This document shows, one piece after another, positions 1 to 64,000 of a stretch of 64,000 nucleotides of DNA. The notes beneath the pieces are model-generated. The model saw only the letters and a list, made by a program, of their open reading frames with translations, did no database searches and was not told the DNA's origin. Source of the stretch: Actinomycetes bacterium. GTDB taxonomy: Bacteria; Actinomycetota; Thermoleophilia; Solirubrobacterales; 70-9. Made by a program: the position numbers and the translations under genes. The first letter of the stretch is position 1, and each line of letters starts with the position of its first letter. The DNA is taken from the NCBI GenBank assembly GCA_016861045.1, contig BOKP01000003.1, positions 373,501 to 437,500 of the forward strand. Reading direction: 5' to 3'.

Positions 1-60
1 GAGCAGGTCGAAGGGGCCGGTGAAGACGTCGAGATCGAGCTCGAGGTCGGCGGTGCGCAC
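1..60 (-). CDS. scpA: Segregation and condensation protein A, N-terminal fragment
   Basis: Only the first 20 codons lie in the window; the gene runs off the left edge. The fragment ends in DVFTGPFDLL, the conserved opening of ScpA (consensus F-x-G-P-L-D-L-L), the kleisin subunit that works with Smc and ScpB in chromosome condensation. The GTG at 60 is the only plausible start in frame between the trpS stop and the motif. It follows trpS by 31 bases on the same strand, so the two may be co-transcribed. The identification rests on a single motif. Confidence 0.7.
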   Translation of the reverse strand, partial: MRTADLELDLDVFTGPFDLL

Positions 61-91
61 GAACGGGAGATTAGGCGGGCTGCCGGTCGGC

Positions 92-1144
92 CTACCGCTC
101 GCGCGGCCCGGCGACGCCCATCGCCTCGCGGACGTCGGCGAGGACCGGGCCGCAGAGCGCCCGCGCCTTGACGGCCCCGGCGGCGAGCGCGCGCTCGAGC
201 TCGGCCGGGTCGGCGCGGAGCTCCGCGTACCGCTCGCGGACCGGCGTCAGGAACTCGACCACGGCGTCGCCGACCGCCGCCTTGAAGTCCCCGTAGCCGC
301 TGCCCTCGAACTCCGCCTCGACCTGCTCGGGGCCGACGCCGCGGGCGACGCAGAGGATCTCGATCAGGTTCTCGATCCCCTCCTTGCCGCCCCCGGGCCC
401 GCCGCGCCGGACCTCGCGTCCGGAGTCCGTGACGGCGCCCTTCAGCTTCCCGCGGATCCGGTCGGGCTCGTCGAGCACGTAGACCGTGCCCGCCTCGCTG
501 CCGCCGGTCGTCGACATCTTGCTCGTCGGGTCCTGGAGGTCCATGACCCGCGCGCCGACCGCTGGGATGCGGTGCTCGGGCACCACCAGGGTCTCGCCGA
601 AGCGCTCGTTGAAGCGGCGGGCGATCTCGCGCATCAGCTCGACGTGCTGACGCTGGTCGTCGCCGACCGGGACCTCGGTGGCGCGGTAGGCGAGCACGTC
701 GGCCGCCATCAGGATCGGGTAGTTGAAGAGGCTCGCGGGGACGAACGCGCCGCTCTTCCCCTCGGCCAGCTCCCGCTTCGCCTTCCACTGGTGCATGCGG
801 TTCAGGTCCCCCCAGGCGGTGACCGCGCCCAGCAGCCAGGTCAGCTCGGTGTGCTCGCGGACGTCCCCCTGGCGGAACAGCACGCAGCGATCGGGGTCGA
901 GGCCCGCGGCGAGCAGGATCGCGGTCGTGTCGTAGAGCCGCTCGCGGAGGTCGGCGGGGTCGTAGGCGACCGTAGTCGCGTGCAGGTCGACGATGCAGAA
1001 GATCGCCTCGTCGGCGGCTGCCGCGCCATCCTGCCCGGCGACGTACTGACGGATCGCGCCGATGTAGTTGCCGAGGTGCTTGCGGCCCGTCGGCTGGATC
1101 CCGCTGAAGATCCGCCGTCCCGCGTTGTTCGCGCCCGCGCCCAC
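92..1144 (-). CDS. trpS: Tryptophanyl-tRNA synthetase
   Basis: Charges tRNA-Trp with tryptophan using ATP; a cytosolic class I synthetase. The N-terminus carries GIQPTGRKHLGNYIGAI, with the HIGH-type signature in the form HLGN. SKMSTT, the KMSKS-type loop, lies in the second half. The GTG at 1144 is chosen as start because it leaves a short leader before RRIFSGIQPTG and gives 350 residues, close to the usual 330-350. Reading can extend to 1213 but only through Pro/Gly/Arg-rich sequence that looks untranslated. It is divergent from ku, with about 130 bases between the two starts, and is followed on its own strand by scpA. Confidence 0.95.
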   Translation of the reverse strand: MGAGANNAGRRIFSGIQPTGRKHLGNYIGAIRQYVAGQDGAAAADEAIFCIVDLHATTVAYDPADLRERLYDTTAILLAAGLDPDRCVLFRQGDVREHTELTWLLGAVTAWGDLNRMHQWKAKRELAEGKSGAFVPASLFNYPILMAADVLAYRATEVPVGDDQRQHVELMREIARRFNERFGETLVVPEHRIPAVGARVMDLQDPTSKMSTTGGSEAGTVYVLDEPDRIRGKLKGAVTDSGREVRRGGPGGGKEGIENLIEILCVARGVGPEQVEAEFEGSGYGDFKAAVGDAVVEFLTPVRERYAELRADPAELERALAAGAVKARALCGPVLADVREAMGVAGPRER

Positions 1145-1275
1145 GGGCGGGGAATCTACTCGCCGGGGCTGGGCCCGACCGGATCCGGGGGCCGGGCCCG
1201 CCGCCGGGCGCAAGATCGCGACCGATCACCGGGTTTGAAGCGGATGCGGCACGGTATCGTCGAAAGACTGCATCC

Positions 1276-2172
1276 ATGCCGCGCGCGATCTGGACAGGCA
1301 CGATCAGCTTCGGGCTCCTGAACGTGCCCGTGAAGCTCTATTCCGCGGTCTCGAGCAAGGCGATCCGCTTCCGCGAGCTGCGCGCGAAGGACGGCTCCCG
1401 AGTGCGCCACAAACGCGTCGCCGAGGCCGACGAGGAGGAGGTCGCGTACGAGGACCTCGTCAAGGGCTACGAGATCGCTCCCGACCGGTACGTGATCCTC
1501 TCCCGCGCCGAGCTCGAGGCGCTCGATCCGAAGCGGTCGAAGGCGATCGAGATCGAGGACTTCGTCGACCTCGAGCAGATCGACCCGATCTACTTCAACC
1601 AGCCCTACTACCTCGGCCCGGCGCCGGGCGCCGAGCGCGCCTACGCCCTGCTCGCCGAGGCGATGGGCGAGCAGCGGAAGGTGGCGATCGCCCGCTTCGT
1701 CCTCCGCAACCGCGAGAGCCTGGCGGCGATCCGGGCGGCCGATGGCGTGCTGACGCTGGCGACGATGCGGTTCGCCGACGAGGTCGTCCCGCCGGCCCAG
1801 CTCGAGGGCCTGCTCGGCGAGGAGCCGGAGACGCCGCCGCGCGAGCAGGAGGTCGAGATGGCGAAGCGGCTCATCGAGTCGCTGGCGAAGGACTTCGACC
1901 CGGGTGCCTACGAGGACGAGCATCGGGCCGAGCTGCTGGCGATGATCGAGCGCAAGGCCGCCGGCGAGGACGTGCTCGCGGCCGCGCCCGAGGCGCCGAA
2001 GCCGACCCGGGCGCCGGACCTGATGGCCGCCCTCGAGGAATCGCTGGCGGCGATCGAGGGCGAGGAGCTCGGCGGCGCCGGCAAGCCGGCGAAGCCGAAG
2101 GCCCGCAAGGCGGCCGCCAAGAAGCCGGCGAGCAAGGCGAAGAGCAAGTCGAAGGCCAAGGCCGCGAAGTAG
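1276..2172 (+). CDS. ku: Ku homodimeric DNA end-binding protein
   Basis: Bacterial Ku threads onto broken DNA ends and recruits LigD for non-homologous end joining. The N-terminus MPRAIWTGTISFGLLNVPVK is the hallmark of the bacterial Ku core. The 298-residue protein has the usual core of about 250 residues followed by a Lys/Ala-rich tail (KPKARKAAAKK and on), a feature of many actinobacterial Ku proteins that helps DNA binding. The partner polymerase gene begins right at the stop codon in the -1 frame, an unusual arrangement described under findings. The start ATG follows a spacer shared with the divergent trpS. Confidence 0.96.
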   Translation: MPRAIWTGTISFGLLNVPVKLYSAVSSKAIRFRELRAKDGSRVRHKRVAEADEEEVAYEDLVKGYEIAPDRYVILSRAELEALDPKRSKAIEIEDFVDLEQIDPIYFNQPYYLGPAPGAERAYALLAEAMGEQRKVAIARFVLRNRESLAAIRAADGVLTLATMRFADEVVPPAQLEGLLGEEPETPPREQEVEMAKRLIESLAKDFDPGAYEDEHRAELLAMIERKAAGEDVLAAAPEAPKPTRAPDLMAALEESLAAIEGEELGGAGKPAKPKARKAAAKKPASKAKSKSKAKAAK

Positions 2173-2249
2173 AGATCGACGGCCGCCGGCTGTCGATCAC
2201 CAACCTCGACAAGGTCCTCTACCCCGAGGCGGGCTTCACCAAGGGCGAG

Positions 2250-3059
2250 GTGATCGACTACTACGTCCGGATCGCGCCGGCGCTGCTGCCGCACCTGCGC
2301 GACCGCCCGCTCACCGTCGTCCGCTTCCCCGACGGCGTCGAGGGCAGGCACTTCTTCGAGAAGAACAGCCCCTCGCACCGTCCCGGCTGGGTCCGGACGG
2401 CGCCGATCGGGGTCGGCGGCCGGGCCGGAATCGTCGAGTTCACCGTCTGCGACGACCTGCCGACGCTCGTCTGGCTCGCCCAGCTCGCGGCGATCGAGCT
2501 CCACCCCTCGCTCGCCCTCGCATCCGACCACGAGCGCCCGACGGTGCTCGCGTTCGACCTCGATCCGGGCGAGCCGGCGACGGTCGTCGAGTGCTGCGCG
2601 GTGGCGCTGCGGATCCGCGAGCTCTTCGCCGAGCTCGGGCTGGCGGCGTTCCCGAAGACGTCGGGGGCGAAGGGGATGCAGGTCTACGTGCCGCTCAACG
2701 GGGAGCTCACCTACGCGACGACCAAGCCCTACGCGCGCGCCGTCGCGCGGGCGCTCGAGAGCGCCGAGCCCGGCCTCGTCACGTCGCGGATGACGAGGTC
2801 GCTTCGACCCGGCAAGGTGTTCGTCGACTGGAGTCAGAACACGCGCACGAAGACGACCGTCGCCGCATACTCGCTGCGGGCCGGGGCGCTGCCGACGGCC
2901 TCCGCCCCGCTCCGCTGGGACGAGGTCGAGGCGGCGGCTTCCGCGAGCAGCCCGGACGAGCTCCGGTTCGGCGCCGGAGAGGTCCTCGAGCGGTTCGGGC
3001 GCGACGGCGACCTGTTCGCGCCGGTGCTCGAGCTCGAGCAGGAGCTGCCGAGCCTCTGA
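2250..3059 (+). CDS. LigD-type NHEJ polymerase domain protein (start uncertain)
   Basis: Stand-alone primase/polymerase domain of the LigD type, which fills or extends DNA ends held by Ku. AFDLDPGEPA holds the catalytic Asp pair, EGRHFFEKN the phosphate/NTP-binding region, and MTRSLRPGKVFVDWSQN the conserved C-terminal block. No ligase or nuclease domain is attached. The first standard start codon is GTG 2250, but family-conserved residues (SITNLDKVLYPEAGFTKGE) are encoded just upstream from about 2193. That upstream frame has no ATG, GTG or TTG and stays open into ku. Either a non-canonical start (CTG 2190, ATC 2175) or a -1 frameshift from ku must supply them. The function is clear; the true 5' end is not. 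Confidence 0.88.
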   Translation: MIDYYVRIAPALLPHLRDRPLTVVRFPDGVEGRHFFEKNSPSHRPGWVRTAPIGVGGRAGIVEFTVCDDLPTLVWLAQLAAIELHPSLALASDHERPTVLAFDLDPGEPATVVECCAVALRIRELFAELGLAAFPKTSGAKGMQVYVPLNGELTYATTKPYARAVARALESAEPGLVTSRMTRSLRPGKVFVDWSQNTRTKTTVAAYSLRAGALPTASAPLRWDEVEAAASASSPDELRFGAGEVLERFGRDGDLFAPVLELEQELPSL

Positions 3060-3065
3060 GCCGGC

Positions 3066-4633
3066 TCAATCGAGCGCTTGGCGGATCACCGGGTTGCGGG
3101 CCGCGCCGGCCTCGTCGAGGCGCCGGACCGGCGTCGTGTAGGGCGCCCGCCGGGCGATCTCGGGATCCTCCTCCGCCTCGGCGAGGATCGCCTCGACCGC
3201 CGCGGCGAAGCCGTCGAGGGACTCACGGGTCTCGGTCTCCGTCGGCTCGATCATCAGCGCCTCGTCGACGAGCAGCGGGAAGTAGACCGTCGGCGGATGC
3301 ATCCCGTGATCGAGGAGGCGCTTGGCGAGATCCAGGGTCTTGATCCCGAGCTCCCGCTTGGCGCCGCTGCCGGAGAGCACGAACTCGTGCATCGGCCGCC
3401 GGTCGAAGGCGAGCGGCAGGTAGCGGCCGGTGCGTCCCTCCCGCATCCGCGCGAGCAGGTAGTTGGCGTTGAGGACGGCGGTCTCCGACGCCTCGGCGAG
3501 CCCGTCGGCGCCGAGGCTGAGGATGTAGGCGTAGGCGCGGACGAAGACGCCGAAGTTGCCCTGAAAGCCGCGCAGGCGGCCGATCGAGCGCGGATGCTCC
3601 GCTTCGTCGCGGAGGTCGAAGCGGGTCGCGCCGGCACCGTTGCCGCCGGCGCCCTCGACCCGCTCGACCCGCGGCACCGGCAGGAACGGCTCGATCCGGT
3701 CGGAGACGGCGATCGGTCCGGCCCCGGGCCCGCCGCCGCCGTGGGGCTGGCTGAACGACTTGTGGAGGTTGACGTGGACGATGTCGAACCCCATGTCGCC
3801 GGGCCGGGAGTGGCCCATGATCGCGTTCAGGTTGGCGCCGTCGTAGTACAGCGTCCCGCCGGCCTCGCGAACGGTCGCCGTGATCTCGGCGATGTTCGGG
3901 TCGAAGAGGCCGAGCGTGTTCGGGTTGGTCAGCATCAGGCAGGCGACGCTCTCGTCCGTCTTCGCCCGGAGGTCGTCGAGGTCGACGCCGCCCCGCCCGT
4001 CGGTCGCGATCTTCACGACCTCGTAGCCGGCCATCGTCACCGACGCCGGGTTGGTGCCGTGCGCGGTGTCGGGCGCCAGCACCCGGGTCCGGATCTCTCC
4101 CTCGCCGCGGTCGGCGTGGAAGGCGCGCGTCAGCAGGAGCCCGGCGAGCTCGCCGTGCGAGCCGGCCGAGGGCTGCAGGCTGACGTGCGGGAGCCCGCAG
4201 ACCTCGCTCAGCGCGCGCTCCAGCGACCAGATCAGCTCGAGCGCTCCCTGGGCGCGGGCCGGGGCCTGGGCCGGGTGCAGCCGCGCGTACCCGGGGAGCG
4301 CCGCCACGCGCTCGTTCAGCCGCGGGTTGTGCTTCATCGTGCACGAGCCGAGCGGGTAGATGCCGGAGTCGAGATCGAAGTTGCGGCGCGAGAGGCGGGT
4401 GTAGTGGCGGACGATCTCCGGCTCCGAGACCTCCGGCAGCCGCGCCGGCTCGCGGCGGAGCAGCGCCGCCGGGATCAGCTCGTCGATCGGCCGGTCCCCG
4501 CCGGGGACGCCGGACGGAGGGACGGCCGCGGCGCGGCGGCCGGGGACCGAGCGCTCGAAGATCGTCGTCGCCCGCTCCCGCTGCATCGGCGTCGGGACGG
4601 CGGCGGTCGCCGGCGGGTTGACGTCGGCCCCGC

Positions 4634-4637
<4 letters not shown>
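3066..4637 (-). CDS. gcvPB: Glycine dehydrogenase (decarboxylating) subunit 2
   Basis: C-terminal half of the split P-protein, the PLP enzyme that decarboxylates glycine and passes the aminomethyl group to lipoyl-GcvH. The PLP-binding lysine sits in NLHKSFSQPHGGGGPGAGP. GIYPLGSCTMKHNPR is another family block. The length of 523 residues fits the two-subunit form. The ATG at 4637 overlaps the gcvPA stop as ATGA, so translation is probably coupled. Reading could extend upstream, but only through a frame shadow of gcvPA. Confidence 0.96.
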
Positions 4638-6010
<1,373 letters not shown>

Positions 6011-6209
6011 GCGCGGCAGGTTAGATCAACCGGCGGGATCCTCCGCCTCGCCTCCGGTCCGGCCGGCCCCGGCGGCGGGCTCGCCCGATCGCCCGAGCGG
6101 ATCTTCCGCTTCGCGCCCTCTCGGCCCGGCGCGCCGGCGGGCCGAGCGCGCCTGCGCCCGCCCGGCTGGGGATGCCCCTCCCCGGCGAGAGCCGGCACCC
6201 GGCCGGAGG

Positions 6210-6593
6210 TCAGGTGCGGCTCCGCGACCACGCCCGGCCGATCAGCGCCGCGACGGCGATCGCGGTCGCGGCGCCAGCCGCGGCGAGCCGCGGATCGCGG
6301 ATCGGCCTGAACTCGGCGCCCGATTCCCGCACCTCGATGTAGCCCAGCGGCGAGACGATCCCCCCTCCCCCTCCGCCGGAGCCCTCGCCGCCGCCCTCGC
6401 CGCCGGCGCCGCCTCCGAAGCCCCAGCTCGCCCGGGCGACCGGGATCACGGTCACGTCGCCGCGCTCCACGGCCGGCCCGAAGACGGCCGATGACCGCGC
6501 CCGGGCCCCGATCCGCTCGGCCAGGGCCGCCAGGAACCTCCCCGTCTCGGCCGCCCTGCCCACCTCCGCCTCGATCTCGTCGGGTGTGGCCAC
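6210..6593 (-). CDS. GerW/YtfJ-like protein in the gcv operon
   Basis: This 127-residue protein resembles the sporulation protein YtfJ/GerW family. Residues about 35-62 read SSAVFGPAVERGDVTVIPVARASWGFGGG, and after a long Gly/Glu-rich linker comes IVSPLGYIEVRESGAEFRPIRD, the family's second conserved block. A hydrophobic C-terminal helix (AAAGAATAIAVAALIGRAW) suggests membrane anchoring. Family members are common in non-sporulating actinobacteria and have no agreed biochemical role. It sits between gcvH and gcvPA in the same direction. About 200 GC-rich bases separate it from gcvPA; they hold no convincing gene, and a glycine riboswitch was looked for there but not found. Confidence 0.75.
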   Translation of the reverse strand: MATPDEIEAEVGRAAETGRFLAALAERIGARARSSAVFGPAVERGDVTVIPVARASWGFGGGAGGEGGGEGSGGGGGGIVSPLGYIEVRESGAEFRPIRDPRLAAAGAATAIAVAALIGRAWSRSRT

Positions 6594-6661
6594 GGACGGA
6601 ACCTACCGCGCGCGCGGCCGCGGGTGGGATCGCGCGGGACGCGGTCGTCGACGCCGGCCCG

Positions 6662-7054
6662 TCAGTCGGCGACCAGGTCCCGGTAGGCGGCGGCGTCGAG
6701 AAGCCGGTCCGCCTCCCCGGGGTCGCCGAGGCGGATGCGGACCATCCAGCCCTCGCCGTAGGGATCTGTGTTGATCAGCTCCGGGTTCGTGCCGGCCCGC
6801 TCGTTGACTGCCACGATCTCGCCGCTGAGGGGGGCGATCACGTCGGAGACGGCCTTGACCGACTCGACCTCGGTGTAGGGCTCGTCCTTGGCGATCGTCG
6901 CCCCGACCTCGGGCGGGTCGAAGAAGACGACGTCGCCGAGCGAGTCCTGCGCGAACCAGGTGATCCCGAGCGTCGCCTCCTCGCCCTCGATCCGCGCCCA
7001 GTCGTGCTCGGGGTGGTAGCGCAGGTCCTCCGGGTAGCTCTCCTCGGTTGCCAT
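6662..7054 (-). CDS. gcvH: Glycine cleavage system H protein
   Basis: Lipoyl carrier that shuttles the methylamine group between P, T and L proteins. The lipoylated lysine is in VESVKAVSD. RYHPEHDWARIEGEEATLGIT and GEIVAVNERAGTNPELINTDPYGEGWM are family blocks. The length of 130 residues is typical. The ATG at 7054 is preceded by AGGAAAGGACG, a good ribosome-binding site, and lies 14 bases after the gcvT stop, placing it in the gcv operon. Confidence 0.97.
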   Translation of the reverse strand: MATEESYPEDLRYHPEHDWARIEGEEATLGITWFAQDSLGDVVFFDPPEVGATIAKDEPYTEVESVKAVSDVIAPLSGEIVAVNERAGTNPELINTDPYGEGWMVRIRLGDPGEADRLLDAAAYRDLVAD

Positions 7055-7068
7055 CTCGTCCTTTCCTG

Positions 7069-8157
7069 TCAGGCGCTCTTCTCGTACAGCGGCTTGGCGC
7101 GGATCTCCGCCGGCCGGCGGCGGCCGCGAACGTCGACCTCGATCGCGGTGCCGGGCTCGGCGATCCCGGCGCGAAGGTATCCCATTCCGATCCCGATCCC
7201 GAGCGAGGGCGAGAAGCTGCCGCTGGTGACGGCGCCGACCGGCTCGCCGCCGAGCAGGATCGGGTTGCCCCGGCGCGGGATCCCACGCCCCGTCATCGCG
7301 AAGGCGACGAGGCGCTCGACGGGCCCCTCGGCGCGGACGGCGGCGATGGCCGCCGCGCCCGCGAAGCCGGTCTCCTCCTTGCAGCACCAGCCGAGGCCGG
7401 CCTCGATCGGGTTGCGGTCGGGTCCGATGTCGTTGCCGTGGAGGTGGAAGCAGGCCTCGAGCCGGAGCGTGTCGCGGGCGCCGAGCCCGCAGGGCGTGAC
7501 CGCGGCCGCCGCGAGCGCCCGCCACAGCGCCGGGGCGTCGGCCGGGGCGACGAGGACCTCGACCCCGTCCTCGCCGGTGTACCCCGTCCCGCAGACCAGC
7601 GCCCTCGCGCCCGCGACCTCCAGCGTCGAGGCGCGCATCCGCGCCGGCAGCTCCGCCGACGCGAGGCCGGCGACCGCAGCCCGCGCCTCGGGTCCCTGGA
7701 CGGCGATCATCGCGAAGTCGGGCGCGCGATCGACGACCTCGACGTCGAACCCCGCCGCGAGCTCGCCGAAGCGCGCCAGGTCCCGGTCGTGGTTGGCGGC
7801 GTTGGTGACGGTCAGGTAATCGACCCCCCAGCCGTCGGGCCGGTAGCTGAAGAGGTCGTCGAGGATGCCGCCGTCGTCGGCGCACAGGCACGAGTACTGG
7901 GCGCCTCCGGGCGCCAGCCTCGTCACGTCGTTGGAGACCGCGTGCTGGAGGAAGGCGGCCGCGTCGCCGCCCCGGGTTCCGACCTGGCCCATGTGGGAGA
8001 CGTCGAACATCCCCGAGCGCTCGCGAACCGCGAGGTGCTCGGCGGCGACCCCCTCGTACTGGACCGGCATCTCCCAGCCGGCGAACGGGACGAGGCGGGC
8101 GCCGGCGGCGACATGCTCGCCGTGCAGCGGCGTCTTGCGGAGCTCCCCGGCGGTCAC
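7069..8157 (-). CDS. gcvT: Aminomethyltransferase (glycine cleavage T protein)
   Basis: Transfers the methylene group from aminomethyl-lipoyl-GcvH to tetrahydrofolate and releases ammonia. KTPLHGEHVAAGARLVPFAG at the N-terminus and FDVSHMGQV are diagnostic, and the C-terminus ends in the usual barrel domain with PLYEKSA. The length is 362 residues. The start is GTG 8157. It is the first gene of the minus-strand gcv operon, so the operon promoter should lie between 8158 and the divergent esterase start at 8217; no clear -35/-10 pair is visible there. Confidence 0.96.
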   Translation of the reverse strand: MTAGELRKTPLHGEHVAAGARLVPFAGWEMPVQYEGVAAEHLAVRERSGMFDVSHMGQVGTRGGDAAAFLQHAVSNDVTRLAPGGAQYSCLCADDGGILDDLFSYRPDGWGVDYLTVTNAANHDRDLARFGELAAGFDVEVVDRAPDFAMIAVQGPEARAAVAGLASAELPARMRASTLEVAGARALVCGTGYTGEDGVEVLVAPADAPALWRALAAAAVTPCGLGARDTLRLEACFHLHGNDIGPDRNPIEAGLGWCCKEETGFAGAAAIAAVRAEGPVERLVAFAMTGRGIPRRGNPILLGGEPVGAVTSGSFSPSLGIGIGMGYLRAGIAEPGTAIEVDVRGRRRPAEIRAKPLYEKSA

Positions 8158-8216
8158 GCGCTCAGGCTACCGGCGGGTACGCGGGCACGCGGCCTCGCGC
8201 GGGTAGTGTGCGGGCG

Positions 8217-9284
8217 ATGCGGCTGGTCCACGAGAGCGCGACGGACGAGGGCGAGCTCGGTCGGCCGTGGAGCCGGCCCTTGGGCGGCACGCTCGACCGC
8301 CTCGTCGTCGAATCCGACCTGCTGGCGGGCAACCCGCTCGGCGATCCGGCGCGACGACCGCTTTACGTGCTGCGCCCGCCCGGCGTCGAGCTCGACCACC
8401 CACGTGAGCTGCCGGCGATCTACGTGATCCAGGGCTACACCGGCCAGCTCGACATGTGGACGAGCCGAAGCGCCTTCGAGCCGACCTTCATCGAGCGGAT
8501 GGACGCGATGCTCGCAACCCCCGAATGCCCCGACGCGATCGTCGTCATGGTCGACTGCTGGACGAGCTACGGCGGCTCGCAGTTTCTCGACTCGACCGGC
8601 ACCGGGCGCTACCAGTCCTACCTCTGCGACGAGGTCGTCCCCTTCGTCGACGAGCGCTATCCGACCGCCGCCGATCGTGAGAGCCGCGGCATCGCCGGCA
8701 AGTCCTCGGGAGGCTACGGCGCGATGGTGGTGCCGATGATGCGCCCCGACGTCTTCTCGGCGCTCGCGACCCACGCCGGCGACTCGCTGTTCGAGCTGTC
8801 GATGCCGCCCAGCATCGCGGCGACGATCCGCACCCTCCGCGATCGCTACGAGTCCTCCTACGACGTCTTCTTCGAGCGCCTGCCGGAGGCCGATCCGTTC
8901 GACTTCGGCCACCACGGCGGGCCGCTGGAGATGTACGGCTACGCCGCCTGCTACTCGCCCGATCCGGCGCGCCCGGGGAAGGCGCTGCTCCCGTTCGAGC
9001 CGGCCAGCGGCCGGATGGTCCACGATGTCTGGGACCGCTGGCTCGACCACGACCCGGTCGTGATGGCCCCGCGCCACGCCGACGCCCTGCGCTCGCTGCG
9101 CCGCGTCTACATCGACGCCGGCAAGGGCGACGAGTACTACCTCGACCTCGGCGCGCAGGCGTTCGCCGCCGAGCTCGGCAAGCTCGGGGTCGAGCACACC
9201 CTCGAGCTGTTCGAGGGCCGCCACGGCGGCATCGCCTACCGCTACCCCGCGGCGATCCGGGAGCTCGCCCTCGCGCTGGAGTAG
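8217..9284 (+). CDS. Esterase-family alpha/beta hydrolase
   Basis: Cytosolic-looking alpha/beta hydrolase of the putative esterase (esterase D / antigen 85-like) family. The nucleophile elbow is GKSSGGYGA (G-x-S-x-G). PAIYVIQGYTGQ is the oxyanion-loop strand and EGRHGGIAYRYP near the C-terminus supplies the likely catalytic His. No signal peptide is visible. ATG 8217 is chosen over the in-frame GTG 8208. The substrate cannot be told from sequence. The stop TAG is one end of a perfect palindrome shared with the convergent ftsZ. Confidence 0.85.
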   Translation: MRLVHESATDEGELGRPWSRPLGGTLDRLVVESDLLAGNPLGDPARRPLYVLRPPGVELDHPRELPAIYVIQGYTGQLDMWTSRSAFEPTFIERMDAMLATPECPDAIVVMVDCWTSYGGSQFLDSTGTGRYQSYLCDEVVPFVDERYPTAADRESRGIAGKSSGGYGAMVVPMMRPDVFSALATHAGDSLFELSMPPSIAATIRTLRDRYESSYDVFFERLPEADPFDFGHHGGPLEMYGYAACYSPDPARPGKALLPFEPASGRMVHDVWDRWLDHDPVVMAPRHADALRSLRRVYIDAGKGDEYYLDLGAQAFAAELGKLGVEHTLELFEGRHGGIAYRYPAAIRELALALE

Positions 9285-9315
9285 GTCGGAGGTCGGAGCT
9301 CCGACCTCCGACCTA
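9282..9315. terminator. Perfect 34-bp palindrome joining two convergent stop codons
   Basis: Positions 9282-9298 are the exact reverse complement of 9299-9315. The half-site is TAGGTCGGAGGTCGGAG, itself containing two copies of GGTCGGAG. The first three bases are the esterase stop codon and the last three are the ftsZ stop codon on the other strand. It is placed as a bidirectional terminator hairpin, although there is no U-tract on either side, which is common in very GC-rich actinobacteria. Confidence 0.75.
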
Positions 9316-10395
9316 GTCGCGCAGGAACGGCGGGATGTCGATCTCGTCGTCGGAGACCTCGAGCGAGCGGATCTCGCGGTCGCTCGGCGGCTGGACGCCG
9401 CGGCGCCGGCTGCGGCGGCGGACCTCCGCGGGCCGGCGGGCGAGCATCTCGAAGCCCTCGAAGCCGGTGGCGATGACCGTGACCCGGAGCTCGTCGCCCA
9501 TCGTGTTGTCGACGACGGCGCCGAAGATGATGTTGGCGCCCTTGTCGGTGGTGGCGGCGACCACCTCCGCGGCCTCGTTGACCTCGAACAGGCCCATGTC
9601 CTCGCCGCCGGTGATGTTGAGCAGCATCCCGGTGGCGCCGTCGATCGACGACTCCAGCAGCGGCGAGGAGATCGCCTCCTTCGCCGCCTCGGCGGCGCGG
9701 CTCTCGCCCGAGGAGGTGCCGATGCCCATCAGCGCCGAGCCGGCGTCGGACATGATCGCCCTGACGTCGGCGAAGTCGAGGTTGATCAAGCCGGGGACCG
9801 TGATCAGGTCGGTGATCCCCTGCACGCCCTGGCGGAGGATGTCGTCCGCCTTTCGGAACGCCTCGCTGATCGGCTCGCGCCGCTCGACGATGTTCAGCAG
9901 CTTCTCGTTCGGGACGATGATCAGGGTGTCGACCTCGTTGCGGAGCTTCTCGATCCCGTCGAGGGCCTGTTGCATCCGCTTCGCGCCTTCGAACTCGAAC
10001 GGCTTGGTGACGACGCCGACGGTCAGCGCGCCGATCTCCTGCTTGGCGATCTCGGCGATCACCGGCGCTGCGCCGGTGCCCGTGCCGCCGCCCTCGCCGG
10101 CGGTGACGAAGACCATGTCGGCGCCCTTCAGGGCCTCTTTGATGTCATCGCGGCTCTCGGCCGCGGCGCCGGCGCCGACCTCGGGCTGCCCGCCGGCGCC
10201 GAGGCCGCGGGTCAGGTCCTGCCCGATCGCGAGCTTGACGTCGGCGTCGCTGGAGCGCAGCGCCTGCGCGTCGGTGTTGACGGCGAGGAACTCGACCCCC
10301 TTGAGCCCGGCATCGACCATCCGCGAGACCGCGTTGCTGCCGCCGCCGCCCGCGCCGACGACCTTGATCACCGCCAGGTAACTGGAAGCCTCCAT
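9313..10395 (-). CDS. ftsZ: Cell division protein FtsZ
   Basis: Tubulin-like GTPase that forms the division ring. [13 protein letters not shown] opens the nucleotide-binding domain, and [14 protein letters not shown] is the tubulin signature G-box. After about residue 315 a short basic linker leads to [13 protein letters not shown], the conserved C-terminal peptide that binds partners such as SepF. The length of 360 residues is normal for actinobacteria. It is last in the dcw order and has its own upstream promoter at 10480-10508. No ftsA is present, as expected for this phylum. Confidence 0.98.
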
Positions 10396-10479
10396 CTGAG
10401 CTTCACTCGCCTTTCTCTATCCGTCCGGAGCTTGAGTGATAGTTGAGAGTTTGCGCGTCCCAGCCCGCAAACAGCAGCC

Positions 10480-10508
10480 AAAGTAAGCGACTACGCGGCT
10501 GCTGTCAA
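10480..10508 (-). promoter_or_regulatory. Predicted sigma-70-type promoter of ftsZ
   Basis: On the minus strand TTGACA (10508-10503) is followed after exactly 17 bases by TACTTT (10485-10480). The -35 box is a perfect consensus match in a region otherwise poor in A/T. It lies about 85 bases before the ftsZ ATG, which leaves room for a leader. This would let ftsZ be transcribed apart from the upstream mur/fts genes. Confidence 0.75.
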
Positions 10509-10539
10509 CGTCACCCGCAGACCCCTGCAAGATCCCTGT

Positions 10540-10556
10540 CTCAACCAAGGGTTGAG
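10540..10556 (-). terminator. Inverted repeat after ftsQ
   Basis: Seven-base perfect arms CTCAACC and GGTTGAG separated by AAG form a tight hairpin about 40 bases past the ftsQ stop and just upstream of the ftsZ promoter. It may terminate or attenuate readthrough from ftsQ, or serve as an operator for the ftsZ promoter. There is no U-run. Confidence 0.5.
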
Positions 10557-10597
10557 GCTTTGGGACGCCTCAGGCGACGGTCGAGGGTGGTTCGCGC

Positions 10598-11338
10598 CTA
10601 CCCCGCTACCGGCCGCTCGGGGGCCGAGAGGTCGATGTAGGTCGCGGCGGTCAGCTCCGGATCGGCCAGCACGGCGGCGGCGGCGCGCCACTTCTGGTCG
10701 GCCGCCGCCGGAGCGCCGAAGCGCAGCTCGATGCCGCCCTCGAGCTCGGCGACGACCCCGTGCTCGCGGTCGACCCGGGCCTCGACGACCTGCCCGCGCA
10801 GTGGACCCGGCGTCGCGCCGAGGACCTTCGCGGCCGCGAGCTCGGCGTCGGCGGCGCGGTCGCCGTCCGGCGCGTCGCCGGCGATCTCGGGCACCCCGTC
10901 GGGCCGGTCGATCCCGGTCTCGAGCACGGTCCCGTCGGCGGCTACAGCGATCCCGCCGTCGGCGTCGATCCAGCCCGCCGCCGGGCGGACCTCGACGTCG
11001 ATCGTGATCCCGTGCGGGAAGTGCGTGTCGATCTTCAGCCCGGCGACGGACGGCTCGCCGGCGACCGCGGCCTCGATCGCGTCGCGGTCGAGATGAAGCG
11101 TGCTGAGCCCGGTGGCGGCGGTGGTGAGCTCGCCGGCGACGGCCGGGGGGACGTCGGTGCCGGTGACCGCCACCTCCTCGATCGCGACGAAGGAGGAGTC
11201 GCGGAACCAGAGCATGTAGGCGGCGAGCAGCGCCGCCGCACCGACCAGGGCGATGAGCAGCCCGGCGCGAAGCCGCTTCCACGACGGCAGGGCGAAGCGG
11301 CGCCGGCGGCCGGCCAGGTGCGCGGCACCGGCCGTCAT
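10598..11338 (-). CDS. ftsQ: Cell division protein FtsQ
   Basis: Bitopic divisome protein. A short basic cytoplasmic tail (GRRRRFALPSWKR) precedes one transmembrane helix (LLIALVGAAALLAAYMLWF) and an extracytoplasmic POTRA domain beginning VAIEEVAVTGTD with LHLDRDAIEAAVAGEPSVAGLKIDTHFP. The length is 246 residues. ATG 11338 is chosen because it starts just before the basic segment. About 180 bases separate it from the murC stop; they contain no gene, and murB, often found here, is missing. Confidence 0.88.
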   Translation of the reverse strand: MTAGAAHLAGRRRRFALPSWKRLRAGLLIALVGAAALLAAYMLWFRDSSFVAIEEVAVTGTDVPPAVAGELTTAATGLSTLHLDRDAIEAAVAGEPSVAGLKIDTHFPHGITIDVEVRPAAGWIDADGGIAVAADGTVLETGIDRPDGVPEIAGDAPDGDRAADAELAAAKVLGATPGPLRGQVVEARVDREHGVVAELEGGIELRFGAPAAADQKWRAAAAVLADPELTAATYIDLSAPERPVAG

Positions 11339-11517
11339 CGCGGTTCCCCCTCGCCCCGGCCGGCTCGGCCCCGGGCGGCCCCCGCCCGTCCGGCGCCGCC
11401 GCCGGCGGCCGCCGCGCCCGGGACGCGCGAGAGCGCTGCCGGACTCGGTTGCGGTTCCGTGGAGAGCATCGTCGCTGGGTCCAGGTTCGATCCCGGGCAC
11501 GCCACTCCTACCGCCCC

Positions 11518-12945
11518 TCACCGCCCGCCCCCGGCCGCCACGAGGCGGTCGGCGAGGCGGAAGACGTCGCCGGCGCCGAGCGTGACGACGATGTCGCCGG
11601 CGCCGAGCCGGCCGGCGAGCGCACGCTCGGCCCGGTCGGCGTCGACCATCCAGCTGACCCGGCGACCGGGTGCGGCATCGGCGGCGGCGGCGGCGACGGC
11701 GAGCCCGCTGACCCCGGCGAGCGGTCCGACCGGAAGCTCGCGGGCCGGGTAGACGTCGAGCACGCCGATCTCGTCCGCCGCCGCCAGGGCGCGACCGAAC
11801 CGCGCCGCAAGCGCCTTCGTGCGCGAGTAGAGATGGGGCTGGAAGACCGCGATCAGGCGCCGGTGCGGGAGCTCGCGCAGCGCCGCGAGCGAGGCCGCGA
11901 CCTCGGTCGGATGGTGCGCGTAGTCGTCGTAGACGACGGCGCCCTCGCGCTCCCCCTTGCGCTCGAGCCGCCGGGCCATGCCGGGAAAGCGTTCCAGCGC
12001 CGCGATCATGTCGGCGAGCGGCGGCAGGCCGTCGTCGCGCTCGCGGGCGCAGGCGAGGGCGCCGATCGCCGCCGTCGCGTCGGCGACGTTGTGGCGGCCG
12101 GGGACCGCGAGCCGGACCGGATGCCCGCCGAGCGATTCCGAGGCGAGCCGGAAGGCGGTGCCGCCACGCTCCGGCACGATCTCGCTCGCGAGCAGCGCCG
12201 GCGGCGGCGGCGGGGCGTCGCCGGGGGCGGGCGCGACCGCGAAGCTCAGGACCCGGCCGGCCCCGTCGAGCGCCCCGAGGCGGGCGTCGGCGGGCCGGAT
12301 CAGCGCCGCCGCCGGCGCGGTGAAGCGGGCGAAGGCGTCGATCAGCTCCCCCTCCCCGCCCCAGTGCGAGTGGTGGTCGAGCTCGACGTTGGTCACGACC
12401 GCGACCTCGGGGCTGAGCCTGAGGAAGCTGCCGTCGCTCTCGTCGGCCTCGGCGACGATCCAGTCGGAGCCTCCCCAGGCGGCGTTGGCCGGAGCCCCCT
12501 CCGGCCCGGCGCCCGGCAGCTCGCCGCCGAGCACGAACGCGGGATCGGCGCCGGCCGCCCGCAGCGCGTGGACGATCATCCCCGCGGTCGTCGTCTTGCC
12601 GTGCGCTCCGGCGACGGCGATCAGACGCCTGCCGGCGCAGAGGCGAGCCAGCAGCTCGGCGCGATGGATGACCGGCTGGCCGCGCTCGCGGGCGCGCACC
12701 AGCTCCTCGTTGTCCTCGGGGACCGCGGTCGAGACGACGACCTCGGCGTCGGCCGGGACGGCGTCGGCCTCGTGGCCGATCGAGGGCTCGATCCCGGCGG
12801 CGCGGAGCCGCTCGACGGAGGCCGACTCGACCCGGTCGGAGCCGGTCACCCGGTGGCCGAGCCGGTGGCAGACGAGCGCCAGGCCGCTCATTCCCGCCCC
12901 GCCGATGGCGATGAAGTGCAGCGGCCGCCGCGGCTCGGCGCTCAC
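11518..12945 (-). CDS. murC: UDP-N-acetylmuramate--L-alanine ligase
   Basis: Adds L-Ala to UDP-MurNAc in the cytosol, the first step of stem-peptide synthesis. The N-terminal Rossmann motif is HFIAIGGAGMSGLA, the ATP-binding loop is VAGAHGKTTTAGM, and YDDYAHHPTEV is the C-terminal family signature. The length is 475 residues. The start GTG 12945 overlaps the murG stop as GTGA, indicating coupling. Confidence 0.97.
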   Translation of the reverse strand: MSAEPRRPLHFIAIGGAGMSGLALVCHRLGHRVTGSDRVESASVERLRAAGIEPSIGHEADAVPADAEVVVSTAVPEDNEELVRARERGQPVIHRAELLARLCAGRRLIAVAGAHGKTTTAGMIVHALRAAGADPAFVLGGELPGAGPEGAPANAAWGGSDWIVAEADESDGSFLRLSPEVAVVTNVELDHHSHWGGEGELIDAFARFTAPAAALIRPADARLGALDGAGRVLSFAVAPAPGDAPPPPPALLASEIVPERGGTAFRLASESLGGHPVRLAVPGRHNVADATAAIGALACARERDDGLPPLADMIAALERFPGMARRLERKGEREGAVVYDDYAHHPTEVAASLAALRELPHRRLIAVFQPHLYSRTKALAARFGRALAAADEIGVLDVYPARELPVGPLAGVSGLAVAAAAADAAPGRRVSWMVDADRAERALAGRLGAGDIVVTLGAGDVFRLADRLVAAGGGR

Positions 12946-14042
12946 CGCCGCTCCCCCCGTGCGCCGTTCTCCGCCGCGGCGACGATCTCGGCGGCGACCC
13001 GCTCGGCGGCGTCGGGCATCGCGATCCGCCGCGCCGCCGCGGCCATCGCCTCGAGCCGGCCGCGATCGGAGAGCAGCGGCGCCACCTCGGCGAGCAGGCG
13101 CCCGGCGTCGAGCTCGGCGTCCTCGACGATCGTCGCCGCGCCCGCCCGCTCCATCCAGCGGGCGTTGGCGTGCTGATGGCGCCCCGCCGCATGCGGGTAG
13201 GGAACGAGCACCGCCGGCCGGCCGGCCGCGGCAAGCTCGAAGACCGAGCCGCCGGAGCGGCAGAGCACTAGGTCGGAAGCGGCGAGCGGGTCGCCGAGGT
13301 CGGGCAGGTACTCGAGCAGGGTGTAGCGGGACGCCCCCTCGAGAGCCGCGGCGACGAGGGGGTAATCGCGCGACCCGGCGACGTGCAGCACGTGGTAGGG
13401 CCGCTCGGCGGCCGGGCCGCCGCGCCCGAACGCCGCCGCCGCGGCCCGGTTGATGCGAAGGGCGCCGAGGCTGCCGCCGAAGATCAGCAGGCACGGGGCC
13501 TCGCCCGCGATCGCGAAGCGCTCGCGGGCGCGGCCGCGGTCGGCGGCGGCGATCGCGGCCGGAACCGGGCGCCCGGTGAGCAGGTAGCGATCGCCCTCGC
13601 GCCCGGGGACCGGGAAGGCCAGGCAGACCCGATCGGCGCGGGGCGCGAGCAGCCGGTTCGCGAGCCCGAGGTGGCTGTCGGCTTCGGTCAGGACCAGGGG
13701 CAGCCCCATCGTCGCCGCCGCGATCCCGGTCGGGGCGGCGACGTATCCGCCGCCGCCCATCACGGCGTCCGCCCGGCGCGCGCGCAGATGGCGCCGGGCG
13801 ACGCGGACCGCTGCCGCGGCCCGGCCCAGCGCCAGCGCCGCCCGCAGCGGGCTCGATCGGTCGATCCCGGTGACGTCGACGTGGTCGATCTCGTAGCCCG
13901 CGGCGGGGACCAGCTCGGCCTCGGCGCGATCGCGCGTGCCGACGAAGCTCACCGCGACGCCGCGCTCAGCGAGCGCCGCGGCGACGGCCAGGGCCGGCAC
14001 GACGTGCCCCGCCGTGCCGCCGGCTGCGATCACGACCCGCAC
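12942..14042 (-). CDS. murG: UDP-GlcNAc--lipid I N-acetylglucosaminyltransferase
   Basis: Converts lipid I to lipid II at the inner face of the membrane. The N-terminal glycine loop is VVIAAGGTAGHVVPALAVA and the C-terminal donor-binding part contains DLVLCRSGGSVFELAAAGRPAVLVPYP. The GTG at 14042 has a strong ribosome-binding site, GGAGGTGG, six bases away and gives 366 residues. The start lies 77 bases inside the 3' end of ftsW, one of the longest same-strand overlaps in this cluster. Confidence 0.97.
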   Translation of the reverse strand: MRVVIAAGGTAGHVVPALAVAAALAERGVAVSFVGTRDRAEAELVPAAGYEIDHVDVTGIDRSSPLRAALALGRAAAAVRVARRHLRARRADAVMGGGGYVAAPTGIAAATMGLPLVLTEADSHLGLANRLLAPRADRVCLAFPVPGREGDRYLLTGRPVPAAIAAADRGRARERFAIAGEAPCLLIFGGSLGALRINRAAAAAFGRGGPAAERPYHVLHVAGSRDYPLVAAALEGASRYTLLEYLPDLGDPLAASDLVLCRSGGSVFELAAAGRPAVLVPYPHAAGRHQHANARWMERAGAATIVEDAELDAGRLLAEVAPLLSDRGRLEAMAAAARRIAMPDAAERVAAEIVAAAENGARGERR

Positions 14043-15276
14043 GGGAACCACCTCCGGCCGCCGTCGCGCGGACCGGTGCCGCCCTCGTGCCCGCACGCCC
14101 GCCATCGAGCACGCGCAGCCGCCGCCTGCCCGCGGCCATCCGCGCCGAGCCGCCGTTGGCGACGTTGAGCAGCAGGCCCACCGAGGCCAGGGTGACGATC
14201 AGGCTGCTGTTTCCGTAGGAGACGAATGGAAGCGTGACTCCGGTCAGTGGTGCGAGGCCGAGGACTGCGAACAGGTTGATCGATGCCTGGAGAAGGATCA
14301 TCGCCGTCAGCCCGGCGGCGAGCAGGCGACCGTAACGGTCCCGCGCCTTCTGGGCGGTCCGGAAGCCGGCGTAGCCGAGCACCATGTAGAGCCCGACGAG
14401 CAGCGACATCCCGAGCAGCCCCAGCTCCTCCCCGATCACCGCGGCGATCATGTCGGTGTGGGCCTCGGGCAGGTAGAAGGCCTTCTGGACGCTCTCGCCG
14501 ATGCCGACGCCGAAGATGCCGCCGGAGCCGAGGGCGATCGCCGCCTGCTGGCCCTGAAAGCCCGCCCCGGAGGCGTCGGCGCCGGGGTTCAGGAAGCTCG
14601 TCAGGCGCGCCATCCGGTAGGGCTCGAGGATGACCGCGACGACGACGAGCAGGCAGATCGCCCCGGCGATCATCGCGAGGTGGCGGATCTTGGCGCCGGC
14701 CGCGACGAGCAGCGCCGCGACCGACAGGGCGGTGACCATCGCCGTGCCGAGGTCGGGTTCGAGGACGACGAGCCCGCAGACGGCGGTGGCCATGAGCAGG
14801 ATCGGCTGCATCCCGCGGAGATCGCGCGTCATCCGCGGCCGCTCGGCGAGCACGCTCGCCCCGTAGAGCAGCAGGGCGACCTTGGCGAGCTCCGAGGGTT
14901 GGACCTGGATCGGGCCGAGGGGAATCCAGCGCTGGGCACCGTTGACGGGAGTCGTCCCGATCACCTTCAGGGCGAGGAGCAGCGCGATCGCGCCGATCAG
15001 GAACGCACCGGTCAGCCGGCGGACGTTCTCGAGCCGCTGCACCGAGAGGATCTTCATGACGACGAGCCCGACGGCGCCGAACATCAGCGTCTTCTTCAGG
15101 TAGAAGAGGCTGTCGCCGTCGTCCAGCAGCGACGCGCTCGAGCTGGCGCTGAAGACCATCACGGCGCCGAACGTGAGCAGGCACATCGTCGCGGTCAGAA
15201 GCAGCGTGTACTCGAGCGGCTTGTCCTTCCTCCGCGGCCGCCCCCCGCCCCGGAGGCCGGCGAGCACGGCCCTCAT
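13966..15276 (-). CDS. ftsW: Septal peptidoglycan glycosyltransferase FtsW (SEDS)
   Basis: SEDS-family polytopic membrane protein that polymerises lipid II with its partner FtsI. Ten or so hydrophobic segments are visible, with signatures VNGAQRWIPLGPIQVQPSELAK and the C-terminal PLTGVTLPFVSYGNSSL. The length is 436 residues. The last 45 or so residues are a low-complexity Arg/Gly/Ala tail whose DNA also encodes the murG start. The start ATG shares one base with the murD stop (TGATG). Confidence 0.96.
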   Translation of the reverse strand: MRAVLAGLRGGGRPRRKDKPLEYTLLLTATMCLLTFGAVMVFSASSSASLLDDGDSLFYLKKTLMFGAVGLVVMKILSVQRLENVRRLTGAFLIGAIALLLALKVIGTTPVNGAQRWIPLGPIQVQPSELAKVALLLYGASVLAERPRMTRDLRGMQPILLMATAVCGLVVLEPDLGTAMVTALSVAALLVAAGAKIRHLAMIAGAICLLVVVAVILEPYRMARLTSFLNPGADASGAGFQGQQAAIALGSGGIFGVGIGESVQKAFYLPEAHTDMIAAVIGEELGLLGMSLLVGLYMVLGYAGFRTAQKARDRYGRLLAAGLTAMILLQASINLFAVLGLAPLTGVTLPFVSYGNSSLIVTLASVGLLLNVANGGSARMAAGRRRLRVLDGGRAGTRAAPVRATAAGGGSRAGRDRSRRHGGARRAGPGRRRGAR

Positions 15277-16628
15277 CACAGCGCCTCCACCAGCTCGCGA
15301 AAGCGCCGCCCCCGCTCCTCGTAGTCCGCGAAAGCGTCGAAGCTCGCGCAGGCGGGGGCGAGCAGCACGGTCTCCCCCGGCTCCGCCGCCGCGGCGGCGT
15401 CCGCGACCGCGGTCTCGAGGTCGCGGCTGCGGCGCAGCGGCACGCCGGCCGGGGCGAGGTCGGCTGCGAGCCGCTCCGCCGCCTCGCCGATCAGGTAGCA
15501 GGCCCTGCAGCGGCCGGCGACGGACGGCACCAGCGGGCCGAACCGCTCGCCCTTGAGGCTGCCGCCGAAGATCGCGTGGACGCCGTCCCCGAAGGTCGCC
15601 AAGGCGGCCTGCGCGGCGGCTACGTTCGTCGCCTTCGAGTCGTTGACGTAGCGGACGCCGGCGACCTCGGCGACCTGCTCGAGCCGGTGCGGGATCGCGG
15701 TGAACCCCCGCAGACCCTCCGCGACCGCCTCGCGGGGAACGCCGGCGGCGAGCGCCGCGGTCGCGACCGCCATCGCGTTGCGCAGGTTGTGCTCGCCGCC
15801 GAGAGCGACCTCGTCGCCGCCGACCAGCACCCCCTCGGCGTCGCGGATCGAGCCGTCCTCGAAGCGGACCGTGCAGCCGCCGCCCGCGCAGCCCTCGATC
15901 CCGTAGCGGCGCCGCCGCGCCGCTCCCGGGATCGCCGTCTCGTCGAGGGCGGGCTCGTCGGCGTCCCAGACGGCCGTGGCCCCCTCGGGCTGGGCCGCGA
16001 AGATGCGGAGCTTCGCCTCGAGGTAGGAGGCGGGCGTCGGGTGGCGGTCGAGGTGATCGGGGCTGATGTTCAGGAGCACCGCCACCTCCGGCGCGAACGC
16101 GATCGTGTCCTCGAGCTGGAACGAGGAGCACTCGCAGACCACCGTGGCCTCCGGGTCGAGCCCGTCGGCGACCCGCGTCAGCGGCGTTCCGACGTTGCCC
16201 GCGACAGCGACCGGCCTACCGGCGGCGCGGAAGACGTGCGCCAGCCACTCGGTCACGGTCGTCTTGCCGTTCGTCCCGGTGACGGCGACGAACCGGTTCG
16301 GCGCCAGCCGCCAGCCGAGCTCGAGCTCGCCGAGGACCGGCTTGCCGGCCGCCCGCGCCGCCGCGACCACCGGGGCCTGCGGAGGGACCCCGGGGCTCTT
16401 GACCACGGCGCTCACGCGCTCCAGCAGCCTGGTTCCGTCGCCATCGAGATCGAGTTCGACGCCGGTCCCGGCAAGCCTTCCGGCGTCGGCAGGACTTCCG
16501 CTGTCGGTGCCGTACACGCGCTCTCCCCGCGCGCGCAGCGCCTCGGCGGCGGCGACCCCCGAGCGCGCGAGGCCGACGACGAGGAAGGGGCCTCCGGGCA
16601 GGGGTGGTCGCGGGATGTCGGACGGCAC
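15276..16628 (-). CDS. murD: UDP-N-acetylmuramoylalanine--D-glutamate ligase
   Basis: Adds D-Glu to UDP-MurNAc-L-Ala. VVGLARSGVAAAEAL is the N-terminal Rossmann loop, VTGTNGKTTVTEW the ATP loop, and LLNISPDHLDRHPT and YVNDSKATN the family blocks. GTG 16628 gives 450 residues and starts shortly before the domain; the frame could be read from 16703, but the added sequence is not conserved in type. It is the first gene of the second half of the split dcw cluster, so a promoter is expected in 16629-16739, where none stands out. Confidence 0.96.
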   Translation of the reverse strand: MPSDIPRPPLPGGPFLVVGLARSGVAAAEALRARGERVYGTDSGSPADAGRLAGTGVELDLDGDGTRLLERVSAVVKSPGVPPQAPVVAAARAAGKPVLGELELGWRLAPNRFVAVTGTNGKTTVTEWLAHVFRAAGRPVAVAGNVGTPLTRVADGLDPEATVVCECSSFQLEDTIAFAPEVAVLLNISPDHLDRHPTPASYLEAKLRIFAAQPEGATAVWDADEPALDETAIPGAARRRRYGIEGCAGGGCTVRFEDGSIRDAEGVLVGGDEVALGGEHNLRNAMAVATAALAAGVPREAVAEGLRGFTAIPHRLEQVAEVAGVRYVNDSKATNVAAAQAALATFGDGVHAIFGGSLKGERFGPLVPSVAGRCRACYLIGEAAERLAADLAPAGVPLRRSRDLETAVADAAAAAEPGETVLLAPACASFDAFADYEERGRRFRELVEAL

Positions 16629-16739
16629 GTTCGAAGCTTCGCCGAGCGGGCAGACGAACCTCCGCGGATGCCGGCACGCGGCGGCCCGCTCGCCCGGCCC
16701 CACCCCGTGGGTCCGACCCGGGCCCGGCCGGGATCGGCG

Positions 16740-18695
16740 CTAGCGTCGCGGCCTGCCGAGGGTGATGTTGCGCTGCCCCAGCACGACCTCGCCGCGGCTG
16801 ACGACCAGCGTGAAAGTGCCCGAGCCGTACCCGCCGCGGTGACCGCGACGCCGGACCAGCACCCTGCGGGGCTTGCGCGTGGCGGTCACGGGACCCGATC
16901 GCCCGACCAGCGCGTCGTCGCTGTAGATCTCGAGGACCACGCCGGAGAGCCGGCCGTCCAGCGCCGCGACCTTGACGGCGACATCGCGTCCACGGTCCCG
17001 CCTTCCCGCTACGAGGACCGCCAGCCGGCGCCCCCCGCCGGCGTCGAACACCACCTGCCGTGGCGGGCCGGACCGCGCCCGGGTGCTGATGTCCTCGCGA
17101 ATCGGCCAGTCGCCAAGCGTCGGGTCGTTGCTCCGCAGCGCCACGGCGTCGGCCGTGTCGATCCGCCTGATCACATCGGCGAAGTAGGCGGTCTGCCGCG
17201 CCGCGAGGTCGGGGTCGAGCTTGTCCATCTCCCCGTTCTCGGAGGCGACCAGCAGGTAGGTGGGGGCGGCGATGCCGGCCACGTGGGGGATGCCGTTCCG
17301 GTGCCAGGCGACCCCGGGGGTCACCTGGACGGGTGGCTTCAGGAGCATGACCCGCTGCAACCGCGACTCGATCAGCGCTTCCTCGCAGAGCTCCTGCATC
17401 GGACCCTGCGTGGTCCAGATCGCGTAGGCCTCCTCCTCGCCGGTCGGGTGATAGCCCTTCTCCGGCTCCTCGTACTCGGTCCACCGGGTTGCACCGAGAT
17501 GCTCGATCGTCACCGCCCCGACGGCACGCTCGAACAGGTCCATGTGGGCGGGTATCCAGCCGTACTGCTCGGGCAGGACGTTGGGATCGCCCGGGATGTC
17601 GCGGACGTCGGCCATGTGGCCGGGCCAGGCGACGAAGGCCAGGGTTCGCTTCAGCTTCTGGCTCCCGCGCAGCGACGCGAAGTGGCGGGCGAGGTGGACG
17701 AGCGCCACGGCACCGTTCTCCTCGAACGCGTTCTGCCCGTCCGTGTGCGAGTTGACGATCACGACCTCGTCGCTCTCGCCGGGCAGGATGCCGGTGATCT
17801 GGCGAACGTGGGAGTCCTCCCAGGACGCCTTCACCCGCAGCCGCGCGGTCGGCTGCGAGGCGGCCCGGGCCTTCAACTCGGCCCCGGTGTCCCGATCGAC
17901 CACCACCGCCGGCAGCGGCTGGACCATGCTCTGGTGGGGGGAGTAGTTGTCCTCGAGCTGGTCCCGGGTGCTGTCGACGATGAAGACGACGGCCTTGGCC
18001 CCCTGATCGGCGTAGGACTGCAGGCTGGCGGGCCACGGGGAGAACGCGAACCGACGGAACTCCTCGGATGCGACCTCCTCGGCGGTGTGACCGTCCCACT
18101 GCCAGTAGCTCGACATCCCGAGGAACATCGCGGCGGTCATGGCTCCCGGGACCGCCAGCTCGACGAGCAGGATGCTCCCGTCCGCCGACCCGTCGCCCTC
18201 GTTGACGAGGGGCCCCGTCACGCCCTCGTCGGGCGTACCCGGAGTGCGGACGAAGACCGTCGCCGGGTCGTACCCGGTGCCTCCGACCTCGAGCGACACC
18301 GACGAGGGATCGGGACGCCAGGGCCGGTACCGGAACTCATCGGACGGCAGCAGCTGGAGGCCCGCCTTGACGAGCTGGTCCTCGATCCAGTCGCAGAACT
18401 CGTTGTGCTCCGGATACCCGGGCAGGCGGGGGCCGAAGTCCACCATCCGCTGATAGTCGGCGCGAACCTGCTTTGCGGAGGGCAGCGGCACCACATCGCG
18501 GCTTCCGGGCACCCGGCTCCCGCCAGGCCCGCGGCCGCCGCGGCGCTGTGCCGCCTGGCCCGGCGCGGTCGCGACAGCGCCGGCGACGCTCGTCGCCGCG
18601 GCGGTCGCCGCGGACTTCTCGAGAAACCGCCGGCGCGTCAGGCCGCGACGATCGTCCGCGCTCACGGAATCGGTATTCAAGCCACCATCGGACAC
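16740..18695 (-). CDS. Tat-exported M28-like peptidase
   Basis: A 651-residue exported protein. Residues about 15-45 (DRRGLTRRRFLEKSAATAAATSV) form a twin-arginine signal. The middle holds an M28-type zinc-peptidase block, VVIVNSHTDGQNAFEENGAVALVHLA, with the HTD metal ligand and Glu-Glu pair. The next canonical ligand block is altered (FVAWPGHMAD in place of an Asp-Ala-Glu-Glu type strand), so it is a divergent member. The C-terminal 120 residues form a beta-rich domain. GTG 18695 has a GGAGGAGGG site upstream. It is divergent from the TetR gene and lies inside the dcw cluster, of which it is not a normal member. Confidence 0.75.
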   Translation of the reverse strand: MSDGGLNTDSVSADDRRGLTRRRFLEKSAATAAATSVAGAVATAPGQAAQRRGGRGPGGSRVPGSRDVVPLPSAKQVRADYQRMVDFGPRLPGYPEHNEFCDWIEDQLVKAGLQLLPSDEFRYRPWRPDPSSVSLEVGGTGYDPATVFVRTPGTPDEGVTGPLVNEGDGSADGSILLVELAVPGAMTAAMFLGMSSYWQWDGHTAEEVASEEFRRFAFSPWPASLQSYADQGAKAVVFIVDSTRDQLEDNYSPHQSMVQPLPAVVVDRDTGAELKARAASQPTARLRVKASWEDSHVRQITGILPGESDEVVIVNSHTDGQNAFEENGAVALVHLARHFASLRGSQKLKRTLAFVAWPGHMADVRDIPGDPNVLPEQYGWIPAHMDLFERAVGAVTIEHLGATRWTEYEEPEKGYHPTGEEEAYAIWTTQGPMQELCEEALIESRLQRVMLLKPPVQVTPGVAWHRNGIPHVAGIAAPTYLLVASENGEMDKLDPDLAARQTAYFADVIRRIDTADAVALRSNDPTLGDWPIREDISTRARSGPPRQVVFDAGGGRRLAVLVAGRRDRGRDVAVKVAALDGRLSGVVLEIYSDDALVGRSGPVTATRKPRRVLVRRRGHRGGYGSGTFTLVVSRGEVVLGQRNITLGRPRR

Positions 18696-18714
18696 CGCTC
18701 AATCCCTCCTCCAC

Positions 18715-18735
18715 TAGAGGAAATACTCTCTACGC
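18715..18735. promoter_or_regulatory. Candidate TetR operator between M28 and tetR genes
   Basis: TAGAG and CTCTA arms (18715-18719, 18728-18732) overlap a block ending CTCTACGC followed by CGAT. A closely related block occurs upstream of the secreted hydrolase at 19553-19570. Aligned over 20 bases the two agree at about 14, including CTCTACGC-N-GAT. The spot between divergent starts is where an autoregulating TetR would bind. Confidence 0.45.
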
Positions 18736-18827
18736 CGATGCTACCAGAGGCGGCGGGACAGCCCGTCGCGAGGGCCGGCGGGGACCGTGGAGCGGGCTCC
18801 GGAGGCTCGACGGATATCCTCAGCGCC

Positions 18828-19505
18828 ATGCCCGTCGAGTCGTCAACCGACGCTCCCGAGAGGGTCAGGGAGGGCGTCTTCTTCGATCCGCCGCAGGCGC
18901 TGCCGCGGGGACGGCACAACCTGAGCGAGGAGCAGGTCCAGGCGATCCAGCGCGAGCGGATCCTGATCTCGATGACGGAGCTGATGGCCAGCCGGGGGAT
19001 CGGCAAGGTCGGATCCGGCGAGATCGCGAGGAACGCGGGAGTCTCCCTGGCCGCCTTCTACGACTGCTTCGACGGCAAGCAGGAGTGCGTGCTGGCCGGC
19101 TACGACCGCTTCATCGAGGTGCTGTTCACCCACATGAACGCCGTCGACGTCGAAGCGCACGATCGCCCCGGGCTCGTCTGCGCCCTGATCCGGGCCTACC
19201 TGGGGGCCCTGCAGAGCGATCCGGTGGTCGCCCGCGCCTACCAGGTGGAGATCGACTCCCTGGGCGCCCCCGCCCGCAAGCGCCGCCGCGACGCTCTGAT
19301 GCTCTTCGCCCATCACCTCTGGGCCGTCACCGGCGATGCCTCCCCCACCGGCCGGCCGGCCGAGGCGCTGCCATGGAGCGCTTACATCGGCGTCATCTAC
19401 GTCACCCGCCAGCTGGCCTCCGATGCCCTCGACACCGAGGACGAGCCGGACTTCGGGGCGCTCGCGGACGAGCTCGCCGTCTGGGTCACAGACCTGTTCC
19501 GCTAG
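18828..19505 (+). CDS. TetR-family transcriptional regulator
   Basis: A 225-residue regulator with an unusually long N-terminal arm of about 35 residues before the DNA-binding domain. The HTH is in ISMTELMASRGIGKVGSGEIARNAGVSLAAFYDCFDGKQE, a TetR pattern with F in place of the usual Y-x-H-F. The C-terminal ligand domain is unspecialised. It is divergent from the M28-like gene and is followed 88 bases later by the secreted hydrolase. An in-frame ATG at 18739 would add 30 weakly structured residues; 18828 is preferred. Confidence 0.88.
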   Translation: MPVESSTDAPERVREGVFFDPPQALPRGRHNLSEEQVQAIQRERILISMTELMASRGIGKVGSGEIARNAGVSLAAFYDCFDGKQECVLAGYDRFIEVLFTHMNAVDVEAHDRPGLVCALIRAYLGALQSDPVVARAYQVEIDSLGAPARKRRRDALMLFAHHLWAVTGDASPTGRPAEALPWSAYIGVIYVTRQLASDALDTEDEPDFGALADELAVWVTDLFR

Positions 19506-19552
19506 ATCGCCGCGGGCCCCCGCGCCGGCCGGGCGATCGCCTCCGGCTATCT

Positions 19553-19570
19553 GCGTAGTATGCTCTACGC
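19553..19570 (+). promoter_or_regulatory. 18-bp inverted repeat upstream of the secreted hydrolase
   Basis: GCGTAG and CTACGC form perfect six-base arms around a six-base centre, about 24 bases before the TTG start and overlapping a possible -10 (TAGTAT). It shares CTCTACGC-N-GAT with the block in the tetR/M28 intergenic region, which suggests one regulator acts at both. Confidence 0.55.
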
Positions 19571-19593
19571 TGATACCAACGAGGAGGAGCGCC

Positions 19594-20691
19594 TTGAAGC
19601 TGAGCATGCGCGGTCGTGTCGGTCCCGTGACGGCTGCCGGAGTCGGAGCGTCGGTGGCGCTCGGCCTGGCGGCGGCCCTGCTGCTCGTGGATCTCGGCCG
19701 CGACCGGGCCGCGGCCGCGGTTCCGGACGTGATCTCCCCGAACACGATCGTCCAGCCCGAGCCGCTGCGGACCGGTCCCGGCAACGTCGACTACGAGCAT
19801 CGCGGCTGGCGGGTCAGCGAGGGCGGCGAGGGACCGGATGCCTGGTACGCGTTCGAGCCGATCAAGCCTCGCCCCGCGCGGGCGCCGTTGGCCATCGTCA
19901 CCCACGGCTACTACGAGTTCGAGGGCTACGACCGGCTTTACGAGCTGATCCGCCACACGGTCCTGAGCGGCAGCGTGGTGGTCTTCCCGCGCTGGCAGAC
20001 CGGCGTCGCCGAGCCGTGCCCGGGCCCGTTCAACATCGAGCCGTGCGTCGATTCCGCGACTACGGGGATCCATGACGGGATCGATTACCTGCTCGGCGGC
20101 GAGAACCGGGTCAGCCCGCGCCTGGGCAGGACGAGCTACTTCGGCTACTCCTACGGCGGCATCCTCACGGCCAACCTCGCCAACCGATACCGGCAGCTCG
20201 AGCTGCCGCGGCCGAGGGCGATCTTCCTCGACGACCCCCATGACGGTGAGCTCGCCGGCATCGGGGAGCCGGCGCTCGACGACTCGCTCGCCGGGATCCC
20301 GCCCGACGTCAAGCTCGAGTGCCATTCGGGCGCGGAAGGGGTGATCGGGGTTCCGCGGCTCAAGGACGGGAGCTGCAACGCGGTGTTTCCCCTGATCAGC
20401 CACATCCCGAACCGGAACAAGGGCCTCGTCATGACCCGGACCGATGGATACGGGACGCCGACCCTGTCCTCGGTGCACGGCGTCTGCGCCGGAGAGAAGG
20501 GCACGGCCGATGCCTACGACTGGCGCTTCTGCTGGAAGGTCTGGGACGCGCTCAGGTCCTGCGCCTACGAGCAGCGGGACTGCTCCTACGCGCTCCGCAG
20601 GGGACGCAAGCACACCTGGATGGGACGCTGGAGCGACGGCACCCCGGTCACGCCACTGGTCGTCCGGAAGGCCGCGCCGCTGCGGCCTTGA
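19594..20691 (+). CDS. Secreted alpha/beta hydrolase
   Basis: A 365-residue exported protein. The N-terminus has a hydrophobic signal segment (AAGVGASVALGLAAALLLVDL). The alpha/beta-hydrolase core shows LAIVTHGYYEFEGYD (oxyanion strand) and YFGYSYGGIL (G-x-S-x-G nucleophile). At least eight Cys residues in the mature part (for example EPCPG, EPCVD, LECHS, GVCAG, RFCWK, RSCAY, RDCSY) suggest disulfides outside the cell. A TTG start at 19594 is chosen because AGGAGG lies six bases upstream; the next in-frame ATG (19606) is too far from it. It probably belongs to the TetR regulon. Its substrate is unknown. Confidence 0.75.
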   Translation: MKLSMRGRVGPVTAAGVGASVALGLAAALLLVDLGRDRAAAAVPDVISPNTIVQPEPLRTGPGNVDYEHRGWRVSEGGEGPDAWYAFEPIKPRPARAPLAIVTHGYYEFEGYDRLYELIRHTVLSGSVVVFPRWQTGVAEPCPGPFNIEPCVDSATTGIHDGIDYLLGGENRVSPRLGRTSYFGYSYGGILTANLANRYRQLELPRPRAIFLDDPHDGELAGIGEPALDDSLAGIPPDVKLECHSGAEGVIGVPRLKDGSCNAVFPLISHIPNRNKGLVMTRTDGYGTPTLSSVHGVCAGEKGTADAYDWRFCWKVWDALRSCAYEQRDCSYALRRGRKHTWMGRWSDGTPVTPLVVRKAAPLRP

Positions 20692-20713
20692 GACCGCCCG
20701 CGCCCCCGCCCGG

Positions 20714-21730
20714 TCAGCCGATGCTGTTCTGAAACAGGGTGTAGCCGATCCCGGCGAGGACGGCGCCGAGGATCCAGAAGCGGATCATGATCTTCGTCTC
20801 CGACCAGGCCTTCATCTCGAAGTGGTGGTGGAGCGGGGCCATCAGGAAGACGCGGCGCCGGAACGACTTGAAGGTGAAGACCTGGATCAGGACCGAGAGG
20901 GCCTCGATCACGAAGATCCCGCCGAGGATGATCAGCAGGATCTCGGTCTGGGTCATGATCGCCAGGCCGGCGATCGCCCCGCCGAGGCCGAGCGATCCGG
21001 TGTCCCCCATGAAGATCTGAGCCGGGAAGGCGTTGAACCAGAGGAAGCCGACGGACGCGCCGACGAAGCAGGAGGAGAGCAGCGCCAGGTCCCGCTGGCC
21101 CGTCGTGATCGTGATCGCGAGGTAGGAGAGGAAGACGATCGCGCAGCAGCCCGCCGCGAGGCCGTCGAGGCCGTCGGTGAGGTTGACGCCGTTGCTGGCG
21201 CCGGCGAGGACGACGAAGCTGAGGATCACGTAGACGACCGGGCCGAGGTAGACCTCGGCGTCGAAGACCCGCAGCTGCAGGCTCGGGTCGAGCCCGATCT
21301 CCTGGAAGGCGACCCACCAGAGGACGACCGCCAGCGCGATCTGGCAGGAGAGCTTCCAGCGGGCCGAGAGCCCGAGCGACCTTCGCTTGACGATCTTGAT
21401 GTAGTCGTCGGCGAAGCCGATCGCGGCGCTGCCGAACGCGATCGCGAACACGGTCAGGCTCTCGGTGTCGCGATCGGAGAGGACCAGGTAGGGCACGGCG
21501 ATGGCGGCGAAGATGACCAGCCCTCCCATCGTCGGCGTCCCCGCCTTCGTGTGATGCCCCTCGGGCCCCTCCTCGCGGATCTGCTGTCCGAACTCGCGCT
21601 CGCGGAGGCGCTCGATGAACTTCGGCCCGAGGAAGATCGTGATCAGCATCGCCGCCATCCCCGCGATCAGGATCGCCCCGCGGTCGATCGGGACGGTGCT
21701 GAGGCCGCCCGCCTGCGCGACCGCGATCAC
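20714..21730 (-). CDS. mraY: Phospho-N-acetylmuramoyl-pentapeptide transferase
   Basis: Makes lipid I by moving phospho-MurNAc-pentapeptide to undecaprenyl phosphate. It is a ten-helix membrane enzyme of 338 residues with GTPTMGGLVI, the catalytic Asp region IGFADDYIKI, SNGVNLTDGLDGLA, and APLHHHFEMKAWSE near the C-terminus. The start GTG 21730 overlaps the murF stop as GTGA. It is the last gene of the mraZ-side half of the dcw cluster and converges on the secreted hydrolase with only 22 bases between. Confidence 0.97.
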   Translation of the reverse strand: MIAVAQAGGLSTVPIDRGAILIAGMAAMLITIFLGPKFIERLREREFGQQIREEGPEGHHTKAGTPTMGGLVIFAAIAVPYLVLSDRDTESLTVFAIAFGSAAIGFADDYIKIVKRRSLGLSARWKLSCQIALAVVLWWVAFQEIGLDPSLQLRVFDAEVYLGPVVYVILSFVVLAGASNGVNLTDGLDGLAAGCCAIVFLSYLAITITTGQRDLALLSSCFVGASVGFLWFNAFPAQIFMGDTGSLGLGGAIAGLAIMTQTEILLIILGGIFVIEALSVLIQVFTFKSFRRRVFLMAPLHHHFEMKAWSETKIMIRFWILGAVLAGIGYTLFQNSIG

Positions 21731-23091
21731 CCGCCTGCCTCGCCGAGCCGCGCGACGATCCCGTCGGCCAGCCGCTCGAGGCCGACCGAGCGCGATCCCT
21801 TGACCAACACCACGTCCCGGGGCCGGAGCTCGGGGGCGACGACCGCGATCGCCGCGTCGGCGTCGGGCGCCCAGGCGTCGGGCTCGTAGTCGCGAGCGAG
21901 CTCGCCGACGCCGATCAGGGGGCCGATGCCGAGCTCGCGCGCGAGCGCGGCGATGTCGGCGTGGAATCGGGGTGATTCGGGGCCGATCTCGGCCATCCCG
22001 CCGAGCACCGCCACCCTCCGGTCATCGCCTCCGGCCGACGCCGCGAGGTTCTCCAGGGCCGCCCGCATCGCGATCGGGTTCGCGTTGTAGCAGTCGTTGA
22101 GCAGCACGATCGGCCCCGGCAGCTCGATCCGCTCGCCCCGCAGGCGCGAGAACTCTATCCGCGCCGTCCGGGCCGCCATCGCGGCGGGGTCGAGGTCGAG
22201 GGCGGAGCCGATCGCGACCGCGCAGAGCGCGTTGGTCAGGTTGTAGGCCTCGGCGAAGGGGAAATCGAACTCGGCCTCCCCGTTCGGCGTTCCGATCAGC
22301 GCCGAGGTGCGACCCGTGGCCACCGACGAGCTGAGCGCGAAGACGTCGCCGCCGGGGCCGAACGTCAGGACCTCGAGCGAGTCGCGCAGATGCGGCCCCA
22401 GCGCCTCCTCCCGGGCCGGGATCACGGCCCGTCCCGTCGGCCCGAGGCCGTGCAGGATCTCGGCCTTCGCGGCGACGACCGCCTCGAGCGATCCGAGCAG
22501 CTCGATGTGGACCGGACCGATGTTGGTGATGGCCGCCACGTCGGGCTCGGCGATCGCGCAGAGCTCCTCGATCTGGCCCGGGCCGCGCATCGCCATCTCG
22601 AGCACGAGGAGCTCCGTCTCGGGCGGCGCCGAGAGCATCGCCAGCGGCATGCCGACCTCGGTGTTGAAGTTCTCGGGGCTGGCATGCACCCGGCGCGGCA
22701 GGATCGCCCTGGCGATGTCCTTGACCGAGGTCTTCCCGGTCGAGCCGGTGACGCCGATCGCCGGGCAGGCGAGCTCCCGCCGCCAAGCCCGGGCCAGCGC
22801 CTGCAGCGCCGCGAGCGGGTCATCGACGCCGAAGACCCAGGCATCGGCGCCCGCGAGCTCGCGGGCGCGGGACCGGCTCACGACCACCCCCCACGCCCCG
22901 AGCTCGACCGCCTTCGCGGCGAAGCGCCCGCCGTCGGTCTTGGCGCCGGAGAGGCCGAAGAAGAGGTCGCCCGGACGGCACTCGCGAGAGTCGATCACGG
23001 CGCGCTCGGGCCGCGAGCCGGCACTCGATCCGGTCGCGGCGACGGTGCCGCCAAGCGCTGCCTCGATCCGGTCCGGGGCGATCTCGATCAT
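21727..23091 (-). CDS. murF: UDP-MurNAc-tripeptide--D-Ala-D-Ala ligase
   Basis: Adds D-Ala-D-Ala to the UDP-MurNAc-tripeptide. The ATP loop is IGVTGSTGKTSVKDI. VIDSRECRPGDLFFGLSGAKTDGGRF is the N-terminal Mur domain and LNDCYNANPIAMRAAL a family signature. The length is 454 residues. The ATG overlaps the murE stop as ATGA. Confidence 0.97.
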   Translation of the reverse strand: MIEIAPDRIEAALGGTVAATGSSAGSRPERAVIDSRECRPGDLFFGLSGAKTDGGRFAAKAVELGAWGVVVSRSRARELAGADAWVFGVDDPLAALQALARAWRRELACPAIGVTGSTGKTSVKDIARAILPRRVHASPENFNTEVGMPLAMLSAPPETELLVLEMAMRGPGQIEELCAIAEPDVAAITNIGPVHIELLGSLEAVVAAKAEILHGLGPTGRAVIPAREEALGPHLRDSLEVLTFGPGGDVFALSSSVATGRTSALIGTPNGEAEFDFPFAEAYNLTNALCAVAIGSALDLDPAAMAARTARIEFSRLRGERIELPGPIVLLNDCYNANPIAMRAALENLAASAGGDDRRVAVLGGMAEIGPESPRFHADIAALARELGIGPLIGVGELARDYEPDAWAPDADAAIAVVAPELRPRDVVLVKGSRSVGLERLADGIVARLGEAGG

Positions 23092-24590
23092 CGGCCCGAC
23101 CCAGCCGCGAGCGCCGCGAGCTCCTCGCGCGCGACCTCTCGGTCGTCGAAGGGGACCTTGCGGCCGCCGGCGAGCTCCTGCCCCTGCTCATGGCCCTTGC
23201 CCGCGATCACCACGAGGTCGCCGGGCGCGGCCGTCTGGATCGCCAGGGCGATCGCGGCGCGGCGGTCGGGCTCCACCGCGACGGCGTCGCCGTCCCCGGC
23301 CGGGATCCCGGCGACGATCTGCTCGATGATCGCGTCCGGGTCCTCCGAGCGCGGGTTGTCGGAGGTGACGATGGCGAGGTCGGAGAGCTCGGCCCCGGCC
23401 CGCCCCATCAACGGCCGCTTGGCGGCATCACGGTCGCCGCCGCAGCCGTAGGCGCAGATCAGCCGGCCGGCGGTCAGTCGCCGCGCCGCGCGGAGCACGT
23501 TCTCGAGCGAGTCCGGGGTGTGCGCGTAGTCGACGAGCACGCCGAACGCCTGGCCGGCGTCGACCGGCTCCATCCGCCCCGGGACCGGCTCGGCGCCGGC
23601 GAGCGCCGCGACGGCCCGGTCGACCCCGACCCCCGCGGCCCGCGCCGCCGCGAGCGCCGCGAGCGCGTTCTCGACGTTGAACAGCCCCGGCAGGCCGATC
23701 TCGACGCGCCGCGAGCGCCCGTCCCCGCAGAGGGCGAACCTGGCCCCGGTGGCGTCGAACTCGACCTCCCTTGCGGTCAGGTCGGCGAGATGGCCCGCGG
23801 CCGAGAACGTCGTCAGCCGCGGCGCTCCGCCCCGAAGGTCGGCGGCGAGGCGGCGCCCGTAGGGGTCGTCGACGTTGACGACCGCCGCGCCGGGGGCGAA
23901 GCCGTGCTCACCGGGGGCGAAGAGCAGGCGCTTCACGGCGAAGTAGTCCTCCATGTCGCGATGGAAGTCGAGGTGGTCCTGGGTGAGGTTCGTGAACGCG
24001 GCGACGTCGAAGCGGATCGCATCGGCGCGGCCGAGCGCAAGCGCGTGCGAGGAGACCTCCATCACGCAGGCGCGATCGCCGCCGTCGACCATGCGCCGGA
24101 AGGCTCGTTGCAGGTCGATCGCCTCCGGCGTCGTCCGCTCGACCCCCTCGGACTCGCCGCCGACGACCCGCCTCACCGTGCCGAGAAGGCCGGTGCGGAC
24201 CCCCGCGGCCTCGAGGATCGAGTGGACGAGGAAGGCCGTCGTTGTCTTCCCGTTCGTGCCGGTGATGCCGATCATCGTCAGCTCGGCGCTCGGGTCGCCG
24301 AAGAAGCGGGCGGCGATCGGCGCCATCGCCCGGCGCGAGTCGGGGACGACGAGCTGCGGCACATCGACCTCGAGCTCGCGCTCGACGACCAGCGCGACCG
24401 CGCCGGCCGCGACCACCGCGGGAGCGAATTCGTGGCCGTCGGCGTTCGACCCGCGCACGCAGAAGAACAGGACTCCGGGGCCGGCGAGCCGGCTGTCGAA
24501 GGCGATGTCGGCGATCTCGGGCTCACCCCGGGCCCCGGCGATCCGCGCAGCCCCGGCCGGCAGCGCGTCGCTTAGGTCGGCGAGCCTCAT
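23088..24590 (-). CDS. murE: UDP-MurNAc-dipeptide--meso-DAP ligase
   Basis: Adds the third stem-peptide residue. The ATP loop is IGITGTNGKTTTAFL, and SDNPRSEDP carries the DNPR motif that marks enzymes adding meso-diaminopimelate rather than lysine. The length of 500 residues is normal. ATG 24590 follows ftsI by 60 bases. This is the main clue in the window to the wall chemotype. Confidence 0.97.
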   Translation of the reverse strand: MRLADLSDALPAGAARIAGARGEPEIADIAFDSRLAGPGVLFFCVRGSNADGHEFAPAVVAAGAVALVVERELEVDVPQLVVPDSRRAMAPIAARFFGDPSAELTMIGITGTNGKTTTAFLVHSILEAAGVRTGLLGTVRRVVGGESEGVERTTPEAIDLQRAFRRMVDGGDRACVMEVSSHALALGRADAIRFDVAAFTNLTQDHLDFHRDMEDYFAVKRLLFAPGEHGFAPGAAVVNVDDPYGRRLAADLRGGAPRLTTFSAAGHLADLTAREVEFDATGARFALCGDGRSRRVEIGLPGLFNVENALAALAAARAAGVGVDRAVAALAGAEPVPGRMEPVDAGQAFGVLVDYAHTPDSLENVLRAARRLTAGRLICAYGCGGDRDAAKRPLMGRAGAELSDLAIVTSDNPRSEDPDAIIEQIVAGIPAGDGDAVAVEPDRRAAIALAIQTAAPGDLVVIAGKGHEQGQELAGGRKVPFDDREVAREELAALAAGSGR

Positions 24591-24650
24591 CGCCCGCGAT
24601 TCTAGGAACGGCGCAGGTGGGAACGGCGGGCCGCGGCCGCCGCGACGGTC

Positions 24651-26306
24651 TCAGGCGCCGGGAGCGATCCCGAGATAGGGAAGCGCGAACGCCGCGATCT
24701 CACCGAACGCCGGCGCCGCCACCGAGCCGCCGTAATGGTCGCCCTTGGGGTCGTCGACGATCACCGCCGCGAGCAGCCGAGGGTCGTCGGCCGGCGCGAA
24801 GCCGACGAACGAGGCGATGTATTGGGTCTCCGAATAGGTCCCGTCGACCACCTTCTGGGCGGTTCCGGTCTTGCCCGCGAGGACGTATCCGGGCACGCTC
24901 ACCTCGGAGGCGGTGCCGCCGTCGCCGAGCACGCCCTCGAGCATCTCTCGCAGCTCGGCCGAGGTCTCGCTGCCAATCACCCGAGTCCCTTCCGAGCGGT
25001 CGACCGGCTCGCCGTCGATCGACTCGATCAGCCGCGGCGCCCGGAGGAGGCCGCCGTTCGCGATCGCCGCGTAGCCGGCCATCATCTGCATCGGCGTCAC
25101 CGAGAGGCCCTGGCCGATCGGCAGGTTGCCGATCGAGGAGCCGGAGTACTCCTGCGGCGTCGGGACGATCCCCATCTCCTCCGCCGGGTAGTCGATGCCG
25201 GTCGGGCGCCCGAACCCGAACCGCGAGACCCAGTCCCCGAACGGACGCTCGCCGAGCTGCTGCCCGATCATCACCGTGCCCACGTTCGACGACTGGGCGA
25301 GGATGTCGGCGACGCTCAGCGTCCGGTAGCCGACCGGGTGGGACTCGCCGATCGTCCTGTCGGCGACCTGGATCTCGGGCGGGACGTCGAACGTGGTCCC
25401 GGGCTTGACGACGCCGTCCTCGAGCGCGCCGGCGACCGTGAACGCCTTGAAGGTGGAGCCCGGCTCGTAGGTGAAGCCGGTCGCCATGTTCGTGAGCTGA
25501 TCGGGGTCGGCCTCGCCGAGGTCGGCCGGGTCGACCGGCGGCCAGCTCGACATCGCGAGCACGTCGCCATCGCGCGGGTCCATGACGATCGCGGTCGCCC
25601 CCTCGGGCGTGTAGGCCTCGCCGATCTCGTCGAGCACCTTCTCCGCGTAGGACTGGATCCGACCGTCGATCGTGAGCTGGACGTCGCGACCGGCGACGGC
25701 GCCGGTGACGACGTCGCGGCCGATCTCCTGGCCGAGCGCGTCCTTGGTGATCGCGACCTCGCCGTCGGTCCCGGCTAGGACCGGGTCCTCCGACTGCTCG
25801 ATCCCGAACAGGCCGTGCCCTTCCTCGCTGACGGCGCCGATCAGCCGTCCGGCGTCGTGCCCCTGCGGGTAGACGCGCCGCGAGTCGGGCAGGATCCCGA
25901 TGCCGTCGAGGCCGAGCCTCTCGACCCGGTCGGCGGTGACGAGGTCGGTCTTGCGGGCGACGTACTCGAAGCCGCTCTGGGCCGTAAGCGCCTTCAGGAC
26001 CTCGCCCTCGGGCTCGTCCAGCACGGTCGCCAGCTCCTTCGCGGTCCGCGGCGGGTTCACCACCTGGTAGGGGGTCGCGAACACGGTCGCAGCCTCCTCG
26101 GAGACCGCCAGCGCGTTGCCGCGCCGGTCCAGGATCGCCCCGCGGATCCCCGGCACCTCGACCGTCGCCACCTGCTGGCTGCGGGCATCGGCGCTGTACT
26201 CGCCCCCCCTGACCGTCTGCAGCCAGGCCGTCCGGACCATGACGAGGCAGAACGCGAGCGCGAAGGCGGCGAACAGGAGGCCCACGCGCTTCTCGGTCAG
26301 GCGCAA
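24651..26306 (-). CDS. ftsI: Septal transpeptidase FtsI (PBP2/PBP3 class B)
   Basis: Class B penicillin-binding protein that cross-links septal peptidoglycan with FtsW. One N-terminal membrane helix (VGLLFAAFALAFCLVMV) is followed by the dimerisation domain (VPGIRGAILDRRGNALAVS). The transpeptidase domain has the active-site triad SxxK in PGSTFKAF, SxN in QSSNVGT and KTG in LAGKTGTAQ. No PASTA domains follow. A TTG at 26306 with GGGAGG just upstream is the best start, giving 551 residues. The frame remains open further upstream, but that overlaps the ftsL-like gene. Confidence 0.95.
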   Translation of the reverse strand: MRLTEKRVGLLFAAFALAFCLVMVRTAWLQTVRGGEYSADARSQQVATVEVPGIRGAILDRRGNALAVSEEAATVFATPYQVVNPPRTAKELATVLDEPEGEVLKALTAQSGFEYVARKTDLVTADRVERLGLDGIGILPDSRRVYPQGHDAGRLIGAVSEEGHGLFGIEQSEDPVLAGTDGEVAITKDALGQEIGRDVVTGAVAGRDVQLTIDGRIQSYAEKVLDEIGEAYTPEGATAIVMDPRDGDVLAMSSWPPVDPADLGEADPDQLTNMATGFTYEPGSTFKAFTVAGALEDGVVKPGTTFDVPPEIQVADRTIGESHPVGYRTLSVADILAQSSNVGTVMIGQQLGERPFGDWVSRFGFGRPTGIDYPAEEMGIVPTPQEYSGSSIGNLPIGQGLSVTPMQMMAGYAAIANGGLLRAPRLIESIDGEPVDRSEGTRVIGSETSAELREMLEGVLGDGGTASEVSVPGYVLAGKTGTAQKVVDGTYSETQYIASFVGFAPADDPRLLAAVIVDDPKGDHYGGSVAAPAFGEIAAFALPYLGIAPGA

Positions 26307-26320
26307 GCGGCCTCCCGTTC

Positions 26321-26998
26321 CTACGGCACCGTCGCGGCCGGGTCGGCGGCCGGGGCGACCGGCGCGGTCGTCGTCGGCGCCGTGGTCGTGGGGACGAGGG
26401 GAACGGCGTCCGCCGTCGCGGCCGGGTCGGCGGTCGCCGGGTCGGTCGTCACGCCGGTCGGGGCCACGGACGCTCCGGTGCCGATCTCGCCGCCGGCGAG
26501 GCGCTCGGCGGCGCGCTCGGCGTCGCTCCGGCGCGCCCGCAGGTAGTCGACCGCGTCGGGCGCCGGCACCTGGAGGCCGAGCGCGGCCGCCGACTCCGAG
26601 ATCCGCTCGCTCGAGAGCCGGTTCGCGATTCGCGTCCGCAGGACGCTGTTCTGCCGCTGCAGCTCGTCGATCTTCGTCGACGTCTCGCTGCCGGCGGCAC
26701 TGAGGCTGAGGCCGAGGACGTTGATCGCGACGATGCCGCAGAGGAGGATCCCGAGCACGACGATCCAGGCCCGGCCCCGCGCCATCCCGACCACGAAGCC
26801 CGAATCGGCGATGCCGCCGATCGCGTTCACCGGGAGCATCGCGACGTTGCCCCCGGCGGCGAGCGGGCCGCGGGGCCGTGTCGCGGCGGCTCGGCGGCCC
26901 GCCGGCGGCGTCGTCCGCCGGCGCCGCGGCGCGGGCTTCGGCCGCGGCTTCGGCCGCGGCGCCGGGCGGACCCGAGGGGAGACCGCCGGGGCGCCCAT
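26321..26998 (-). CDS. FtsL/FtsB-like bitopic divisome protein
   Basis: This 225-residue protein occupies the ftsL slot between rsmH and ftsI. It has a basic Pro/Arg-rich cytoplasmic tail of about 50 residues, one membrane helix (AWIVVLGILLCGIVAINVLGL) and a coiled-coil stretch (ETSTKIDELQRQNSVLRTRIANRLSSERI) typical of FtsL/FtsB. A long Thr/Ala/Pro tail ends the protein. Sequence identity to known FtsL is not visible; position and topology carry the call. The start ATG shares a base with the rsmH stop (TGATG). Confidence 0.8.
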   Translation of the reverse strand: MGAPAVSPRVRPAPRPKPRPKPAPRRRRTTPPAGRRAAATRPRGPLAAGGNVAMLPVNAIGGIADSGFVVGMARGRAWIVVLGILLCGIVAINVLGLSLSAAGSETSTKIDELQRQNSVLRTRIANRLSSERISESAAALGLQVPAPDAVDYLRARRSDAERAAERLAGGEIGTGASVAPTGVTTDPATADPAATADAVPLVPTTTAPTTTAPVAPAADPAATVP

Positions 26999-27954
26999 CA
27001 GCCCTCCACCCCGCCGAGCTTGCGAGCCACCCGGAGCCGCGCCGACGCCGAGCGGGGGTTCTCGGCGAGCTCGCCGGGGCTCGGGACGAGGCCGCCACGG
27101 GTCAGCAGCTTCGCCTCCGGCTCGAGGCCGCAGCGGCAGACCGGCAGCTCCGGCGGGCAGACGCAGCCGCGGGCGCGGTCGGCGAGGAAGCGCTTGACGC
27201 GGCGATCCTCGAGCGAGTGGAAGGAGATGGCGGCGAGGCGCCCGCCCGGAGCGAGCATCTCCCAGGCCTCGGGCAGCGCCGCGTCAATCGCCTCGAGCTC
27301 GCGGTTCACCGCGATCCGGATCGCCTGGAAGGTGCGCTTGGCGGGATTGCCGCGACCGAAGCGCGCGGACGGCGGCAGCCCGTCGCGGACGGCCTCGACC
27401 AGCTCCGCCGTCGTCGTGAGCGGTCGGCGCTCGACGATCCGGCGGGCGATCGACCGCGCGTGGCGCTCGTCGGCGTAGTTGCGGAGCGCCTCGGCGATCC
27501 TGCTCTCGGGCCATTCGTTGACCACCATCCGGGCCGACAGCCCGGCGTCGGGGTCCATCCTCATGTCGAGCGGCGCGTCGAACGAGTACGAGAACCCGCG
27601 CTCCCAGGCGTCGATCTGCATCGAGGAGACCCCGAAGTCGAAGAGGACGACATCGGGCTCGACCCCCTCCGCCACCAGCTCGGCCAGGGCCGAGTCGAAG
27701 TCGGCGCGCAGGAACCGCATCTCGCAGGGCGCCTCGGCGGCGACCTGCTCGAAGCGGTCGGCGGCGGCGGGATCGCGGTCGATGCCGATCAGCGTCCCGG
27801 CGACGCCGATCCGCTCCGCCAGCAGGCGCGCGTGCCCGCCGCCGCCGAACGTGCAGTCGATCACGGTCTCCCCGGGGCGGGGATCGGTCTCGCGGATCAC
27901 CTCCGCGGCGAGGACTGGGACGTGATCGGTCGGCATGTAGGTCAGCGTCACCAT
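26998..27954 (-). CDS. rsmH: 16S rRNA (cytosine(1402)-N4)-methyltransferase
   Basis: SAM-dependent methyltransferase acting on C1402 of 16S rRNA. The SAM loop is VIDCTFGGGGHARLLAE, and DHVPVLAAEV opens the family. LAAISFHSLEDRRVKRF is the C-terminal signature, and a Cys-rich CVCPPELPVCRCG stretch is present. ATG 27954 gives 318 residues and is four bases past the mraZ stop; the in-frame ATG at 27936 is an alternative that starts nearer the conserved DHVPVL. Confidence 0.97.
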   Translation of the reverse strand: MVTLTYMPTDHVPVLAAEVIRETDPRPGETVIDCTFGGGGHARLLAERIGVAGTLIGIDRDPAAADRFEQVAAEAPCEMRFLRADFDSALAELVAEGVEPDVVLFDFGVSSMQIDAWERGFSYSFDAPLDMRMDPDAGLSARMVVNEWPESRIAEALRNYADERHARSIARRIVERRPLTTTAELVEAVRDGLPPSARFGRGNPAKRTFQAIRIAVNRELEAIDAALPEAWEMLAPGGRLAAISFHSLEDRRVKRFLADRARGCVCPPELPVCRCGLEPEAKLLTRGGLVPSPGELAENPRSASARLRVARKLGGVEG

Positions 27955-27958
27955 CCCA

Positions 27959-28417
27959 CTACGCGCTCCCCGCGGCCGGCGGCGCCTGCTGCGCGGCGAG
28001 GCTCTCGGTCAGCTCCGGCGTCCGCTGCTCGTTCTCCTCGTCCTCCTCGAGCCAGCGCTCGGGGGCCCAGATCTCGAGCCGGGTGCCCATCCCCGAGACG
28101 ATGCAGCGGCCGTCGAGACCGGCGTGCTCGACCAGGTGGCGGCTGAGCCGGATCCGGCCGGCGGCGTCGAGCTCCGCCGATTCCGAGTGGGCGAAGAAGC
28201 GGCGCTGGATCCGGCGCGCGTCGCGGCTCATCGGGTTCAGGGCCGAGAGCGTCCGCCGCTCCATCTCCTCGGCGGCGTCCGCCGGCCAGACCTCGACACA
28301 GGGCTCGACGCTCCGGATCAGGACGATCCCCCCGGCGAGCGCTCCGCGGTACTGGGCCGGCACGGTGATCCGGTCCTTGCTGTCAAGCGAGTGCTCGTTG
28401 AGGCCGCGGAAGGTCAT
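27959..28417 (-). CDS. mraZ: Transcriptional regulator MraZ
   Basis: First gene of the dcw cluster; a dodecamer-type AbrB-fold repressor that binds its own promoter. Two SpoVT/AbrB-like halves are seen: LDSKDRITVPAQYRGALAGG and LDAAGRIRLSRHLVEHAGLDG, each with the D-x-x-x-R-I/V pattern. The length of 152 residues includes a Glu/Ala-rich tail. The regulatory repeats it would bind are present at 28557-28581. Confidence 0.96.
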   Translation of the reverse strand: MTFRGLNEHSLDSKDRITVPAQYRGALAGGIVLIRSVEPCVEVWPADAAEEMERRTLSALNPMSRDARRIQRRFFAHSESAELDAAGRIRLSRHLVEHAGLDGRCIVSGMGTRLEIWAPERWLEEDEENEQRTPELTESLAAQQAPPAAGSA

Positions 28418-28556
28418 GCGCCGAGGGAGGTGGGGCTCGAGGTCGATGGACGTGGTATGCGCATGCGGGGCGAGGAGAAGTCAGGCCGGAGAGGTGAGGT
28501 GGGAGGAACCTCGCCTCCCCGGCCTTCCTTCGTGTGGTTCACAACTTCACTCGGGC

Positions 28557-28581
28557 GCCACGGTAACCCACAACGCCCCAC
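28557..28581 (-). promoter_or_regulatory. MraZ-binding repeats
   Basis: On the minus strand GTGGG, GTGGG and GTGGC are spaced exactly 10 bases apart (28581-28577, 28571-28567, 28561-28557). This matches the known MraZ operator type, direct TGGG repeats separated by five bases, seen in E. coli and other bacteria. The repeats overlap the predicted -35/-10 region, consistent with repression. Confidence 0.8.
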
Positions 28582-28588
28582 TTTGCAA
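28560..28588 (-). promoter_or_regulatory. Predicted dcw (mraZ) promoter
   Basis: TTGCAA (28588-28583) and TACCGT (28565-28560) are separated by 17 bases on the minus strand. They flank and overlap the GTGGG repeats. The match to consensus is moderate, and the leader to mraZ would be about 135 bases. Confidence 0.5.
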
Positions 28589-28660
28589 CACAACACTGGT
28601 CGCGCATTGCACAGCCTCCGTCGGACGGACTTGCTAGCGGACCGTCAACCCGCCCGGATA

Positions 28661-28676
28661 CCGCTTGCGCAAGCGG
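28661..28676. promoter_or_regulatory. Perfect 16-bp palindrome
   Basis: CCGCTTGC followed by GCAAGCGG, about 130 bases before the plus-strand membrane-protein gene. It could be an operator or a short hairpin. No regulator gene adjacent suggests which. Confidence 0.4.
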
Positions 28677-28805
28677 GTCCCTGCGCCGGGTCGCCGCAGC
28701 GCCGACGCCGGTGCGGGTGCAAGTCGGATTGCAGCGGCAGGGATCGGGCCGTCCCGGCCCGGGCCGGCTGCGGTCGACGCCGACCGCGCAGCTAGCCTGG
28801 GCGCC

Positions 28806-29726
28806 ATGAGCACGCCCCCCGACCGCCCCGCGTCGCAGCCGCCCCCCGGAGCCGAGCCCGTCGCGGCGATCGCGGGGAGCGGCGAGGTCGCGCCGCCCGC
28901 CGTCCCGCTCGACTCCGACGACACCCGCGGCGTCCACTTCCGCACGCTGCTCCGCAGCCCGGTCACGCTCAGCCTCGGGGCGACGCTCGTGATCGGCGGC
29001 CTCGTCGCCGGCACGCTCGCCGCCGGCATCGGGGTCGGGCTCGCCGCCGCCGCCGCCGCCGCCATCCTCGTCGTCTCGGTCGCCTACGTGATCGCGTCCG
29101 GTCGGGCGCGGGAGGACTTCTTCGGCGCCTACGCCACGGCCCGCGGCCTCGACCGGACGAGCGGACGGACGAGCCTGCCGCCTTCGACGCCGCTGCTGCG
29201 CAAGGGCGATCGCCGCTACGCCGAGCAGGTGATGAACGGCGCCCTGCCCGGCGGGGCGCCGGGCGCGATCGGCCTCTACACCTACGAGGTCAAGACGACC
29301 GACAGCGAGGGCAACACCGACACCGACTACTACCGCTTCACGGTCGTCCTCCACGACGTGCCCGCGGTCGCGGTCCGCTGCTCGGACGTCTACTGCCAGC
29401 GCAGGGAGGGGTTCCGGTTCATGGACGCGGCCGAGGACGTCTTCCGGCGCATGCAGCGCCTCGAGCTCGAGAGCGAGGCGCTCGACAAGCGCTACGAGAT
29501 CTTCTTCGGGGCCGGCGACGACCCGGTCTGGATGAAGCGGCTCTTCTCGCCCAGCTTCATCGTCTGGCTGACGACCGAGGCACCCGACGGCTTCGCCTTC
29601 GAGCTGTCGGCCGGAAGCCTCTGCGTCAACGTCAAGGGCCACTACGACGACGCCGCGAGGCTCGATCGGCTCTGCGGCGCCGCCGGGGTGGTCGCGCGAC
29701 GCCTCGCCGAGGAGGCATCCGAGTAG
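28806..29726 (+). CDS. Conserved membrane protein of unknown function
   Basis: A 306-residue protein not recognised with confidence. A Pro/Ala-rich cytoplasmic start of about 45 residues is followed by two adjacent membrane helices (VTLSLGATLVIGGLVAGTLAAGIG and GLAAAAAAAILVVSVAYVIA). A soluble region of about 200 residues comes next, with FFGAYATARGL, STPLLRKGDRRYAEQVMNGALPG and a beta-rich half (LYTYEVKTTDSEGNTDTDYYRFTVV). The layout recalls membrane proteins with an extra-helical DUF3137-like domain, but this is only a resemblance. It is alone on its strand, between dcw and the Tad operon. Confidence 0.7.
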   Translation: MSTPPDRPASQPPPGAEPVAAIAGSGEVAPPAVPLDSDDTRGVHFRTLLRSPVTLSLGATLVIGGLVAGTLAAGIGVGLAAAAAAAILVVSVAYVIASGRAREDFFGAYATARGLDRTSGRTSLPPSTPLLRKGDRRYAEQVMNGALPGGAPGAIGLYTYEVKTTDSEGNTDTDYYRFTVVLHDVPAVAVRCSDVYCQRREGFRFMDAAEDVFRRMQRLELESEALDKRYEIFFGAGDDPVWMKRLFSPSFIVWLTTEAPDGFAFELSAGSLCVNVKGHYDDAARLDRLCGAAGVVARRLAEEASE

Positions 29727-29762
29727 GGCGGTCGCGAGCGGGGCGGCGGGGCGCCGCCGGGA

Positions 29763-30587
29763 TCAGAACCCCGGCAGCAGCGACCCGGAGTTGGCGACGA
29801 TCGCGGCGGCGACGATCAGGAGCACGGACGGGACCAGGAGCAACGCCACCGCGAGCTGCATCTTCGGCGCCGCCCGGGCGGCGTGCTCGGTGACCTCGCG
29901 ACGCTGATCGGCACGCAGCGAGCGCGCCTGCTCGTGCAGCGTGCGGGAGAGCGGCGCGCCGTGGCGGCGGACCCGCTCGAGCGCGGCTGCGAGCCCGGCC
30001 AGGGCGGTCCCGCGCGAGCGCTCGCCGAGCGCGCGCAGGGCCTCCGACCGCGAGCCCCCGCACTCGATCGCGGCGACCGTCGCCGCGAGCTCCTCGCGCA
30101 GGGGCCCCGAGCTGGTGGCCATCGCCTCCTCGACGAGCGCCGCGATGCCGCGCCCTGCCGCCGCTCCCGTCGCCATCAGGTCGAGCATGTCCGGAAGCGC
30201 CGCCGCGAGCCGCTGGCGCCGCCTTCGCGCCGCCGCCTCGACCAGCAGGTCGGGAGCCGCGAAGGCCGCCACGGGCACGCCGACCGCGACGAGGATGCCG
30301 AGCCGCCCGGGCGCCGCGGGCGCCGCCAGCAGCGCGAGCGGGACCGCGGCCGCCGCGGCGGCCGCCTTCGCGAGGAGGAGCTCGAGAGCCGAGACCCGAC
30401 CGCCGAGCCCGGCGGCCCGCAGCCGCCGCTCCCGCCCGCCCGGCGCCGGCGCAGGACGGACCCGGCCCGGGAATGCCGCGCGCAGCCGCCGGCGAACCCG
30501 AGCCGCTCCGGTCTCCCCGCCGGCCCCGACCAGCTCGCGGACCGCGGCGAGGGCGAGGACGGCGGCGATCAGCGCCAGCGGGATCAT
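29763..30587 (-). CDS. tadC: Tad-type secretion membrane protein TadC
   Basis: Type II secretion F-domain protein, half of the inner-membrane platform of the Tad/Flp pilus machine. The F domain reads LPDMLDLMATGAAAGRGIAALVEEAMAT with flanking helices, and the C-terminus ends in a hydrophobic helix (MQLAVALLLVPSVLLIVAAAIVA). The length is 274 residues. Its ATG overlaps the tadB stop as ATGA. It is the last gene of a six-gene minus-strand operon. Confidence 0.88.
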   Translation of the reverse strand: MIPLALIAAVLALAAVRELVGAGGETGAARVRRRLRAAFPGRVRPAPAPGGRERRLRAAGLGGRVSALELLLAKAAAAAAAVPLALLAAPAAPGRLGILVAVGVPVAAFAAPDLLVEAAARRRRQRLAAALPDMLDLMATGAAAGRGIAALVEEAMATSSGPLREELAATVAAIECGGSRSEALRALGERSRGTALAGLAAALERVRRHGAPLSRTLHEQARSLRADQRREVTEHAARAAPKMQLAVALLLVPSVLLIVAAAIVANSGSLLPGF

Positions 30588-31432
30588 CGCCGCACCTCGC
30601 CGAGCTTGCGGATCGCGACAAAGCCGGCCACCTGGAGAGAGCCGGCGATCGCGAGCAGGATCACGGCGGCGGGCTCGGACGCCATCCCCGCGACGAATCC
30701 GGGGGCGAGAAGCTCGACCAGCGACGCCATCACCAGCGGCATCGCGACGACCAGGCCGCCGGTCATTCGCGCCTGCGCCGTCGCCGAGCGCGCCTCCTTC
30801 TCGGCCCGGGCGCGCTCGGCCGCCGCGCGGGCGTGACGGCGCAGCAGGCCTGCCAGGTCGCCGCCGGCCCGCTCCTGCGAGAGGACTGCGGCGATCAGCG
30901 CCTCGACCCGCTCCGAGGGCACGCGGCGGCCGAGCGCCACGAGGGCGCGATGGGCGGGGACGCCGAGCTCGAGGTCGGCGCAGACCCGGGCCAGCTCGAC
31001 GCCGCCGGGGCCGAGCAGGCCGGTCCGGGCCGCGGGGAGCGCTATCCGCAGCGAGCCACCCGCCGCGACCGAGTCCGCGATCGCCGTCGCGATCACCGGG
31101 ATGTCGGCCTCGACGGCGAGCAGGTAGCGGCGGCGGCGGCGGGCGACGATCCAGCCGGCGGCGGCCGGGCCGGCCGCGGCGACGCCGGCGAGGGGGATCG
31201 AGCCGGAGGCGAGCACCGCGAGGGCCGCGAGGGCCACCCCCGCGATCAGCCCGAGCCGGCGACGCTCCTGCCCGGTCGGCGCCCGGTTCTCGCGGCCGGC
31301 GAGAAGCAGCGCCCGCGCCGCCGCCGCCAGGTGCCCCTGCAGCGACGGCAGCAAGGCGAGCCACTCGCGAAGCGCCACCGCGACCGCGGCACCGCCGAGC
31401 GCGGCTAAGAGGACCGGCGCCGCTGCGCTCAT
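30584..31432 (-). CDS. tadB: Tad-type secretion membrane protein TadB
   Basis: Second F-domain platform protein, paired with TadC. The F-domain region is VIATAIADSVAAGGSLRIALPAA, with ELGVPAHRALVALGRRVPSERVEALIAAVLSQERAGGDLAGLL typical of TadB. There are about four membrane helices in 282 residues. Starts and stops overlap those of the neighbours as ATGA on both sides. Confidence 0.88.
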   Translation of the reverse strand: MSAAAPVLLAALGGAAVAVALREWLALLPSLQGHLAAAARALLLAGRENRAPTGQERRRLGLIAGVALAALAVLASGSIPLAGVAAAGPAAAGWIVARRRRRYLLAVEADIPVIATAIADSVAAGGSLRIALPAARTGLLGPGGVELARVCADLELGVPAHRALVALGRRVPSERVEALIAAVLSQERAGGDLAGLLRRHARAAAERARAEKEARSATAQARMTGGLVVAMPLVMASLVELLAPGFVAGMASEPAAVILLAIAGSLQVAGFVAIRKLGEVRR

Positions 31433-32565
31433 CGCTTCCGGCTCCAGATCGCGCGCACCGCCGGCTTCCCGGCGACGCGCGTCACCTCACAGAGCTCGAC
31501 CGCCCGACGTCGGTCGCCATCGCGATCGAGATGCAGGATGAGCTCGACCGCGTCGGCGAGCTGCTCGCTCACGACCTCGTGCGGGATGTCCAGCCCGGCC
31601 ATCATCGCCAGTGTCTCGAGCCGGCGAATCGCGTCGGCCGGCCCGTTTGCATGGACGGTCGAGAGCGCTCCGCGATGGCCGGTGTTGAGCGCGACGAGGA
31701 GGTCCATCGCCTCGGCGCCGCGGACCTCGCCGATCACGATCCGGTCCGGGCGCATCCTCAGCGCGTTGCGGACGAGGTCGCGAATCGTCACCTCCCCCGT
31801 CCCCTCGATTCCGGCCGGCCGGCTCTCGAGCCGCACCACGTGCGGCTGGCCGAGCCGGAGCTCGGCCGCGTCCTCGATCGTTATCACCCGCTCCCCGACG
31901 GCGATGAACGAGGAGATCGCGTTCAGCACGGTCGTCTTCCCCGACCCGGTGCCGCCGCTGACGATCAGGTTGCGGCGTGCGCGGACCGCATCCGCCAGGA
32001 GGTCGCGGAGCTCGACGTCGAAGCTGCCCCGCGCGACGAGCTCGTCGGGGTCGGGACGGAACCCCGCGAACCGGCGGATCGACAGGGCCGGTCCGTCGAC
32101 GGCGAGCGGCGGGATCACGACGTTGACCCGCGAGCCGTCGACGAGGCGACCGTCGGCCATCGGGCTGAGCTCGTCCACCCGGCGGCCGATCGGGCCGAGC
32201 ACCCGCTCGATCACGTCCCGCAGCCCCTCCTCGTCGGGAAACGTCACCGCGGTTCGCAGCAGCCTGCCGCTGCGCTCGACCCAGACCTGGTCGTGGCCGT
32301 TGACGAGCACCTCCTCGACCTCGGGGTCGCGCAGGAGCTCCTCGAGCGGCCCGAGCCCGACCGTCTCGCGGAGGACCCGGTCGGCGACGTCGGCGCGAAC
32401 ATCGTCGGCGAGCAGCGCCGCGTCGTCGGCGACGAGCGCCGCGATCGCCTCCGGCAGGGCCGGAGCCTCCGCGGCGCCCGCCACCGCGAGGGCGCGTCGC
32501 TGCTCGATCAGGCGGTCGCGAAGCTCGGCGGCGAGCAGTCCGACGTGGTCCGTCGCGGCGCTCAC
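31429..32565 (-). CDS. tadA: Tad/CpaF secretion ATPase
   Basis: Hexameric VirB11-like ATPase that powers pilus assembly. The N-terminal domain carries LLRDPEVEEVLVNGHDQVWVERSG. Walker A is IVSGGTGSGKTT (about residues 202-212). The Asp box is VITIEDAAEL, Walker B MRPDRIVIGEVRGAEAMDLL, and the His box ALSTVHANGPADAIRRLE. The length of 378 residues is short because the N-terminal extension is minimal. GTG 32565 overlaps the cpaB-like stop. Confidence 0.93.
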   Translation of the reverse strand: MSAATDHVGLLAAELRDRLIEQRRALAVAGAAEAPALPEAIAALVADDAALLADDVRADVADRVLRETVGLGPLEELLRDPEVEEVLVNGHDQVWVERSGRLLRTAVTFPDEEGLRDVIERVLGPIGRRVDELSPMADGRLVDGSRVNVVIPPLAVDGPALSIRRFAGFRPDPDELVARGSFDVELRDLLADAVRARRNLIVSGGTGSGKTTVLNAISSFIAVGERVITIEDAAELRLGQPHVVRLESRPAGIEGTGEVTIRDLVRNALRMRPDRIVIGEVRGAEAMDLLVALNTGHRGALSTVHANGPADAIRRLETLAMMAGLDIPHEVVSEQLADAVELILHLDRDGDRRRAVELCEVTRVAGKPAVRAIWSRKR

Positions 32566-33215
32566 GAGGAGGGGATCAGCCTGATCTCGCGGGCGAAGTT
32601 CTCGGCCTCGATCAGCTCGAGCGCCTGCCGCCGCGTCAGGGCCAGGGTGGCGCTCCAGCTGTCGCCCCCGGCCGTCGCCGCCGCCGGGTCGGCGGGCGCG
32701 ATCGCGAGCAATCGCACCGACCGCGCCGCGACCCGCACCCGGGCGCGGCCGCCGGTCACGGGCTCGCCGGCAACGACGACGTCGACCGCGGTCCGCCCGG
32801 CGCCGGCGGCGGCGATGGCGCCGGCGCCGCTGACGGTCACCTCGACCGGCTGGCGCCGACCGTCCAGGCGCGGCTCGCGCTCCCGCCGGCCGCCGCTTCG
32901 CAGGTGCGAGCCGAGGAGGTACGAGCCGGCGGGGACGGCGCTGCCGAGCCGGCGTCCGGCGATCGTCTCGGGGTCGCCGATCGCGTCGGGCGGGAGGAAC
33001 CGGGCCGGCACCTCGCGAACGGTCAGCGACCGGGCTGCGACCCGCCGGCCGAGCTCGGTCCCCGCGGCGAGCGGCCGCGTCAGGGTCAGGACCGGGCGCA
33101 CGTCGCCGAGCTGCTCGTCGACGCGGTCCCGGTAGGAGGAGGCGATCCCGGCCGAGGCGATCCCGCAGGCGGCGGCGAGCACCGCGAAGGCGAGCGACCT
33201 GGCGCGCCGGCTCAT
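32562..33215 (-). CDS. CpaB/RcpC-like SAF-domain pilus protein
   Basis: A 217-residue periplasmic or wall-facing protein with one N-terminal membrane helix (LAFAVLAAACGIASAGIAS). The SAF-like domain is at VLTLTRPLAAGTELGRRVAARSLTVREVPARFLPPDAIGDPETIAGRRLGSAVPAG (pieces of the CpaB family). It is placed in the Tad operon between the histidine kinase and the ATPase, with ATGA/GTGA overlaps at both ends. The family match rests on the SAF pattern and context. Confidence 0.75.
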   Translation of the reverse strand: MSRRARSLAFAVLAAACGIASAGIASSYRDRVDEQLGDVRPVLTLTRPLAAGTELGRRVAARSLTVREVPARFLPPDAIGDPETIAGRRLGSAVPAGSYLLGSHLRSGGRREREPRLDGRRQPVEVTVSGAGAIAAAGAGRTAVDVVVAGEPVTGGRARVRVAARSVRLLAIAPADPAAATAGGDSWSATLALTRRQALELIEAENFAREIRLIPSS

Positions 33216-33877
33216 GCGCCGGCGGCGCCGCCCGCGACCGGCAGCGAGATCGCGGCCAGGGTGCCGCCGCCGGGCGCCGGGGCCGCCGGCAGCGCCTCGC
33301 CCGCGCTTCCGGCGGCGACGTCGGCGACCATCCGCAGTCCGTGGCCGTGCCGGCGGTCGTGTCGGCGGGGGGACGGCGCGGACGCGGCCGGCCCGCCGTC
33401 GCGGACCTCGAACCGCGCCTTGCCGGCAAGGGTCCGCGCCCGGACCCTGACGACCCCGCTGCCGTGGCGAAGTGCGTTGGCGACGAGGTTGTCGAGCGCG
33501 GCGCCGAGCCGTTCGATGTCCGCCTCGACCTCGACGTCGCCGTGATCGACCTCGACCGCCACGTCGGCGAAGCGCCAGCGCAGGGCGAGCGCGCCGAGGA
33601 CGTCGGACACCGCCGCCCGCCGCACCGGCCGCTGCCGGGGACCACCGTTGACGAGCGCATCGAGGTCGCGCAGCGCCGCGCGCGCCTGCTCGAGGCAGGC
33701 GGTCGCGGCGCCGACGTCCGGGGCCGCCGCGTCGAGGCTGAGCGTGATCGCCTGCAGCGGACGTCGCAGCTCGTGCAGGGCGCGGTTCAGGCGGCGGGCG
33801 CGGCGCCCGTCACGGATCATCCGGCAGGCCTCGACGAGGACGGCGACGACGACCAGCAGGACCACCGTCGCGAACAA
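33212..33877 (-). CDS. Short membrane sensor histidine kinase
   Basis: A 221-residue kinase with one N-terminal helix (TVVLLVVVAVLVEACRMI) and no sensor domain. The H-box is ALHELRRPLQAITLSLD. The ATPase domain has an N-box (LDNLVANALRHGSG), a G1 box (FEVRDGG) and a degenerate G2 box (GHGLRMV). The TTG start at 33877 is three bases after the response-regulator stop. With no input domain it may sense through a partner, perhaps the co-encoded CpaB-like protein; that is inference. Confidence 0.85.
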   Translation of the reverse strand: MFATVVLLVVVAVLVEACRMIRDGRRARRLNRALHELRRPLQAITLSLDAAAPDVGAATACLEQARAALRDLDALVNGGPRQRPVRRAAVSDVLGALALRWRFADVAVEVDHGDVEVEADIERLGAALDNLVANALRHGSGVVRVRARTLAGKARFEVRDGGPAASAPSPRRHDRRHGHGLRMVADVAAGSAGEALPAAPAPGGGTLAAISLPVAGGAAGA

Positions 33878-33880
33878 GGC

Positions 33881-34594
33881 TCAGCCCCCGACGAGCCGGT
33901 AGCCGACGCCCCAGCAGTTGACGACGTAGGTGCCGCGGTCGGGGTCGAGCTTGCGGCGCAGGCGGCTGGCGTGCGAGTCGAGCGTCCGCGTCCGCCCGGC
34001 CGTCTCGAACCCCCAGACGTCACGCAGCAGCTCCTCTTTGGTGAACACCCGCTCGGGCTCGGCGGCGAGCGCCCGCAGCAGCTCGAACTCCTTGTTGGCG
34101 AGCTCGACCTCGCGCTCGCCGACCCGGACCTCGCGGGTCGCCGGGTCGATCGACAGCACGCCGACCCGGACCGGACCGCCCCGGTGGCTCGAGCGCCGGC
34201 TCAGCAGCTTGCGAACGCGCTCGAGCAGCTCATCGTAGAAGTAGGGCTTGACCAGGTAGTCGTCGGCGCCGGCGCGGAGGCCGCGGACGCGGTCGCCGTC
34301 GCTGCCGCGCCCGCTCAGGGCAACGATCGGCAGCTCGGGGTCGAAGGGCGCCGCCGCGTCGGTCGCGGCGCGGATCTCGCGGATGACGTCGAGCCCGGAC
34401 GCGTCGGGAAGGACGATGTCGACGATCAGTGCATCCGGCGTCCCGTAGCGACAGTGCCGCAGCGCCTCCTCGGCGGTGCCGGCGGCGAGGGGGTCGTAGC
34501 GGTCGGCCTCGAGGTTCCCGCAGAGCAGCTCGCGCGTGGCCGGGTCGTCCTCGCAGACGACGATGGTGGCGAGCCTGTCGATCGTGGGCAGCAT
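33881..34594 (-). CDS. OmpR/PhoB-family response regulator
   Basis: First gene of the Tad operon. The receiver domain shows VVCEDD (acidic pocket), the phospho-acceptor Asp in ALIVDIVLPDASGLD, a conserved Ser in IVALSGRG and the Lys in DDYLVKPYFYDEL. The C-terminal winged helix (VELANKEFELLRALAAEPERVFTKEELLRDVWG, TLDSHASRLRRKL) is of PhoB type. ATG 34594 is preferred to 34609 because GGAGGG lies six bases before it. The length is 237 residues. Confidence 0.94.
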   Translation of the reverse strand: MLPTIDRLATIVVCEDDPATRELLCGNLEADRYDPLAAGTAEEALRHCRYGTPDALIVDIVLPDASGLDVIREIRAATDAAAPFDPELPIVALSGRGSDGDRVRGLRAGADDYLVKPYFYDELLERVRKLLSRRSSHRGGPVRVGVLSIDPATREVRVGEREVELANKEFELLRALAAEPERVFTKEELLRDVWGFETAGRTRTLDSHASRLRRKLDPDRGTYVVNCWGVGYRLVGG

Positions 34595-34676
34595 CCTCGC
34601 CCTCCACAACCCCGCCGGGCGGCGTTCCGCCCCCGCGGAGCCGAAGCGGCGCGCCGATGCTCACAATCACGCATCG

Positions 34677-35966
34677 ATGGGCGGGCTCTTCTCAGTCCTG
34701 CGGCACCGCGACTTCCGGCTGCTCTGGCTGGCCGGACTGGCGAGCGTGCTCGGCGACCGGATCGTGACGGTGGCGCTGGCGCTGTTCGTGATCGACCTGA
34801 CCGGCGACGCGACCGACCTCGGGATCGTGCTCGCGGCCCACGCGATCCCGCTCGTCGCGTTCATGCTGGTCGGCGGGATCTGGGCCGACCGGGTCCCCCG
34901 GCACCGGCTCATGGTCCTCACCGACCTGATCCGCTTCGTCCTCCACGCGGCGCTGGCGGCGCTGATCATCGGCGGCGAGGTGGCGATCTGGCACGTGGTC
35001 GTGATCGAGGCGCTGTTCGGGACCGCGGAGGCCTTCTTCCGGCCCGCGTCGACCGGCGTCGTCCCGCAGACGGTGCCGGAGCGGGAGGTGCAGGAGGCGA
35101 ACGCGCTGATCGGGATGTCGAACAACATCTGCGAGTTCGCCGGCCCGGCGCTCGCGACCGCGCTCGTGCTCGGAGTCGGCGCCGGCGAGGCATTCGCGGT
35201 CGACGCGGCGACGTTCCTGATCAGCGCCGCGTTGCTGGTGCGGATGAGCCCGCGACGCCGCGAGGCGGCCGCCGGCGCCGCGCCGGCGGGGGACGGCGGC
35301 GGGGACGACTCGCTCGTCGCCCAGCTTCGGGCCGGATACGAGGAAGTCCGCGCCCGGGCCTGGGTGTGGGCGACCCTGCTGTCGGCGAGCGCGACCCTGT
35401 TCCTCGGCCTCGCCCCCTGGTTCGTGCTCGGGCCGATCGTCGCCGAGGAGCACTACGGCGGCGCCGACGTCTACGGGGTCGTCACCGCCGCGCTCGGCGC
35501 CGGCACGATCGTCGGCTCGCTCGCCGGGATCCGCTGGCGCCCGCTGCACCCGATGCGGCTCGGCCTGCTGATGGCCGCCCTGTGGTGCCCGATGGCCGCG
35601 ATCTACGCGCTCGGCGCCCCGCTCGCGGTCGTCCTGCCGGCCGCCGTCGTCGGCGGGTTCGGGTTCGCGGTCTTCGACGTCTGGTGGCTCACCGCCCTCG
35701 CCGAGCGGATCCCGCCCGACCGGCTCTCGCGGGTCAGCGCCTACGACTGGATGGTCTCGCTCGGCCTGCTGCCGGTCGGCTACCTGCTCGCCGGCCCCCT
35801 GGCCGACGCGGTCGGCTCGACCGCCGTCCTCGCGGTCGGCTCGACCCTGGCGATGGTCGCCTGGCTGCTCGCGCTGCTGCCGCGCGAGAGCCGGACGCTG
35901 AGACGGCTGCCGGCGCCCGCCGAGCCGGTCACCGGCGAGCACCGGATCGGCTTCCCCGACTTCTGA
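34677..35966 (+). CDS. MFS exporter
   Basis: A 429-residue major facilitator of the EntS/MFS_3-type exporter group with about 12 membrane helices. FRLLWLAGLASVLGDRI starts helix 1, and GGIWADRVPRHRLMVLTDLIR is the loop 2-3 motif. FFRPASTGVVPQTVPEREVQEANAL is typical of this group. The substrate is unknown. ATG 34677 is divergent from the response-regulator gene by 82 bases. Its last 38 bases overlap the convergent DUF192 gene. Confidence 0.88.
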   Translation: MGGLFSVLRHRDFRLLWLAGLASVLGDRIVTVALALFVIDLTGDATDLGIVLAAHAIPLVAFMLVGGIWADRVPRHRLMVLTDLIRFVLHAALAALIIGGEVAIWHVVVIEALFGTAEAFFRPASTGVVPQTVPEREVQEANALIGMSNNICEFAGPALATALVLGVGAGEAFAVDAATFLISAALLVRMSPRRREAAAGAAPAGDGGGDDSLVAQLRAGYEEVRARAWVWATLLSASATLFLGLAPWFVLGPIVAEEHYGGADVYGVVTAALGAGTIVGSLAGIRWRPLHPMRLGLLMAALWCPMAAIYALGAPLAVVLPAAVVGGFGFAVFDVWWLTALAERIPPDRLSRVSAYDWMVSLGLLPVGYLLAGPLADAVGSTAVLAVGSTLAMVAWLLALLPRESRTLRRLPAPAEPVTGEHRIGFPDF

Positions 35967-36282
35967 GCGCGGGCCGGGCCGGCAGCTCGAGGACCGCGGC
36001 GGCGCGGCGGTCGGCGCTGAAGCGCCAGGGGCCGAGGGAGCGGACGCGGCGGATCTCGGCGCCGTCGTCGCCGAGGAAGACGACGTCGATCGGAAACCGC
36101 ATCCCGAGGGTGTGGACCGATCGGCAGCGGGGGATCAGCAGGCCGGGGCCGGCGCGGCGGCGCGGCAGCAGCGCGAGGCCGAGCAGGCGCGAGCCGGGGC
36201 CGGCGGCCACCGGGACGACGACGCCGGCGACCTCGGCGCGGTCGAGGCGGCGGAACCGGCGCGGCTCGGAGCCCATGCCCAT
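35929..36282 (-). CDS. DUF192-domain protein
   Basis: A 117-residue protein with the DUF192 core: LLGLALLPRRRAGPGLLIPRCRSVHTLGMRFPIDVVFLGDDG followed by a strand and VLELPA. The motif SVHTLGMRFPIDVVFL is the family signature. No signal peptide is seen, whereas many relatives are exported. The C-terminal 15 residues are Arg/Ser-rich and overlap the MFS gene. The family has no firm function. The start could also be the ATG at 36276. Confidence 0.8.
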   Translation of the reverse strand: MGMGSEPRRFRRLDRAEVAGVVVPVAAGPGSRLLGLALLPRRRAGPGLLIPRCRSVHTLGMRFPIDVVFLGDDGAEIRRVRSLGPWRFSADRRAAAVLELPARPALRSRGSRSGARR

Positions 36283-36344
36283 CCGACCCCGACGCTTCCT
36301 TCCGTGCCCTGTCCGATGCTGTCGTCCGGGCGCCGACTGGGGCC

Positions 36345-36366
36345 GGTCCCCTGCCCGCAGGGGACC
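36345..36366. promoter_or_regulatory. Near-perfect hairpin (10-base arms)
   Basis: GGTCCCCTGC and GCAGGGGACC are perfect complements around CC. It lies in the 259-base divergent spacer between the DUF192 gene and the plus-strand hypothetical gene. It could be an operator or an RNA hairpin; no U-tract is present. Confidence 0.45.
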
Positions 36367-36541
36367 GCCTCCCCCGGCGACCCGCGACGCGCCCCTATCC
36401 GTCGCGCCGCGGGCCCGCATTCCTGCCGGCCCGTTCTGGGTGCAAGCCTGCGTTCAGGGCAGGGGGCTGCCGGACGGTGCAGCGGCCCTTCGGAGAACAT
36501 TGGCCACCCGCGGCGGAGGCCCCGTCCGGCGGTCGCCAGAG

Positions 36542-37006
36542 ATGGAACGAGCAACGCGCAGAGGCAACTACGAGTCGGGCTCCGACTACGTCCTCGAGTA
36601 CGGGGAGCTCCGCTTCGCGTTCAACGAGGCCGACTTCTCCCAGCGGGTCGAGCAGGCGGCGGTGAAGCTCGGCTTCACGACGCCCGGGCTGGGGCCGGAG
36701 GAGCTCCACGACCTCGTCGAGCTCGCCGTCAACGGCGAGATCCGGGATTCGGCCTCGCCGCTCGGCGAGCACATCAACGCCAACTGGTTCGAGCTCGTCG
36801 GCGGCTCCCACAAGAGCCTCGTCCACTGGATCCGGCGGCTCGTCTTCCGCGGTGCCTGGCTCGATCAGCGGGTCAAGGAGGGCGAGCTCGACATCGTCTT
36901 CGACGAGCGCACCAACACGTTCGGCTACGTGCAGCCGGATCGCGACGGGGAGCCGATCGAGCTCTCGCGCGAGCCCTCCTGGCACGCCCTCGCCTACCGG
37001 CGCTGA
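36542..37006 (+). CDS. Hypothetical protein
   Basis: A 154-residue soluble, acidic protein that is not recognised. It has an alpha/beta look, with YVLEYGELRFAFNEADFSQRVEQAAVKLGF, a helical middle (LGPEELHDLVELAVNGEIRDSA) and WFELVGGSHKSLVHWIRRLVFRGAWLDQRVKEGELDI. No signal peptide or membrane helix is visible. Codon use matches its neighbours and no overlapping frame looks better, so it is probably real. Its 3' end overlaps the convergent NfeD-like gene by 13 bases. Confidence 0.7.
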   Translation: MERATRRGNYESGSDYVLEYGELRFAFNEADFSQRVEQAAVKLGFTTPGLGPEELHDLVELAVNGEIRDSASPLGEHINANWFELVGGSHKSLVHWIRRLVFRGAWLDQRVKEGELDIVFDERTNTFGYVQPDRDGEPIELSREPSWHALAYRR

Positions 37007-37338
37007 CCGCCCTCGCCGGGCACCGGCGGCTCGACCTCGAGCGTGAGCCCGCGAACCGCGACGACCCGGACCGTCTCCCCCACCCCGGCTCCGGCCTCGC
37101 ACTCCGCGTCCCAGATCTCGCCGCGGAGCTTGACGCGGCCGCGCGGGCCGCAGTCCTCGATCACCTCGCCGCGCTCGCCGACCATGCCCTCGCTTCCGGT
37201 CCGGACCCGGATCCGCCGCAGGTAGCGGTTCCAGAAGACCGCCTCGCCGACCTCGAGCAGCGCTCCGGCGACGAGCGCGATCGCGCCCAGTGGCGGGTCG
37301 AGGACCGCGAAGAGGACGAGCCCGACGACGAGCGCCAT
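36994..37338 (-). CDS. NfeD-like membrane/OB-fold protein
   Basis: A short NfeD-type protein of 114 residues: one hydrophobic hairpin (MALVVGLVLFAVLDPPLGAIALVAGALLEVG) and a C-terminal OB fold (GSEGMVGERGEVIEDCGPRGRVKLRGEIWDAE...GETVRVVAVRGLTLEVEP). NfeD proteins act with stomatin-like or SppA-type partners in membrane quality control; no such partner is adjacent. It is 11 bases past the rho-like stop on the same strand, at the end of a long block. Confidence 0.85.
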   Translation of the reverse strand: MALVVGLVLFAVLDPPLGAIALVAGALLEVGEAVFWNRYLRRIRVRTGSEGMVGERGEVIEDCGPRGRVKLRGEIWDAECEAGAGVGETVRVVAVRGLTLEVEPPVPGEGGQRR

Positions 37339-37349
37339 GTCTCGGGCCC

Positions 37350-38669
37350 TCAGCCGCGGATCGAGGCGAGGGCGGCGGCGTTGTCGGACGTGGCCTCGAT
37401 CAGGCGCCGCACCTCGGCCGCCGCGGCCTCGGCCCCGAGCCCGCCGATCTCCGCCCGCAGGCGCCGTGCGGCTTCGAGCTCGGCCGGCCCGCGCAGGTGC
37501 TCCTCCCCCGCGATCCGCGACGCGGCGAAGTCGATCGCGGGGTAGACGCCGCTGGAGGCAAGCCCGGGATCGAGGACGATCAGCACGTTCTCGGTGGTCT
37601 CCAGGCTGCGCTCGACGCCGCCCTCGTCCTCGCCGCCGTCGCCGAGGGTGGTCGCGATCACGGTCAGCGATCCGACGCCCTCCTCGGCGGTCTCCCGACC
37701 GGCGCCGAAGATCGGCTTCGCGCGGCCGGGATCGTCGGCGGCCACGGCGATCCGCGAGATCGAGTCGATCAGGAGCACGACGTCGCTTCCGGCCTCGGCG
37801 CGGCGGCTGGCGCGGCCGAGCGCGAGCTCGACCAGCCGCAGCTGCTCGCCGGATCGCATCTCGGCGGTGGCGACGGCGACGTCGGCCTCGGGGGCGGCCT
37901 CGCGCCACGCCTCGACCTCCTCGGGCCGCTCGTCGATCAACAGGACCACGAGCTCGGCACCGCTTGCGGCGAGGGAGCGGGCGAGCGCCCGCAGGAGCGT
38001 CGTCCGGCCCGACCCCGGCCGCGAATCGACGAGCACGCGCTGGCCGTAGGCGAGCGGGAGCAGCAGATCGATCGAGCGCAGGAGCAGGGCTTCGCCATCG
38101 CCCGCCTCCGGACCGGAGGAGAGGTCGATTCGGCGGCTCGGGTGGACCGGGGTCGCGACCGCGAGCCGCGGGCGCTCCTCGCCGGGGGCGACGCCGTTGA
38201 TCGTGTCGACGTGGATCAGGGCCGGGTAGCGCTCGCCGCGGCGCGGCCGCCGAGCCGGGCCGGCGACCTCGTCGCCGCGCTCCATCTCGCAGCGGCGGAT
38301 CTGCGACGGGGAGACGTAGACGTCCTCCTCGCCGGACTCGAGCCCGAAGCGGCGGATGAAGCCGTGCCCCCGCGGCGTGATGTCGAGCACTCCCGCCACC
38401 GGCTCGCCCTGCTCCTCTCCGGCCGGCTCCTCGCCGGCCTCAGGCTCGCCGCGACCGTCACCCCGCCGGCGACGCGAGCGGCGCCCGGGCCGCGGTCGGT
38501 CCGGCTCGCGCCCGCCGCCGGGGTCGATCCCGGCGGCGGCCTCGGGGTCGCGTTCGAGGATCGCCGCGATCAGCTCCGGGCGCGGGAGCAGGCGGAAGCG
38601 GTCGACGCCGAGCTCGGCCGCGCGCCGGTGAAGCGCCGAGATGTGCTCGCTGTCGAGGGCCGTGGCCAC
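37350..38669 (-). CDS. rho: Rho-type termination factor with altered P-loop
   Basis: A 439-residue Rho homologue. The Rho_N-like helical part is at residues 6-40, followed by an Arg/Glu/Gly-rich insert. The RNA-binding OB fold (VLDITPRGHGFIRRFGLESGEEDVYVSPSQI) spans about 92-160, and the RecA-like domain comes after. LIDERPEEVEAW and VVLLIDSISRIA are kept. The P-loop reads SRPGSGRTT, so Arg222 replaces the nucleotide-binding lysine of the usual PPKAGKT. The Q-loop segment (TGGVD type) is shortened to AADDPGRAKPIFGAGRET. It may be a divergent paralogue or a Rho adapted to Arg. The start is GTG 38669. Confidence 0.85.
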   Translation of the reverse strand: MATALDSEHISALHRRAAELGVDRFRLLPRPELIAAILERDPEAAAGIDPGGGREPDRPRPGRRSRRRRGDGRGEPEAGEEPAGEEQGEPVAGVLDITPRGHGFIRRFGLESGEEDVYVSPSQIRRCEMERGDEVAGPARRPRRGERYPALIHVDTINGVAPGEERPRLAVATPVHPSRRIDLSSGPEAGDGEALLLRSIDLLLPLAYGQRVLVDSRPGSGRTTLLRALARSLAASGAELVVLLIDERPEEVEAWREAAPEADVAVATAEMRSGEQLRLVELALGRASRRAEAGSDVVLLIDSISRIAVAADDPGRAKPIFGAGRETAEEGVGSLTVIATTLGDGGEDEGGVERSLETTENVLIVLDPGLASSGVYPAIDFAASRIAGEEHLRGPAELEAARRLRAEIGGLGAEAAAAEVRRLIEATSDNAAALASIRG

Positions 38670-38714
38670 GGGGCGGAGGATATAGCGCGGCGGGCGCCGG
38701 TCCGGCGGCCCGGG

Positions 38715-40421
38715 TCAGGCCGCGGCTCCGGCGGGATCGGCTCCGGCGTCGGCGAGCTCGTCGGGCCAGCGGTCCGCCTCGGCCGCGATCCGCTCGCTGC
38801 CCCAGCCGAGCTCGGCCCCGAGCGCCGCGGCCGCAGGGCGCACCGACTCCGGGGTCCGGAGCTGCGGCGCCGCGAGCAGGGCGAGCCGGGTGCGCCGCAG
38901 GAGCACGTCGGCGAGCGAGCGCGCCTGCTCGGCGCGAGCAGCCACCGCGACCTCGGCGAGCAGGTCCGGCTGGCCGTCGACGATCGGGCGGGCGAGCTCG
39001 GGACGCTCCGCGGCCACGGCCAGGACCCGGCGGGCGGCGTGCCCGTAGCGGAACGCGAGCAGGGCCCGCCAACCCTCCGGGAGGGAGCCGCCGTCGAGGC
39101 CTTCGGGCGGCTCGAGGTCTTCCTCGGAGGCCTCCATCCCGAGCGGGATCTCGGCGGTGTGGCAGGGCGCCTCCCGGTCCTCGCGCATCGCGATCCGGTC
39201 GACGACGGACTTCGCCATCCGCCGCCAGGTCGTCAGCTTGCCGCCGGTTATCGTCAACATCCCCGACGACGTCTCGTAGAGCTCCGCCTTGCGCGAGATG
39301 TCGACCGACTTCTTCGGGTCGCCGGTCGAGATCAGCGGCCGCACCCCGGCGTAGGCGCCGGTCAGGTCGGCGACGCCGATCGCGGTGCCGAAGTAGGCGT
39401 TGACGGCGTCGAGCAGGTATTCGACGTCCCCGTCGCCGGGACGGACGTGGTCGATGTCGCCGTCGTAGTCGTTGTCGGTGGTGCCGACGAGGACGCGCCC
39501 GTACCAGGGCAGGACGAAGATCGTCCGGTCGGCGCCGGCGGGGACGATGCAGGCGGCCCCTTCGAGCGGAAGCAGCGCCAGCGGCAGGGTCAGGTGGGTG
39601 CCGCGGCTGGGCGCGATCCGCGGCACCTCTGCCTCGTCGAGGATCTCCCCGGGCCTGATCCGGTCGGCCCAGACGCCGGTCGCGTTGACGACGTTCGCGG
39701 CCTCGATCTCGACCGTCCCGCCGGACTCCCCGCAGCGGCAGACGACGCCGGCGGCGCGGCCGTCGCGCTCGAGCAGCGAGACGACGTCGAGCCGGTTCGC
39801 GGCGACGGCGCCGAACCGCTCCGCCTCGCCGAGGATCGTCAGCACCAGCCGCGCGTCGTCGGTCTGGCAGTCGTAGAACAGGTAGGCGGACTTCGGGTCC
39901 CGCGGCGCCAGCGCCGGAACCAGCTCGACAACCTCCTCGGCGGGAATCGTCCGGTGGCGGTCGGGCGACCAGTTCGACGAATCGGGCTCATCGCCCTCGT
40001 CGCGGCGCCCTCGCCGCTCGCGCCGCTCGCGCCGGGAGCCGCGGCTGCTCGCCATCACGTCGTACATGTTGAGGCCGATGCCGACCCGGAGGTCGCGGCG
40101 CTCGTCGCCGAGCGTCGGCACCAGGTACGGCGTCGGATAGACGAGGTGCGGGGCGAGCCGGACGAGCAGCTGGCGCTCGAGCAGCGCCTCGCGGACCAGG
40201 CCGAGGTCGAAGTTCTGCAGGTAGCGGAGCCCTCCGTGGACCATCTTCGAGGAACGGCTCGAGGTCCCGACCGCCCAGTCGTCGCGCTCGACGATCGCGG
40301 TCGAGTACCCGCGCGAGGCGGCGTCGAGGGCGACGCCCGCGCCGGTCACGCCGCCGCCGACGACGACCACGTCGAACCGCTCCGCGGTCAGCTCGGCCAG
40401 TGCGCTCTCGCGCGCGATCAC
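38715..40421 (-). CDS. glpD: Glycerol-3-phosphate dehydrogenase
   Basis: FAD-dependent, membrane-associated oxidation of glycerol-3-phosphate to DHAP. The FAD loop is DVVVVGGGVTGAGVALDAASRGY, then SSRSSKMVHGGLRYLQ and the active-site region GVRPLISTGDPKKSVDISRKAEL. The length of 568 residues includes a highly charged insertion (about SRRERRERRGRRDEGDE) near residue 140. GTG 40421 overlaps the stop of the S-component/toroid gene as GTGA, so it is translationally tied to the B12-type ECF operon, an unexpected partner. Confidence 0.94.
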   Translation of the reverse strand: MIARESALAELTAERFDVVVVGGGVTGAGVALDAASRGYSTAIVERDDWAVGTSSRSSKMVHGGLRYLQNFDLGLVREALLERQLLVRLAPHLVYPTPYLVPTLGDERRDLRVGIGLNMYDVMASSRGSRRERRERRGRRDEGDEPDSSNWSPDRHRTIPAEEVVELVPALAPRDPKSAYLFYDCQTDDARLVLTILGEAERFGAVAANRLDVVSLLERDGRAAGVVCRCGESGGTVEIEAANVVNATGVWADRIRPGEILDEAEVPRIAPSRGTHLTLPLALLPLEGAACIVPAGADRTIFVLPWYGRVLVGTTDNDYDGDIDHVRPGDGDVEYLLDAVNAYFGTAIGVADLTGAYAGVRPLISTGDPKKSVDISRKAELYETSSGMLTITGGKLTTWRRMAKSVVDRIAMREDREAPCHTAEIPLGMEASEEDLEPPEGLDGGSLPEGWRALLAFRYGHAARRVLAVAAERPELARPIVDGQPDLLAEVAVAARAEQARSLADVLLRRTRLALLAAPQLRTPESVRPAAAALGAELGWGSERIAAEADRWPDELADAGADPAGAAA

Positions 40422-42370
40422 GGCAGCCTGCGGCTGAACCAGAGAAAGCCGACGCCGAGCAGCGTCGCGAGGCCGCCGAGGCCGCCGAGCAGGACCGGGG
40501 TCGAGGGTGCCTCGAACTTCTCCCCGCCGCCGTCGGGCTCGATGCCGGCCCCGCCGGCGGCGATCCGCTCGCGGTCGGCCCCGCTGAGGCTCGGGCCGGA
40601 GCCCTCGGGCGCGACCTCGTCCTCGGACGTCGCGCCACCCGGGCTCGTTGTGGTCGTGCCGGCGCCGGCGCCGGCGTCGTAGAGGTCGCCGAGATCGGTC
40701 CCGGAAGGACTGTACGCGCCGGAGTCGGGGGCGGGCGTCGAGGGGTCCGGGTAGGAGCCTCCTCCTCCTCCGCCACCGCCGCCGCCACCGCCGCCGCCAC
40801 CGCCGCCACCGCCGCCGCCCGGGGCCGGACCCCGTGGCACGGCGCCGATCGGGAACGGAGCGTCGTAGGCGGCGGTGAGCCCCTGGGCGGTCACCCAGAC
40901 GGGGGTCTGGTCGCTGTCGCTCGAGTAGGTGTAATGGCCGTCGGAGTGCTGGCGGCGGCGGAGGAAGTCGTGGGGGCTCCTGCTCCCCTGCTTGAAGGCG
41001 CCGGGCCTGGCACCGGCCGCGACGATCCCCTGGACCGCCCATGCCGTGGACTGCGTGTTCGATCCGGCGCCCTCGCTCAGCGACCAGCCGCCGGTCCCGT
41101 GCTGTGCCTTGCGCAGCCAGTCCAGCCCGACATCCGTTTCCCGGTTGCCGCCGGGGGCGACGGCGAGGGCCTGCAGCGCCGCGCCGGTGCTGTCGGGCTC
41201 GCTGTCGCCCGACGGGGTCGAGCCCCAGCCCCCGTTTCCGTTCTGGGCCTGCCGCAACCACTTCGAGGACTTGCCGAGCTTCGAGCGATCGACCTTGGCG
41301 GCGCGCAGCGCGAGGATTCCGTAGGCGGTCAGGTTGACCTGCTTCTCGAAGGAGCCGTCGCGCCCGCGGCGGTCGCGCAGCTCCGCGACGAGGTCGCGGC
41401 CCGCGAAGGAACGCGGATCGACCCCGGCGGCGACGAGGGCGAGCGTCGTCAGCTCGAGGTCGCCGGTCGAGCTGATCTCGGACGCGCGGCCGCGGAGGAA
41501 GTCGACCGGGTCCCTCCCGTGCCCGTGGACGTCGCGCGGGTTGACCCCTCCCGCGGCGAGCCCGAGCATCGCCCAGCCGGTCATGCCGACGCTCGACTCC
41601 GCCCCGGGCTCGCTGCCGAAGCCGCCGTTGCGGTTCTGCGACCCGCCGAGCCAGAGCAGGGCCAGCCCCCTGTCGGCCGCCTCCCCGCGCGCGGGCGCGA
41701 GCAGCGGCGTGGCGACGCACAGGGCGACGACCGCGCAGGCGACGACGCGGCCGATCGGCCGGTCGCTCCAGCGGTGCTCGGACCGGTCCCGGTACCGGTC
41801 GAGGATGCGGACGAGGGCCGGACCCGCTGCGAGCATCAGCGTGAAGTTACCCGCTGCATGGACCAGATTGAACGGTATTCCGCGCACCGACAGCGCCAGG
41901 TAGCGGTCCAGTGACTGCTCGCCCCCATAGCTGACCATCACCGACAGGTCGAGCAGCGCCCCGTAGGCGAGGCCGGCGAGGCCGGCCCAGACGGCGAGCC
42001 GGAGCCGACCGGCGTCGCGGCCGTGGACGCGGGCGAGCACGGCGCCGGCGACGCCGACGAGACCCCAACCCGCCATCTGCCACGGCGTCCACGGCCCCTG
42101 TCCGAGCCAGAAGTTCGAGACGAGCCCGGCGAGCGCGCCGACCGCGAACCCGGGGCCGCCGCCGAGCGCGTAGCCGGCGAGGAGGGCGACGTCCGTGGTC
42201 GCGACGAGGTTCGGGATCGGCGCCAGCGCCACACGACCGGCGACAGCCAGCGCCGCGAGCGCGGCGACCGCGGCGACCACCCGCGCCGAGGGCCGGGAGC
42301 GCTCGAACCAGGCGAACCCCGCGAGGATCGCGAGGGCGAGGATCGCAAGCGACGCCCCCTGCCAGCTCAC
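40418..42370 (-). CDS. ECF S component fused to an alpha/alpha-toroid domain
   Basis: A 650-residue membrane protein. Residues 1-195 hold about six helices and match ECF substrate-binding subunits of the cobalamin-type group (LLAGYALGGGPGFAVGALAGLVSNFWLGQGPWTPWQM in pieces). A seventh helix (about 209-226) leads to a toroid at about 236-500 with prenyltransferase/squalene-cyclase-like repeats: SQNRNGGFGSEP, RRGRDGSFEKQ, AQNGNGGWGSTPSG, AQHGTGGWSLSEG, RRQHSDGHYTY. Then come 21 consecutive glycines (518-538), a Ser/Thr/Pro-rich stretch and a C-terminal helix with RR after it (624-650). Topology puts the toroid outside the cell. The same fold forms the alpha domain of intrinsic factor and transcobalamin, and the operon has a B12 riboswitch, so cobalamin is the likely ligand. 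Confidence 0.88.
   Translation of the reverse strand: MSWQGASLAILALAILAGFAWFERSRPSARVVAAVAALAALAVAGRVALAPIPNLVATTDVALLAGYALGGGPGFAVGALAGLVSNFWLGQGPWTPWQMAGWGLVGVAGAVLARVHGRDAGRLRLAVWAGLAGLAYGALLDLSVMVSYGGEQSLDRYLALSVRGIPFNLVHAAGNFTLMLAAGPALVRILDRYRDRSEHRWSDRPIGRVVACAVVALCVATPLLAPARGEAADRGLALLWLGGSQNRNGGFGSEPGAESSVGMTGWAMLGLAAGGVNPRDVHGHGRDPVDFLRGRASEISSTGDLELTTLALVAAGVDPRSFAGRDLVAELRDRRGRDGSFEKQVNLTAYGILALRAAKVDRSKLGKSSKWLRQAQNGNGGWGSTPSGDSEPDSTGAALQALAVAPGGNRETDVGLDWLRKAQHGTGGWSLSEGAGSNTQSTAWAVQGIVAAGARPGAFKQGSRSPHDFLRRRQHSDGHYTYSSDSDQTPVWVTAQGLTAAYDAPFPIGAVPRGPAPGGGGGGGGGGGGGGGGGGGGGSYPDPSTPAPDSGAYSPSGTDLGDLYDAGAGAGTTTTSPGGATSEDEVAPEGSGPSLSGADRERIAAGGAGIEPDGGGEKFEAPSTPVLLGGLGGLATLLGVGFLWFSRRLP
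40757..40819 (-). repeat. Poly-glycine codon run (21 codons)
   Basis: An uninterrupted run of GGC, GGT and GGA codons inside the S-component/toroid gene. It encodes a flexible tether between the extracellular toroid and the C-terminal membrane anchor. The run is a likely site of length variation by replication slippage, always in frame. Confidence 0.85.
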
Positions 42371-43992
42371 CGCGCCTCCTCGCGTGCGAGCGGGTCACGC
42401 GGGGCCGCCAGCAGCGGCGCCCCACCCTCCGGCGTGATCGCCCGGCCGCCGGTTACCCGCGCGGTCTCGGTCGCGAAGTACCAGCCGCCGCCGAGCAGGT
42501 CGCCGGGCGCGCCGTCGGCGATGACGCGACCGCGCGCGAGCAGGACCACCCGGGTCGCGAACCGCGCCGCGAACTCGACGTCGTGGGTGGCGACGAGCAC
42601 CCCCGCCCCGCGCCCGGCCAGCCCCCCGATCCAGCCGGCGAGATCCTCCTTGCGGGCGCGGTCGAGGCCGCGGGTCGGCTCGTCGAGGCAGACCAGGCCG
42701 CCCGGCTCGCCGCCGGCTCCGCGCCCCGCCATCGCGATCGCGAGGGCCAGCCGCTGACGCTCGCCTCCGGAGAGGTCGCGCGGGTCGGCGTCGCCGGCGA
42801 CGTCGAGGCCGACGGCGGCGAGGGCGGCCGCCCCGGCGTCGCCGGGAAGCTCCTCGTCGACCCGCTCGCGGACGAAGTAGTCGTCGGGGCGCTGGCTCAG
42901 CATCGCGGCGCCCGCGGGGACCTCGATCGAGCCGGATGCGGGAGCCAGGATCCCGGCCGCGGCGCGCAGCAGCGTCGTCTTGCCGGCGCCGTTCGGCCCC
43001 ATGAGCGCCACCCGCTCGCCCGGGTCGAGGACGAGGTCGAGGCCGCGCAGCGCCTCGCGCGGGTCGGCGCGGGAGCCGAGCTCGACCCGGAGGCGCCGGC
43101 AGCGCAGCGCCAGGCCCTCTCCCGCGGGCGGCTCCCCGACCGGGCGCCTGTCGGCCGGCCGCGCGGCGACGCCGGCCGGTACCAGCGAGCGCGCCTGCTT
43201 GACGGTGACCGGGCTCGCCGGGAGCCCCGCGAGGTCGAAGAGCCGTGCGATCGGCGTCGCGAGCTCCGGCGCCGGGCCCAGCATCGCCGCCCCGAAGCGC
43301 CCCGGCGGCCCGTCGTAGAGGACCCGCCCGGCGTCGAGGGCGACGACCCGGTCGGCCGCGGCGAGGCAGCGCTCGAGCCGGTGCTCGCCGAGCACGACGG
43401 CGATTCCCGACTCCTCGTTGAGCCGGCGCAGGAGCGCGATCAGCTCCTCCCCCGCGACCGGGTCGAGCTGCGAGGTCGGCTCGTCGAGGAGCAGCAGCGG
43501 CGGCCCCGCGACGAGCGCCGCGCCGAGCGCGACCCGCTGCAGCTCGCCGCCGGAGAGCGAGTCGGTCGTGCGATCCAGAAGCGGCTCGATCGCGAGCGCC
43601 AGCGCCGCCTCCTCGACGGCGCGGGCGATCTCGCCGGCGCCGGCGCCGCGCAGCTCGAGCGGCAGCTCGAGCTCAGCGCGGACCGTGGTCGAGACCACCT
43701 GCGTCTCCGGCTCCTGTGCCACGAACCCGACCGCGGCCGCAAGCTCGGCCGGTCCGGTCTCACGCGTCGAGCGCCCGGCGACGGCGACGGCGCCGGCGAT
43801 CTCGCCGCCGTGGAAATGGGGAACGAGGCCGCAGGCGGCGCGAAGCAACGTGCTCTTGCCCGAGCCCGAGCGACCGGCGAGGACGACGAACTCGCCCGCC
43901 CCGACCCGAAGGTCGACGCCGGCGAGCGCCAGCCCCGGCGCCCCCGGGTAGCGGTACTCGAGCCGCTCGATCGCGAGCGCGGCCTCAGTCAC
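42367..43992 (-). CDS. ECF transporter ATPase, two fused cassettes
   Basis: Two complete ABC ATPase domains in one 541-residue chain replace the usual EcfA1/EcfA2 pair. Cassette 1: Walker A GRSGSGKST, Q-loop AQEPETQ, signature LSGGELQR, Walker B LLLLDEPTSQLDP, switch His in GEHRLE. Cassette 2: GPNGAGKTT, SQRPDDY, LSGGERQR, LVCLDEPTRGLD, ATHDVEF. All catalytic residues are present in both halves. It energises the S component and EcfT encoded on either side. GTG 43992 overlaps ecfT by eight bases, and the stop overlaps the S-component start as GTGA. Confidence 0.95.
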   Translation of the reverse strand: MTEAALAIERLEYRYPGAPGLALAGVDLRVGAGEFVVLAGRSGSGKSTLLRAACGLVPHFHGGEIAGAVAVAGRSTRETGPAELAAAVGFVAQEPETQVVSTTVRAELELPLELRGAGAGEIARAVEEAALALAIEPLLDRTTDSLSGGELQRVALGAALVAGPPLLLLDEPTSQLDPVAGEELIALLRRLNEESGIAVVLGEHRLERCLAAADRVVALDAGRVLYDGPPGRFGAAMLGPAPELATPIARLFDLAGLPASPVTVKQARSLVPAGVAARPADRRPVGEPPAGEGLALRCRRLRVELGSRADPREALRGLDLVLDPGERVALMGPNGAGKTTLLRAAAGILAPASGSIEVPAGAAMLSQRPDDYFVRERVDEELPGDAGAAALAAVGLDVAGDADPRDLSGGERQRLALAIAMAGRGAGGEPGGLVCLDEPTRGLDRARKEDLAGWIGGLAGRGAGVLVATHDVEFAARFATRVVLLARGRVIADGAPGDLLGGGWYFATETARVTGGRAITPEGGAPLLAAPRDPLAREEAR

Positions 43993-44881
43993 GGCCGCCG
44001 TCCCGGCTGCGGAGCAGGTCCCCGAGCAGCGGCGCCAGCGCGACCGCGGGGATGGCCAGGGCCGTGACCGCCACCGCCGGCCCGGCGTCGATCGCGAGCC
44101 GCGGGTACGCGTCGAAGCCGGCCGCTCCGGTCAGGGCGAGGGCGGCGACGAGGGCCATGCCCGCGAGGCCGGAGGCCAAGAGCCCCGCCTCGCCGGGCTG
44201 GCGCCGGTGGCGCGGTCGGAACGGCCGGCGCGCGAGCGCGTAGCCGCGGAGCTCGAGCGTCGCGGCCAAGTCCACGGAGCGGTCGAGCGATCCCGCGACC
44301 AGGCGGCGCGCGAGCGCGGCGCGGCCGACCGGCGCGGCGGCCGGCCCGCGCAGGCGGCCGGCCTCCGCCAGGCGGGAGCCGTCGGCCGCGGCGACCGGGA
44401 CGAGACGGCTGACCAGGGTGGCGGTCAGCGCCGAGCGGGCGGCGAGCGGGCGGATCGCGCGCAGCACGCGGTCGGGATCGACGCAGGCCGACCAGACGGC
44501 GAACACGAGCAGCGCGACGACTATCCGCAGCGCCAGCACCACCCCCTCCGCGAGCGCCTCGAGGGTGATGTCGACGCGCCCGAGCACCGGCAGGTCGAAC
44601 CCGCGGATCAGGATCGTGGCGCCGCGCTGGGAGGCGATCGCGTTGACGGCCGCGACCGTCAGCGCGAGGCCGCCGGCGAATCGCGCCGGCCGCGCCACCG
44701 CGCCGCCGGCGCCGGCGGCGAGACCGGCAAGGGCTGCGGCGACGCCGGCGGCGAGCAGGACGAACGGGTTGGCGAAGGCGAACGCGAGCGTGGCCAGCGG
44801 CGCCAGGTAGACGGCGACGATCCAGGGACGCGCCCGGCCCAGCGGCCCGCGGCGAGGGGCGTAGGCGAAGAGCGAGCTCAC
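43985..44881 (-). CDS. ecfT: ECF transporter T component
   Basis: Scaffold membrane subunit linking the ATPases to the S component. It is a 298-residue CbiQ/EcfT-family protein with several hydrophobic helices. The two coupling motifs that bind the ATPases are recognisable as LAEAGRLRG and TLELRGYAL. FDLPVLGRVDITLEALAEGVVLALRIV is a family block. GTG 44881 overlaps the stop of the DUF4430 lipoprotein gene as GTGA. Confidence 0.92.
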   Translation of the reverse strand: MSSLFAYAPRRGPLGRARPWIVAVYLAPLATLAFAFANPFVLLAAGVAAALAGLAAGAGGAVARPARFAGGLALTVAAVNAIASQRGATILIRGFDLPVLGRVDITLEALAEGVVLALRIVVALLVFAVWSACVDPDRVLRAIRPLAARSALTATLVSRLVPVAAADGSRLAEAGRLRGPAAAPVGRAALARRLVAGSLDRSVDLAATLELRGYALARRPFRPRHRRQPGEAGLLASGLAGMALVAALALTGAAGFDAYPRLAIDAGPAVAVTALAIPAVALAPLLGDLLRSRDGGRD

Positions 44882-45840
44882 GGGCAGCGGGCCTCCGGCG
44901 CCTCCGCCGGCGCGGCGGCGGGAACCGGCTGGACGCGGCCGTCGGCGAGGGCGACCGCGTAGCGGTCCCGGAGGACGCCGCTTCCGAGCGCCGCGGCCGC
45001 GGCGCCGGCGGCGGGAGCGTCGGTGCCGGTCACGACCCAGGTCGGCTGCTCCTCGCCGCGGCGCACGGCCGCGATCAGCGCAGCGTCGTCGAGCCGCAGC
45101 GCCGGCCGGCCGCGCTCGTCCTCGACGGTGAGCGCGAGCTCGCCCCGGCAGCGCCCGAAGGTCGCGTAGACGCCGCTCTCGCCCGGCCCGGATTCGATCG
45201 ATCGCGCCGCCGGGTCGTCGCGGATCTCCCCCCAGGGGCCGACGAGCAGCCGCAGGGACCCCGGCGCGCTCCTCGGCGCCGCCGGCGCGATCGTCCGGGC
45301 ATCGACCCCGGCTGCGGCGAGCGCGGCGCCGGCCGGCTCGCAATCGGCGCGGGACGTGAGGCACTGGACTACGACCGAAGGCGGGTCGCCGCCCTCCCCG
45401 TGCAGGAACGGCTCCGGCCAGGAGCCGACGACCGCCGGCACGCGATAGGCCGCCTGCCAGTAGCGGTAGTCCCACCAGATCCGGTCGCCCGCGAGCACCC
45501 GCCGCTCGCCCGAGCCGACGTCGGACCAGTAGCCGTTGACGAAGAAGAACCAGTCCTCGTCGCCGCCGCCGGCGGTGCTGCCGGCATAGCCGTCGATCGA
45601 ATCGACGAAGTTGTCGCCGTAGGACGTCTCGAGGTCGGCGTGGGCATCGAGGAAGCGGACCACCGTGTCGGTCTCGGCCGGGTCCTCCAGCGTCGCCGCG
45701 ACCATCGGCACGGCACCGAACTCGCGGGTCACCCGCAGCGACGCCTCGCCGGGCACGGCCTCGCCGGGACCGAAGCCGCAACCGGCCGCCGCGGCGAGCG
45801 CGGTCACCGCCGCGGCGAGCGCGATCGCGCGCGGCATCAT
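44878..45840 (-). CDS. DUF4430 lipoprotein (transcobalamin beta-domain-like)
   Basis: A 320-residue lipoprotein. The signal peptide ends in AAAAGC with the lipidated Cys at 21. Residues about 34-130 match DUF4430: TVVRFLDAHADLETSYGDNFVDSIDGYAG, then DWFFFVNGYWSDVGSGERRVLAGDRIWWDYRYW, with the aromatic-rich strands typical of the domain that forms the beta half of intrinsic factor/transcobalamin. The C-terminal half is alpha/beta and unassigned. It lies directly before ecfT with a GTGA overlap, so it is likely a surface-tethered ligand-capture subunit of the ECF system. Confidence 0.82.
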   Translation of the reverse strand: MMPRAIALAAAVTALAAAAGCGFGPGEAVPGEASLRVTREFGAVPMVAATLEDPAETDTVVRFLDAHADLETSYGDNFVDSIDGYAGSTAGGGDEDWFFFVNGYWSDVGSGERRVLAGDRIWWDYRYWQAAYRVPAVVGSWPEPFLHGEGGDPPSVVVQCLTSRADCEPAGAALAAAGVDARTIAPAAPRSAPGSLRLLVGPWGEIRDDPAARSIESGPGESGVYATFGRCRGELALTVEDERGRPALRLDDAALIAAVRRGEEQPTWVVTGTDAPAAGAAAAALGSGVLRDRYAVALADGRVQPVPAAAPAEAPEARCP

Positions 45841-45862
45841 CGCGCTCCGGACCGGCCCGGCC

Positions 45863-46840
45863 TCATCGCCTCTCGACCCGCTCGCAGGATCGCAGCCGCG
45901 ACCCCGATCCGCGGGCGAACAGCACCCGGTCGCGGCCGGCGCCGCAGTCGATCAGGTCGGCGGCCCTCCCGCGACGGGCGACGATCCGGTCGCGGCCGGC
46001 GCCGGCCTCGATCTTCTCGGCGGCGCGGCCGGCGACGATCCGGTCGGCCCGCGGCGTGCCGCCGATCGTCCGCGCGTAGCCGGGCGGGCAATCGCGAAGG
46101 GCCTCGGTGCAGACGGTGACGCCGTTGGAGGTGATCGCGGCCGCCCCGCTCGCGCGCAGCGTCCGCGTCCTCGCGCCGACCGTCACCGTCGCCCGGCCCG
46201 AGGCATCGGTCGGCGCGTCGGCGCCCGTCACCTCGACGCCCGCGGCCGGGCTCGCGTCGCCGTCGTCGTCGTAGGCGGTCACCTCGACGGTGAACGGCTC
46301 CCCCGCCTCGGCGACGGCGGGAGCCCGCAGGTCGAGCTCGTCGGGAACGGGGTCGTTGAAGTCCTCGACCAGGTACCAGAGGATCTCGTCGCCGCGCCGC
46401 ACCGTGGTCTGGTCGGCGCCGGTGAACGACGCCGCGTGGTTGACCTTCAGGTACCAGTAGCCGGTCGACGGCGCCACCGCCGGGCCGATCCGGCAGATGC
46501 CGAGCCCGAAGTCGAAGGCGTCGGTGATCCCGAGCCGCCGCACCCGGCGGTCGGCGCCGCCCGCGTTCGCGAGCTGTCCGAGCGCGCTCGTGCCGTCGAC
46601 GGCGACCTCGTCGCCGGAGCCGCCGGTGCCGGGCCCGAAGCAGTCGGCCCTCGGGTCGGTGCCGATCCGAGCCGGCCCGGTGAGCTGGGTCAGGTCGGCG
46701 AGCGTGCGCCCTTCGGGATCGACGACCCGCAGGTCGGCGGCCGTCGATCGCGGCTTCGCCTCCGCGAGCGCGGGGAACGTGAGCGCCAGCAGGCAGGCGA
46801 AGAGCGGGCCGGCCGCGGCGCGGAAGGTGGGTGTGGGCAT
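45863..46840 (-). CDS. Secreted DUF4430 protein with Ig-like and RTX-like parts
   Basis: First gene after the riboswitch; 325 residues. Signal peptide 1-27. A DUF4430-like region at about 80-160 contains GTSALGQLANAG and GYWYLKVNHAASFTGADQTTVRRGDEILWYLVED. An Ig-like beta domain (about 167-232, AGEPFTVEVTAYDDDG, TDASGRATVTVG) follows. At 258-312 are degenerate Ca-binding RTX-type repeats (PRADRIVAGRAAEKIEAG, AGRDRIVARRGRAADLIDCG, AGRDRVLFARG). ATG 46840 has GAGGAAAGG eight bases upstream, right after the riboswitch. Its role is likely extracellular cobalamin binding, possibly calcium-stabilised. Confidence 0.78.
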   Translation of the reverse strand: MPTPTFRAAAGPLFACLLALTFPALAEAKPRSTAADLRVVDPEGRTLADLTQLTGPARIGTDPRADCFGPGTGGSGDEVAVDGTSALGQLANAGGADRRVRRLGITDAFDFGLGICRIGPAVAPSTGYWYLKVNHAASFTGADQTTVRRGDEILWYLVEDFNDPVPDELDLRAPAVAEAGEPFTVEVTAYDDDGDASPAAGVEVTGADAPTDASGRATVTVGARTRTLRASGAAAITSNGVTVCTEALRDCPPGYARTIGGTPRADRIVAGRAAEKIEAGAGRDRIVARRGRAADLIDCGAGRDRVLFARGSGSRLRSCERVERR

Positions 46841-46871
46841 GAAGCCACCCTTTCCTCGAGGGTTTGCAATG

Positions 46872-47050
46872 GCTCGGCCGGCGGCAGGTCTCCTGGCTCC
46901 CGGGACTGATGTCGCGCCTTCCCGGGCCCTCGTCGAGCCCAGTGGCCGGCGGCCGAGCCGCCCGGCGACACCCTCACCCGGTCACAGTGGCGGGACCGCG
47001 CCGGCTTCGCACCGGACTTCCCTGGACCACCGACCGTATCTGCGGCCGAC
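46872..47050 (-). promoter_or_regulatory. Cobalamin (B12) riboswitch
   Basis: The minus strand carries the core of the B12 riboswitch: GGGAAGTCCGGTGCGAAGCC, then GCGGTCCCGCCACTGTGACC, and near the 3' end GGAGCCAGGAGACCTGCC. These match the consensus (CCGGTG-AA-CC, CCCGCCACTGT and the B12 box A-G-C-C-A-G-G-A-x-A-C-C-T-G-C-C). Only about 15 bases separate it from the ribosome-binding site of the first DUF4430 gene, which points to control of translation initiation. The outer edges are approximate. Confidence 0.96.
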
Positions 47051-47056
47051 TCTATC

Positions 47057-47075
47057 TCGTGTCGTGGCGACACGA
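47057..47075. promoter_or_regulatory. Inverted repeat upstream of the B12 riboswitch
   Basis: TCGTGTCG and CGACACGA are perfect eight-base arms around TGG. It sits between the cNMP-domain gene and the riboswitch 5' edge. It could terminate the upstream gene or be an operator for the riboswitch transcript. No U-tract is visible. Confidence 0.5.
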
Positions 47076-47125
47076 CGCCGAGGCGCGCCGGGACCGGCGC
47101 CGTCGGGTACCGGGGGGACCCGCCG

Positions 47126-47512
47126 CTAGGCGCTGCGCCGCTCGATCATGCGCTGCAGCTCCTCGAGCACCTCCGGCATCGCCTTCCGCATCCTCGGGAT
47201 CTCCCAGTGCTCGATCTTCAGCGCCCGCAGCGGGCTCGTCGCGACGACCGTCGCCGACCGCTCCTGCTTCTCCAGCAGCCCCTGCTCGCCGAAGACGTCG
47301 CCGGGGCCGAGCTCGGCGATCCGCTCGCCACCCCGCTCGACGCTCGCGCTGCCGCTCTCGATCGCGTAGAAGTCGTTCGAGAAGCCGCCTTCCTGGATCA
47401 CGGTCTTCCCGGCCGGGAACTCGACGAGCATCGTGAACGGCGCGATCTTGTTCAGCTTGCTCTCGTCGACGTCCTTGAACAGATCGAACTTCTTGAGGCT
47501 GCTTGGGTCCAT
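47126..47512 (-). CDS. Stand-alone cyclic-nucleotide-binding domain protein
   Basis: A 128-residue protein that is a single cNMP-binding domain without an output domain. The phosphate-binding cassette region reads IAELGPGDVFGEQGLLEKQERSATVVA; the usual Arg of R-S/T-A-x-V is present (ERSATV). VEFPAGKTVIQEGGFSNDFYAIESGSASV is the beta roll. There is no HTH, so it is not a Crp regulator. It is just upstream of the riboswitch operon on the same strand and divergent from znuA. Confidence 0.88.
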   Translation of the reverse strand: MDPSSLKKFDLFKDVDESKLNKIAPFTMLVEFPAGKTVIQEGGFSNDFYAIESGSASVERGGERIAELGPGDVFGEQGLLEKQERSATVVATSPLRALKIEHWEIPRMRKAMPEVLEELQRMIERRSA

Positions 47513-47647
47513 CGATGCCTCCCGGCGGTCGCGTCGGCCCCCAAGCTATCCGATCACCCCGCCGATCACCCGACGACCCAGGTTGACCGACCGCCGATCG
47601 CCCGGCCACGTCACCGATCCCGTCGCCTGCTGTACCGTCCCGGGGCA

Positions 47648-48586
47648 ATGCGAACGATTCTCACTCTCTTTATCGTCATCGTCGCGCTCGGCGTCGGCGT
47701 CGCGGCGATCCCCGCCGCCGGCGGCGGCGACGACCGGGACGGTCTCGACGTGGTCGCGACTACCCCCCAGGCGGCCGACTTCGTCCGCGCGGTCGCCGGC
47801 GACCGCGCCCGCGTCACGCAGCTCGTCGCCGCCAACGCGGACCCGCACGGCTACGAGCCGCGACCGAGCGACGCGGAGGCTCTCGCCGGCGCCGACCTGA
47901 TCGTCCGCTCCGGCGCCGACGCGGACGGCTGGCTCGACCCGCTCGTCTCAAGCTCGGGCGGCGAAGCACCGGTGCTGGCCCTCGCCGACCACGTGCGCCT
48001 GATCGACGGGTCCGAGGACGGCGATCCACCCGACCCGCACTGGTGGCAGGACCCGCGCAACGCGCGGCTCGCGGTCGCCGCGATCGGGCGCGAGCTCGAC
48101 CGGATCGAGCCCGCGGCCGCGCCGGCGTTCGCGACCTCCGCCCGCCGCTACGAGCACCGGCTCGAGCGCCTCGATCGCCGGATCGCGGCCTGCGTGGGCA
48201 CCGTTCCGGCCGCCGAGCGGCGGATCGTCACCAGCCACGACGCGCTCGCCTACTACGGGCGCCGCTACGGCATCGAGATCGTCGGCACCGCGCTCCCGGC
48301 GCTGACGACCGGCGCGCAGGCCTCGGCCGGCGCGGTCGCCGACCTCGTGGCGACGATCGAGGCGGAAGGCGTCCGCGCCGTCTTCCCCGAGGCCGGCGCC
48401 GGCGCCGGCCTGGAGCGGGCGATCGCCGGGCAGGCCGGGGCCCGCCTCGGAGCCCCGCTCTGGACCGACACGCTCGCCCCCCCGGGATCGCCCGCGGCGA
48501 CCTACATCGGCTCGCTGGTCGCGAACACGCGCGCGATCGTCGCCGGCCTCGGCGGCGGGCGGGCGGGATGCCGGCTGCGAGGCTGA
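47648..48586 (+). CDS. znuA: Zinc ABC transporter substrate-binding protein
   Basis: Cluster A-I metal-binding protein of 312 residues with an N-terminal signal/anchor (ILTLFIVIVALGVGVAAI, no lipobox). Metal ligands are the His of NADPHGYEP, the His of PDPHWWQDPRN, the His of VTSHDALAYYG and an acidic residue in LWTDTL. There is no long His-rich loop. A Zur-box-like site overlaps the start codon. It stands apart from its permease and ATPase genes, with zur between on the other strand. Confidence 0.92.
   Translation: MRTILTLFIVIVALGVGVAAIPAAGGGDDRDGLDVVATTPQAADFVRAVAGDRARVTQLVAANADPHGYEPRPSDAEALAGADLIVRSGADADGWLDPLVSSSGGEAPVLALADHVRLIDGSEDGDPPDPHWWQDPRNARLAVAAIGRELDRIEPAAAPAFATSARRYEHRLERLDRRIAACVGTVPAAERRIVTSHDALAYYGRRYGIEIVGTALPALTTGAQASAGAVADLVATIEAEGVRAVFPEAGAGAGLERAIAGQAGARLGAPLWTDTLAPPGSPAATYIGSLVANTRAIVAGLGGGRAGCRLRG
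47649..47663 (+). promoter_or_regulatory. Zur-box-like site over the znuA start
   Basis: TGCGAACGATTCTCA differs at one position from the actinobacterial Zur pattern TGA-n-AA-nnn-TT-n-TCA. It begins within the znuA ATG, so binding would block transcription or the start region directly. A related site lies before the permease gene at 49087-49101. Confidence 0.6.
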
Positions 48587-48601
48587 GGTGGAGGGCCCGG
48601 C

Positions 48602-49075
48602 TCAGGCGGACGCAGCGCAGCGCGGGCAGAGCCCGCGCAGGATCACGTCGTGACCGCCGACCGAGTGGTCGAGTCGGCGGCCGAGGTCGGCGATCGCGCG
48701 CTCGAGCCGAGGATCCTCGAACGGGGTCACCCGCCCGCACCGGTCGCAGACGAGGTGGTGGTGGTGATGCTCGCCCCCGGGCAGGGCCGGCTCGTAGCGG
48801 GCCGATCGGCCGCCGACGTCGAGGCGCTGCACGAGCCGCATCGACTCGAGCAGCTCGAGCGTCCGGTAGACCGTCGCGACACCGACCTCGCGGCCGCCGG
48901 CTCGGAGCTCGTCGGCGATCTCGCGGGCGCTGAGCACGCACTCCTGGTTGCCGATCAGCTCGAGCACGGCCGAGCGCGGCCCGCTCGAGCGGTGGCCGGC
49001 CGCGCGCAGCGCCGCTTCCGCCCGGTCGATCCAGTCGGCGGCCGGCGGGGTCGGGATCGTCGCTGCGGCCGCCAT
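48602..49075 (-). CDS. zur: Zinc uptake regulator (Fur family)
   Basis: A 157-residue Fur-family repressor. The winged helix is RSAVLELIGNQECVLSAREIADELRAGGREVGVATVYRTLELLES. Metal sites include EHHHHHLVCDRCGRV and a second Cys pair CPRC, the structural zinc knuckle. The neighbours encode a zinc-type importer and Zur-box-like sites are present, so zinc rather than iron is inferred. ATG 49075 is divergent from the permease with a spacer of only 25 bases. Confidence 0.9.
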   Translation of the reverse strand: MAAAATIPTPPAADWIDRAEAALRAAGHRSSGPRSAVLELIGNQECVLSAREIADELRAGGREVGVATVYRTLELLESMRLVQRLDVGGRSARYEPALPGGEHHHHHLVCDRCGRVTPFEDPRLERAIADLGRRLDHSVGGHDVILRGLCPRCAASA

Positions 49076-49086
49076 CGCCCGGACAA

Positions 49087-49101
49087 CGGTAATGGTTCTC
49101 A
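49087..49101 (-). promoter_or_regulatory. Zur-box-like site between zur and the permease gene
   Basis: On the minus strand TGAGAACCATTACCG matches the Zur pattern with two mismatches and shares its left half, TGAGAA, with the reverse strand of the znuA site. It overlaps candidate ATG starts of the permease (49092, 49101) and sits just upstream of zur, so one site could serve both. Confidence 0.55.
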
Positions 49102-49922
49102 TGCCTGACCCGCTCGGGCTTCCGTTCATGCAGCGGGCGGCGCTCGAGATCCTGCTGCTCGCTCCCCTCGCGGCGATCCTCGGCGCCCAGATCGTCCTCC
49201 GCCGCCTCGCGTTCTTCACCCACGGGGTCGGGGCCGCGACGTTCCCCGGGCTCGTCGTCGCGGGGCCGGCCGGGATCCCGCCGGCGCTCGCCGCGCTCGC
49301 GGTCGGTGGCGGCTTCGCCGCCGCCCTCGCCGCCCTCGGCCGGCGGGGCGGGCTCGGGCGCGACGTCGCAACCGGCCTCCTGCTGGTCGCCGCGCTCGCC
49401 ACCGGAGCGGTCCTCGCAAGCGACGTCTTCGCGTCCGGCGCCGGCGTCGACCGGCTCCTGTTCGGCTCGCTGCTCGCGATCGGCGGCGGCGAGCTGATCG
49501 CCGGCGCGGTCGCGCTGGTCCTCGTCGCCACCGCCGCGGCGCGCTGTCGGCGCGCCTGGGTCGCGTCCGGGTTCGACCAGCCCGGCGACGGCCCGCCCGC
49601 GGCGGTGACCGCATCCGAGCTGGCGCTGCTCGCGGCGATCGCCGTCGCCGCGATCGCCGCGATCGACGCCGTCGGGGCGCTGCTGGTGGGCGCCATCCTC
49701 GTCGTCCCCGCCGCCACCGCGCGGCTCTTCGCCGGCAGCGTCGCCGAGCTCGAGGCCGGCGCCGGGCTGCTGGCGCTCGCCGAGGGGCTGACCGGGCTGC
49801 TCATCGCCTACCGCCTCGATGCCCCGCCCGGCGCCGCCGTGGCGGTGCTCGGCGGAGCGGTCTTCGCCCTCGCCCTCGCCTGGAGCCGGCTCGCCGAGCG
49901 GCGACCGGGAGCGGCGTCGTGA
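49101..49922 (+). CDS. znuB: Zinc ABC transporter permease
   Basis: A 273-residue polytopic protein of the ZnuB/MntB permease family, with LAPLAAILGAQIVLRRLAFFTHGVGAATFPGLVVA (family start), FGSLLAIGGGEL, and AIDAVGALLVGAILVVPAATARLFAG near the end. About eight membrane helices are visible. The start is uncertain among ATG 49092, 49101 and 49128; 49101 is used. Its stop overlaps the ATPase GTG. Confidence 0.9.
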   Translation: MPDPLGLPFMQRAALEILLLAPLAAILGAQIVLRRLAFFTHGVGAATFPGLVVAGPAGIPPALAALAVGGGFAAALAALGRRGGLGRDVATGLLLVAALATGAVLASDVFASGAGVDRLLFGSLLAIGGGELIAGAVALVLVATAAARCRRAWVASGFDQPGDGPPAAVTASELALLAAIAVAAIAAIDAVGALLVGAILVVPAATARLFAGSVAELEAGAGLLALAEGLTGLLIAYRLDAPPGAAVAVLGGAVFALALAWSRLAERRPGAAS

Positions 49923-50662
49923 GACGGGAGGCGGCGGTCGTCGCGCGTGGGCTCGGCGGCGGCTACACGGCCGGCCGCCCGGCGATCGAGGGGCTCGACT
50001 TCACGGTCCCCGCCGGGACCTCGGTCGCCGTCCTCGGCCCCAACGGCGGCGGCAAGACGACGCTCTTTCGGGCCCTTCTCGACGAGCTTCCCGAGCGCAG
50101 CGGCACGGTCGAGATCGCCGGCCCCGTCGCCTACGTGCCGCAGACCGAGCGCGGCCGTCTCGACTTCCCGGTCAGCGCCCTCGACGTCGCGCTGATGGGG
50201 ACCTACGGGGAAGCCCCGTGGTACCGGCCGCTCGGGCGCGAGCGGCGGGCGCGGGCCCGGTGGGCGCTCGAGCGGGTCGGCCTCGCCGAGCGGGCCGGAG
50301 ACCGTTACGGCGACCTCTCCGGCGGGCAGCGGCAACGGGCGCTGATCGCCCGGGCGCTCGCCGGCCGGGCGCGGGTGCTGCTCCTCGACGAGCCGTTCAG
50401 CGGCGTCGACCGGCCCTCGGCGGAGCGCATCCTCTCGGTCCTCGGCGAGCTTCGCGAGGAGGGGCGCGTCGTCCTCGTCTCGAGCCACGACATCGAGCAG
50501 GCGAGGCGCTACGACGCCGTCATCTGCGTCAACGGGCGCCAGGTCTTCCACGGCCGCCCGGACGCGATCACGCCCGAGATCCTCCGCCGGACCTACGGCG
50601 GCGAGATCGTCGAGCTCGCCGGCGGCGGCCGCGCGATCGTCGTCCAGCACCACGACCACTGA
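49919..50662 (+). CDS. znuC: Zinc ABC transporter ATPase
   Basis: A 247-residue ABC ATPase. Walker A is GPNGGGKTT, Q-loop VPQTERG, signature LSGGQRQR, Walker B VLLLDEPFSGVD and switch His VSSHDIEQ. The C-terminus ends in QHHDH, a His-rich tail common in zinc ATPases of this group. GTG 49919 overlaps the permease stop. It is four bases upstream of the second permease, so one ATPase may serve both permeases. Confidence 0.94.
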   Translation: MRREAAVVARGLGGGYTAGRPAIEGLDFTVPAGTSVAVLGPNGGGKTTLFRALLDELPERSGTVEIAGPVAYVPQTERGRLDFPVSALDVALMGTYGEAPWYRPLGRERRARARWALERVGLAERAGDRYGDLSGGQRQRALIARALAGRARVLLLDEPFSGVDRPSAERILSVLGELREEGRVVLVSSHDIEQARRYDAVICVNGRQVFHGRPDAITPEILRRTYGGEIVELAGGGRAIVVQHHDH

Positions 50663-50666
50663 GCCG

Positions 50667-51518
50667 ATGCTCGACGTCCTGATCGAACCGCTGAGCGACG
50701 GGATCGTCCGCCGGGCGCTGCTCGAGCTCGTGATCGCCGGCGCCGTCGCCGGCCCGCTCGGGGTCTGGATCGTGCTCTACGGCCAGAGCTACGCGGCCGA
50801 GTCGATCTCGCACTCGATGCTGCCCGGCCTCGTCCTCGCGGCGCTGGCCGGGATCCCGCTCGGAATCGGCGCCGCCGCCGGGCTCGCGCTCGCCGCCGCC
50901 TGCGTCGCGCTCGCGTCGCGCCAGCGGGCGGTCGGCCCCGACGCGGCGGTCGCGGTCGCGGTCACCGCCCTCGTCGGCGCCGGGACCCTGCTGGCGCTCT
51001 CCCCCGAGGTTCCGGTCCGGCTCGGGGAGCTCCTGTTCGGAGACCCGCTCGCGGTCGGGACGAGCGACCTCGTCGCGTCGGCGGCGCTCGCGCTGGCCGT
51101 CCTCCTCGCCCTCGCCGGCGGGCACCGGATGCTCGCCCTCTCCGCCTTCGACCCGCGGAGCGCGCGCAGCCTCGGCGGCAGCGACCCCGGCTCCGCGGCG
51201 CTCCTGCTCGGGCTCCTGGCCGCGACGATCCTGATCGCGGTCACGGCCCTCGGCAACCTTCTCGTCGTCGCGATCCTGCTCGCGCCCGGCGCGACGGCGC
51301 TACGGCTCAGCGCCCGCCTCGGGCCGGCCCTGGCGGTCGGCGCCGCGAGCGCGATCGGCGCCGGAGTCGCCGGGATCTACGTGAGCTACTGGGCCGACGT
51401 CGCCGCCGGTGCCGCGATCGCGATCTGCGCGATCGCGATCTGCGCCGTCGCGCTGCTCCCACGCCCGCGGCCGCGCCGCGGCGGCGGGCATATCCTCCGC
51501 CGATGGAACCGGGCCTGA
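50667..51518 (+). CDS. Second zinc/manganese ABC permease
   Basis: A 283-residue membrane protein of the same ABC-3 family as the first permease, with LGVWIVLYGQSYAAESISHSMLPGLVLAAL (family block), GELLFGDPLAVG and ALGNLLVVAILLAPGATALRLS. Two different permeases with one ATPase suggest a heterodimeric channel. The last 16 bases overlap the amidotransferase gene. Confidence 0.9.
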   Translation: MLDVLIEPLSDGIVRRALLELVIAGAVAGPLGVWIVLYGQSYAAESISHSMLPGLVLAALAGIPLGIGAAAGLALAAACVALASRQRAVGPDAAVAVAVTALVGAGTLLALSPEVPVRLGELLFGDPLAVGTSDLVASAALALAVLLALAGGHRMLALSAFDPRSARSLGGSDPGSAALLLGLLAATILIAVTALGNLLVVAILLAPGATALRLSARLGPALAVGAASAIGAGVAGIYVSYWADVAAGAAIAICAIAICAVALLPRPRPRRGGGHILRRWNRA

Positions 51519-52177
51519 TCCTGCAGCACGAGGAGTCCGGACCACCGGCCCTGTTCGCCGACTGGTGCCACGGCCGTGACATCCCCTTCGAGGTCTGCCG
51601 AACCTGGGAGGACGGCCCGCCCGCGGACCCCTCGGGCTGGGGCTGGATCTGCGCGCTCGGATCGGAGGAGACGCCCGGAACGCCCGGCTCGCCGCCGTGG
51701 GTCGCCGCCGAGGTCGAGCTGCTGCGCCGGGCGCTCGACGCGGCCGTGCCGGTCCTCGGCCTCTGCTTCGGCGGCCAGGCGCTGGCTGCGGCGGCCGGAG
51801 CCCGGATCGCTCCCGCCGACCCGCCCGAGGTCGGCTGGTTCGAGATCGAGACCGATCGCCCCGACCTGATCCCGCCCGGACCCTGGCTCCACTTCCACTA
51901 TGACCAGCTCTCGGCTCCCGCGGGCGCCACCGAGCTCGCCCGCTCCGCCGCCGGGCCGGCCGCCTTCGCGCTCGGGCCGAGCCTCGGCCTGCAGTTCCAC
52001 CCCGAGAGCACGCCCGCCATCGCCGACGCCTGGGCGGCGAGCGACGAGCAGCGCCTGCTCGCGCTCGGCATCAGCCCCTCGGCTGTCGCCGCGCAGGGCC
52101 GCGAGCGTGGCGGCGCGGCGGCCGCGGCGGCCGGCACCCTGTTCGACGCCTGGTGGGGACGCCTCGGGGCGGGCTGA
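51503..52177 (+). CDS. Class I glutamine amidotransferase-like protein
   Basis: A 224-residue protein with the full class I triad: nucleophile Cys in LGLCFGGQALA, and His and Glu in LQFHPEST. It is a stand-alone amidotransferase or gamma-glutamyl hydrolase type; no synthase domain or partner gene is adjacent. HFHYDQL lies before the last strand. It overlaps the permease gene by 16 bases, so it is likely co-transcribed with the zinc operon, though a functional link is not evident. Confidence 0.85.
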   Translation: MEPGLILQHEESGPPALFADWCHGRDIPFEVCRTWEDGPPADPSGWGWICALGSEETPGTPGSPPWVAAEVELLRRALDAAVPVLGLCFGGQALAAAAGARIAPADPPEVGWFEIETDRPDLIPPGPWLHFHYDQLSAPAGATELARSAAGPAAFALGPSLGLQFHPESTPAIADAWAASDEQRLLALGISPSAVAAQGRERGGAAAAAAGTLFDAWWGRLGAG

Positions 52178-52284
52178 GGCGACCGGGGTGGGTGCGGGGC
52201 CCGCGGCGCGGTTCGCCGCGCGGACGGACACGGCACCCGACCCACGTCACGGCCGCGCGCGCCGGACCGATGATCCTGCCCCGA

Positions 52285-52368
<84 letters not shown>

Positions 52369-52812
52369 GGGACCGGGAATCTAGATGATCGCCGGTCCGC
52401 CGTCACCGCCGCGACGACGGCACCTCCGATCCGCGGCCGGTCGCGCAGCCCGGCCCCGGCCCGCGAGCCGGCCGCGCCGGCGGCGAACGCGGGAAGGAAC
52501 GGCCGCCGACGCGCCGAAGCACCCACCACGGCGGTCGTTGTCCCACCCCCCAGGACTCGACCGCTCGGGCACGGAAGCTCAGGGGGAGGGAACCGTGGAA
52601 CGGGCGGTCCCTCCCCCCAGCCGTGTTCCCGCTCGCACCGGCGCCCCGGCCGGGTCGGGAGCCTCCGGGCGACGCGAGGAGGCCGGCGCCGGGCGGCGAG
52701 CGCCTTTCGGCCTCTCGCTCCCGGGCGCCTCGCGGCCGTGGTCCCGGCTCGGCATGACCGCACGGGGCCCCGCCACCGCTCCGGCACCGCCCGCGGAGAG
52801 TCGGGCGAAAGG
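52369..52812. other. Structured spacer between two tRNA genes
   Basis: This 444-base stretch has no convincing protein gene; readings in all frames are Arg/Pro/Gly-rich. It contains a strong 12-bp hairpin at 52582-52617 and, around 52700, a hairpin that on the minus strand closes GCGAG with CTCGC around a GAAA tetraloop. SRP RNA, RNase P RNA and tmRNA signatures were looked for and not seen. Confidence 0.6.
52582..52617. terminator. Strong GC hairpin in the tRNA spacer
   Basis: GGGGGAGGGAACC pairs with GGTCCCTCCCCC over 12 base pairs with one bulged A and an 11-base loop. It could be a terminator for the minus-strand tRNA-Glu transcript or part of an unknown RNA. There is no U-tract. Confidence 0.5.
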
Positions 52813-52885
52813 CACCGCTACCGGGATTCGAACCCGGGTTTCCGGACTGAGAATCCGGCGTCCTAGTCCCCTAGACGATAGCGGC
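52813..52885 (-). tRNA. tRNA-Glu (anticodon CTC)
   Basis: 73 bases. Acceptor GCCGCTA pairs with TAGCGGT (one G-T pair at the end); the discriminator is G. The anticodon stem CCGGA/TCCGG encloses TTCTCAG (anticodon CTC). The T arm has GGTTCGAATCC. CCA is not encoded. Confidence 0.96.
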
Positions 52886-53094
52886 GCGGGCCGGGCAGTC
52901 TAGACGACGGCCCCGGGGACGGCAATCGCGGCTCGGGGCGGTCGCCGGCGTGCGCCACGGCCCCGGGGCGCCGGTTCCGGCAGCGAAGAAGAGAGGCGTC
53001 CGATGCCGCGGGGGAACGACACCGAACGCCTAGAAGTGGAACATAGCATCCCGCTTCCCCGATGTCCCGGCGCCGATGTGATTGGGTTCGAGGT

Positions 53095-53655
53095 ATGGAA
53101 CGCGGAGGGGGAAGGCGACGTGACGCGGAGGCCAACCGACGGGCGCTGCTCGAGGCCGCGGCCGAGCTTCTGGCCCGCGATCCGGAAGCGGGGATGGCGG
53201 CGATCGCCGAGCACGCCGGGCTCGGCCGGTCCACCCTCTATCGCCACTTCCCGAGCCGGACCGCGATGCTCGACGGCCTGGCTGCGGACGTCGTCGGACG
53301 GAGAGACGCCGGCGTCGAGGCGGCGATCGCGCGTGATCCCGATACCGGTGCGGTGCTGCGGGCCCTCGCCGCGATGAACGTCGAGCTCGGCGTGCGGTAC
53401 CCGTTCCTGTTCGCCCACCGGGCGGCCGTCAGGCCGGCGCTGCAGGCGGGCGGCGACGTGCTGACCGCGTTCCTCGCCGCCGCCCGCGACCGTGGCGACG
53501 TCCGCGACGATCAACCGTTCCGGTGGCTGATGGCGACACAGCTCGCGATCTCGCTGGCGATGATCGGCGAGGTGCTGGCGGGCCGGATCGCCGGCGAGCG
53601 GGCCACCGCGCTGCTCGGCGAGACCCTGATCGCGCTGATGGCACCACGCCGATGA
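53095..53655 (+). CDS. TetR-family regulator 1 of a tandem pair
   Basis: A 186-residue TetR regulator. The HTH region is RRALLEAAAELLARDPEAGMAAIAEHAGLGRSTLYRHFPSRTAML. The ligand domain is unspecialised. ATG 53095 is chosen; an in-frame start at 53062 would add an Arg-rich leader. It is the paralogue of the next gene, with the same DPEAGM and GLGRxTxYRHFPSR blocks. An imperfect inverted repeat GAAGTGG/CCCGCTTC lies about 35 bases upstream of the ATG and may be an operator. Confidence 0.9.
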   Translation: MERGGGRRRDAEANRRALLEAAAELLARDPEAGMAAIAEHAGLGRSTLYRHFPSRTAMLDGLAADVVGRRDAGVEAAIARDPDTGAVLRALAAMNVELGVRYPFLFAHRAAVRPALQAGGDVLTAFLAAARDRGDVRDDQPFRWLMATQLAISLAMIGEVLAGRIAGERATALLGETLIALMAPRR

Positions 53656-54218
53656 CGCCCGGGAAGCAGCGTCGAAGCGATGCCGAGCGCAGCCGCCGGG
53701 TCGTGATCGAGACCGGGGTCGAGCTGCTCGCTGGCGACCCGGAGGCGGGGATGCAGGAGGTCGCCGACGCATCCGGCCTCGGCCGGACGACCGTCTATCG
53801 GCACTTCCCCAGCCGCGAGATCCTGCTCGAGGCGGTGATCGAAGAGATCCTGGACCGGTCTCGCCGCGAGCTCGAGGCGGCGGTCGCCGACGACGACCCG
53901 GAGGCCGCGATCCGCGGGCTCGGCGCGACGTCGATCGGCCTCGCGCTCCGCTTCGGTCGCCTGTTCGCGAGCCGGGACGAGACCAGCGCCGCCTACGAGG
54001 CGTTCAAGCACGACGACAGCAGCCCGGCGCGCCGGTTCCTCGCGACCGCCCGCGGCCGCGGCCGGATCCGCGACGACATGCCGGTCGGCTGGATGCGGAG
54101 CGTGATCCAGGCGGTCACCTTCACGGCGGTCGACGAGATCGGCGCGGGCACCCTCGCCGAGGACGCCGCGGTCCGGCTCGCGGGCGACACCCTGGTCTCG
54201 ATCCTGATCCGGGGATAG
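53652..54218 (+). CDS. TetR-family regulator 2 of a tandem pair
   Basis: A 188-residue TetR regulator with HTH VVIETGVELLAGDPEAGMQEVADASGLGRTTVYRHFPSREILL. It overlaps its paralogue by ATGA. The pair probably arose by tandem duplication and could form heterodimers. It converges on the epimerase gene with only six bases between. Confidence 0.9.
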   Translation: MTPGKQRRSDAERSRRVVIETGVELLAGDPEAGMQEVADASGLGRTTVYRHFPSREILLEAVIEEILDRSRRELEAAVADDDPEAAIRGLGATSIGLALRFGRLFASRDETSAAYEAFKHDDSSPARRFLATARGRGRIRDDMPVGWMRSVIQAVTFTAVDEIGAGTLAEDAAVRLAGDTLVSILIRG

Positions 54219-54224
54219 GGCCGG

Positions 54225-55244
54225 TCAGAGCACGCCGGCCGCGCGGGCGGCCGCGACCGTCTCGCGCAGCGTCGATTCGGCGTCCGAGCGCGGCTCCCAA
54301 CCGAGCTCGCGACGGGCCTTCGCCGTATCCATGAGCGTCGGCGCGCGGAACGCGTTCAGCCAACCGATCTCGGGCGGCAGCCCCGGGACCCGCCCGGCGA
54401 CGGCGCCGAGCGCGCCGACCGCGGCGCCCGGCACCGGTACCGACCGCCAGCCGCATGCGCGAGCCATCCGGCCGACGGTCATCGTCCCGGGGCCGGCGAG
54501 GTTGTAGCGGCCGGGCGGGCCGATCCCCTCGACCGCCGCCCGCAGCGCGGCGGCGACTTCGTCGGTGTGGACGAGCTGGAACTCCATCCCCGGATCGGGC
54601 AGGACCGGGCCGAGGAGCGGGACCCGGTCGAGCGCCTGGCGGACGAGCCGGAGCTGCCCGTAGACGGGGAGCATCCGTACCGTCGTCTCGATCAGGGTCA
54701 GCGCGCCCGGGCCGGCGACGATGCACGGGCGGAAGACCCAGGCCTCGGTCGCGGCGGCTGCGACGCAGTCGTCGAGGACGTCCTCGAGCGCGGCCTTGTG
54801 GGCGGAGTAGTAGAAGCTCTCGGTCGCCCGCGGCGGCACATCCTCGGTCAGGGGCTGCGGGTTGTCGGCATGAAAGCCGTAGGCGGCGACCGAGGACGTG
54901 TAGACGAGCCGGCCCACCCCGGCCGCGACGGTCGCCTCGAAGACGTTGCGGCTGCCCTCGGTGTTGATCCGCCGCGCCTCGCCGCGATCGCCGACGACGA
55001 TGAAGGCGAGGTGGACGACGACGTCGGCCCCGTCGACGAGCGCCGCGACCGAGGCGCGGTCGAGGACGTCGCCGCGCTGGTAGCCGACCTTCGCCGACAG
55101 GCCGTGCGCGGCCGGGTCGAACGGCCGCCGCGCCATGCCGACGACCCTCCCCACCGCCGGCGAGGCGTCGAGCGCCCGCAGCGCCGCGACGCCGATGTCC
55201 CCGGTCGGGCCGGTCACGGCGACCCTGAGCCCGGACCCGCTCAT
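54225..55244 (-). CDS. NAD-dependent epimerase/dehydratase (extended SDR)
   Basis: A 339-residue extended short-chain dehydrogenase. The cofactor loop is VAVTGPTGDIGVAAL, and the active-site Tyr and Lys are in FYYSAHKAALE. LVYTSSVAAYG supplies the catalytic Ser. The substrate, probably a nucleotide sugar or a related diol, cannot be told. It is near but not in an operon with the tandem TetR genes. Confidence 0.88.
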   Translation of the reverse strand: MSGSGLRVAVTGPTGDIGVAALRALDASPAVGRVVGMARRPFDPAAHGLSAKVGYQRGDVLDRASVAALVDGADVVVHLAFIVVGDRGEARRINTEGSRNVFEATVAAGVGRLVYTSSVAAYGFHADNPQPLTEDVPPRATESFYYSAHKAALEDVLDDCVAAAATEAWVFRPCIVAGPGALTLIETTVRMLPVYGQLRLVRQALDRVPLLGPVLPDPGMEFQLVHTDEVAAALRAAVEGIGPPGRYNLAGPGTMTVGRMARACGWRSVPVPGAAVGALGAVAGRVPGLPPEIGWLNAFRAPTLMDTAKARRELGWEPRSDAESTLRETVAAARAAGVL

Positions 55245-55432
55245 GGGGTCCGGCGACCCGGACGGCCCTCGCGATCGGCGCGCCGCGCCGCCGCTCGACC
55301 GCGATCGGGGCGGCAGCCGCGGTGACGGGTCGCCGGCGCTATGAGGTCCATGACCGCGGTCGAGTCTATCCCGGGCGCCGGCCCACAGCCACAGGGGGCC
55401 CCGGCCCCGTCCGGAGTTGCGAGGATTGACCG

Positions 55433-56563
55433 GTGGCCACGACCGCCCTGATCTCCGATCTCCACCTCGGCGCCCGCTCGGGCAGCGACGTGCTGCGCCG
55501 CCCGGCGCTGCGCTCGCGCCTGATCGAGGCGATCACGGCGGCCGGGGTCGATCGGGTGGTCCTCCTCGGCGACATCGTCGAGCTCCGCGACGGGCCGCTG
55601 GAGGAGTCGCTCGCGGCGGCACGGCCGCTGTTCTCCGAGCTCGGCGCCGCGCTCGGGACGGGAACCGTGATCCTCGTTCCCGGCAACCACGACCACCGCC
55701 TGCTCGGCTCCTGGTTCGACCGCGCCCGCCACGGGCGCGCCCGCGGCGCCGTCGCCGAGCTCGTCGCCGAGCCGCATCCTGCGGTCCGCTCGCTCGCCGG
55801 CTGGCTCGGCGAGGCCCGCCTCGAGGTCCGCTACCCGGGCCTCTGGGTCCGTGACGACATCTACGCCACCCACGGCCATTACCTCGACAGCCACGCCACC
55901 CTGCCGACGATCGAGCGCCTCTCGGTCGCGGCCGTCGACCGCCTCGGCGGGACCCCGACCGGGCGGCGCCGGACGCCGGACGACTACGAGGAGGTTCACG
56001 CCCCCGTCTACGACCTGATCTTCAGCCTCGCCCAGGGCGGGCGCGTGCTCGGAAGCGACGAGGAGGGACGCTCGCGGGCGCTGCGGATCTGGCAGACGCT
56101 CGGCGGCGCCTCCGGGCAGGCGCGGACCCTGCGGGGCAAGCTGCTCGGCTCGGCCCTGATCCCGGCGACGCTGCGCGGCCTCGAGCAGGTCGGGCTCGGA
56201 CGCTTCAACCGAGACTTCTCGACCGCCGAGATCGGCCGCTCCGGGGTGGCGGCGATGCACGTCGTCGTCGAACGGCTCGGGATCGACGCCGACCACGTGA
56301 TCTTCGGCCACATCCACCGCCGCGGCTCGCTGCCCGGGGAGCACGAGGACGGCGGCGCGCCCGCCTGGCGCCGCAACGGCGTCACCCTGCACAACACGGG
56401 CAACTGGCTCTACGCCGAGGCCCTGCTCGGCCGGGCCGTCCCCGAGAGCCCGTTCTGGCCGGGCTCGATGATCCTCGTCGGCGAGGCCGGCCCGCCGGAG
56501 CTGGTCGAGGTGCTCGCCGACGTCGATCGCGAGGTCCTCGCCGGACGCGCCGGCGCCCGCTGA
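55433..56563 (+). CDS. Metallophosphoesterase
   Basis: A 376-residue calcineurin-type phosphoesterase. The metal-site blocks are all present in order: ISDLHLGAR, LLGDIVELRDG, VPGNHDHRLL, THGHYLDSH and FGHIHRRG. The spacing resembles UDP-diacylglucosamine hydrolase-like enzymes, but lipid A synthesis is not expected in this phylum, so the substrate is open. The start is GTG 55433. Confidence 0.88.
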   Translation: MATTALISDLHLGARSGSDVLRRPALRSRLIEAITAAGVDRVVLLGDIVELRDGPLEESLAAARPLFSELGAALGTGTVILVPGNHDHRLLGSWFDRARHGRARGAVAELVAEPHPAVRSLAGWLGEARLEVRYPGLWVRDDIYATHGHYLDSHATLPTIERLSVAAVDRLGGTPTGRRRTPDDYEEVHAPVYDLIFSLAQGGRVLGSDEEGRSRALRIWQTLGGASGQARTLRGKLLGSALIPATLRGLEQVGLGRFNRDFSTAEIGRSGVAAMHVVVERLGIDADHVIFGHIHRRGSLPGEHEDGGAPAWRRNGVTLHNTGNWLYAEALLGRAVPESPFWPGSMILVGEAGPPELVEVLADVDREVLAGRAGAR

Positions 56564-56614
56564 GGGCCCCCGGCACAGTCCGCCCCGGGGCCGGCGTCCG
56601 CCTCCGCGCTGCGC

Positions 56615-57112
56615 TCAGTGCCCGCCGGACCCGCCGGCGAGCAGGCGCAGCGCGTGCGGGAGCGCCGGCGCGATCGCCTCCCCCGCCTCCGCGATCGCCT
56701 TCGGGCTGCCCGGGAAGTTGACGATCAGCGTCCGGCCGCGGATCGCCGCGACGCTGCGGGAGAGCATCCAGTGCGGCGTGTGCTCGCGCGAGGCGAGCCG
56801 CATCGCCTCGGCGATCCCGGGCGCCTCGCGGTCGGCGACCGCGCGCGTCGCCTCGGGAGTGACGTCGTCGGGCGCGAAGCCGGTGCCGCCGGTGGTGAGG
56901 ACGAGCCGGCACCCCTCCTCGTCGCAGAGGCCGCGAAGCCGGTCGGCGATCAGCTCGCGGTCGTCGGGAAGCAGGTCGCGGACGGCGACCTCGACGCCGA
57001 CCGCGGCCGCGTAGCCGGCGAGGCGATCGCCGCTCTCGTCCCCCTCCCCACCGCCGGCCGCGCGCGAGGAGCTGATCGTCAGCACGGCCGCCCGCGGCCG
57101 CTCGGCGGTCAC
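56615..57112 (-). CDS. Molybdopterin adenylyltransferase/MoaB-type protein
   Basis: A 165-residue member of the MogA/MoaB family that adenylylates molybdopterin before metal insertion. LVLTTGGTGFAPDDVTPEATRAV is the binding signature, and TLIVNFPGSPKA the second. It is the last gene of the moeA-moaDE-moaC-mog block on the minus strand, 85 bases after moaC. Confidence 0.92.
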   Translation of the reverse strand: MTAERPRAAVLTISSSRAAGGGEGDESGDRLAGYAAAVGVEVAVRDLLPDDRELIADRLRGLCDEEGCRLVLTTGGTGFAPDDVTPEATRAVADREAPGIAEAMRLASREHTPHWMLSRSVAAIRGRTLIVNFPGSPKAIAEAGEAIAPALPHALRLLAGGSGGH

Positions 57113-57197
57113 CGCGCCGCCCTCCTCCGCGGCGCGCGGCGGCCCGCCGCGCGCCGGGCGACATCTCCGGTCGCCCGGCCGATCGCGGATCCGCCGG

Positions 57198-57698
57198 TCA
57201 TCGGGCGCCCGCCGCGTTCCACTCGCCGCTCGCGCCGCCGCTCTTGTGGAGCAGGCGGACGCGCTCGATCACGACGCCGCGCTCGACCCCCTTGACCATG
57301 TCGTAGACGGTCAGCGCCGCGATCGCGGCGGCCGCCATCGCCTCGATCTCGACCCCGGTGCGGCCGACGCAGCGGGCCTCCGCGGTGAGGACGACGAGCC
57401 CCGCCCCGACGTCGACCTCGGCGGCGACGTCGGCGAAGCTGAGCGGTAGCGGGTGGGCGAGCGGGACCAGCCCCCCCGCCTGCTTGGCCGCGGCGATCCC
57501 GGCGAGCCGGGCCGGGCCGAGGACGTCGCCCTTCGGCCCGTCGCCCTCGGCGACGGCGCGCGCCGTCGCCGCCGTCATCGCGACCCGCGCCTCGGCGACC
57601 GCGCGGCGCTCGCTCTCGGGCTTGGCGCCGACGTCGACCATCCGCGCGGCCCCGTCGGGGCCGATGTGGGTCAGGCCGGGCTCGTCCCCTCCACCCAT
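57198..57698 (-). CDS. moaC: Cyclic pyranopterin monophosphate synthase
   Basis: Converts the MoaA product to cPMP. A 166-residue protein with LTHIGPDGAARMVDVGAKPESERRAVAEA, GPKGDVL and AHPLPLSF (active-site pocket), TGVEIEAMAAA and YDMVKGVERG. The family end LLHKSGGKSG is LLHKSGGASG here. Its start lies 28 bases inside the moaD-moaE gene. No moaA is in the window. Confidence 0.95.
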   Translation of the reverse strand: MGGGDEPGLTHIGPDGAARMVDVGAKPESERRAVAEARVAMTAATARAVAEGDGPKGDVLGPARLAGIAAAKQAGGLVPLAHPLPLSFADVAAEVDVGAGLVVLTAEARCVGRTGVEIEAMAAAAIAALTVYDMVKGVERGVVIERVRLLHKSGGASGEWNAAGAR

Positions 57699-58369
57699 CG
57701 GGCCTCACCTCCCTCGATCTCGCGCTTCCAGATCGGCGCCTCGGCCTTGATCCGGTCGATCGCCTCGCGGGCGCCGGCGAACGCCTCGCCCCGGTGGGCT
57801 GCGGCGACCGCGACGATCACGCTCGGCTCACCGAGCGGGACCGCGCCGGTCCGGTGCTCCGCCGCGACCGCCTCGAGCCCGTGCCGCTCGCGGCAGTCGG
57901 CGAGGATCGCCGCGATCCGCTCCTCGGCCATCTCGACGTAGGCCTCGTAGTCGAGGCTCTCGACCTCGCGGGTGACGCCCTGGAAGGTGACGACCGCGCC
58001 GGCGCCGCGCCGGCTGACCAGCGCCGCGACTCGCTCGAGCGAGAGCGGCTCGCCGCTGACCCGGCTGTGGACGTCGGCGCCGCCGCCGCTGACCGGCGGG
58101 ATCAGCGCGAGCTCGTCGCCGGCCCGGAGCTCGGTGTCGGCGGTCGCGTAATCGCGATTGACGGCCATCGTCACCGGCATCCGCTCGATGAGGCCGGCGA
58201 GCGCCGGCTCGGCGGCGATCGCCCCGAGCGCGTCCGCGACCGTGGCCCCGGGCTCGAGCTCGACCGCGATCCGGTCGCGGCCGGCACGCTCGCGGAGGAT
58301 CGCGAACAGGCGCACGTCGACGGTCATCGCTTCCATCCGCCCCGAGGCTAGCCGTCCGTCGCGTCTCAT
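57671..58369 (-). CDS. MoaD-MoaE fusion (molybdopterin synthase)
   Basis: Both subunits of MPT synthase in one chain of 232 residues. Residues about 15-97 are MoaD, a ubiquitin-like fold ending in ALIPPVSGGG. The rest is MoaE, with GAVVTFQGVTRE, AEERIAAI, VAVAAAHRGEAFAGAREAIDRIKAEAPIWKRE. MoaD must expose its Gly-Gly end as a thiocarboxylate, so the fusion implies cleavage after the glycines, as known for the mycobacterial MoaX fusion. ATG 58369 overlaps the moeA stop (ATGA); ATG 58336 or 58327 are alternatives closer to the MoaD fold. Confidence 0.93.
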   Translation of the reverse strand: MRRDGRLASGRMEAMTVDVRLFAILRERAGRDRIAVELEPGATVADALGAIAAEPALAGLIERMPVTMAVNRDYATADTELRAGDELALIPPVSGGGADVHSRVSGEPLSLERVAALVSRRGAGAVVTFQGVTREVESLDYEAYVEMAEERIAAILADCRERHGLEAVAAEHRTGAVPLGEPSVIVAVAAAHRGEAFAGAREAIDRIKAEAPIWKREIEGGEARWVEGTSPA

Positions 58370-59577
58370 CGCAGCAGCTCGACCGGAAGGGCGGTCCCGG
58401 CCGCGAGCTCGTCGGCGTCCGCCGGCGCGAAGGCAAGCCCGTCGGCGCCCAGCATCGAGGTGAGGACGTGCGATCCCTGCGGCCCGGTCGGCGTCGCCTC
58501 CCAGCCCGCGGCCCCGGCCCCGAGCCGGACCCGGATCGCCTCGGCGCGCCCCCGGGCCTTCTCGTAGGGCGTCGTCAGACGCGCCGTGACCCTGCTCGCG
58601 CCCGGGTCGGCGCCCTGCATCGCCAGCAGCGCCGGGCGGGCGAAGAGCAGAAAGGTGACCATCGCCGAGACCGGGTTGCCCGGGAGGCCGAAGACGAGCG
58701 TCCCGCTCGGGCCGACGCCGAAGTACGTCGGCTTGCCGGGGCGCAGGGCGACGCCCCAGAAGACCTGCTCGACCTCGAGCGCCTCGAGCGCCGGGCGGAC
58801 GTGGTCGTGCTCGCCGACCGAGACACCCCCGCAGACGACGAGGGCGTCGGCGGCGAGCCCGCGCTCGACGGCCCTGGTCGTGGTGCCGCGATCGTCCCCG
58901 ATCACGGCCACGGAATCGACCGCGGCGCCGGCATCGGTGGCGAGCGGTGGCACCGCGTAGGCGTTGGAGTCGTGGATCTGGCCGGGGCCGAGCTCGCGGT
59001 CGGGCTCGACCAGCTCATCGCCGGTGAGCACGACGGCGACACGCGGCCGCCGCGCGCACTCGACGGCGGCGACCCCGCCCGCCGCGAGGGCGCCGAGAGC
59101 GGCGGCGCCGATCCGGATGCCCGTCTCGAGCAGGACGTCGCCGGCGCGGACGTCCTCGCCGGCGCGACGGATGTTCGCGCCGGGCCCGACCGCGTCGAGG
59201 ACGGCGACCGCGTCGCCGCTGCGGTCGGTGTCCTCGACGCGGATGACCGCGTCGGCGCCGGCGGGGATCATCGCCCCGGTCGAGATCGCGATGGCTTCGC
59301 CGCGGCCGAGCTCGGCGGCGGCCGGCCGGCCCGCGCGCGACTCATCGACGACCCGCAGCTCCCGGGGAGCCTCCCGGCGCGCGTCCGCCACCTCGCCGGC
59401 GCTGACGGCGAAGCCGTCCATCGCCGAGTTGTCGAACCCGGGCACGTCGACGTTGGAGGCGGCCTCGCGGGCGAGAAACCGCCCTTCGGCGGCGCGCAGC
59501 GCGACCACCTCGCGGCCGGTCCGCCCGGTGCGGTCGAGCACGAGCGCGCGGGCCGTCTCGATGTCGATCAGGGCCAT
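58366..59577 (-). CDS. moeA: Molybdopterin molybdotransferase
   Basis: Inserts molybdate into adenylylated molybdopterin. A 403-residue protein with NVDVPGFDNSAMDGFAV, ISTGAMIPAGADAVIRVEDT, GPGQIHDSNAY, VVCGGVSVGEHDHV and FGLPGNPVSAMVTF, the full MoeA set. It is first in the minus-strand Moco operon and is divergent from mobA by 37 bases. Confidence 0.96.
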   Translation of the reverse strand: MALIDIETARALVLDRTGRTGREVVALRAAEGRFLAREAASNVDVPGFDNSAMDGFAVSAGEVADARREAPRELRVVDESRAGRPAAAELGRGEAIAISTGAMIPAGADAVIRVEDTDRSGDAVAVLDAVGPGANIRRAGEDVRAGDVLLETGIRIGAAALGALAAGGVAAVECARRPRVAVVLTGDELVEPDRELGPGQIHDSNAYAVPPLATDAGAAVDSVAVIGDDRGTTTRAVERGLAADALVVCGGVSVGEHDHVRPALEALEVEQVFWGVALRPGKPTYFGVGPSGTLVFGLPGNPVSAMVTFLLFARPALLAMQGADPGASRVTARLTTPYEKARGRAEAIRVRLGAGAAGWEATPTGPQGSHVLTSMLGADGLAFAPADADELAAGTALPVELLR

Positions 59578-59614
59578 CGGCGGATCATCGCGGATCGCTG
59601 CGAGACTGGAGGCG

Positions 59615-60235
59615 ATGAGGGCGAGCCGGGCGGCGATCTTGGCGGGCGGGCGCGGCAGCAGGATCGGCGGCCTGAAGGCCGCTGTCGAGCTGGCGGGGCG
59701 GCCGCTGATCGCCTACCCGATCGCGGCCGCGCGCGAGGCGGGGCTGGAGCCGCTGGTGGTCGCGAAGCACGCCTTCGAGCTGCCGCCGCTCGACTGCGAG
59801 CTCCTGCTCGAGCCGGCCGAGCCTGCCCATCCGCTGACCGGCATCGTCGCGGCGTTGGAGCACCTCGGCGAGCCGGTCGTGGTCGTGGCCTGCGACCTGC
59901 CGCTCCTGCCGGCGGCGCTGATCGCCGCCCTCGCCGCCCGCGAGGCCCCGCTCGTCGTCCCCACCGACCCCGGCCCACAGCCGCTGATCGCCCGCTACGA
60001 GCCGGAGCTCCTGCCCCGCCTGCGGGCCTGGCTTGCGACCTCCGCCCCGCTGCGGCGGCTCGCGGTCGAGCTCGAGGCCGAGGCCATCGCCGGCGCCGAG
60101 CTCCGCGCCTTCGGCGACCCGCGGAGGTTCCTCGCCAACGTCAACGACCGCGAGAGCCTGGCCCGGGCCGAGGCGCTGCTCGCCGGCCCCGGTCCGCGTG
60201 CGGGGACCGATCCGGGGCAGGCGGGCAAGACCTAG
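59615..60235 (+). CDS. mobA: Molybdenum cofactor guanylyltransferase
   Basis: Adds GMP to Mo-molybdopterin to make the guanine dinucleotide form used by formate-dehydrogenase-type enzymes. The nucleotide loop is AAILAGGRGSRIGGLKAAVELAGRPLI. VVVACDLPLLP is the metal-binding strand, and FLANVNDRESLARAE the C-terminal family end. ATG 59615 has GGAGG just upstream; the length is 206 residues. Its stop shares the palindrome CTAG (60232-60235) with the stop of the convergent molybdoenzyme gene. Confidence 0.9.
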   Translation: MRASRAAILAGGRGSRIGGLKAAVELAGRPLIAYPIAAAREAGLEPLVVAKHAFELPPLDCELLLEPAEPAHPLTGIVAALEHLGEPVVVVACDLPLLPAALIAALAAREAPLVVPTDPGPQPLIARYEPELLPRLRAWLATSAPLRRLAVELEAEAIAGAELRAFGDPRRFLANVNDRESLARAEALLAGPGPRAGTDPGQAGKT

Positions 60236-62460
60236 AGCGGGACGACCTCCACGCGCGTGTTGTAGTCGGGGATGTCGGCCTCGGGTGAGCGCCGCCGGCC
60301 AAGCAGCACGTTGCCCTCGGGCCAGTGCACCTGGAGGTTCCCGGGCGCGAGCGGCGCCGTCAGGACCGTGCAGGAGAGCTCGCCATGACCGCTTCGCAGG
60401 AGCACCCGGTCACCGTCTCCGACGCCGAGCCGCTCGGCATCGGCGGGGGCGATCAGGACCGCTTCGCGGACCGCCCCGGTGAGCGCGTCGGAGCGCTCCT
60501 GCACCATCGAGTTGAACTGCTTGCCGCGCCGCGTCGAGAGCGCGAAGCGCCCGTCGGCCGCGACCGGGTCGGGCACCGCGACGGCGACGAACCGGGCCCG
60601 GCCGTCCGCGGTCGGGAAGTCGGTCCCGGCCGGCAGGTGCGGGCCCCCGTACTGGAACGAGTCGCCGGCGGCCCGCAGCCCGGCGATCGGCTCGTAGCGG
60701 GGGACGGTGCGGGCGATCTCGGCGCGGATCGCCGGGGTGCCGGCGAAGCGGACCCGTTCGGCGAGCTCGGGGCGGACGCGGGCGGCGAGCTCGCCGAAGA
60801 CCTCCCACTCGGAGCGGGCTCCGGGGATCCGGCCGGGCCCTACCTCGGGGCTGAAGATCACCCGCCGCTCGGTGCTCGTCTCGGTGACGCCGCCGCGCGC
60901 CTCGTACCGCGTCTCGGCCGGGAGCACGAGGACCGCGCCGCCCGGCGGCGGATCGACCAGCATCTGCGAGGAGGCGACGATGTCCATGTGGACGCGCAGC
61001 GGGATCCGCCCGAGCGCGGCCGTCACGGCATCGGGATCGGGCAGGACCTCGCGGAAGTTGCCGCCGGCCGCGAACAGGAAGTCGAGCTCGCCGCGGCCGG
61101 CGGCGTCGAGCATCGCCGGCGCCGTCAGCCCCGGCCGGTCCGGCACCGGAAAACCCCAGCGCTCGCCGAGCGCCGCGGCGTTGTCCGCGTTGACCTCGGC
61201 GCCGCCCGGGAACGCGGTCGAGTAGCAGCCCATCTCGGCGCCGCCCTGGACCCCGGAGTGGCCGCGGATCGGCATCAGCCCGCAGCCCTCGCGGCCGACC
61301 CAGCCGCGCGCCAGCGCCAGGTTGACGATCGCGCGCACGTTGTCCTCGCCGCGCTCGTGCTGGGTCACCCCCATGCTCCAGACGACGATCCCGCTGCCGG
61401 CGCCGGCGAGCAGGTCGGCGAAGGCCGCCATCCGCTCGCGGCCGGCCCCGGAGACCGCCTCGAGGTCGTCCCAGCTCGCCGCCGTCGCGATCTCTCGGAC
61501 CGCATCGAACCCCTCGGTGTGCTCGGCGACGAACCGCTCATCGACGCCGCCGGTGGCAATCATGTGCTTGAGGGCGCCGACGAGGAAGCCGATGTCGCCG
61601 CCGGTCGCGACCGCGAAGTGCTCGTCGGCGATCCGCGTCCCGAACAGCGCGCTCTCCGGCTTCGAGGGCACCCAGTAGCGCTCCATCCCGGGCTCGCGGA
61701 ACGGGTTGACGACGACCACCTTCGTCCCGGCCTTCTTGGCGACGTGGAGGTACTTCATCGTCACCGGCTGGTTGTTGGCCGCGTTCGAGCCGATGAAGAC
61801 GATCACGTCGGTGCCGATCCAGTCCGAGTAGGAGCACGTCGTCGCGCCGACGCCGAGCGCGTCCTTGAGCGCGAACGTGCTCGGCGAGTGGCAGACCCGG
61901 GCGGCGTTGTCGACCGAGTTCGTGCCGATCGCCCGGACCGCCTTCTGGGCGGCGTAGTAGCCCTCGTTCGACATCCCGCGGCTCGTCAGGTAGAAGCCGC
62001 AGCGATCGGCTCCCGCCGCGCGGATCCGCCCTGCGGCCAGCTCCAGCGCCTCCTCCCAGGAGACGGGGTTGAAGCCGGGCTCGCCATGGCGGCGGAGCAT
62101 CGGCTCGGGGAGCCGGCCGAGCTCGCGCAGCCCGGCCGAAGGCATCCCGGTGAGCGCCGCGACGTCGGCGAGCCGGGAGGGGTCGAGCGGCCCGATCGTG
62201 TTCAGGCGCAGCAACCGCAGCCGGATGTTGCAGAGGTGGATCCCGGGGACCGTCCAGTCGGCGAGCCCCTTGCTGCCGAGCGCGCAGCCGTCGCAGACGC
62301 CCTCGTTCAGCACCCGCCAGGCGTAGCCGGCGCTGTCGCGGTTCTCCCACCCGGCGCGAAAGACCTCGAAGAAGTTGTTCGGGCGCTGCTCGCCGATCCC
62401 GAACGGCTTCAGGCTCGCCCAGTTCGACGGGGTCGGGCGCTTCGTCGGCTTGCGCGGCAC
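60232..62460 (-). CDS. Formate-dehydrogenase-like molybdopterin oxidoreductase
   Basis: A 742-residue enzyme of the FdhF/YdeP-type (oxidoreductase alpha subunit) family. GVCDGCALGSKGLADWTVPG with a later HLCNIRLRLLRLNT supplies the Cys residues of the family's iron-sulfur site. The molybdenum ligand is Cys190 in ARVCHSPST, where E. coli FdhF has selenocysteine. The C-terminal dinucleotide-binding domain has STRRGKQFNSMV and HWPEGNVLL. It is flanked by mobA and fdhD, so it receives bis-MGD. Its electron acceptor and exact substrate are unknown. The start is GTG 62460. Confidence 0.9.
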   Translation of the reverse strand: MPRKPTKRPTPSNWASLKPFGIGEQRPNNFFEVFRAGWENRDSAGYAWRVLNEGVCDGCALGSKGLADWTVPGIHLCNIRLRLLRLNTIGPLDPSRLADVAALTGMPSAGLRELGRLPEPMLRRHGEPGFNPVSWEEALELAAGRIRAAGADRCGFYLTSRGMSNEGYYAAQKAVRAIGTNSVDNAARVCHSPSTFALKDALGVGATTCSYSDWIGTDVIVFIGSNAANNQPVTMKYLHVAKKAGTKVVVVNPFREPGMERYWVPSKPESALFGTRIADEHFAVATGGDIGFLVGALKHMIATGGVDERFVAEHTEGFDAVREIATAASWDDLEAVSGAGRERMAAFADLLAGAGSGIVVWSMGVTQHERGEDNVRAIVNLALARGWVGREGCGLMPIRGHSGVQGGAEMGCYSTAFPGGAEVNADNAAALGERWGFPVPDRPGLTAPAMLDAAGRGELDFLFAAGGNFREVLPDPDAVTAALGRIPLRVHMDIVASSQMLVDPPPGGAVLVLPAETRYEARGGVTETSTERRVIFSPEVGPGRIPGARSEWEVFGELAARVRPELAERVRFAGTPAIRAEIARTVPRYEPIAGLRAAGDSFQYGGPHLPAGTDFPTADGRARFVAVAVPDPVAADGRFALSTRRGKQFNSMVQERSDALTGAVREAVLIAPADAERLGVGDGDRVLLRSGHGELSCTVLTAPLAPGNLQVHWPEGNVLLGRRRSPEADIPDYNTRVEVVPL

Positions 62461-62490
62461 GCGAGGGAGGCTAGCCGGGCCCGCCCGCGG

Positions 62491-62868
62491 CTAATCGGAG
62501 CCCTGATCGAGCGGCACGATGTAGGAGGTGACGCTCGCGATCGCGTTCGCCGCCGTGAGCTCGAATGCCGTGCAGAACGCGAACCGGAGCTCGCCGCCGC
62601 CACGGAGGCGACCGAGCCCCCGGCCGAGCGCGACGACCCTTTCGCCCTCGCCGGTCAGGCTCTCGACCGCGAGCTCCGGATGCCCCTCGAACCGGTCGCT
62701 CTCGATCTCGGAGTCGAACTCGGCCTTGCCCTGAAGGCGCCTGTGGCCGACGATCTCCCAGACGACGTCGTCGGTCAGGCAGACGAGGATCGCCTCGTGA
62801 TCGCCGCTGCGGAAGCCCTCGAAGTAGGCCTCGACGACGCGCTTGCGCTCCTGGACGCTCCCATCCAT
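62491..62868 (-). CDS. SnoaL-like (NTF2-fold) protein
   Basis: A 125-residue protein with the NTF2-like pattern: VVEAYFEGFRSGDHEAILVCLTDDVVWEIVGHRRLQGKAEF at the N-terminus and strands FAFCTAFELTAANAIASVTSYIVPLD at the end. Such proteins can be isomerases, hydrolases or binding proteins; nothing here decides. It is 30 bases upstream of the molybdoenzyme gene on the same strand, so a shared transcript is likely. Confidence 0.82.
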   Translation of the reverse strand: MDGSVQERKRVVEAYFEGFRSGDHEAILVCLTDDVVWEIVGHRRLQGKAEFDSEIESDRFEGHPELAVESLTGEGERVVALGRGLGRLRGGGELRFAFCTAFELTAANAIASVTSYIVPLDQGSD

Positions 62869-62903
62869 CGGCGGGTAAACATATAGGCGCCGTGGACCCG
62901 CGC

Positions 62904-63641
62904 ATGCACAAGCGGATCGAGCGCGACGGTGGCCCCGACGAGGTCGCCGTCGAGGAGCCGCTCGAGATCCGCGTCGACGGCCGCCCGCTCGCGGTGACGA
63001 TGCGGACGCCGGGCCACGACGAGGAGCTGGCGCTCGGCTTCCTCCACGGCGAGGGCCTGATCGACGGGCCGCGGCCTTCCGGGCCGCCGCAGAACCTCGC
63101 GGCCAACGTGATCGAGATCGCGGGGCCGCTCCGCCGCGACCCCGCGTCGCGTCGCTTCTACACCTCCTCCTCCTGCGGGATCTGCGGCCGCGGGTCGATC
63201 GAGGAGGTTGCGGTCGACGCCCCGGTGGCGGGGCCGGGGCCGGAGGTTCCGCGGGGCCTTCTCGCGTCGCTGCCCGAGCGGATCAGCCAGCCCGCCTTCG
63301 AGCTGACCGGCGGCCTTCACGCCACCGCCCTCTTCGACGCCGCCGGCGAAGCGCTCATCGCCCGCGAGGACGTCGGCCGCCACAACGCGATGGACAAGGT
63401 GATCGGCCGGGCGCTGCTCGACGGCCGATTGCCGCTGACGGGAACGATCCTCTGCGTCAGCGGCCGCCTCGGCTTCGAGCTCGTCCAGAAGGCCGCCGTC
63501 GCGGGCTGTCCGATCCTCGTCGGCGTCGGCGCCCCCTCCTCGCTCGCGATCGAGCTCGCCGCCGACCGCGACATGACGCTCGCCGGCTTCGCCCGCGCCG
63601 GGGAGGTCAACGTCTACTGCGGCGCCGAGCGGGTCGCATAG
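62904..63641 (+). CDS. fdhD: Formate dehydrogenase sulfurtransferase FdhD
   Basis: Delivers sulfur to the molybdenum centre of formate-dehydrogenase-type enzymes. A 245-residue protein with VEEPLEIRVDGRPLAVTMRTPGHDEELALGFLHGEGLI, the active CxxC loop in YTSSSCGICGRGSIEE, REDVGRHNAMDKVIG, and SGRLGFELVQKAAVAGCPILV. The start is ATG 62904 or GTG 62892. It is divergent from the SnoaL-like/molybdoenzyme genes. Confidence 0.95.
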   Translation: MHKRIERDGGPDEVAVEEPLEIRVDGRPLAVTMRTPGHDEELALGFLHGEGLIDGPRPSGPPQNLAANVIEIAGPLRRDPASRRFYTSSSCGICGRGSIEEVAVDAPVAGPGPEVPRGLLASLPERISQPAFELTGGLHATALFDAAGEALIAREDVGRHNAMDKVIGRALLDGRLPLTGTILCVSGRLGFELVQKAAVAGCPILVGVGAPSSLAIELAADRDMTLAGFARAGEVNVYCGAERVA

Positions 63642-63662
63642 CTGATCCGCGGGTGCCCGCGG

Positions 63663-64000
63663 TCATTCCCCGCTCGTCGCCTGAAGGACCGCCTCGACGC
63701 CGCCGCCGGACAGCGTCAGGCGGTCGCCGTCGAGCCCCCATGTCGGGTCGGAGGCGAAGAACGCGCCGAGGTCCCGGTCCTGCTTCGCCGGTCGGCCCGG
63801 GCACCCGATCTCGGTTGCGGCGATCTGCCCGACCAGCAGCCGATCGGCGGTGACCTCGACGTCCGCACCCGCCGTGTTGCAGTCCGCCTTCCAGGTCAGC
63901 CCGCCGCCGGCCTCGAACGTGACCGTCACGGGGGTCGAGAACGACGACCCACTCCCCGACCAGTCCTCCGTCGAGACGAACGTCCGGCCGCTCAGATCGG
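63663..64000 (-). CDS. META-domain (HslJ-like) protein, C-terminal part
   Basis: The gene enters from the right edge and only its last 112 codons are in the window. The visible part is one META domain: LSGRTFVSTEDWSG, VTVTFEAGGGLTWKADCNTAGADVEVTADRL, ATEIGCPG, DPTWGLDGDRLTLSGGGVEAVL. The Cys pair (DCN, GCPG) and the order of strands are typical of HslJ/META proteins, which are usually exported. The start and any signal peptide lie outside the window. Confidence 0.85.
   Translation of the reverse strand, partial: DLSGRTFVSTEDWSGSGSSFSTPVTVTFEAGGGLTWKADCNTAGADVEVTADRLLVGQIAATEIGCPGRPAKQDRDLGAFFASDPTWGLDGDRLTLSGGGVEAVLQATSGE

What the first reader, a model, noticed from the sequence alone, without database searches (positions are those of the whole stretch)
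2100..2260. NHEJ polymerase whose conserved N-terminus has no start codon and lies in the -1 frame of ku
Residues essential to the LigD polymerase fold (SITNLDKVLYPEAGFTKGE) are encoded before the first ATG/GTG/TTG (GTG 2250). The frame stays open upstream into ku without any standard start and is exactly the -1 frame at the ku stop (GCG AAG TAG read as GTA GAG). The enzyme may start at a non-canonical codon, be made as a Ku-Pol fusion by -1 frameshifting, or reflect a one-base error.
Basis: partly seen in the sequence, partly recalled or inferred. Interest (0 to 1): 0.6.

Follow-up and report, generated by a model that had tools for sequence, protein, structure and literature searches.

The report
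Repair polymerase gene lacking standard start
In a family of actinobacteria, the gene for a DNA-break-repair polymerase sits right behind (or overlapping) its partner gene ku and has lacked any normal start codon since the common ancestor of five genera, so its protein is probably begun at a rare, weak start codon (AUC) by ribosomes that have just finished making Ku.

Summary
In the window, ku (1276-2172) ends in TAG. The frame of the LigD-type polymerase is the -1 frame there, is open back to 1239, and has no ATG/GTG/TTG before GTG 2250. The same startless junction occurs in ten further genomes of the same family (five genera including the window's). In four of them the first standard start lies 72 or 88 codons downstream, yet the N-terminus is under normal purifying selection. 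A Ku+Pol tree groups these loci in one clade (support 84/91).

The mechanism is inferred. No slippery heptamer or shared slip site exists, so a -1 frameshifted Ku-Pol fusion is disfavoured but not excluded. In genera g4 and g12, a block invariant in 14 of 15 bases begins exactly at an in-frame ATC (33 bases before the window's ATC 2175). Two Ku-silent A's there are the only all-A third positions among 579 codon columns. A sister pair has CTG where its relative has GTG. I conclude that Pol is started at a near-cognate codon by ribosomes terminating on ku. In the window the best candidate is AUC 2175, two bases after UAG, less certain than in g4/g12.

Known kind of process; apparently unreported for this gene pair.

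The parts
1276..2172 (+). ku, bacterial NHEJ end-binding protein, 298 aa, ATG start, TAG stop; the only ku in the genome
   Evidence: PF02735 171 bits, TIGR02772 302 bits; single Ku match in the genome
2175..3059 (+). NHEJ polymerase (LigD primase-polymerase domain, stand-alone), written from the candidate AUC start
   Evidence: PF21686 282 bits, TIGR02778 277 bits, PDB 2iru E 3.9e-64
2170..2172 (+). ku stop codon TAG, lying inside polymerase-frame codons GTA GAG
   Evidence: sequence; same TAG in all 11 startless loci
2175..2177 (+). ATC, best candidate near-cognate start in the window, two bases after the ku stop; ATC in 4 of 4 loci of g1+g6
2148..2150 (+). GTC, roughly at the place of the conserved ATC of genera g4, g5 and g12; weaker candidate start
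   Evidence: GTC in 4 of 4 loci of g1+g6
2169..2171 (+). GTA overlapping the TAG stop (GTAG, the geometry of GTGA overlaps); weaker candidate start
   Evidence: GTA present beside TAG in all 11 startless loci
2174..2198 (+). 11-bp hairpin with 3-base loop directly after the ku stop; kept in L004, L005, L007, absent in g12
   Evidence: z about -2 against synonymous recodings; p 0.025 to 0.07 per locus
2250..2252 (+). GTG, first standard start codon in the polymerase frame; would cut off the conserved TNLDKVLYP region; not conserved in relatives

Best explanation
ku and a stand-alone LigD-type polymerase form a translationally coupled pair in which the polymerase has lost its standard start. Ribosomes that finish ku at UAG, or that are held nearby, begin the polymerase at a near-cognate codon read by the initiator tRNA. 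Within the startless clade this is AUC: at -33 in genera g4 and g12, at -30 in g5, and probably at 0 (window 2175-2177, UAG-AG-AUC) in g1+g6, which include the window. In the sister genus g9 it is CUG at -24. The expected result is little polymerase relative to Ku, made only where ku is translated. Shown: the startless junction, its conservation, purifying selection on the N-terminus, the conserved block starting at ATC in g4+g12, and the lack of slip sites. Inferred: that AUC is the actual start, that coupling drives it, and its position in the window's own genus.
For: Startless junction in 11 loci of 5 genera, one clade in a Ku+Pol tree with 84/91 support. N-terminal codons 0 to +75 under the same purifying selection as codons +75 to +150 (pN/pS 0.44 and 0.35 against 0.49). 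First standard start at +216 or +264 in L004, L006, L009 and L017, so internal starts cannot serve. In g4+g12 every ungapped column from -60 to -34 varies and -33 to -19 is invariant but for -22, which is silent for the polymerase. A-ending codons in Ku's last 10 codons 19/60 against 16/420 before them, nominal p 4e-10. Of 579 aligned Ku and Pol codon columns only two have A at the third position in all five genomes, and these are the first bases of polymerase codons ATC and AAG. L009 has ATC three codons after an in-frame stop. g9 has CTG at -24 where its sister L014 has GTG. No Shine-Dalgarno before any candidate, nor reliably before the GTG starts of relatives, as expected for coupled genes. 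AUC is a known rare bacterial start (PMC9094748, citing Hecht 2017).
Against: In the window's own genus the conserved ATC of g4+g12 is replaced by GTC, and the ATC at 2175 is an ordinary I/V position that is ATC in 4 of 11 controls too. Residues before 2175 (V, E) also look conserved, which would favour an earlier start such as GTA 2169. Near-cognate starts are weak: ATT about 0.3% and CUG 0.86% of AUG in E. coli (PMC10666635, PMC11497404). Six related genomes are not six independent observations, the Fisher p ignores phylogeny, and ungapped alignment upstream of -33 may exaggerate the boundary if there is an indel. No expression data exist.
Confidence: 0.55

Rival explanations
1. Programmed -1 ribosomal frameshifting near the end of ku makes a Ku-Pol fusion protein, and the polymerase has no start because it needs none.
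For: The polymerase is in the -1 frame of ku in all 11 startless loci; a strong hairpin follows the stop in g1+g6; Ku is known to bind the LigD polymerase domain (PMC9638933), so a fusion would make sense.
Against: No tandem slippery heptamer in any of the 11 loci and no shared single-codon slip site; L001, L005, L006 and L009 have none within 100 bases or the whole permitted stretch. The hairpin is not conserved in g12, and controls with GTG starts have similar structure scores. In L009 the polymerase frame is blocked 37 bases before the ku stop. Group B would need a +1 shift instead.
Confidence: 0.2
2. Reinitiation at GUA 2169, which overlaps the UAG stop by two bases (GUAG) in the geometry of the common GUGA overlap.
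For: Present beside TAG in all 11 startless loci, and it moves with the stop by 6 bases in L009; related genera of family f3 have a real GTGA overlap (L132, L138, L152).
Against: Its presence is forced by AAG TAG in this frame; GUA is not among the start codons of table 11 and is not reported as a natural start in anything I found; it does not explain the block starting at ATC in g4+g12.
Confidence: 0.12
3. The polymerase really starts at GTG 2250 or another internal standard codon, and the upstream homology is untranslated.
For: GTG 2250 is the first standard start; Pfam PF21686 still matches nearly whole.
Against: In L004, L006, L009 and L017 the first standard start is 72 or 88 codons into the protein. 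The N-terminal codons evolve under purifying selection like the rest, and solved PolDoms contain this region.
Confidence: 0.04
4. One-base sequencing or assembly error or recent mutation in this genome.
For: Window genome is an assembly in five contigs; none otherwise.
Against: The same startless junction in ten other assemblies from five genera, 60 to 84% identical in the polymerase.
Confidence: 0.01

Closest known systems
Bacterial NHEJ Ku (TIGR02772) and LigD polymerase domain (PF21686, TIGR02778)
   Same: Both proteins are plain members by profile score and adjacent in the usual order.
   Different: The polymerase is a stand-alone gene with no ATG/GTG/TTG; relatives outside the clade have GTG or TTG.
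Translational coupling by termination-reinitiation (PMC10666635)
   Same: Adjacent or overlapping genes, no reliable Shine-Dalgarno; relatives show GTGA overlaps or short gaps.
   Different: The start is not a standard codon; the genes overlap by 31 bases in g4/g12 and are 2 bases apart if AUC 2175 is used in the window.
Natural near-cognate starts in bacteria (for example AUU of infC, from general knowledge; AUC, AUU, AUA listed as rare starts in PMC9094748)
   Same: Initiator tRNA would read a codon with a third-base mismatch, giving low yield.
   Different: Here conserved over several genera inside or beside an overlap with ku; regulation by IF3 as in infC is not shown.
Programmed -1 frameshift genes (dnaX type)
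   Same: Downstream frame is -1; a hairpin follows in g1+g6.
   Different: No slippery sequence in any locus.

Membership tests
LigD primase-polymerase (PF21686 / TIGR02778) | Profile match above the curated cut-off over the full domain | tested here: met
   282 bits against cut-off 27.4; 277 against 214.7
Bacterial Ku (TIGR02772) | Profile match above cut-off over the full length | tested here: met
   302 bits against 150
Gene with a near-cognate start codon | No standard start in frame and an ATC/ATT/ATA/CTG at a plausible N-terminus | tested here: met
   All 11 startless loci have ATC between -33 and 0; g9 has CTG at -24
Gene with a near-cognate start codon | Conservation in the gene's own frame begins at the proposed start | tested here: inconclusive
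   Met in g4+g12; not decided in g1+g6, the window's group
Gene with a near-cognate start codon | Initiation at the codon shown by protein or ribosome data | not testable with these tools
   no expression data
Programmed -1 frameshifting | Downstream frame is -1 of the upstream gene | tested here: met
Programmed -1 frameshifting | Slippery sequence allowing re-pairing | tested here: not met
   none in 11 loci
Programmed -1 frameshifting | Conserved stimulatory structure | tested here: inconclusive
   hairpin in g1+g6 only; mean z -1.26 against -1.10 in controls
Stop codon readthrough to an in-frame fusion | Downstream gene in frame with ku | tested here: not met
   -1 frame in the clade; out of frame also in L114, L116, L025 of genus g11

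The most novel reading that the evidence does not exclude
A whole clade keeps a non-standard start (AUC) on an NHEJ polymerase gene that overlaps or abuts ku, under selection at nucleotide level, as a built-in device that keeps the mutagenic polymerase scarce and tied to Ku synthesis; a sister genus reached the same end with CUG.
Probability: 0.35. Interest if true: 0.6.

Novelty: new variant of a known kind. Interest (0 to 1): 0.5.

Why it matters
Conserved natural starts outside ATG, GTG and TTG are rare in bacteria and are missed by gene callers, which would report this polymerase truncated by 13 to 88 residues depending on the genome (25 in the window). If confirmed, it shows start-codon weakness kept over long evolution to set the ratio of two repair partners, one of which is mutagenic. 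It also gives a clean test bed for reinitiation at near-cognate codons.

Tried and rejected
In-frame TAG readthrough: many GTG-start relatives have ku and pol in the same frame with gaps of 27 to 42 bases, which looked like a constraint, but L114, L116 and L025 break it. Reassignment of TAG: TAG ends 16 of 60 predicted genes in the window, so it is an ordinary stop. Conserved stimulatory structure: not general. Shine-Dalgarno as a guide to the start: weak for all candidates and for control GTG starts. Pol-only tree did not resolve the clade; Ku+Pol did. Literature searches for a Ku/LigD frameshift or non-standard start found nothing relevant in the held library; the primary 64-codon paper was not held, so efficiencies are quoted second hand.

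Full report
OBSERVATION. The window carries ku at 1276-2172 (+) followed by a stand-alone LigD-type polymerase ending at 3059. The polymerase frame is open from 1239 and has no ATG, GTG or TTG before GTG 2250. At the junction GCG AAG TAG AG ATC GAC GGC, ku reads A-K-stop while the polymerase frame reads GAA GTA GAG ATC GAC GGC. Profiles and solved structures place the segment before GTG 2250 (DGRRLSITNLDKVLYPEAGFTKGE) inside the polymerase domain. Below, positions are given relative to the first base of ATC 2175 (position 0).

NOT AN ERROR. Searching the family (50 genomes), the order (232 genomes) and one genome per species of GTDB release 220 gave about 165 loci (loci counted). Group A, the startless junction in the -1 frame, comprises L001, L004, L005 (genus g1, the window's), L006 and L017 (g4), L007 (g6), L009 (g5), and L008, L010, L011, L018 (g12). 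Genus labels are anonymous handles. Named same-genus records are Solirubrobacterales bacterium HKST-UBA61 and Conexibacter sp. QR_Bin.2. In all of them ku ends AAG TAG, at -5 (at +1 in L009, through a 6-base insertion that keeps both frames). Group B (L012, L015; g9) has the polymerase in the +1 frame with CTG at -24. Group C has GTG, rarely TTG, at -21 to -30. Apart from group A and one Chloroflexi locus (L093, ATT at -36), no other complete locus lacks a standard start back to its in-frame stop.

AGE. A pol-only tree did not resolve the family. A concatenated Ku+Pol tree puts group A in one clade (84/91), next to the group formed by L014 (GTG) and group B (CTG) (support moderate). Polymerases within group A are 60 to 84% identical, so the state is old and stable.

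THE N-TERMINUS IS TRANSLATED. In group A codons 0 to +48 and +48 to +75 show pN/pS 0.44 and 0.35, against 0.49 for +75 to +150. The first standard start lies at +216 in L004, L006 and L009 and at +264 in L017, so an internal start would destroy the domain.

HOW IT IS STARTED. (a) Frameshift: no X XXY YYZ heptamer in any locus, and no single slip-prone codon shared; in L009 the polymerase frame is closed by TAG 37 bases before the ku stop, leaving no slip site at all. The window's 11-bp hairpin at 2174-2198 is kept in g1+g6, but not in g12, and controls score alike. (b) Readthrough: frame relation excludes it. (c) Near-cognate start: every group A locus has an in-frame ATC between -33 and 0. 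In g4+g12 (six genomes) all ungapped columns from -60 to -34 vary and -33 to -19 (ATC GCG AAG CAR GGC) are invariant but for one polymerase-synonymous change that alters Ku. Ku's last ten codons there are enriched in A-ending codons, 19/60 against 16/420. Of 579 Ku and Pol codon columns the only two with A at the third position in all five aligned genomes are those that supply the first bases of ATC and AAG; at the ATC column the Ku codon itself varies (CGA, AAA, AGA), so it is the A that is kept. Ku tails of genus g11, where no overlap exists, do not show this. L009 has ATC GCG at -30 right after the in-frame stop. In g1+g6 the corresponding codon is GTC, while ATC stands at 0, two bases after TAG, and the segment from -11 to +20 has one difference among four genomes. 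Group B has CTG exactly where its sister L014 has GTG.

INTERPRETATION. The simplest account is that the polymerase is begun by the initiator tRNA at AUC (CUG in g9) by ribosomes delivered by ku. Neither the candidates nor the GTG starts of relatives have a consistent Shine-Dalgarno sequence, which fits coupling. Among 44 ku-coupled polymerases the start is GTG in 28, TTG in 3, ATG in 1 and none of these in 12, against ATG in 32 of 60 predicted genes of the window, so weak starts seem to be the rule for this gene. This comparison is rough and not corrected for relatedness. Literature efficiencies for near-cognates are below 1% of AUG in E. coli (PMC10666635, PMC11497404), which would make the polymerase scarce relative to Ku. 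That scarcity is the function is my inference.

LIMITS. All loci are assemblies, mostly from metagenomes. The decisive block is in g4+g12, not in the window's genus, where AUC 2175, GUA 2169 and GUC 2148 remain open and the frameshift is not excluded. Statistics ignore phylogeny. No papers describing this junction were found in the held library, which is not proof of novelty.

Noticed in passing
L012, L015 (genus g9), position -24: The polymerase has CTG where the sister genome L014 has GTG, and no nearby standard start; a second, independent case of a near-cognate start in this gene.
   Followed up: partly
L093 (Chloroflexi bacterium CF_105), pol frame from -36: Polymerase with no ATG/GTG/TTG back to its in-frame stop; ATT at -36 is the only near-cognate codon; ku ends 225 bases upstream.
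   Followed up: no
44 ku-coupled pol loci: Start codons are almost never ATG (1 of 44) and ku ends in TAG in 34 of 44, while TAG ends only 16 of 60 predicted genes in the window.
   Followed up: partly
window 2174-2198: Perfect 11-bp hairpin with a 3-base loop directly after the ku stop; in L004 and L005 changes turn pairs into G-U without breaking them.
   Followed up: partly
G000:C1:546611-548760 (L002, L167): The genome's only ATP-dependent ligase domain lies next to a second, distant polymerase homologue on the opposite strand, away from ku.
   Followed up: no
L133 (G141): Polymerase followed by what look like two successive ku genes in one run (read by eye from the sequence).
   Followed up: no
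L132, L138, L152 (genus g46): ku and pol joined by a GTGA overlap at -24, the standard form of coupling in the same order.
   Followed up: yes
L018 (G027): The ku frame is interrupted about 400 bases before pol, although its tail and junction match the other g12 genomes; possibly an assembly error.
   Followed up: no

Follow-up and report, generated by a model that had tools for sequence, protein, structure and literature searches.

The Only Rho Homologue in an Order of Actinomycetota Appears to Have Lost Its Motor

Introduction

In PMC8828861, Rho figures as a motor powered by ATP whose catalytic residues are highly conserved, and roles are assigned to the Walker A lysine, the catalytic glutamate, the arginine valve, the arginine finger, and the Q- and R-loops from work on the Mycobacterium tuberculosis and Escherichia coli enzymes. 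The stretch of DNA analyzed here (64,000 nucleotides, henceforth the window) carries a rho-like gene whose product departs from this description at the ATP-binding loop, and the question that the locus raises is what such a protein can be: an unusual but working Rho, an inactive copy kept beside a true one, or something else. An earlier note, made from the sequence of the window, had put forward the first two possibilities, namely, a non-canonical Rho that works with arginine in place of the P-loop lysine, or an inactive paralogue that regulates or competes with a true Rho. Here, we compare the window protein with Rho from its own order, class, and phylum, and ask what its residues, genomic setting, and domain composition suggest about its role.

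Results and Discussion

Fold and Motor Residues of the Window Protein

The features of the gene on which the analysis turns are as follows, with E. coli Rho as the numbering reference for the residue comparison.

37350–38669, minus strand: divergent, apparently motorless Rho homologue, 439 aa, GTG start.
38532–38669, minus strand: N-terminal Rho_N-type helical domain, aa 1–46, with L13, H14, A17, R26, and L33 invariant in the order.
38406–38531, minus strand: charged Arg/Glu/Gly-rich linker, aa 47–88, recognized by composition and of low structural confidence (pLDDT ∼47–70).
38175–38405, minus strand: OB-fold primary RNA-binding domain, aa 89–165, with most RNA-contact residues kept.
37998–38024, minus strand: P-loop remnant SRPGSGRTT, aa 216–224, with Lys181 replaced by Gly219 and Lys184 by Arg222.
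37905–37934, minus strand: D-E-R-P-E-E motif, aa 246–251, with catalytic Glu247 kept; Trp255 also falls in this stretch.
37764–37766, minus strand: Walker B Asp302, kept according to the residue alignment.
37716–37745, minus strand: site of the Q-loop deletion, aa 309–318, with ∼17 residues gone according to the residue alignment.
37500–37556, minus strand: arginine-finger region, aa 372–390, with R353 replaced by Gly374 and R366 by Ala387.

Rho is the best NCBIfam family for this protein, at scores under the cut-offs of both models concerned: 225 bits against TIGR00767 (equivalog cut-off 509.45) and 228 bits against NF006886 (cut-off 315). Among Pfam models, Rho_RNA_bind is matched above its cut-off (86.6 bits at aa 91–162, cut-off 27), an ATP-synthase-type nucleotide-binding domain is found, and Rho_N is sub-threshold (15.4 bits, cut-off 24.9); the latter model is above cut-off in examples from three other families of the same order (f2, f3, and f4; the family of the window genome is f1) and from a short form of the protein discussed below. 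The predicted structure has a mean pLDDT of 90.8, all top Foldseek hits among the matches listed are Rho, and the best VIA-align match is M. tuberculosis Rho (7oqh_D, Z 43.1, 2.1 Å over 342 residues). As modeled, the window protein thus carries the Rho fold, including the RecA-like core. Its OB fold has equivalents of E. coli F64, R66, D78, Y80, E108, and Y110, and His at the position of F62.

The motor residues present a different picture. The earlier note had read both P-loop lysines as lost, and this is borne out (K181 corresponds to G219 and K184 to R222). It was also right that the Q-loop is altered, although “shortened” understates the change: a stretch of ∼17 residues between Walker B D302 and K318 is deleted outright, such that there is no equivalent of K283 or of the TGGVD motif. 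The remaining Rho blocks had been described as intact, which holds for the DERPEE motif with Glu247 and for the OB fold, but the R-loop lysine K326 is not Lys in this protein, and R353 and R366 are gone as well, losses that had been overlooked. The equivalents of E211, R212, and D265 (the catalytic Glu, the Arg valve, and the Walker B residue) are retained as E247, R248, and D302. As a control, all 24 rows of intact Rho from the same class have PPKAGKT with Lys at K184, a full Q-loop, and R366.

The earlier note had entertained a sequencing error at 38001–38021. Such an error in the P-loop, or a shift of frame there, is ruled out by the congener G002, which reads ARPGSGRTT, and by the family as a whole, 18 of whose 19 full-length members have Arg at the lysine site (the exception, G007, has Ala). 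Arg typical of a whole clade, which the earlier note had named as part of what would speak against its reading, is borne out for the family of the window genome, but this does not restore activity, as other parts of the motor are missing. Arg385, two positions N-terminal to the site of the finger, was considered as a replacement and rejected, being unconserved in the family.

We note two further observations on the surroundings of the gene. The sense strand upstream of the GTG start (window 38670–38690) reads GCTATATCCTCCGCCCC and has no obvious Shine–Dalgarno sequence, and with a −10-like TATAT near the start, the transcript might be leaderless. A minus-strand reading frame at approximately 36994–37340, which we take to be NfeD-like, starts just downstream of the rho-like stop codon, possibly in one operon with it.

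Order-Wide Loss of Motor Residues

The residue table comprises 46 divergent rows from the 56 matched relatives (19 from f1, 8 short forms also from f1, 7 from f2, 9 from f3, and 3 from f4), and the remaining 10 relatives were inspected separately. Outside the table, the rho homologue is split in G024, lies on two contigs in G027, and is apparently frame-shifted in G051; in the six of the 10 extra relatives with a readable Q-loop region, the Q-loop is, by eye, missing there too.

The Q-loop is deleted in all 46 rows, and K283 with it; none of the rows has K326 or R366 either, and D265 is retained in every one. Between these extremes, K184 is lost in 40 rows and E211 in 28, in complementary families. 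At the K184 position, f2 has Lys in 6 of its 7 rows; f1 has Arg with the single exception given above; f3 has Ala (5), Arg (2), Thr (1), or Val (1); f4 has Ala throughout (3/3); and the short forms have Cys (7) or Ala (1). E211 is almost confined to f1, in that 18 of its 19 full-length rows have it, and the 27 rows of f2, f3, f4, and the short forms are without it. One family therefore has the catalytic Glu without the P-loop Lys, and another has the Lys without the Glu. The pattern fits a history in which the Q-loop and the arginine finger would have been lost once, early, after which different catalytic residues would have been lost independently, as is to be expected if hydrolysis no longer mattered. 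Nucleotide binding could still be possible, given that f1 keeps E211, R212, and D265 and that f2 keeps the P-loop Lys in nearly all its members.

These data bear directly on the proposal of an active, non-canonical Rho ATPase and translocase with Arg222 in the role of the P-loop lysine. Such an enzyme would be in keeping with the retention of E247, R248, and D302 and with the near-uniform Arg of the family, but the RNA-gripping Q-loop, the R-loop Lys, R353, and the arginine finger are absent too, so that the claim that this Rho works with Arg finds no support; moreover, the loss of K283, K326, and R366 extends to the whole set, and in the sister families, either the lysine site is taken by Ala, Thr, Val, or Cys or the catalytic Glu is gone. 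We consider this proposal highly improbable. Instead, we infer from the residues a loss of motor function, such that the divergent Rho would neither hydrolyze ATP usefully nor translocate on RNA. Termination by Rho translocation would then be absent in the order, because the motor that drives it would do neither.

Copy Number and Descent

The other proposal, that of an inactive paralogue competing with or regulating a true Rho, agrees with the loss of active-site residues, and its first half, inactivity, is also what we read from the sequence. Its second half fails, as the second rho that it calls for was sought and not found. The assembly of the window genome, 97% complete at 2.70 Mb in 5 contigs, yields a single Rho match and two further matches that are weak and confined to the P-loop ATPase part, and among 61 genomes (the window genome and 60 relatives from the same genus, family, and order), none has a Rho above the family cut-off. 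A profile of the divergent sequences, by contrast, matches 56 of these 61 genomes, including all 46 with a completeness of 90% or more; the five genomes with no match to it are all <90% complete.

The genomic position of the gene is also that of normal rho in related families. In this class, intact rho is preceded by gene clusters 15, 14, and 16, sometimes 10, in the order 15-14-16, as in five of the six intact loci examined (G215 shows 14-16). We take these clusters to be a metallophosphoesterase (15), a cyclic-diphosphoglycerate-synthase-like protein (14), a 2-phosphoglycerate-kinase-like protein (16), and a transaldolase-like protein (10). The same 15-14-16 order precedes the divergent rho in the f3 loci G055 and G057 (G053 is without cluster 16), and the intact-rho order, in full or in part, precedes it in the f4 loci G042 and G045. 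The window and the other f1 and f2 loci have different upstream genes, among them one that is presumably glpD-like, with the transaldolase-like gene in some; the rho gene of G002 stands outside the gene-neighborhood clustering.

A phylogenetic tree was built from 60 of the 83 rows, leaving out 8 short, 3 f4, and 12 near-duplicate rows. In this tree, which includes Streptomyces and Acidimicrobiia, the divergent f1–f3 rows group together as a single clade (SH-aLRT 99). Its stem is long, at 0.85 changes per column, and it is located on the Actinomycetota side, beside and not inside the intact rows. Taking synteny and tree into account, the divergent gene is most likely a descendant of normal rho and not an extra copy, and the probability that we assign to the inactive paralogue is negligible.

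Rho in the Class and Phylum

Across the phylum, 132 of 149 sampled genomes have a Rho above cut-off. For the class, presumably Thermoleophilia, the corresponding figure is 32 of the 150 genomes sampled, all of them in families f6, f7, and f50. Neither the Rho model nor the divergent profile yielded a Rho in families f5, f8, f51, and f52 of the class sample, among the matches listed; their best matches (∼63–86 bits) cover the ATPase region only, like the weak extra matches of the window genome. The divergent-profile scan of the class gives 41 genomes without a match, as a count that is not itemized by name. Loss of Rho would thus seem tolerable, as other families of the class are without any Rho.

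We also note several observations from these scans in their own right. The class holds families with an intact Rho, with an apparently motorless Rho, and with no Rho, and so offers a comparison set for the effects of Rho loss on the genome. G123 and G220, both of family f6 and 97–98% complete, have no Rho match, although f6 otherwise has intact Rho. Elsewhere in the phylum, locus L213, the sole Rho match of G099 from another family, has no normal P-loop (GVTKGALVT), Ala for R212, His for the Walker B Asp, and a truncated C-terminus, and is possibly an independent loss of the motor, judging from these residues. Locus L223, the sole Rho match of G163, likewise from another family of the phylum, reads APPQAGTTT, with K181 replaced by Gln and K184 by Thr, and retains the Glu, the Q-loop, R353, and R366. 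Four genomes of the same phylum (G083, G109, G162, and G180; 7.5–9.7 Mb) have two Rho matches each, the second one shorter; a model for a “short form” Rho paralogue exists in NCBIfam.

One neighbor of the rho-like gene recurs at the divergent loci:

36542–37006, plus strand: P0003, a 154-aa protein of an unnamed family, with no Pfam or NCBIfam match above cut-off.

Its family adjoins the rho-like gene in convergent orientation in 33 of the 35 divergent loci examined, and it occurs in 102 of the 150 genomes of the class. A functional link between P0003 and the divergent rho was considered and rejected, because the family occurs both with a normal Rho (f7) and in the Rho-less families f8, f5, f51, and f52, and has no Pfam or NCBIfam name.

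Retention and Selection

A further alternative is decay, in which the order has lost Rho function and the gene is a remnant on its way to disappearing with no new role. Nei–Gojobori dN/dS values for 14 divergent pairs lie between 0.12 and 0.54, compared to 0.03–0.05 in six of seven normal Rho pairs and 0.24 in the seventh, all of these being rough values owing to high GC content and partial saturation. As the divergent values are several-fold above those of most intact pairs, constraint appears to be relaxed, which would fit decay, as would the additional truncation seen in three genera (g7, g8, and g11) and in f3, where it affects the C-terminal half, and the complete absence of Rho from families f5, f8, f51, and f52. 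Against this, however, all 46 near-complete relatives keep the homologue, dN/dS is <1 in 14 of 14 pairs, and there are positions that are invariant in all forms of the protein.

Some of these positions became fixed anew. C127 is invariant in all 35 full-length divergent rows, at a position where 34 of the 37 normal rows have Phe, and W255 is invariant in the 35 full-length rows (f1–f3) and the 8 short rows, where 35 of 37 normal rows have Met; R144 is a further case of a newly invariant residue that is foreign to normal Rho. In the N-terminal domain, the set L13-H14-A17-R26-L33 is found in 35/35 full-length, 7/8 short, and 3/3 f4 rows, the eighth short row, as extracted, being without this region. 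When the window protein is compared with that of its congener, conservation is highest in the OB fold (87% identity, dN/dS ∼0.15, lowest dN of the domains). Retention in the near-complete relatives, dN/dS below 1, and the newly invariant residues together suggest that the divergent rho is not simply decaying, and we regard decay as an unlikely explanation.

Domain Losses in Individual Genera

Genera g8 and g11 have a short form of ∼230–290 aa, with the N-terminal domain, an Arg-rich stretch, and a remnant of the RecA-like core, but without the OB fold; its predicted structure has a pLDDT of 64, and any RNA binding by it would have to rest on the Arg-rich stretch only. G008 (genus g7) shows a different loss, its gene encoding the N-terminal domain and OB fold only, as 169 codons followed by a stop within a 39.6 kb contig, in one draft assembly. 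Genus g10 has changes at some of the OB contacts (F64 and D78). As two genera and one genome have lost them, the OB fold and the ATPase domain would each be dispensable for whatever role has been retained, and this series of losses ties the shared role to the N-terminal domain: what is common to all forms would lie in, or depend on, that domain. The RG-rich linker was also considered as the seat of a common function and rejected, its composition differing widely between genera.

A Possible Role without Translocation

Taking these observations together, we put at roughly 0.68 the probability that the window gene is a direct descendant of rho without a working motor, kept as a motorless, ATP-independent RNA-binding factor. 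The OB fold would hold nascent or free RNA independently of ATP, the N-terminal Rho_N-type domain would be the part that cannot be spared, and the inactive RecA-like core would serve as a scaffold or as a surface for protein contacts. The divergent Rho may still sit on the complex of NusG, NusA, and RNA polymerase, a role on the elongation complex being possible in that NusG and NusA are both present, each over its cut-off. A precedent is provided by the E386A variant of M. tuberculosis Rho, for which PMC4499133 reports loss of hydrolysis and termination with oligomer and RNA binding kept (RNA Kd of 5.3 vs 3.5 nM). From this precedent, RNA binding should survive the death of the motor as long as the OB fold is intact, and it is on this expectation that we base the passive RNA-binding reading.

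More tentatively, the domain losses can be extended to the order as a whole, which would have swapped a motor Rho for a passive RNA-binding transcription factor, with the N-terminal domain as its core and the OB and RecA domains as exchangeable accessories. Such a passive Rho, no longer a translocase, would be a terminator, an anti-terminator, or an RNA guard, with RNA polymerase or nascent RNA as its target. This wider formulation is speculative, and we consider it possible, not probable.

A more active variant would have the divergent Rho end or modulate transcription without translocation, by locking RNA polymerase through an ATP-independent counterpart of the allosteric step in the E. coli model. 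The presence of NusG and NusA and the intact Rho fold of the predicted structure would suit such a role, and PMC9908020 reads E. coli Rho as allosterically changing RNA polymerase before ring closure. The same authors, however, also maintain that ring closure and translocation are required for release, and E386A, per PMC4499133, blocks termination in vitro; in addition, the short forms are without the OB fold and the g7 form is without the core. We find polymerase locking to be distinctly unlikely, less so than an Arg-driven motor but more so than decay.

Conclusions

Set beside Rho (E. coli; M. tuberculosis, PDB 7oqh; TIGR00767), the window protein shares the fold, the domain order of N-terminal domain, OB fold, and RecA-like core, the RNA-contact residues of the OB fold, and the Walker B Asp, along with the catalytic Glu and the Arg valve in its own family and, in sister families of the window genome, the gene order of normal rho. 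Unlike Rho, it is without the P-loop lysines, the Q-loop, the R-loop Lys, R353, and the arginine finger, reaches 225 bits where the cut-off is 509, and belongs to a clade on a long stem of 0.85 changes per column. On the evidence of its sequence, it would best be described as a homologue of Rho, in all likelihood the product of a rho orthologue, that lacks features by which a functional Rho is defined.

RHON1-type plant proteins offer a parallel, likened here by description only, as a Rho-type N-terminal domain in an RNA-binding protein without the Rho motor; they are also without the OB/RecA core of Rho. A closer likeness is to the ATPase-dead mutants of Rho (M. tuberculosis E386A and E. coli E211A), with which the window protein would share predicted RNA binding without hydrolysis (PMC4499133). 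Unlike these laboratory mutants, the divergent Rho is natural and order-wide, combines several losses, is retained by selection, and has no active Rho alongside it. An order with a motorless Rho was not found in the open literature searched, which did not cover Moreira et al. 2024 (doi 10.1093/nar/gkae582), where one may be described.

An order whose only Rho is, as it appears, motorless would be a natural experiment on the roles of Rho beyond translocation. It would bear on whether Rho can act on RNA polymerase in any way that needs no ATP, and on how a bacterium copes after losing termination by Rho.
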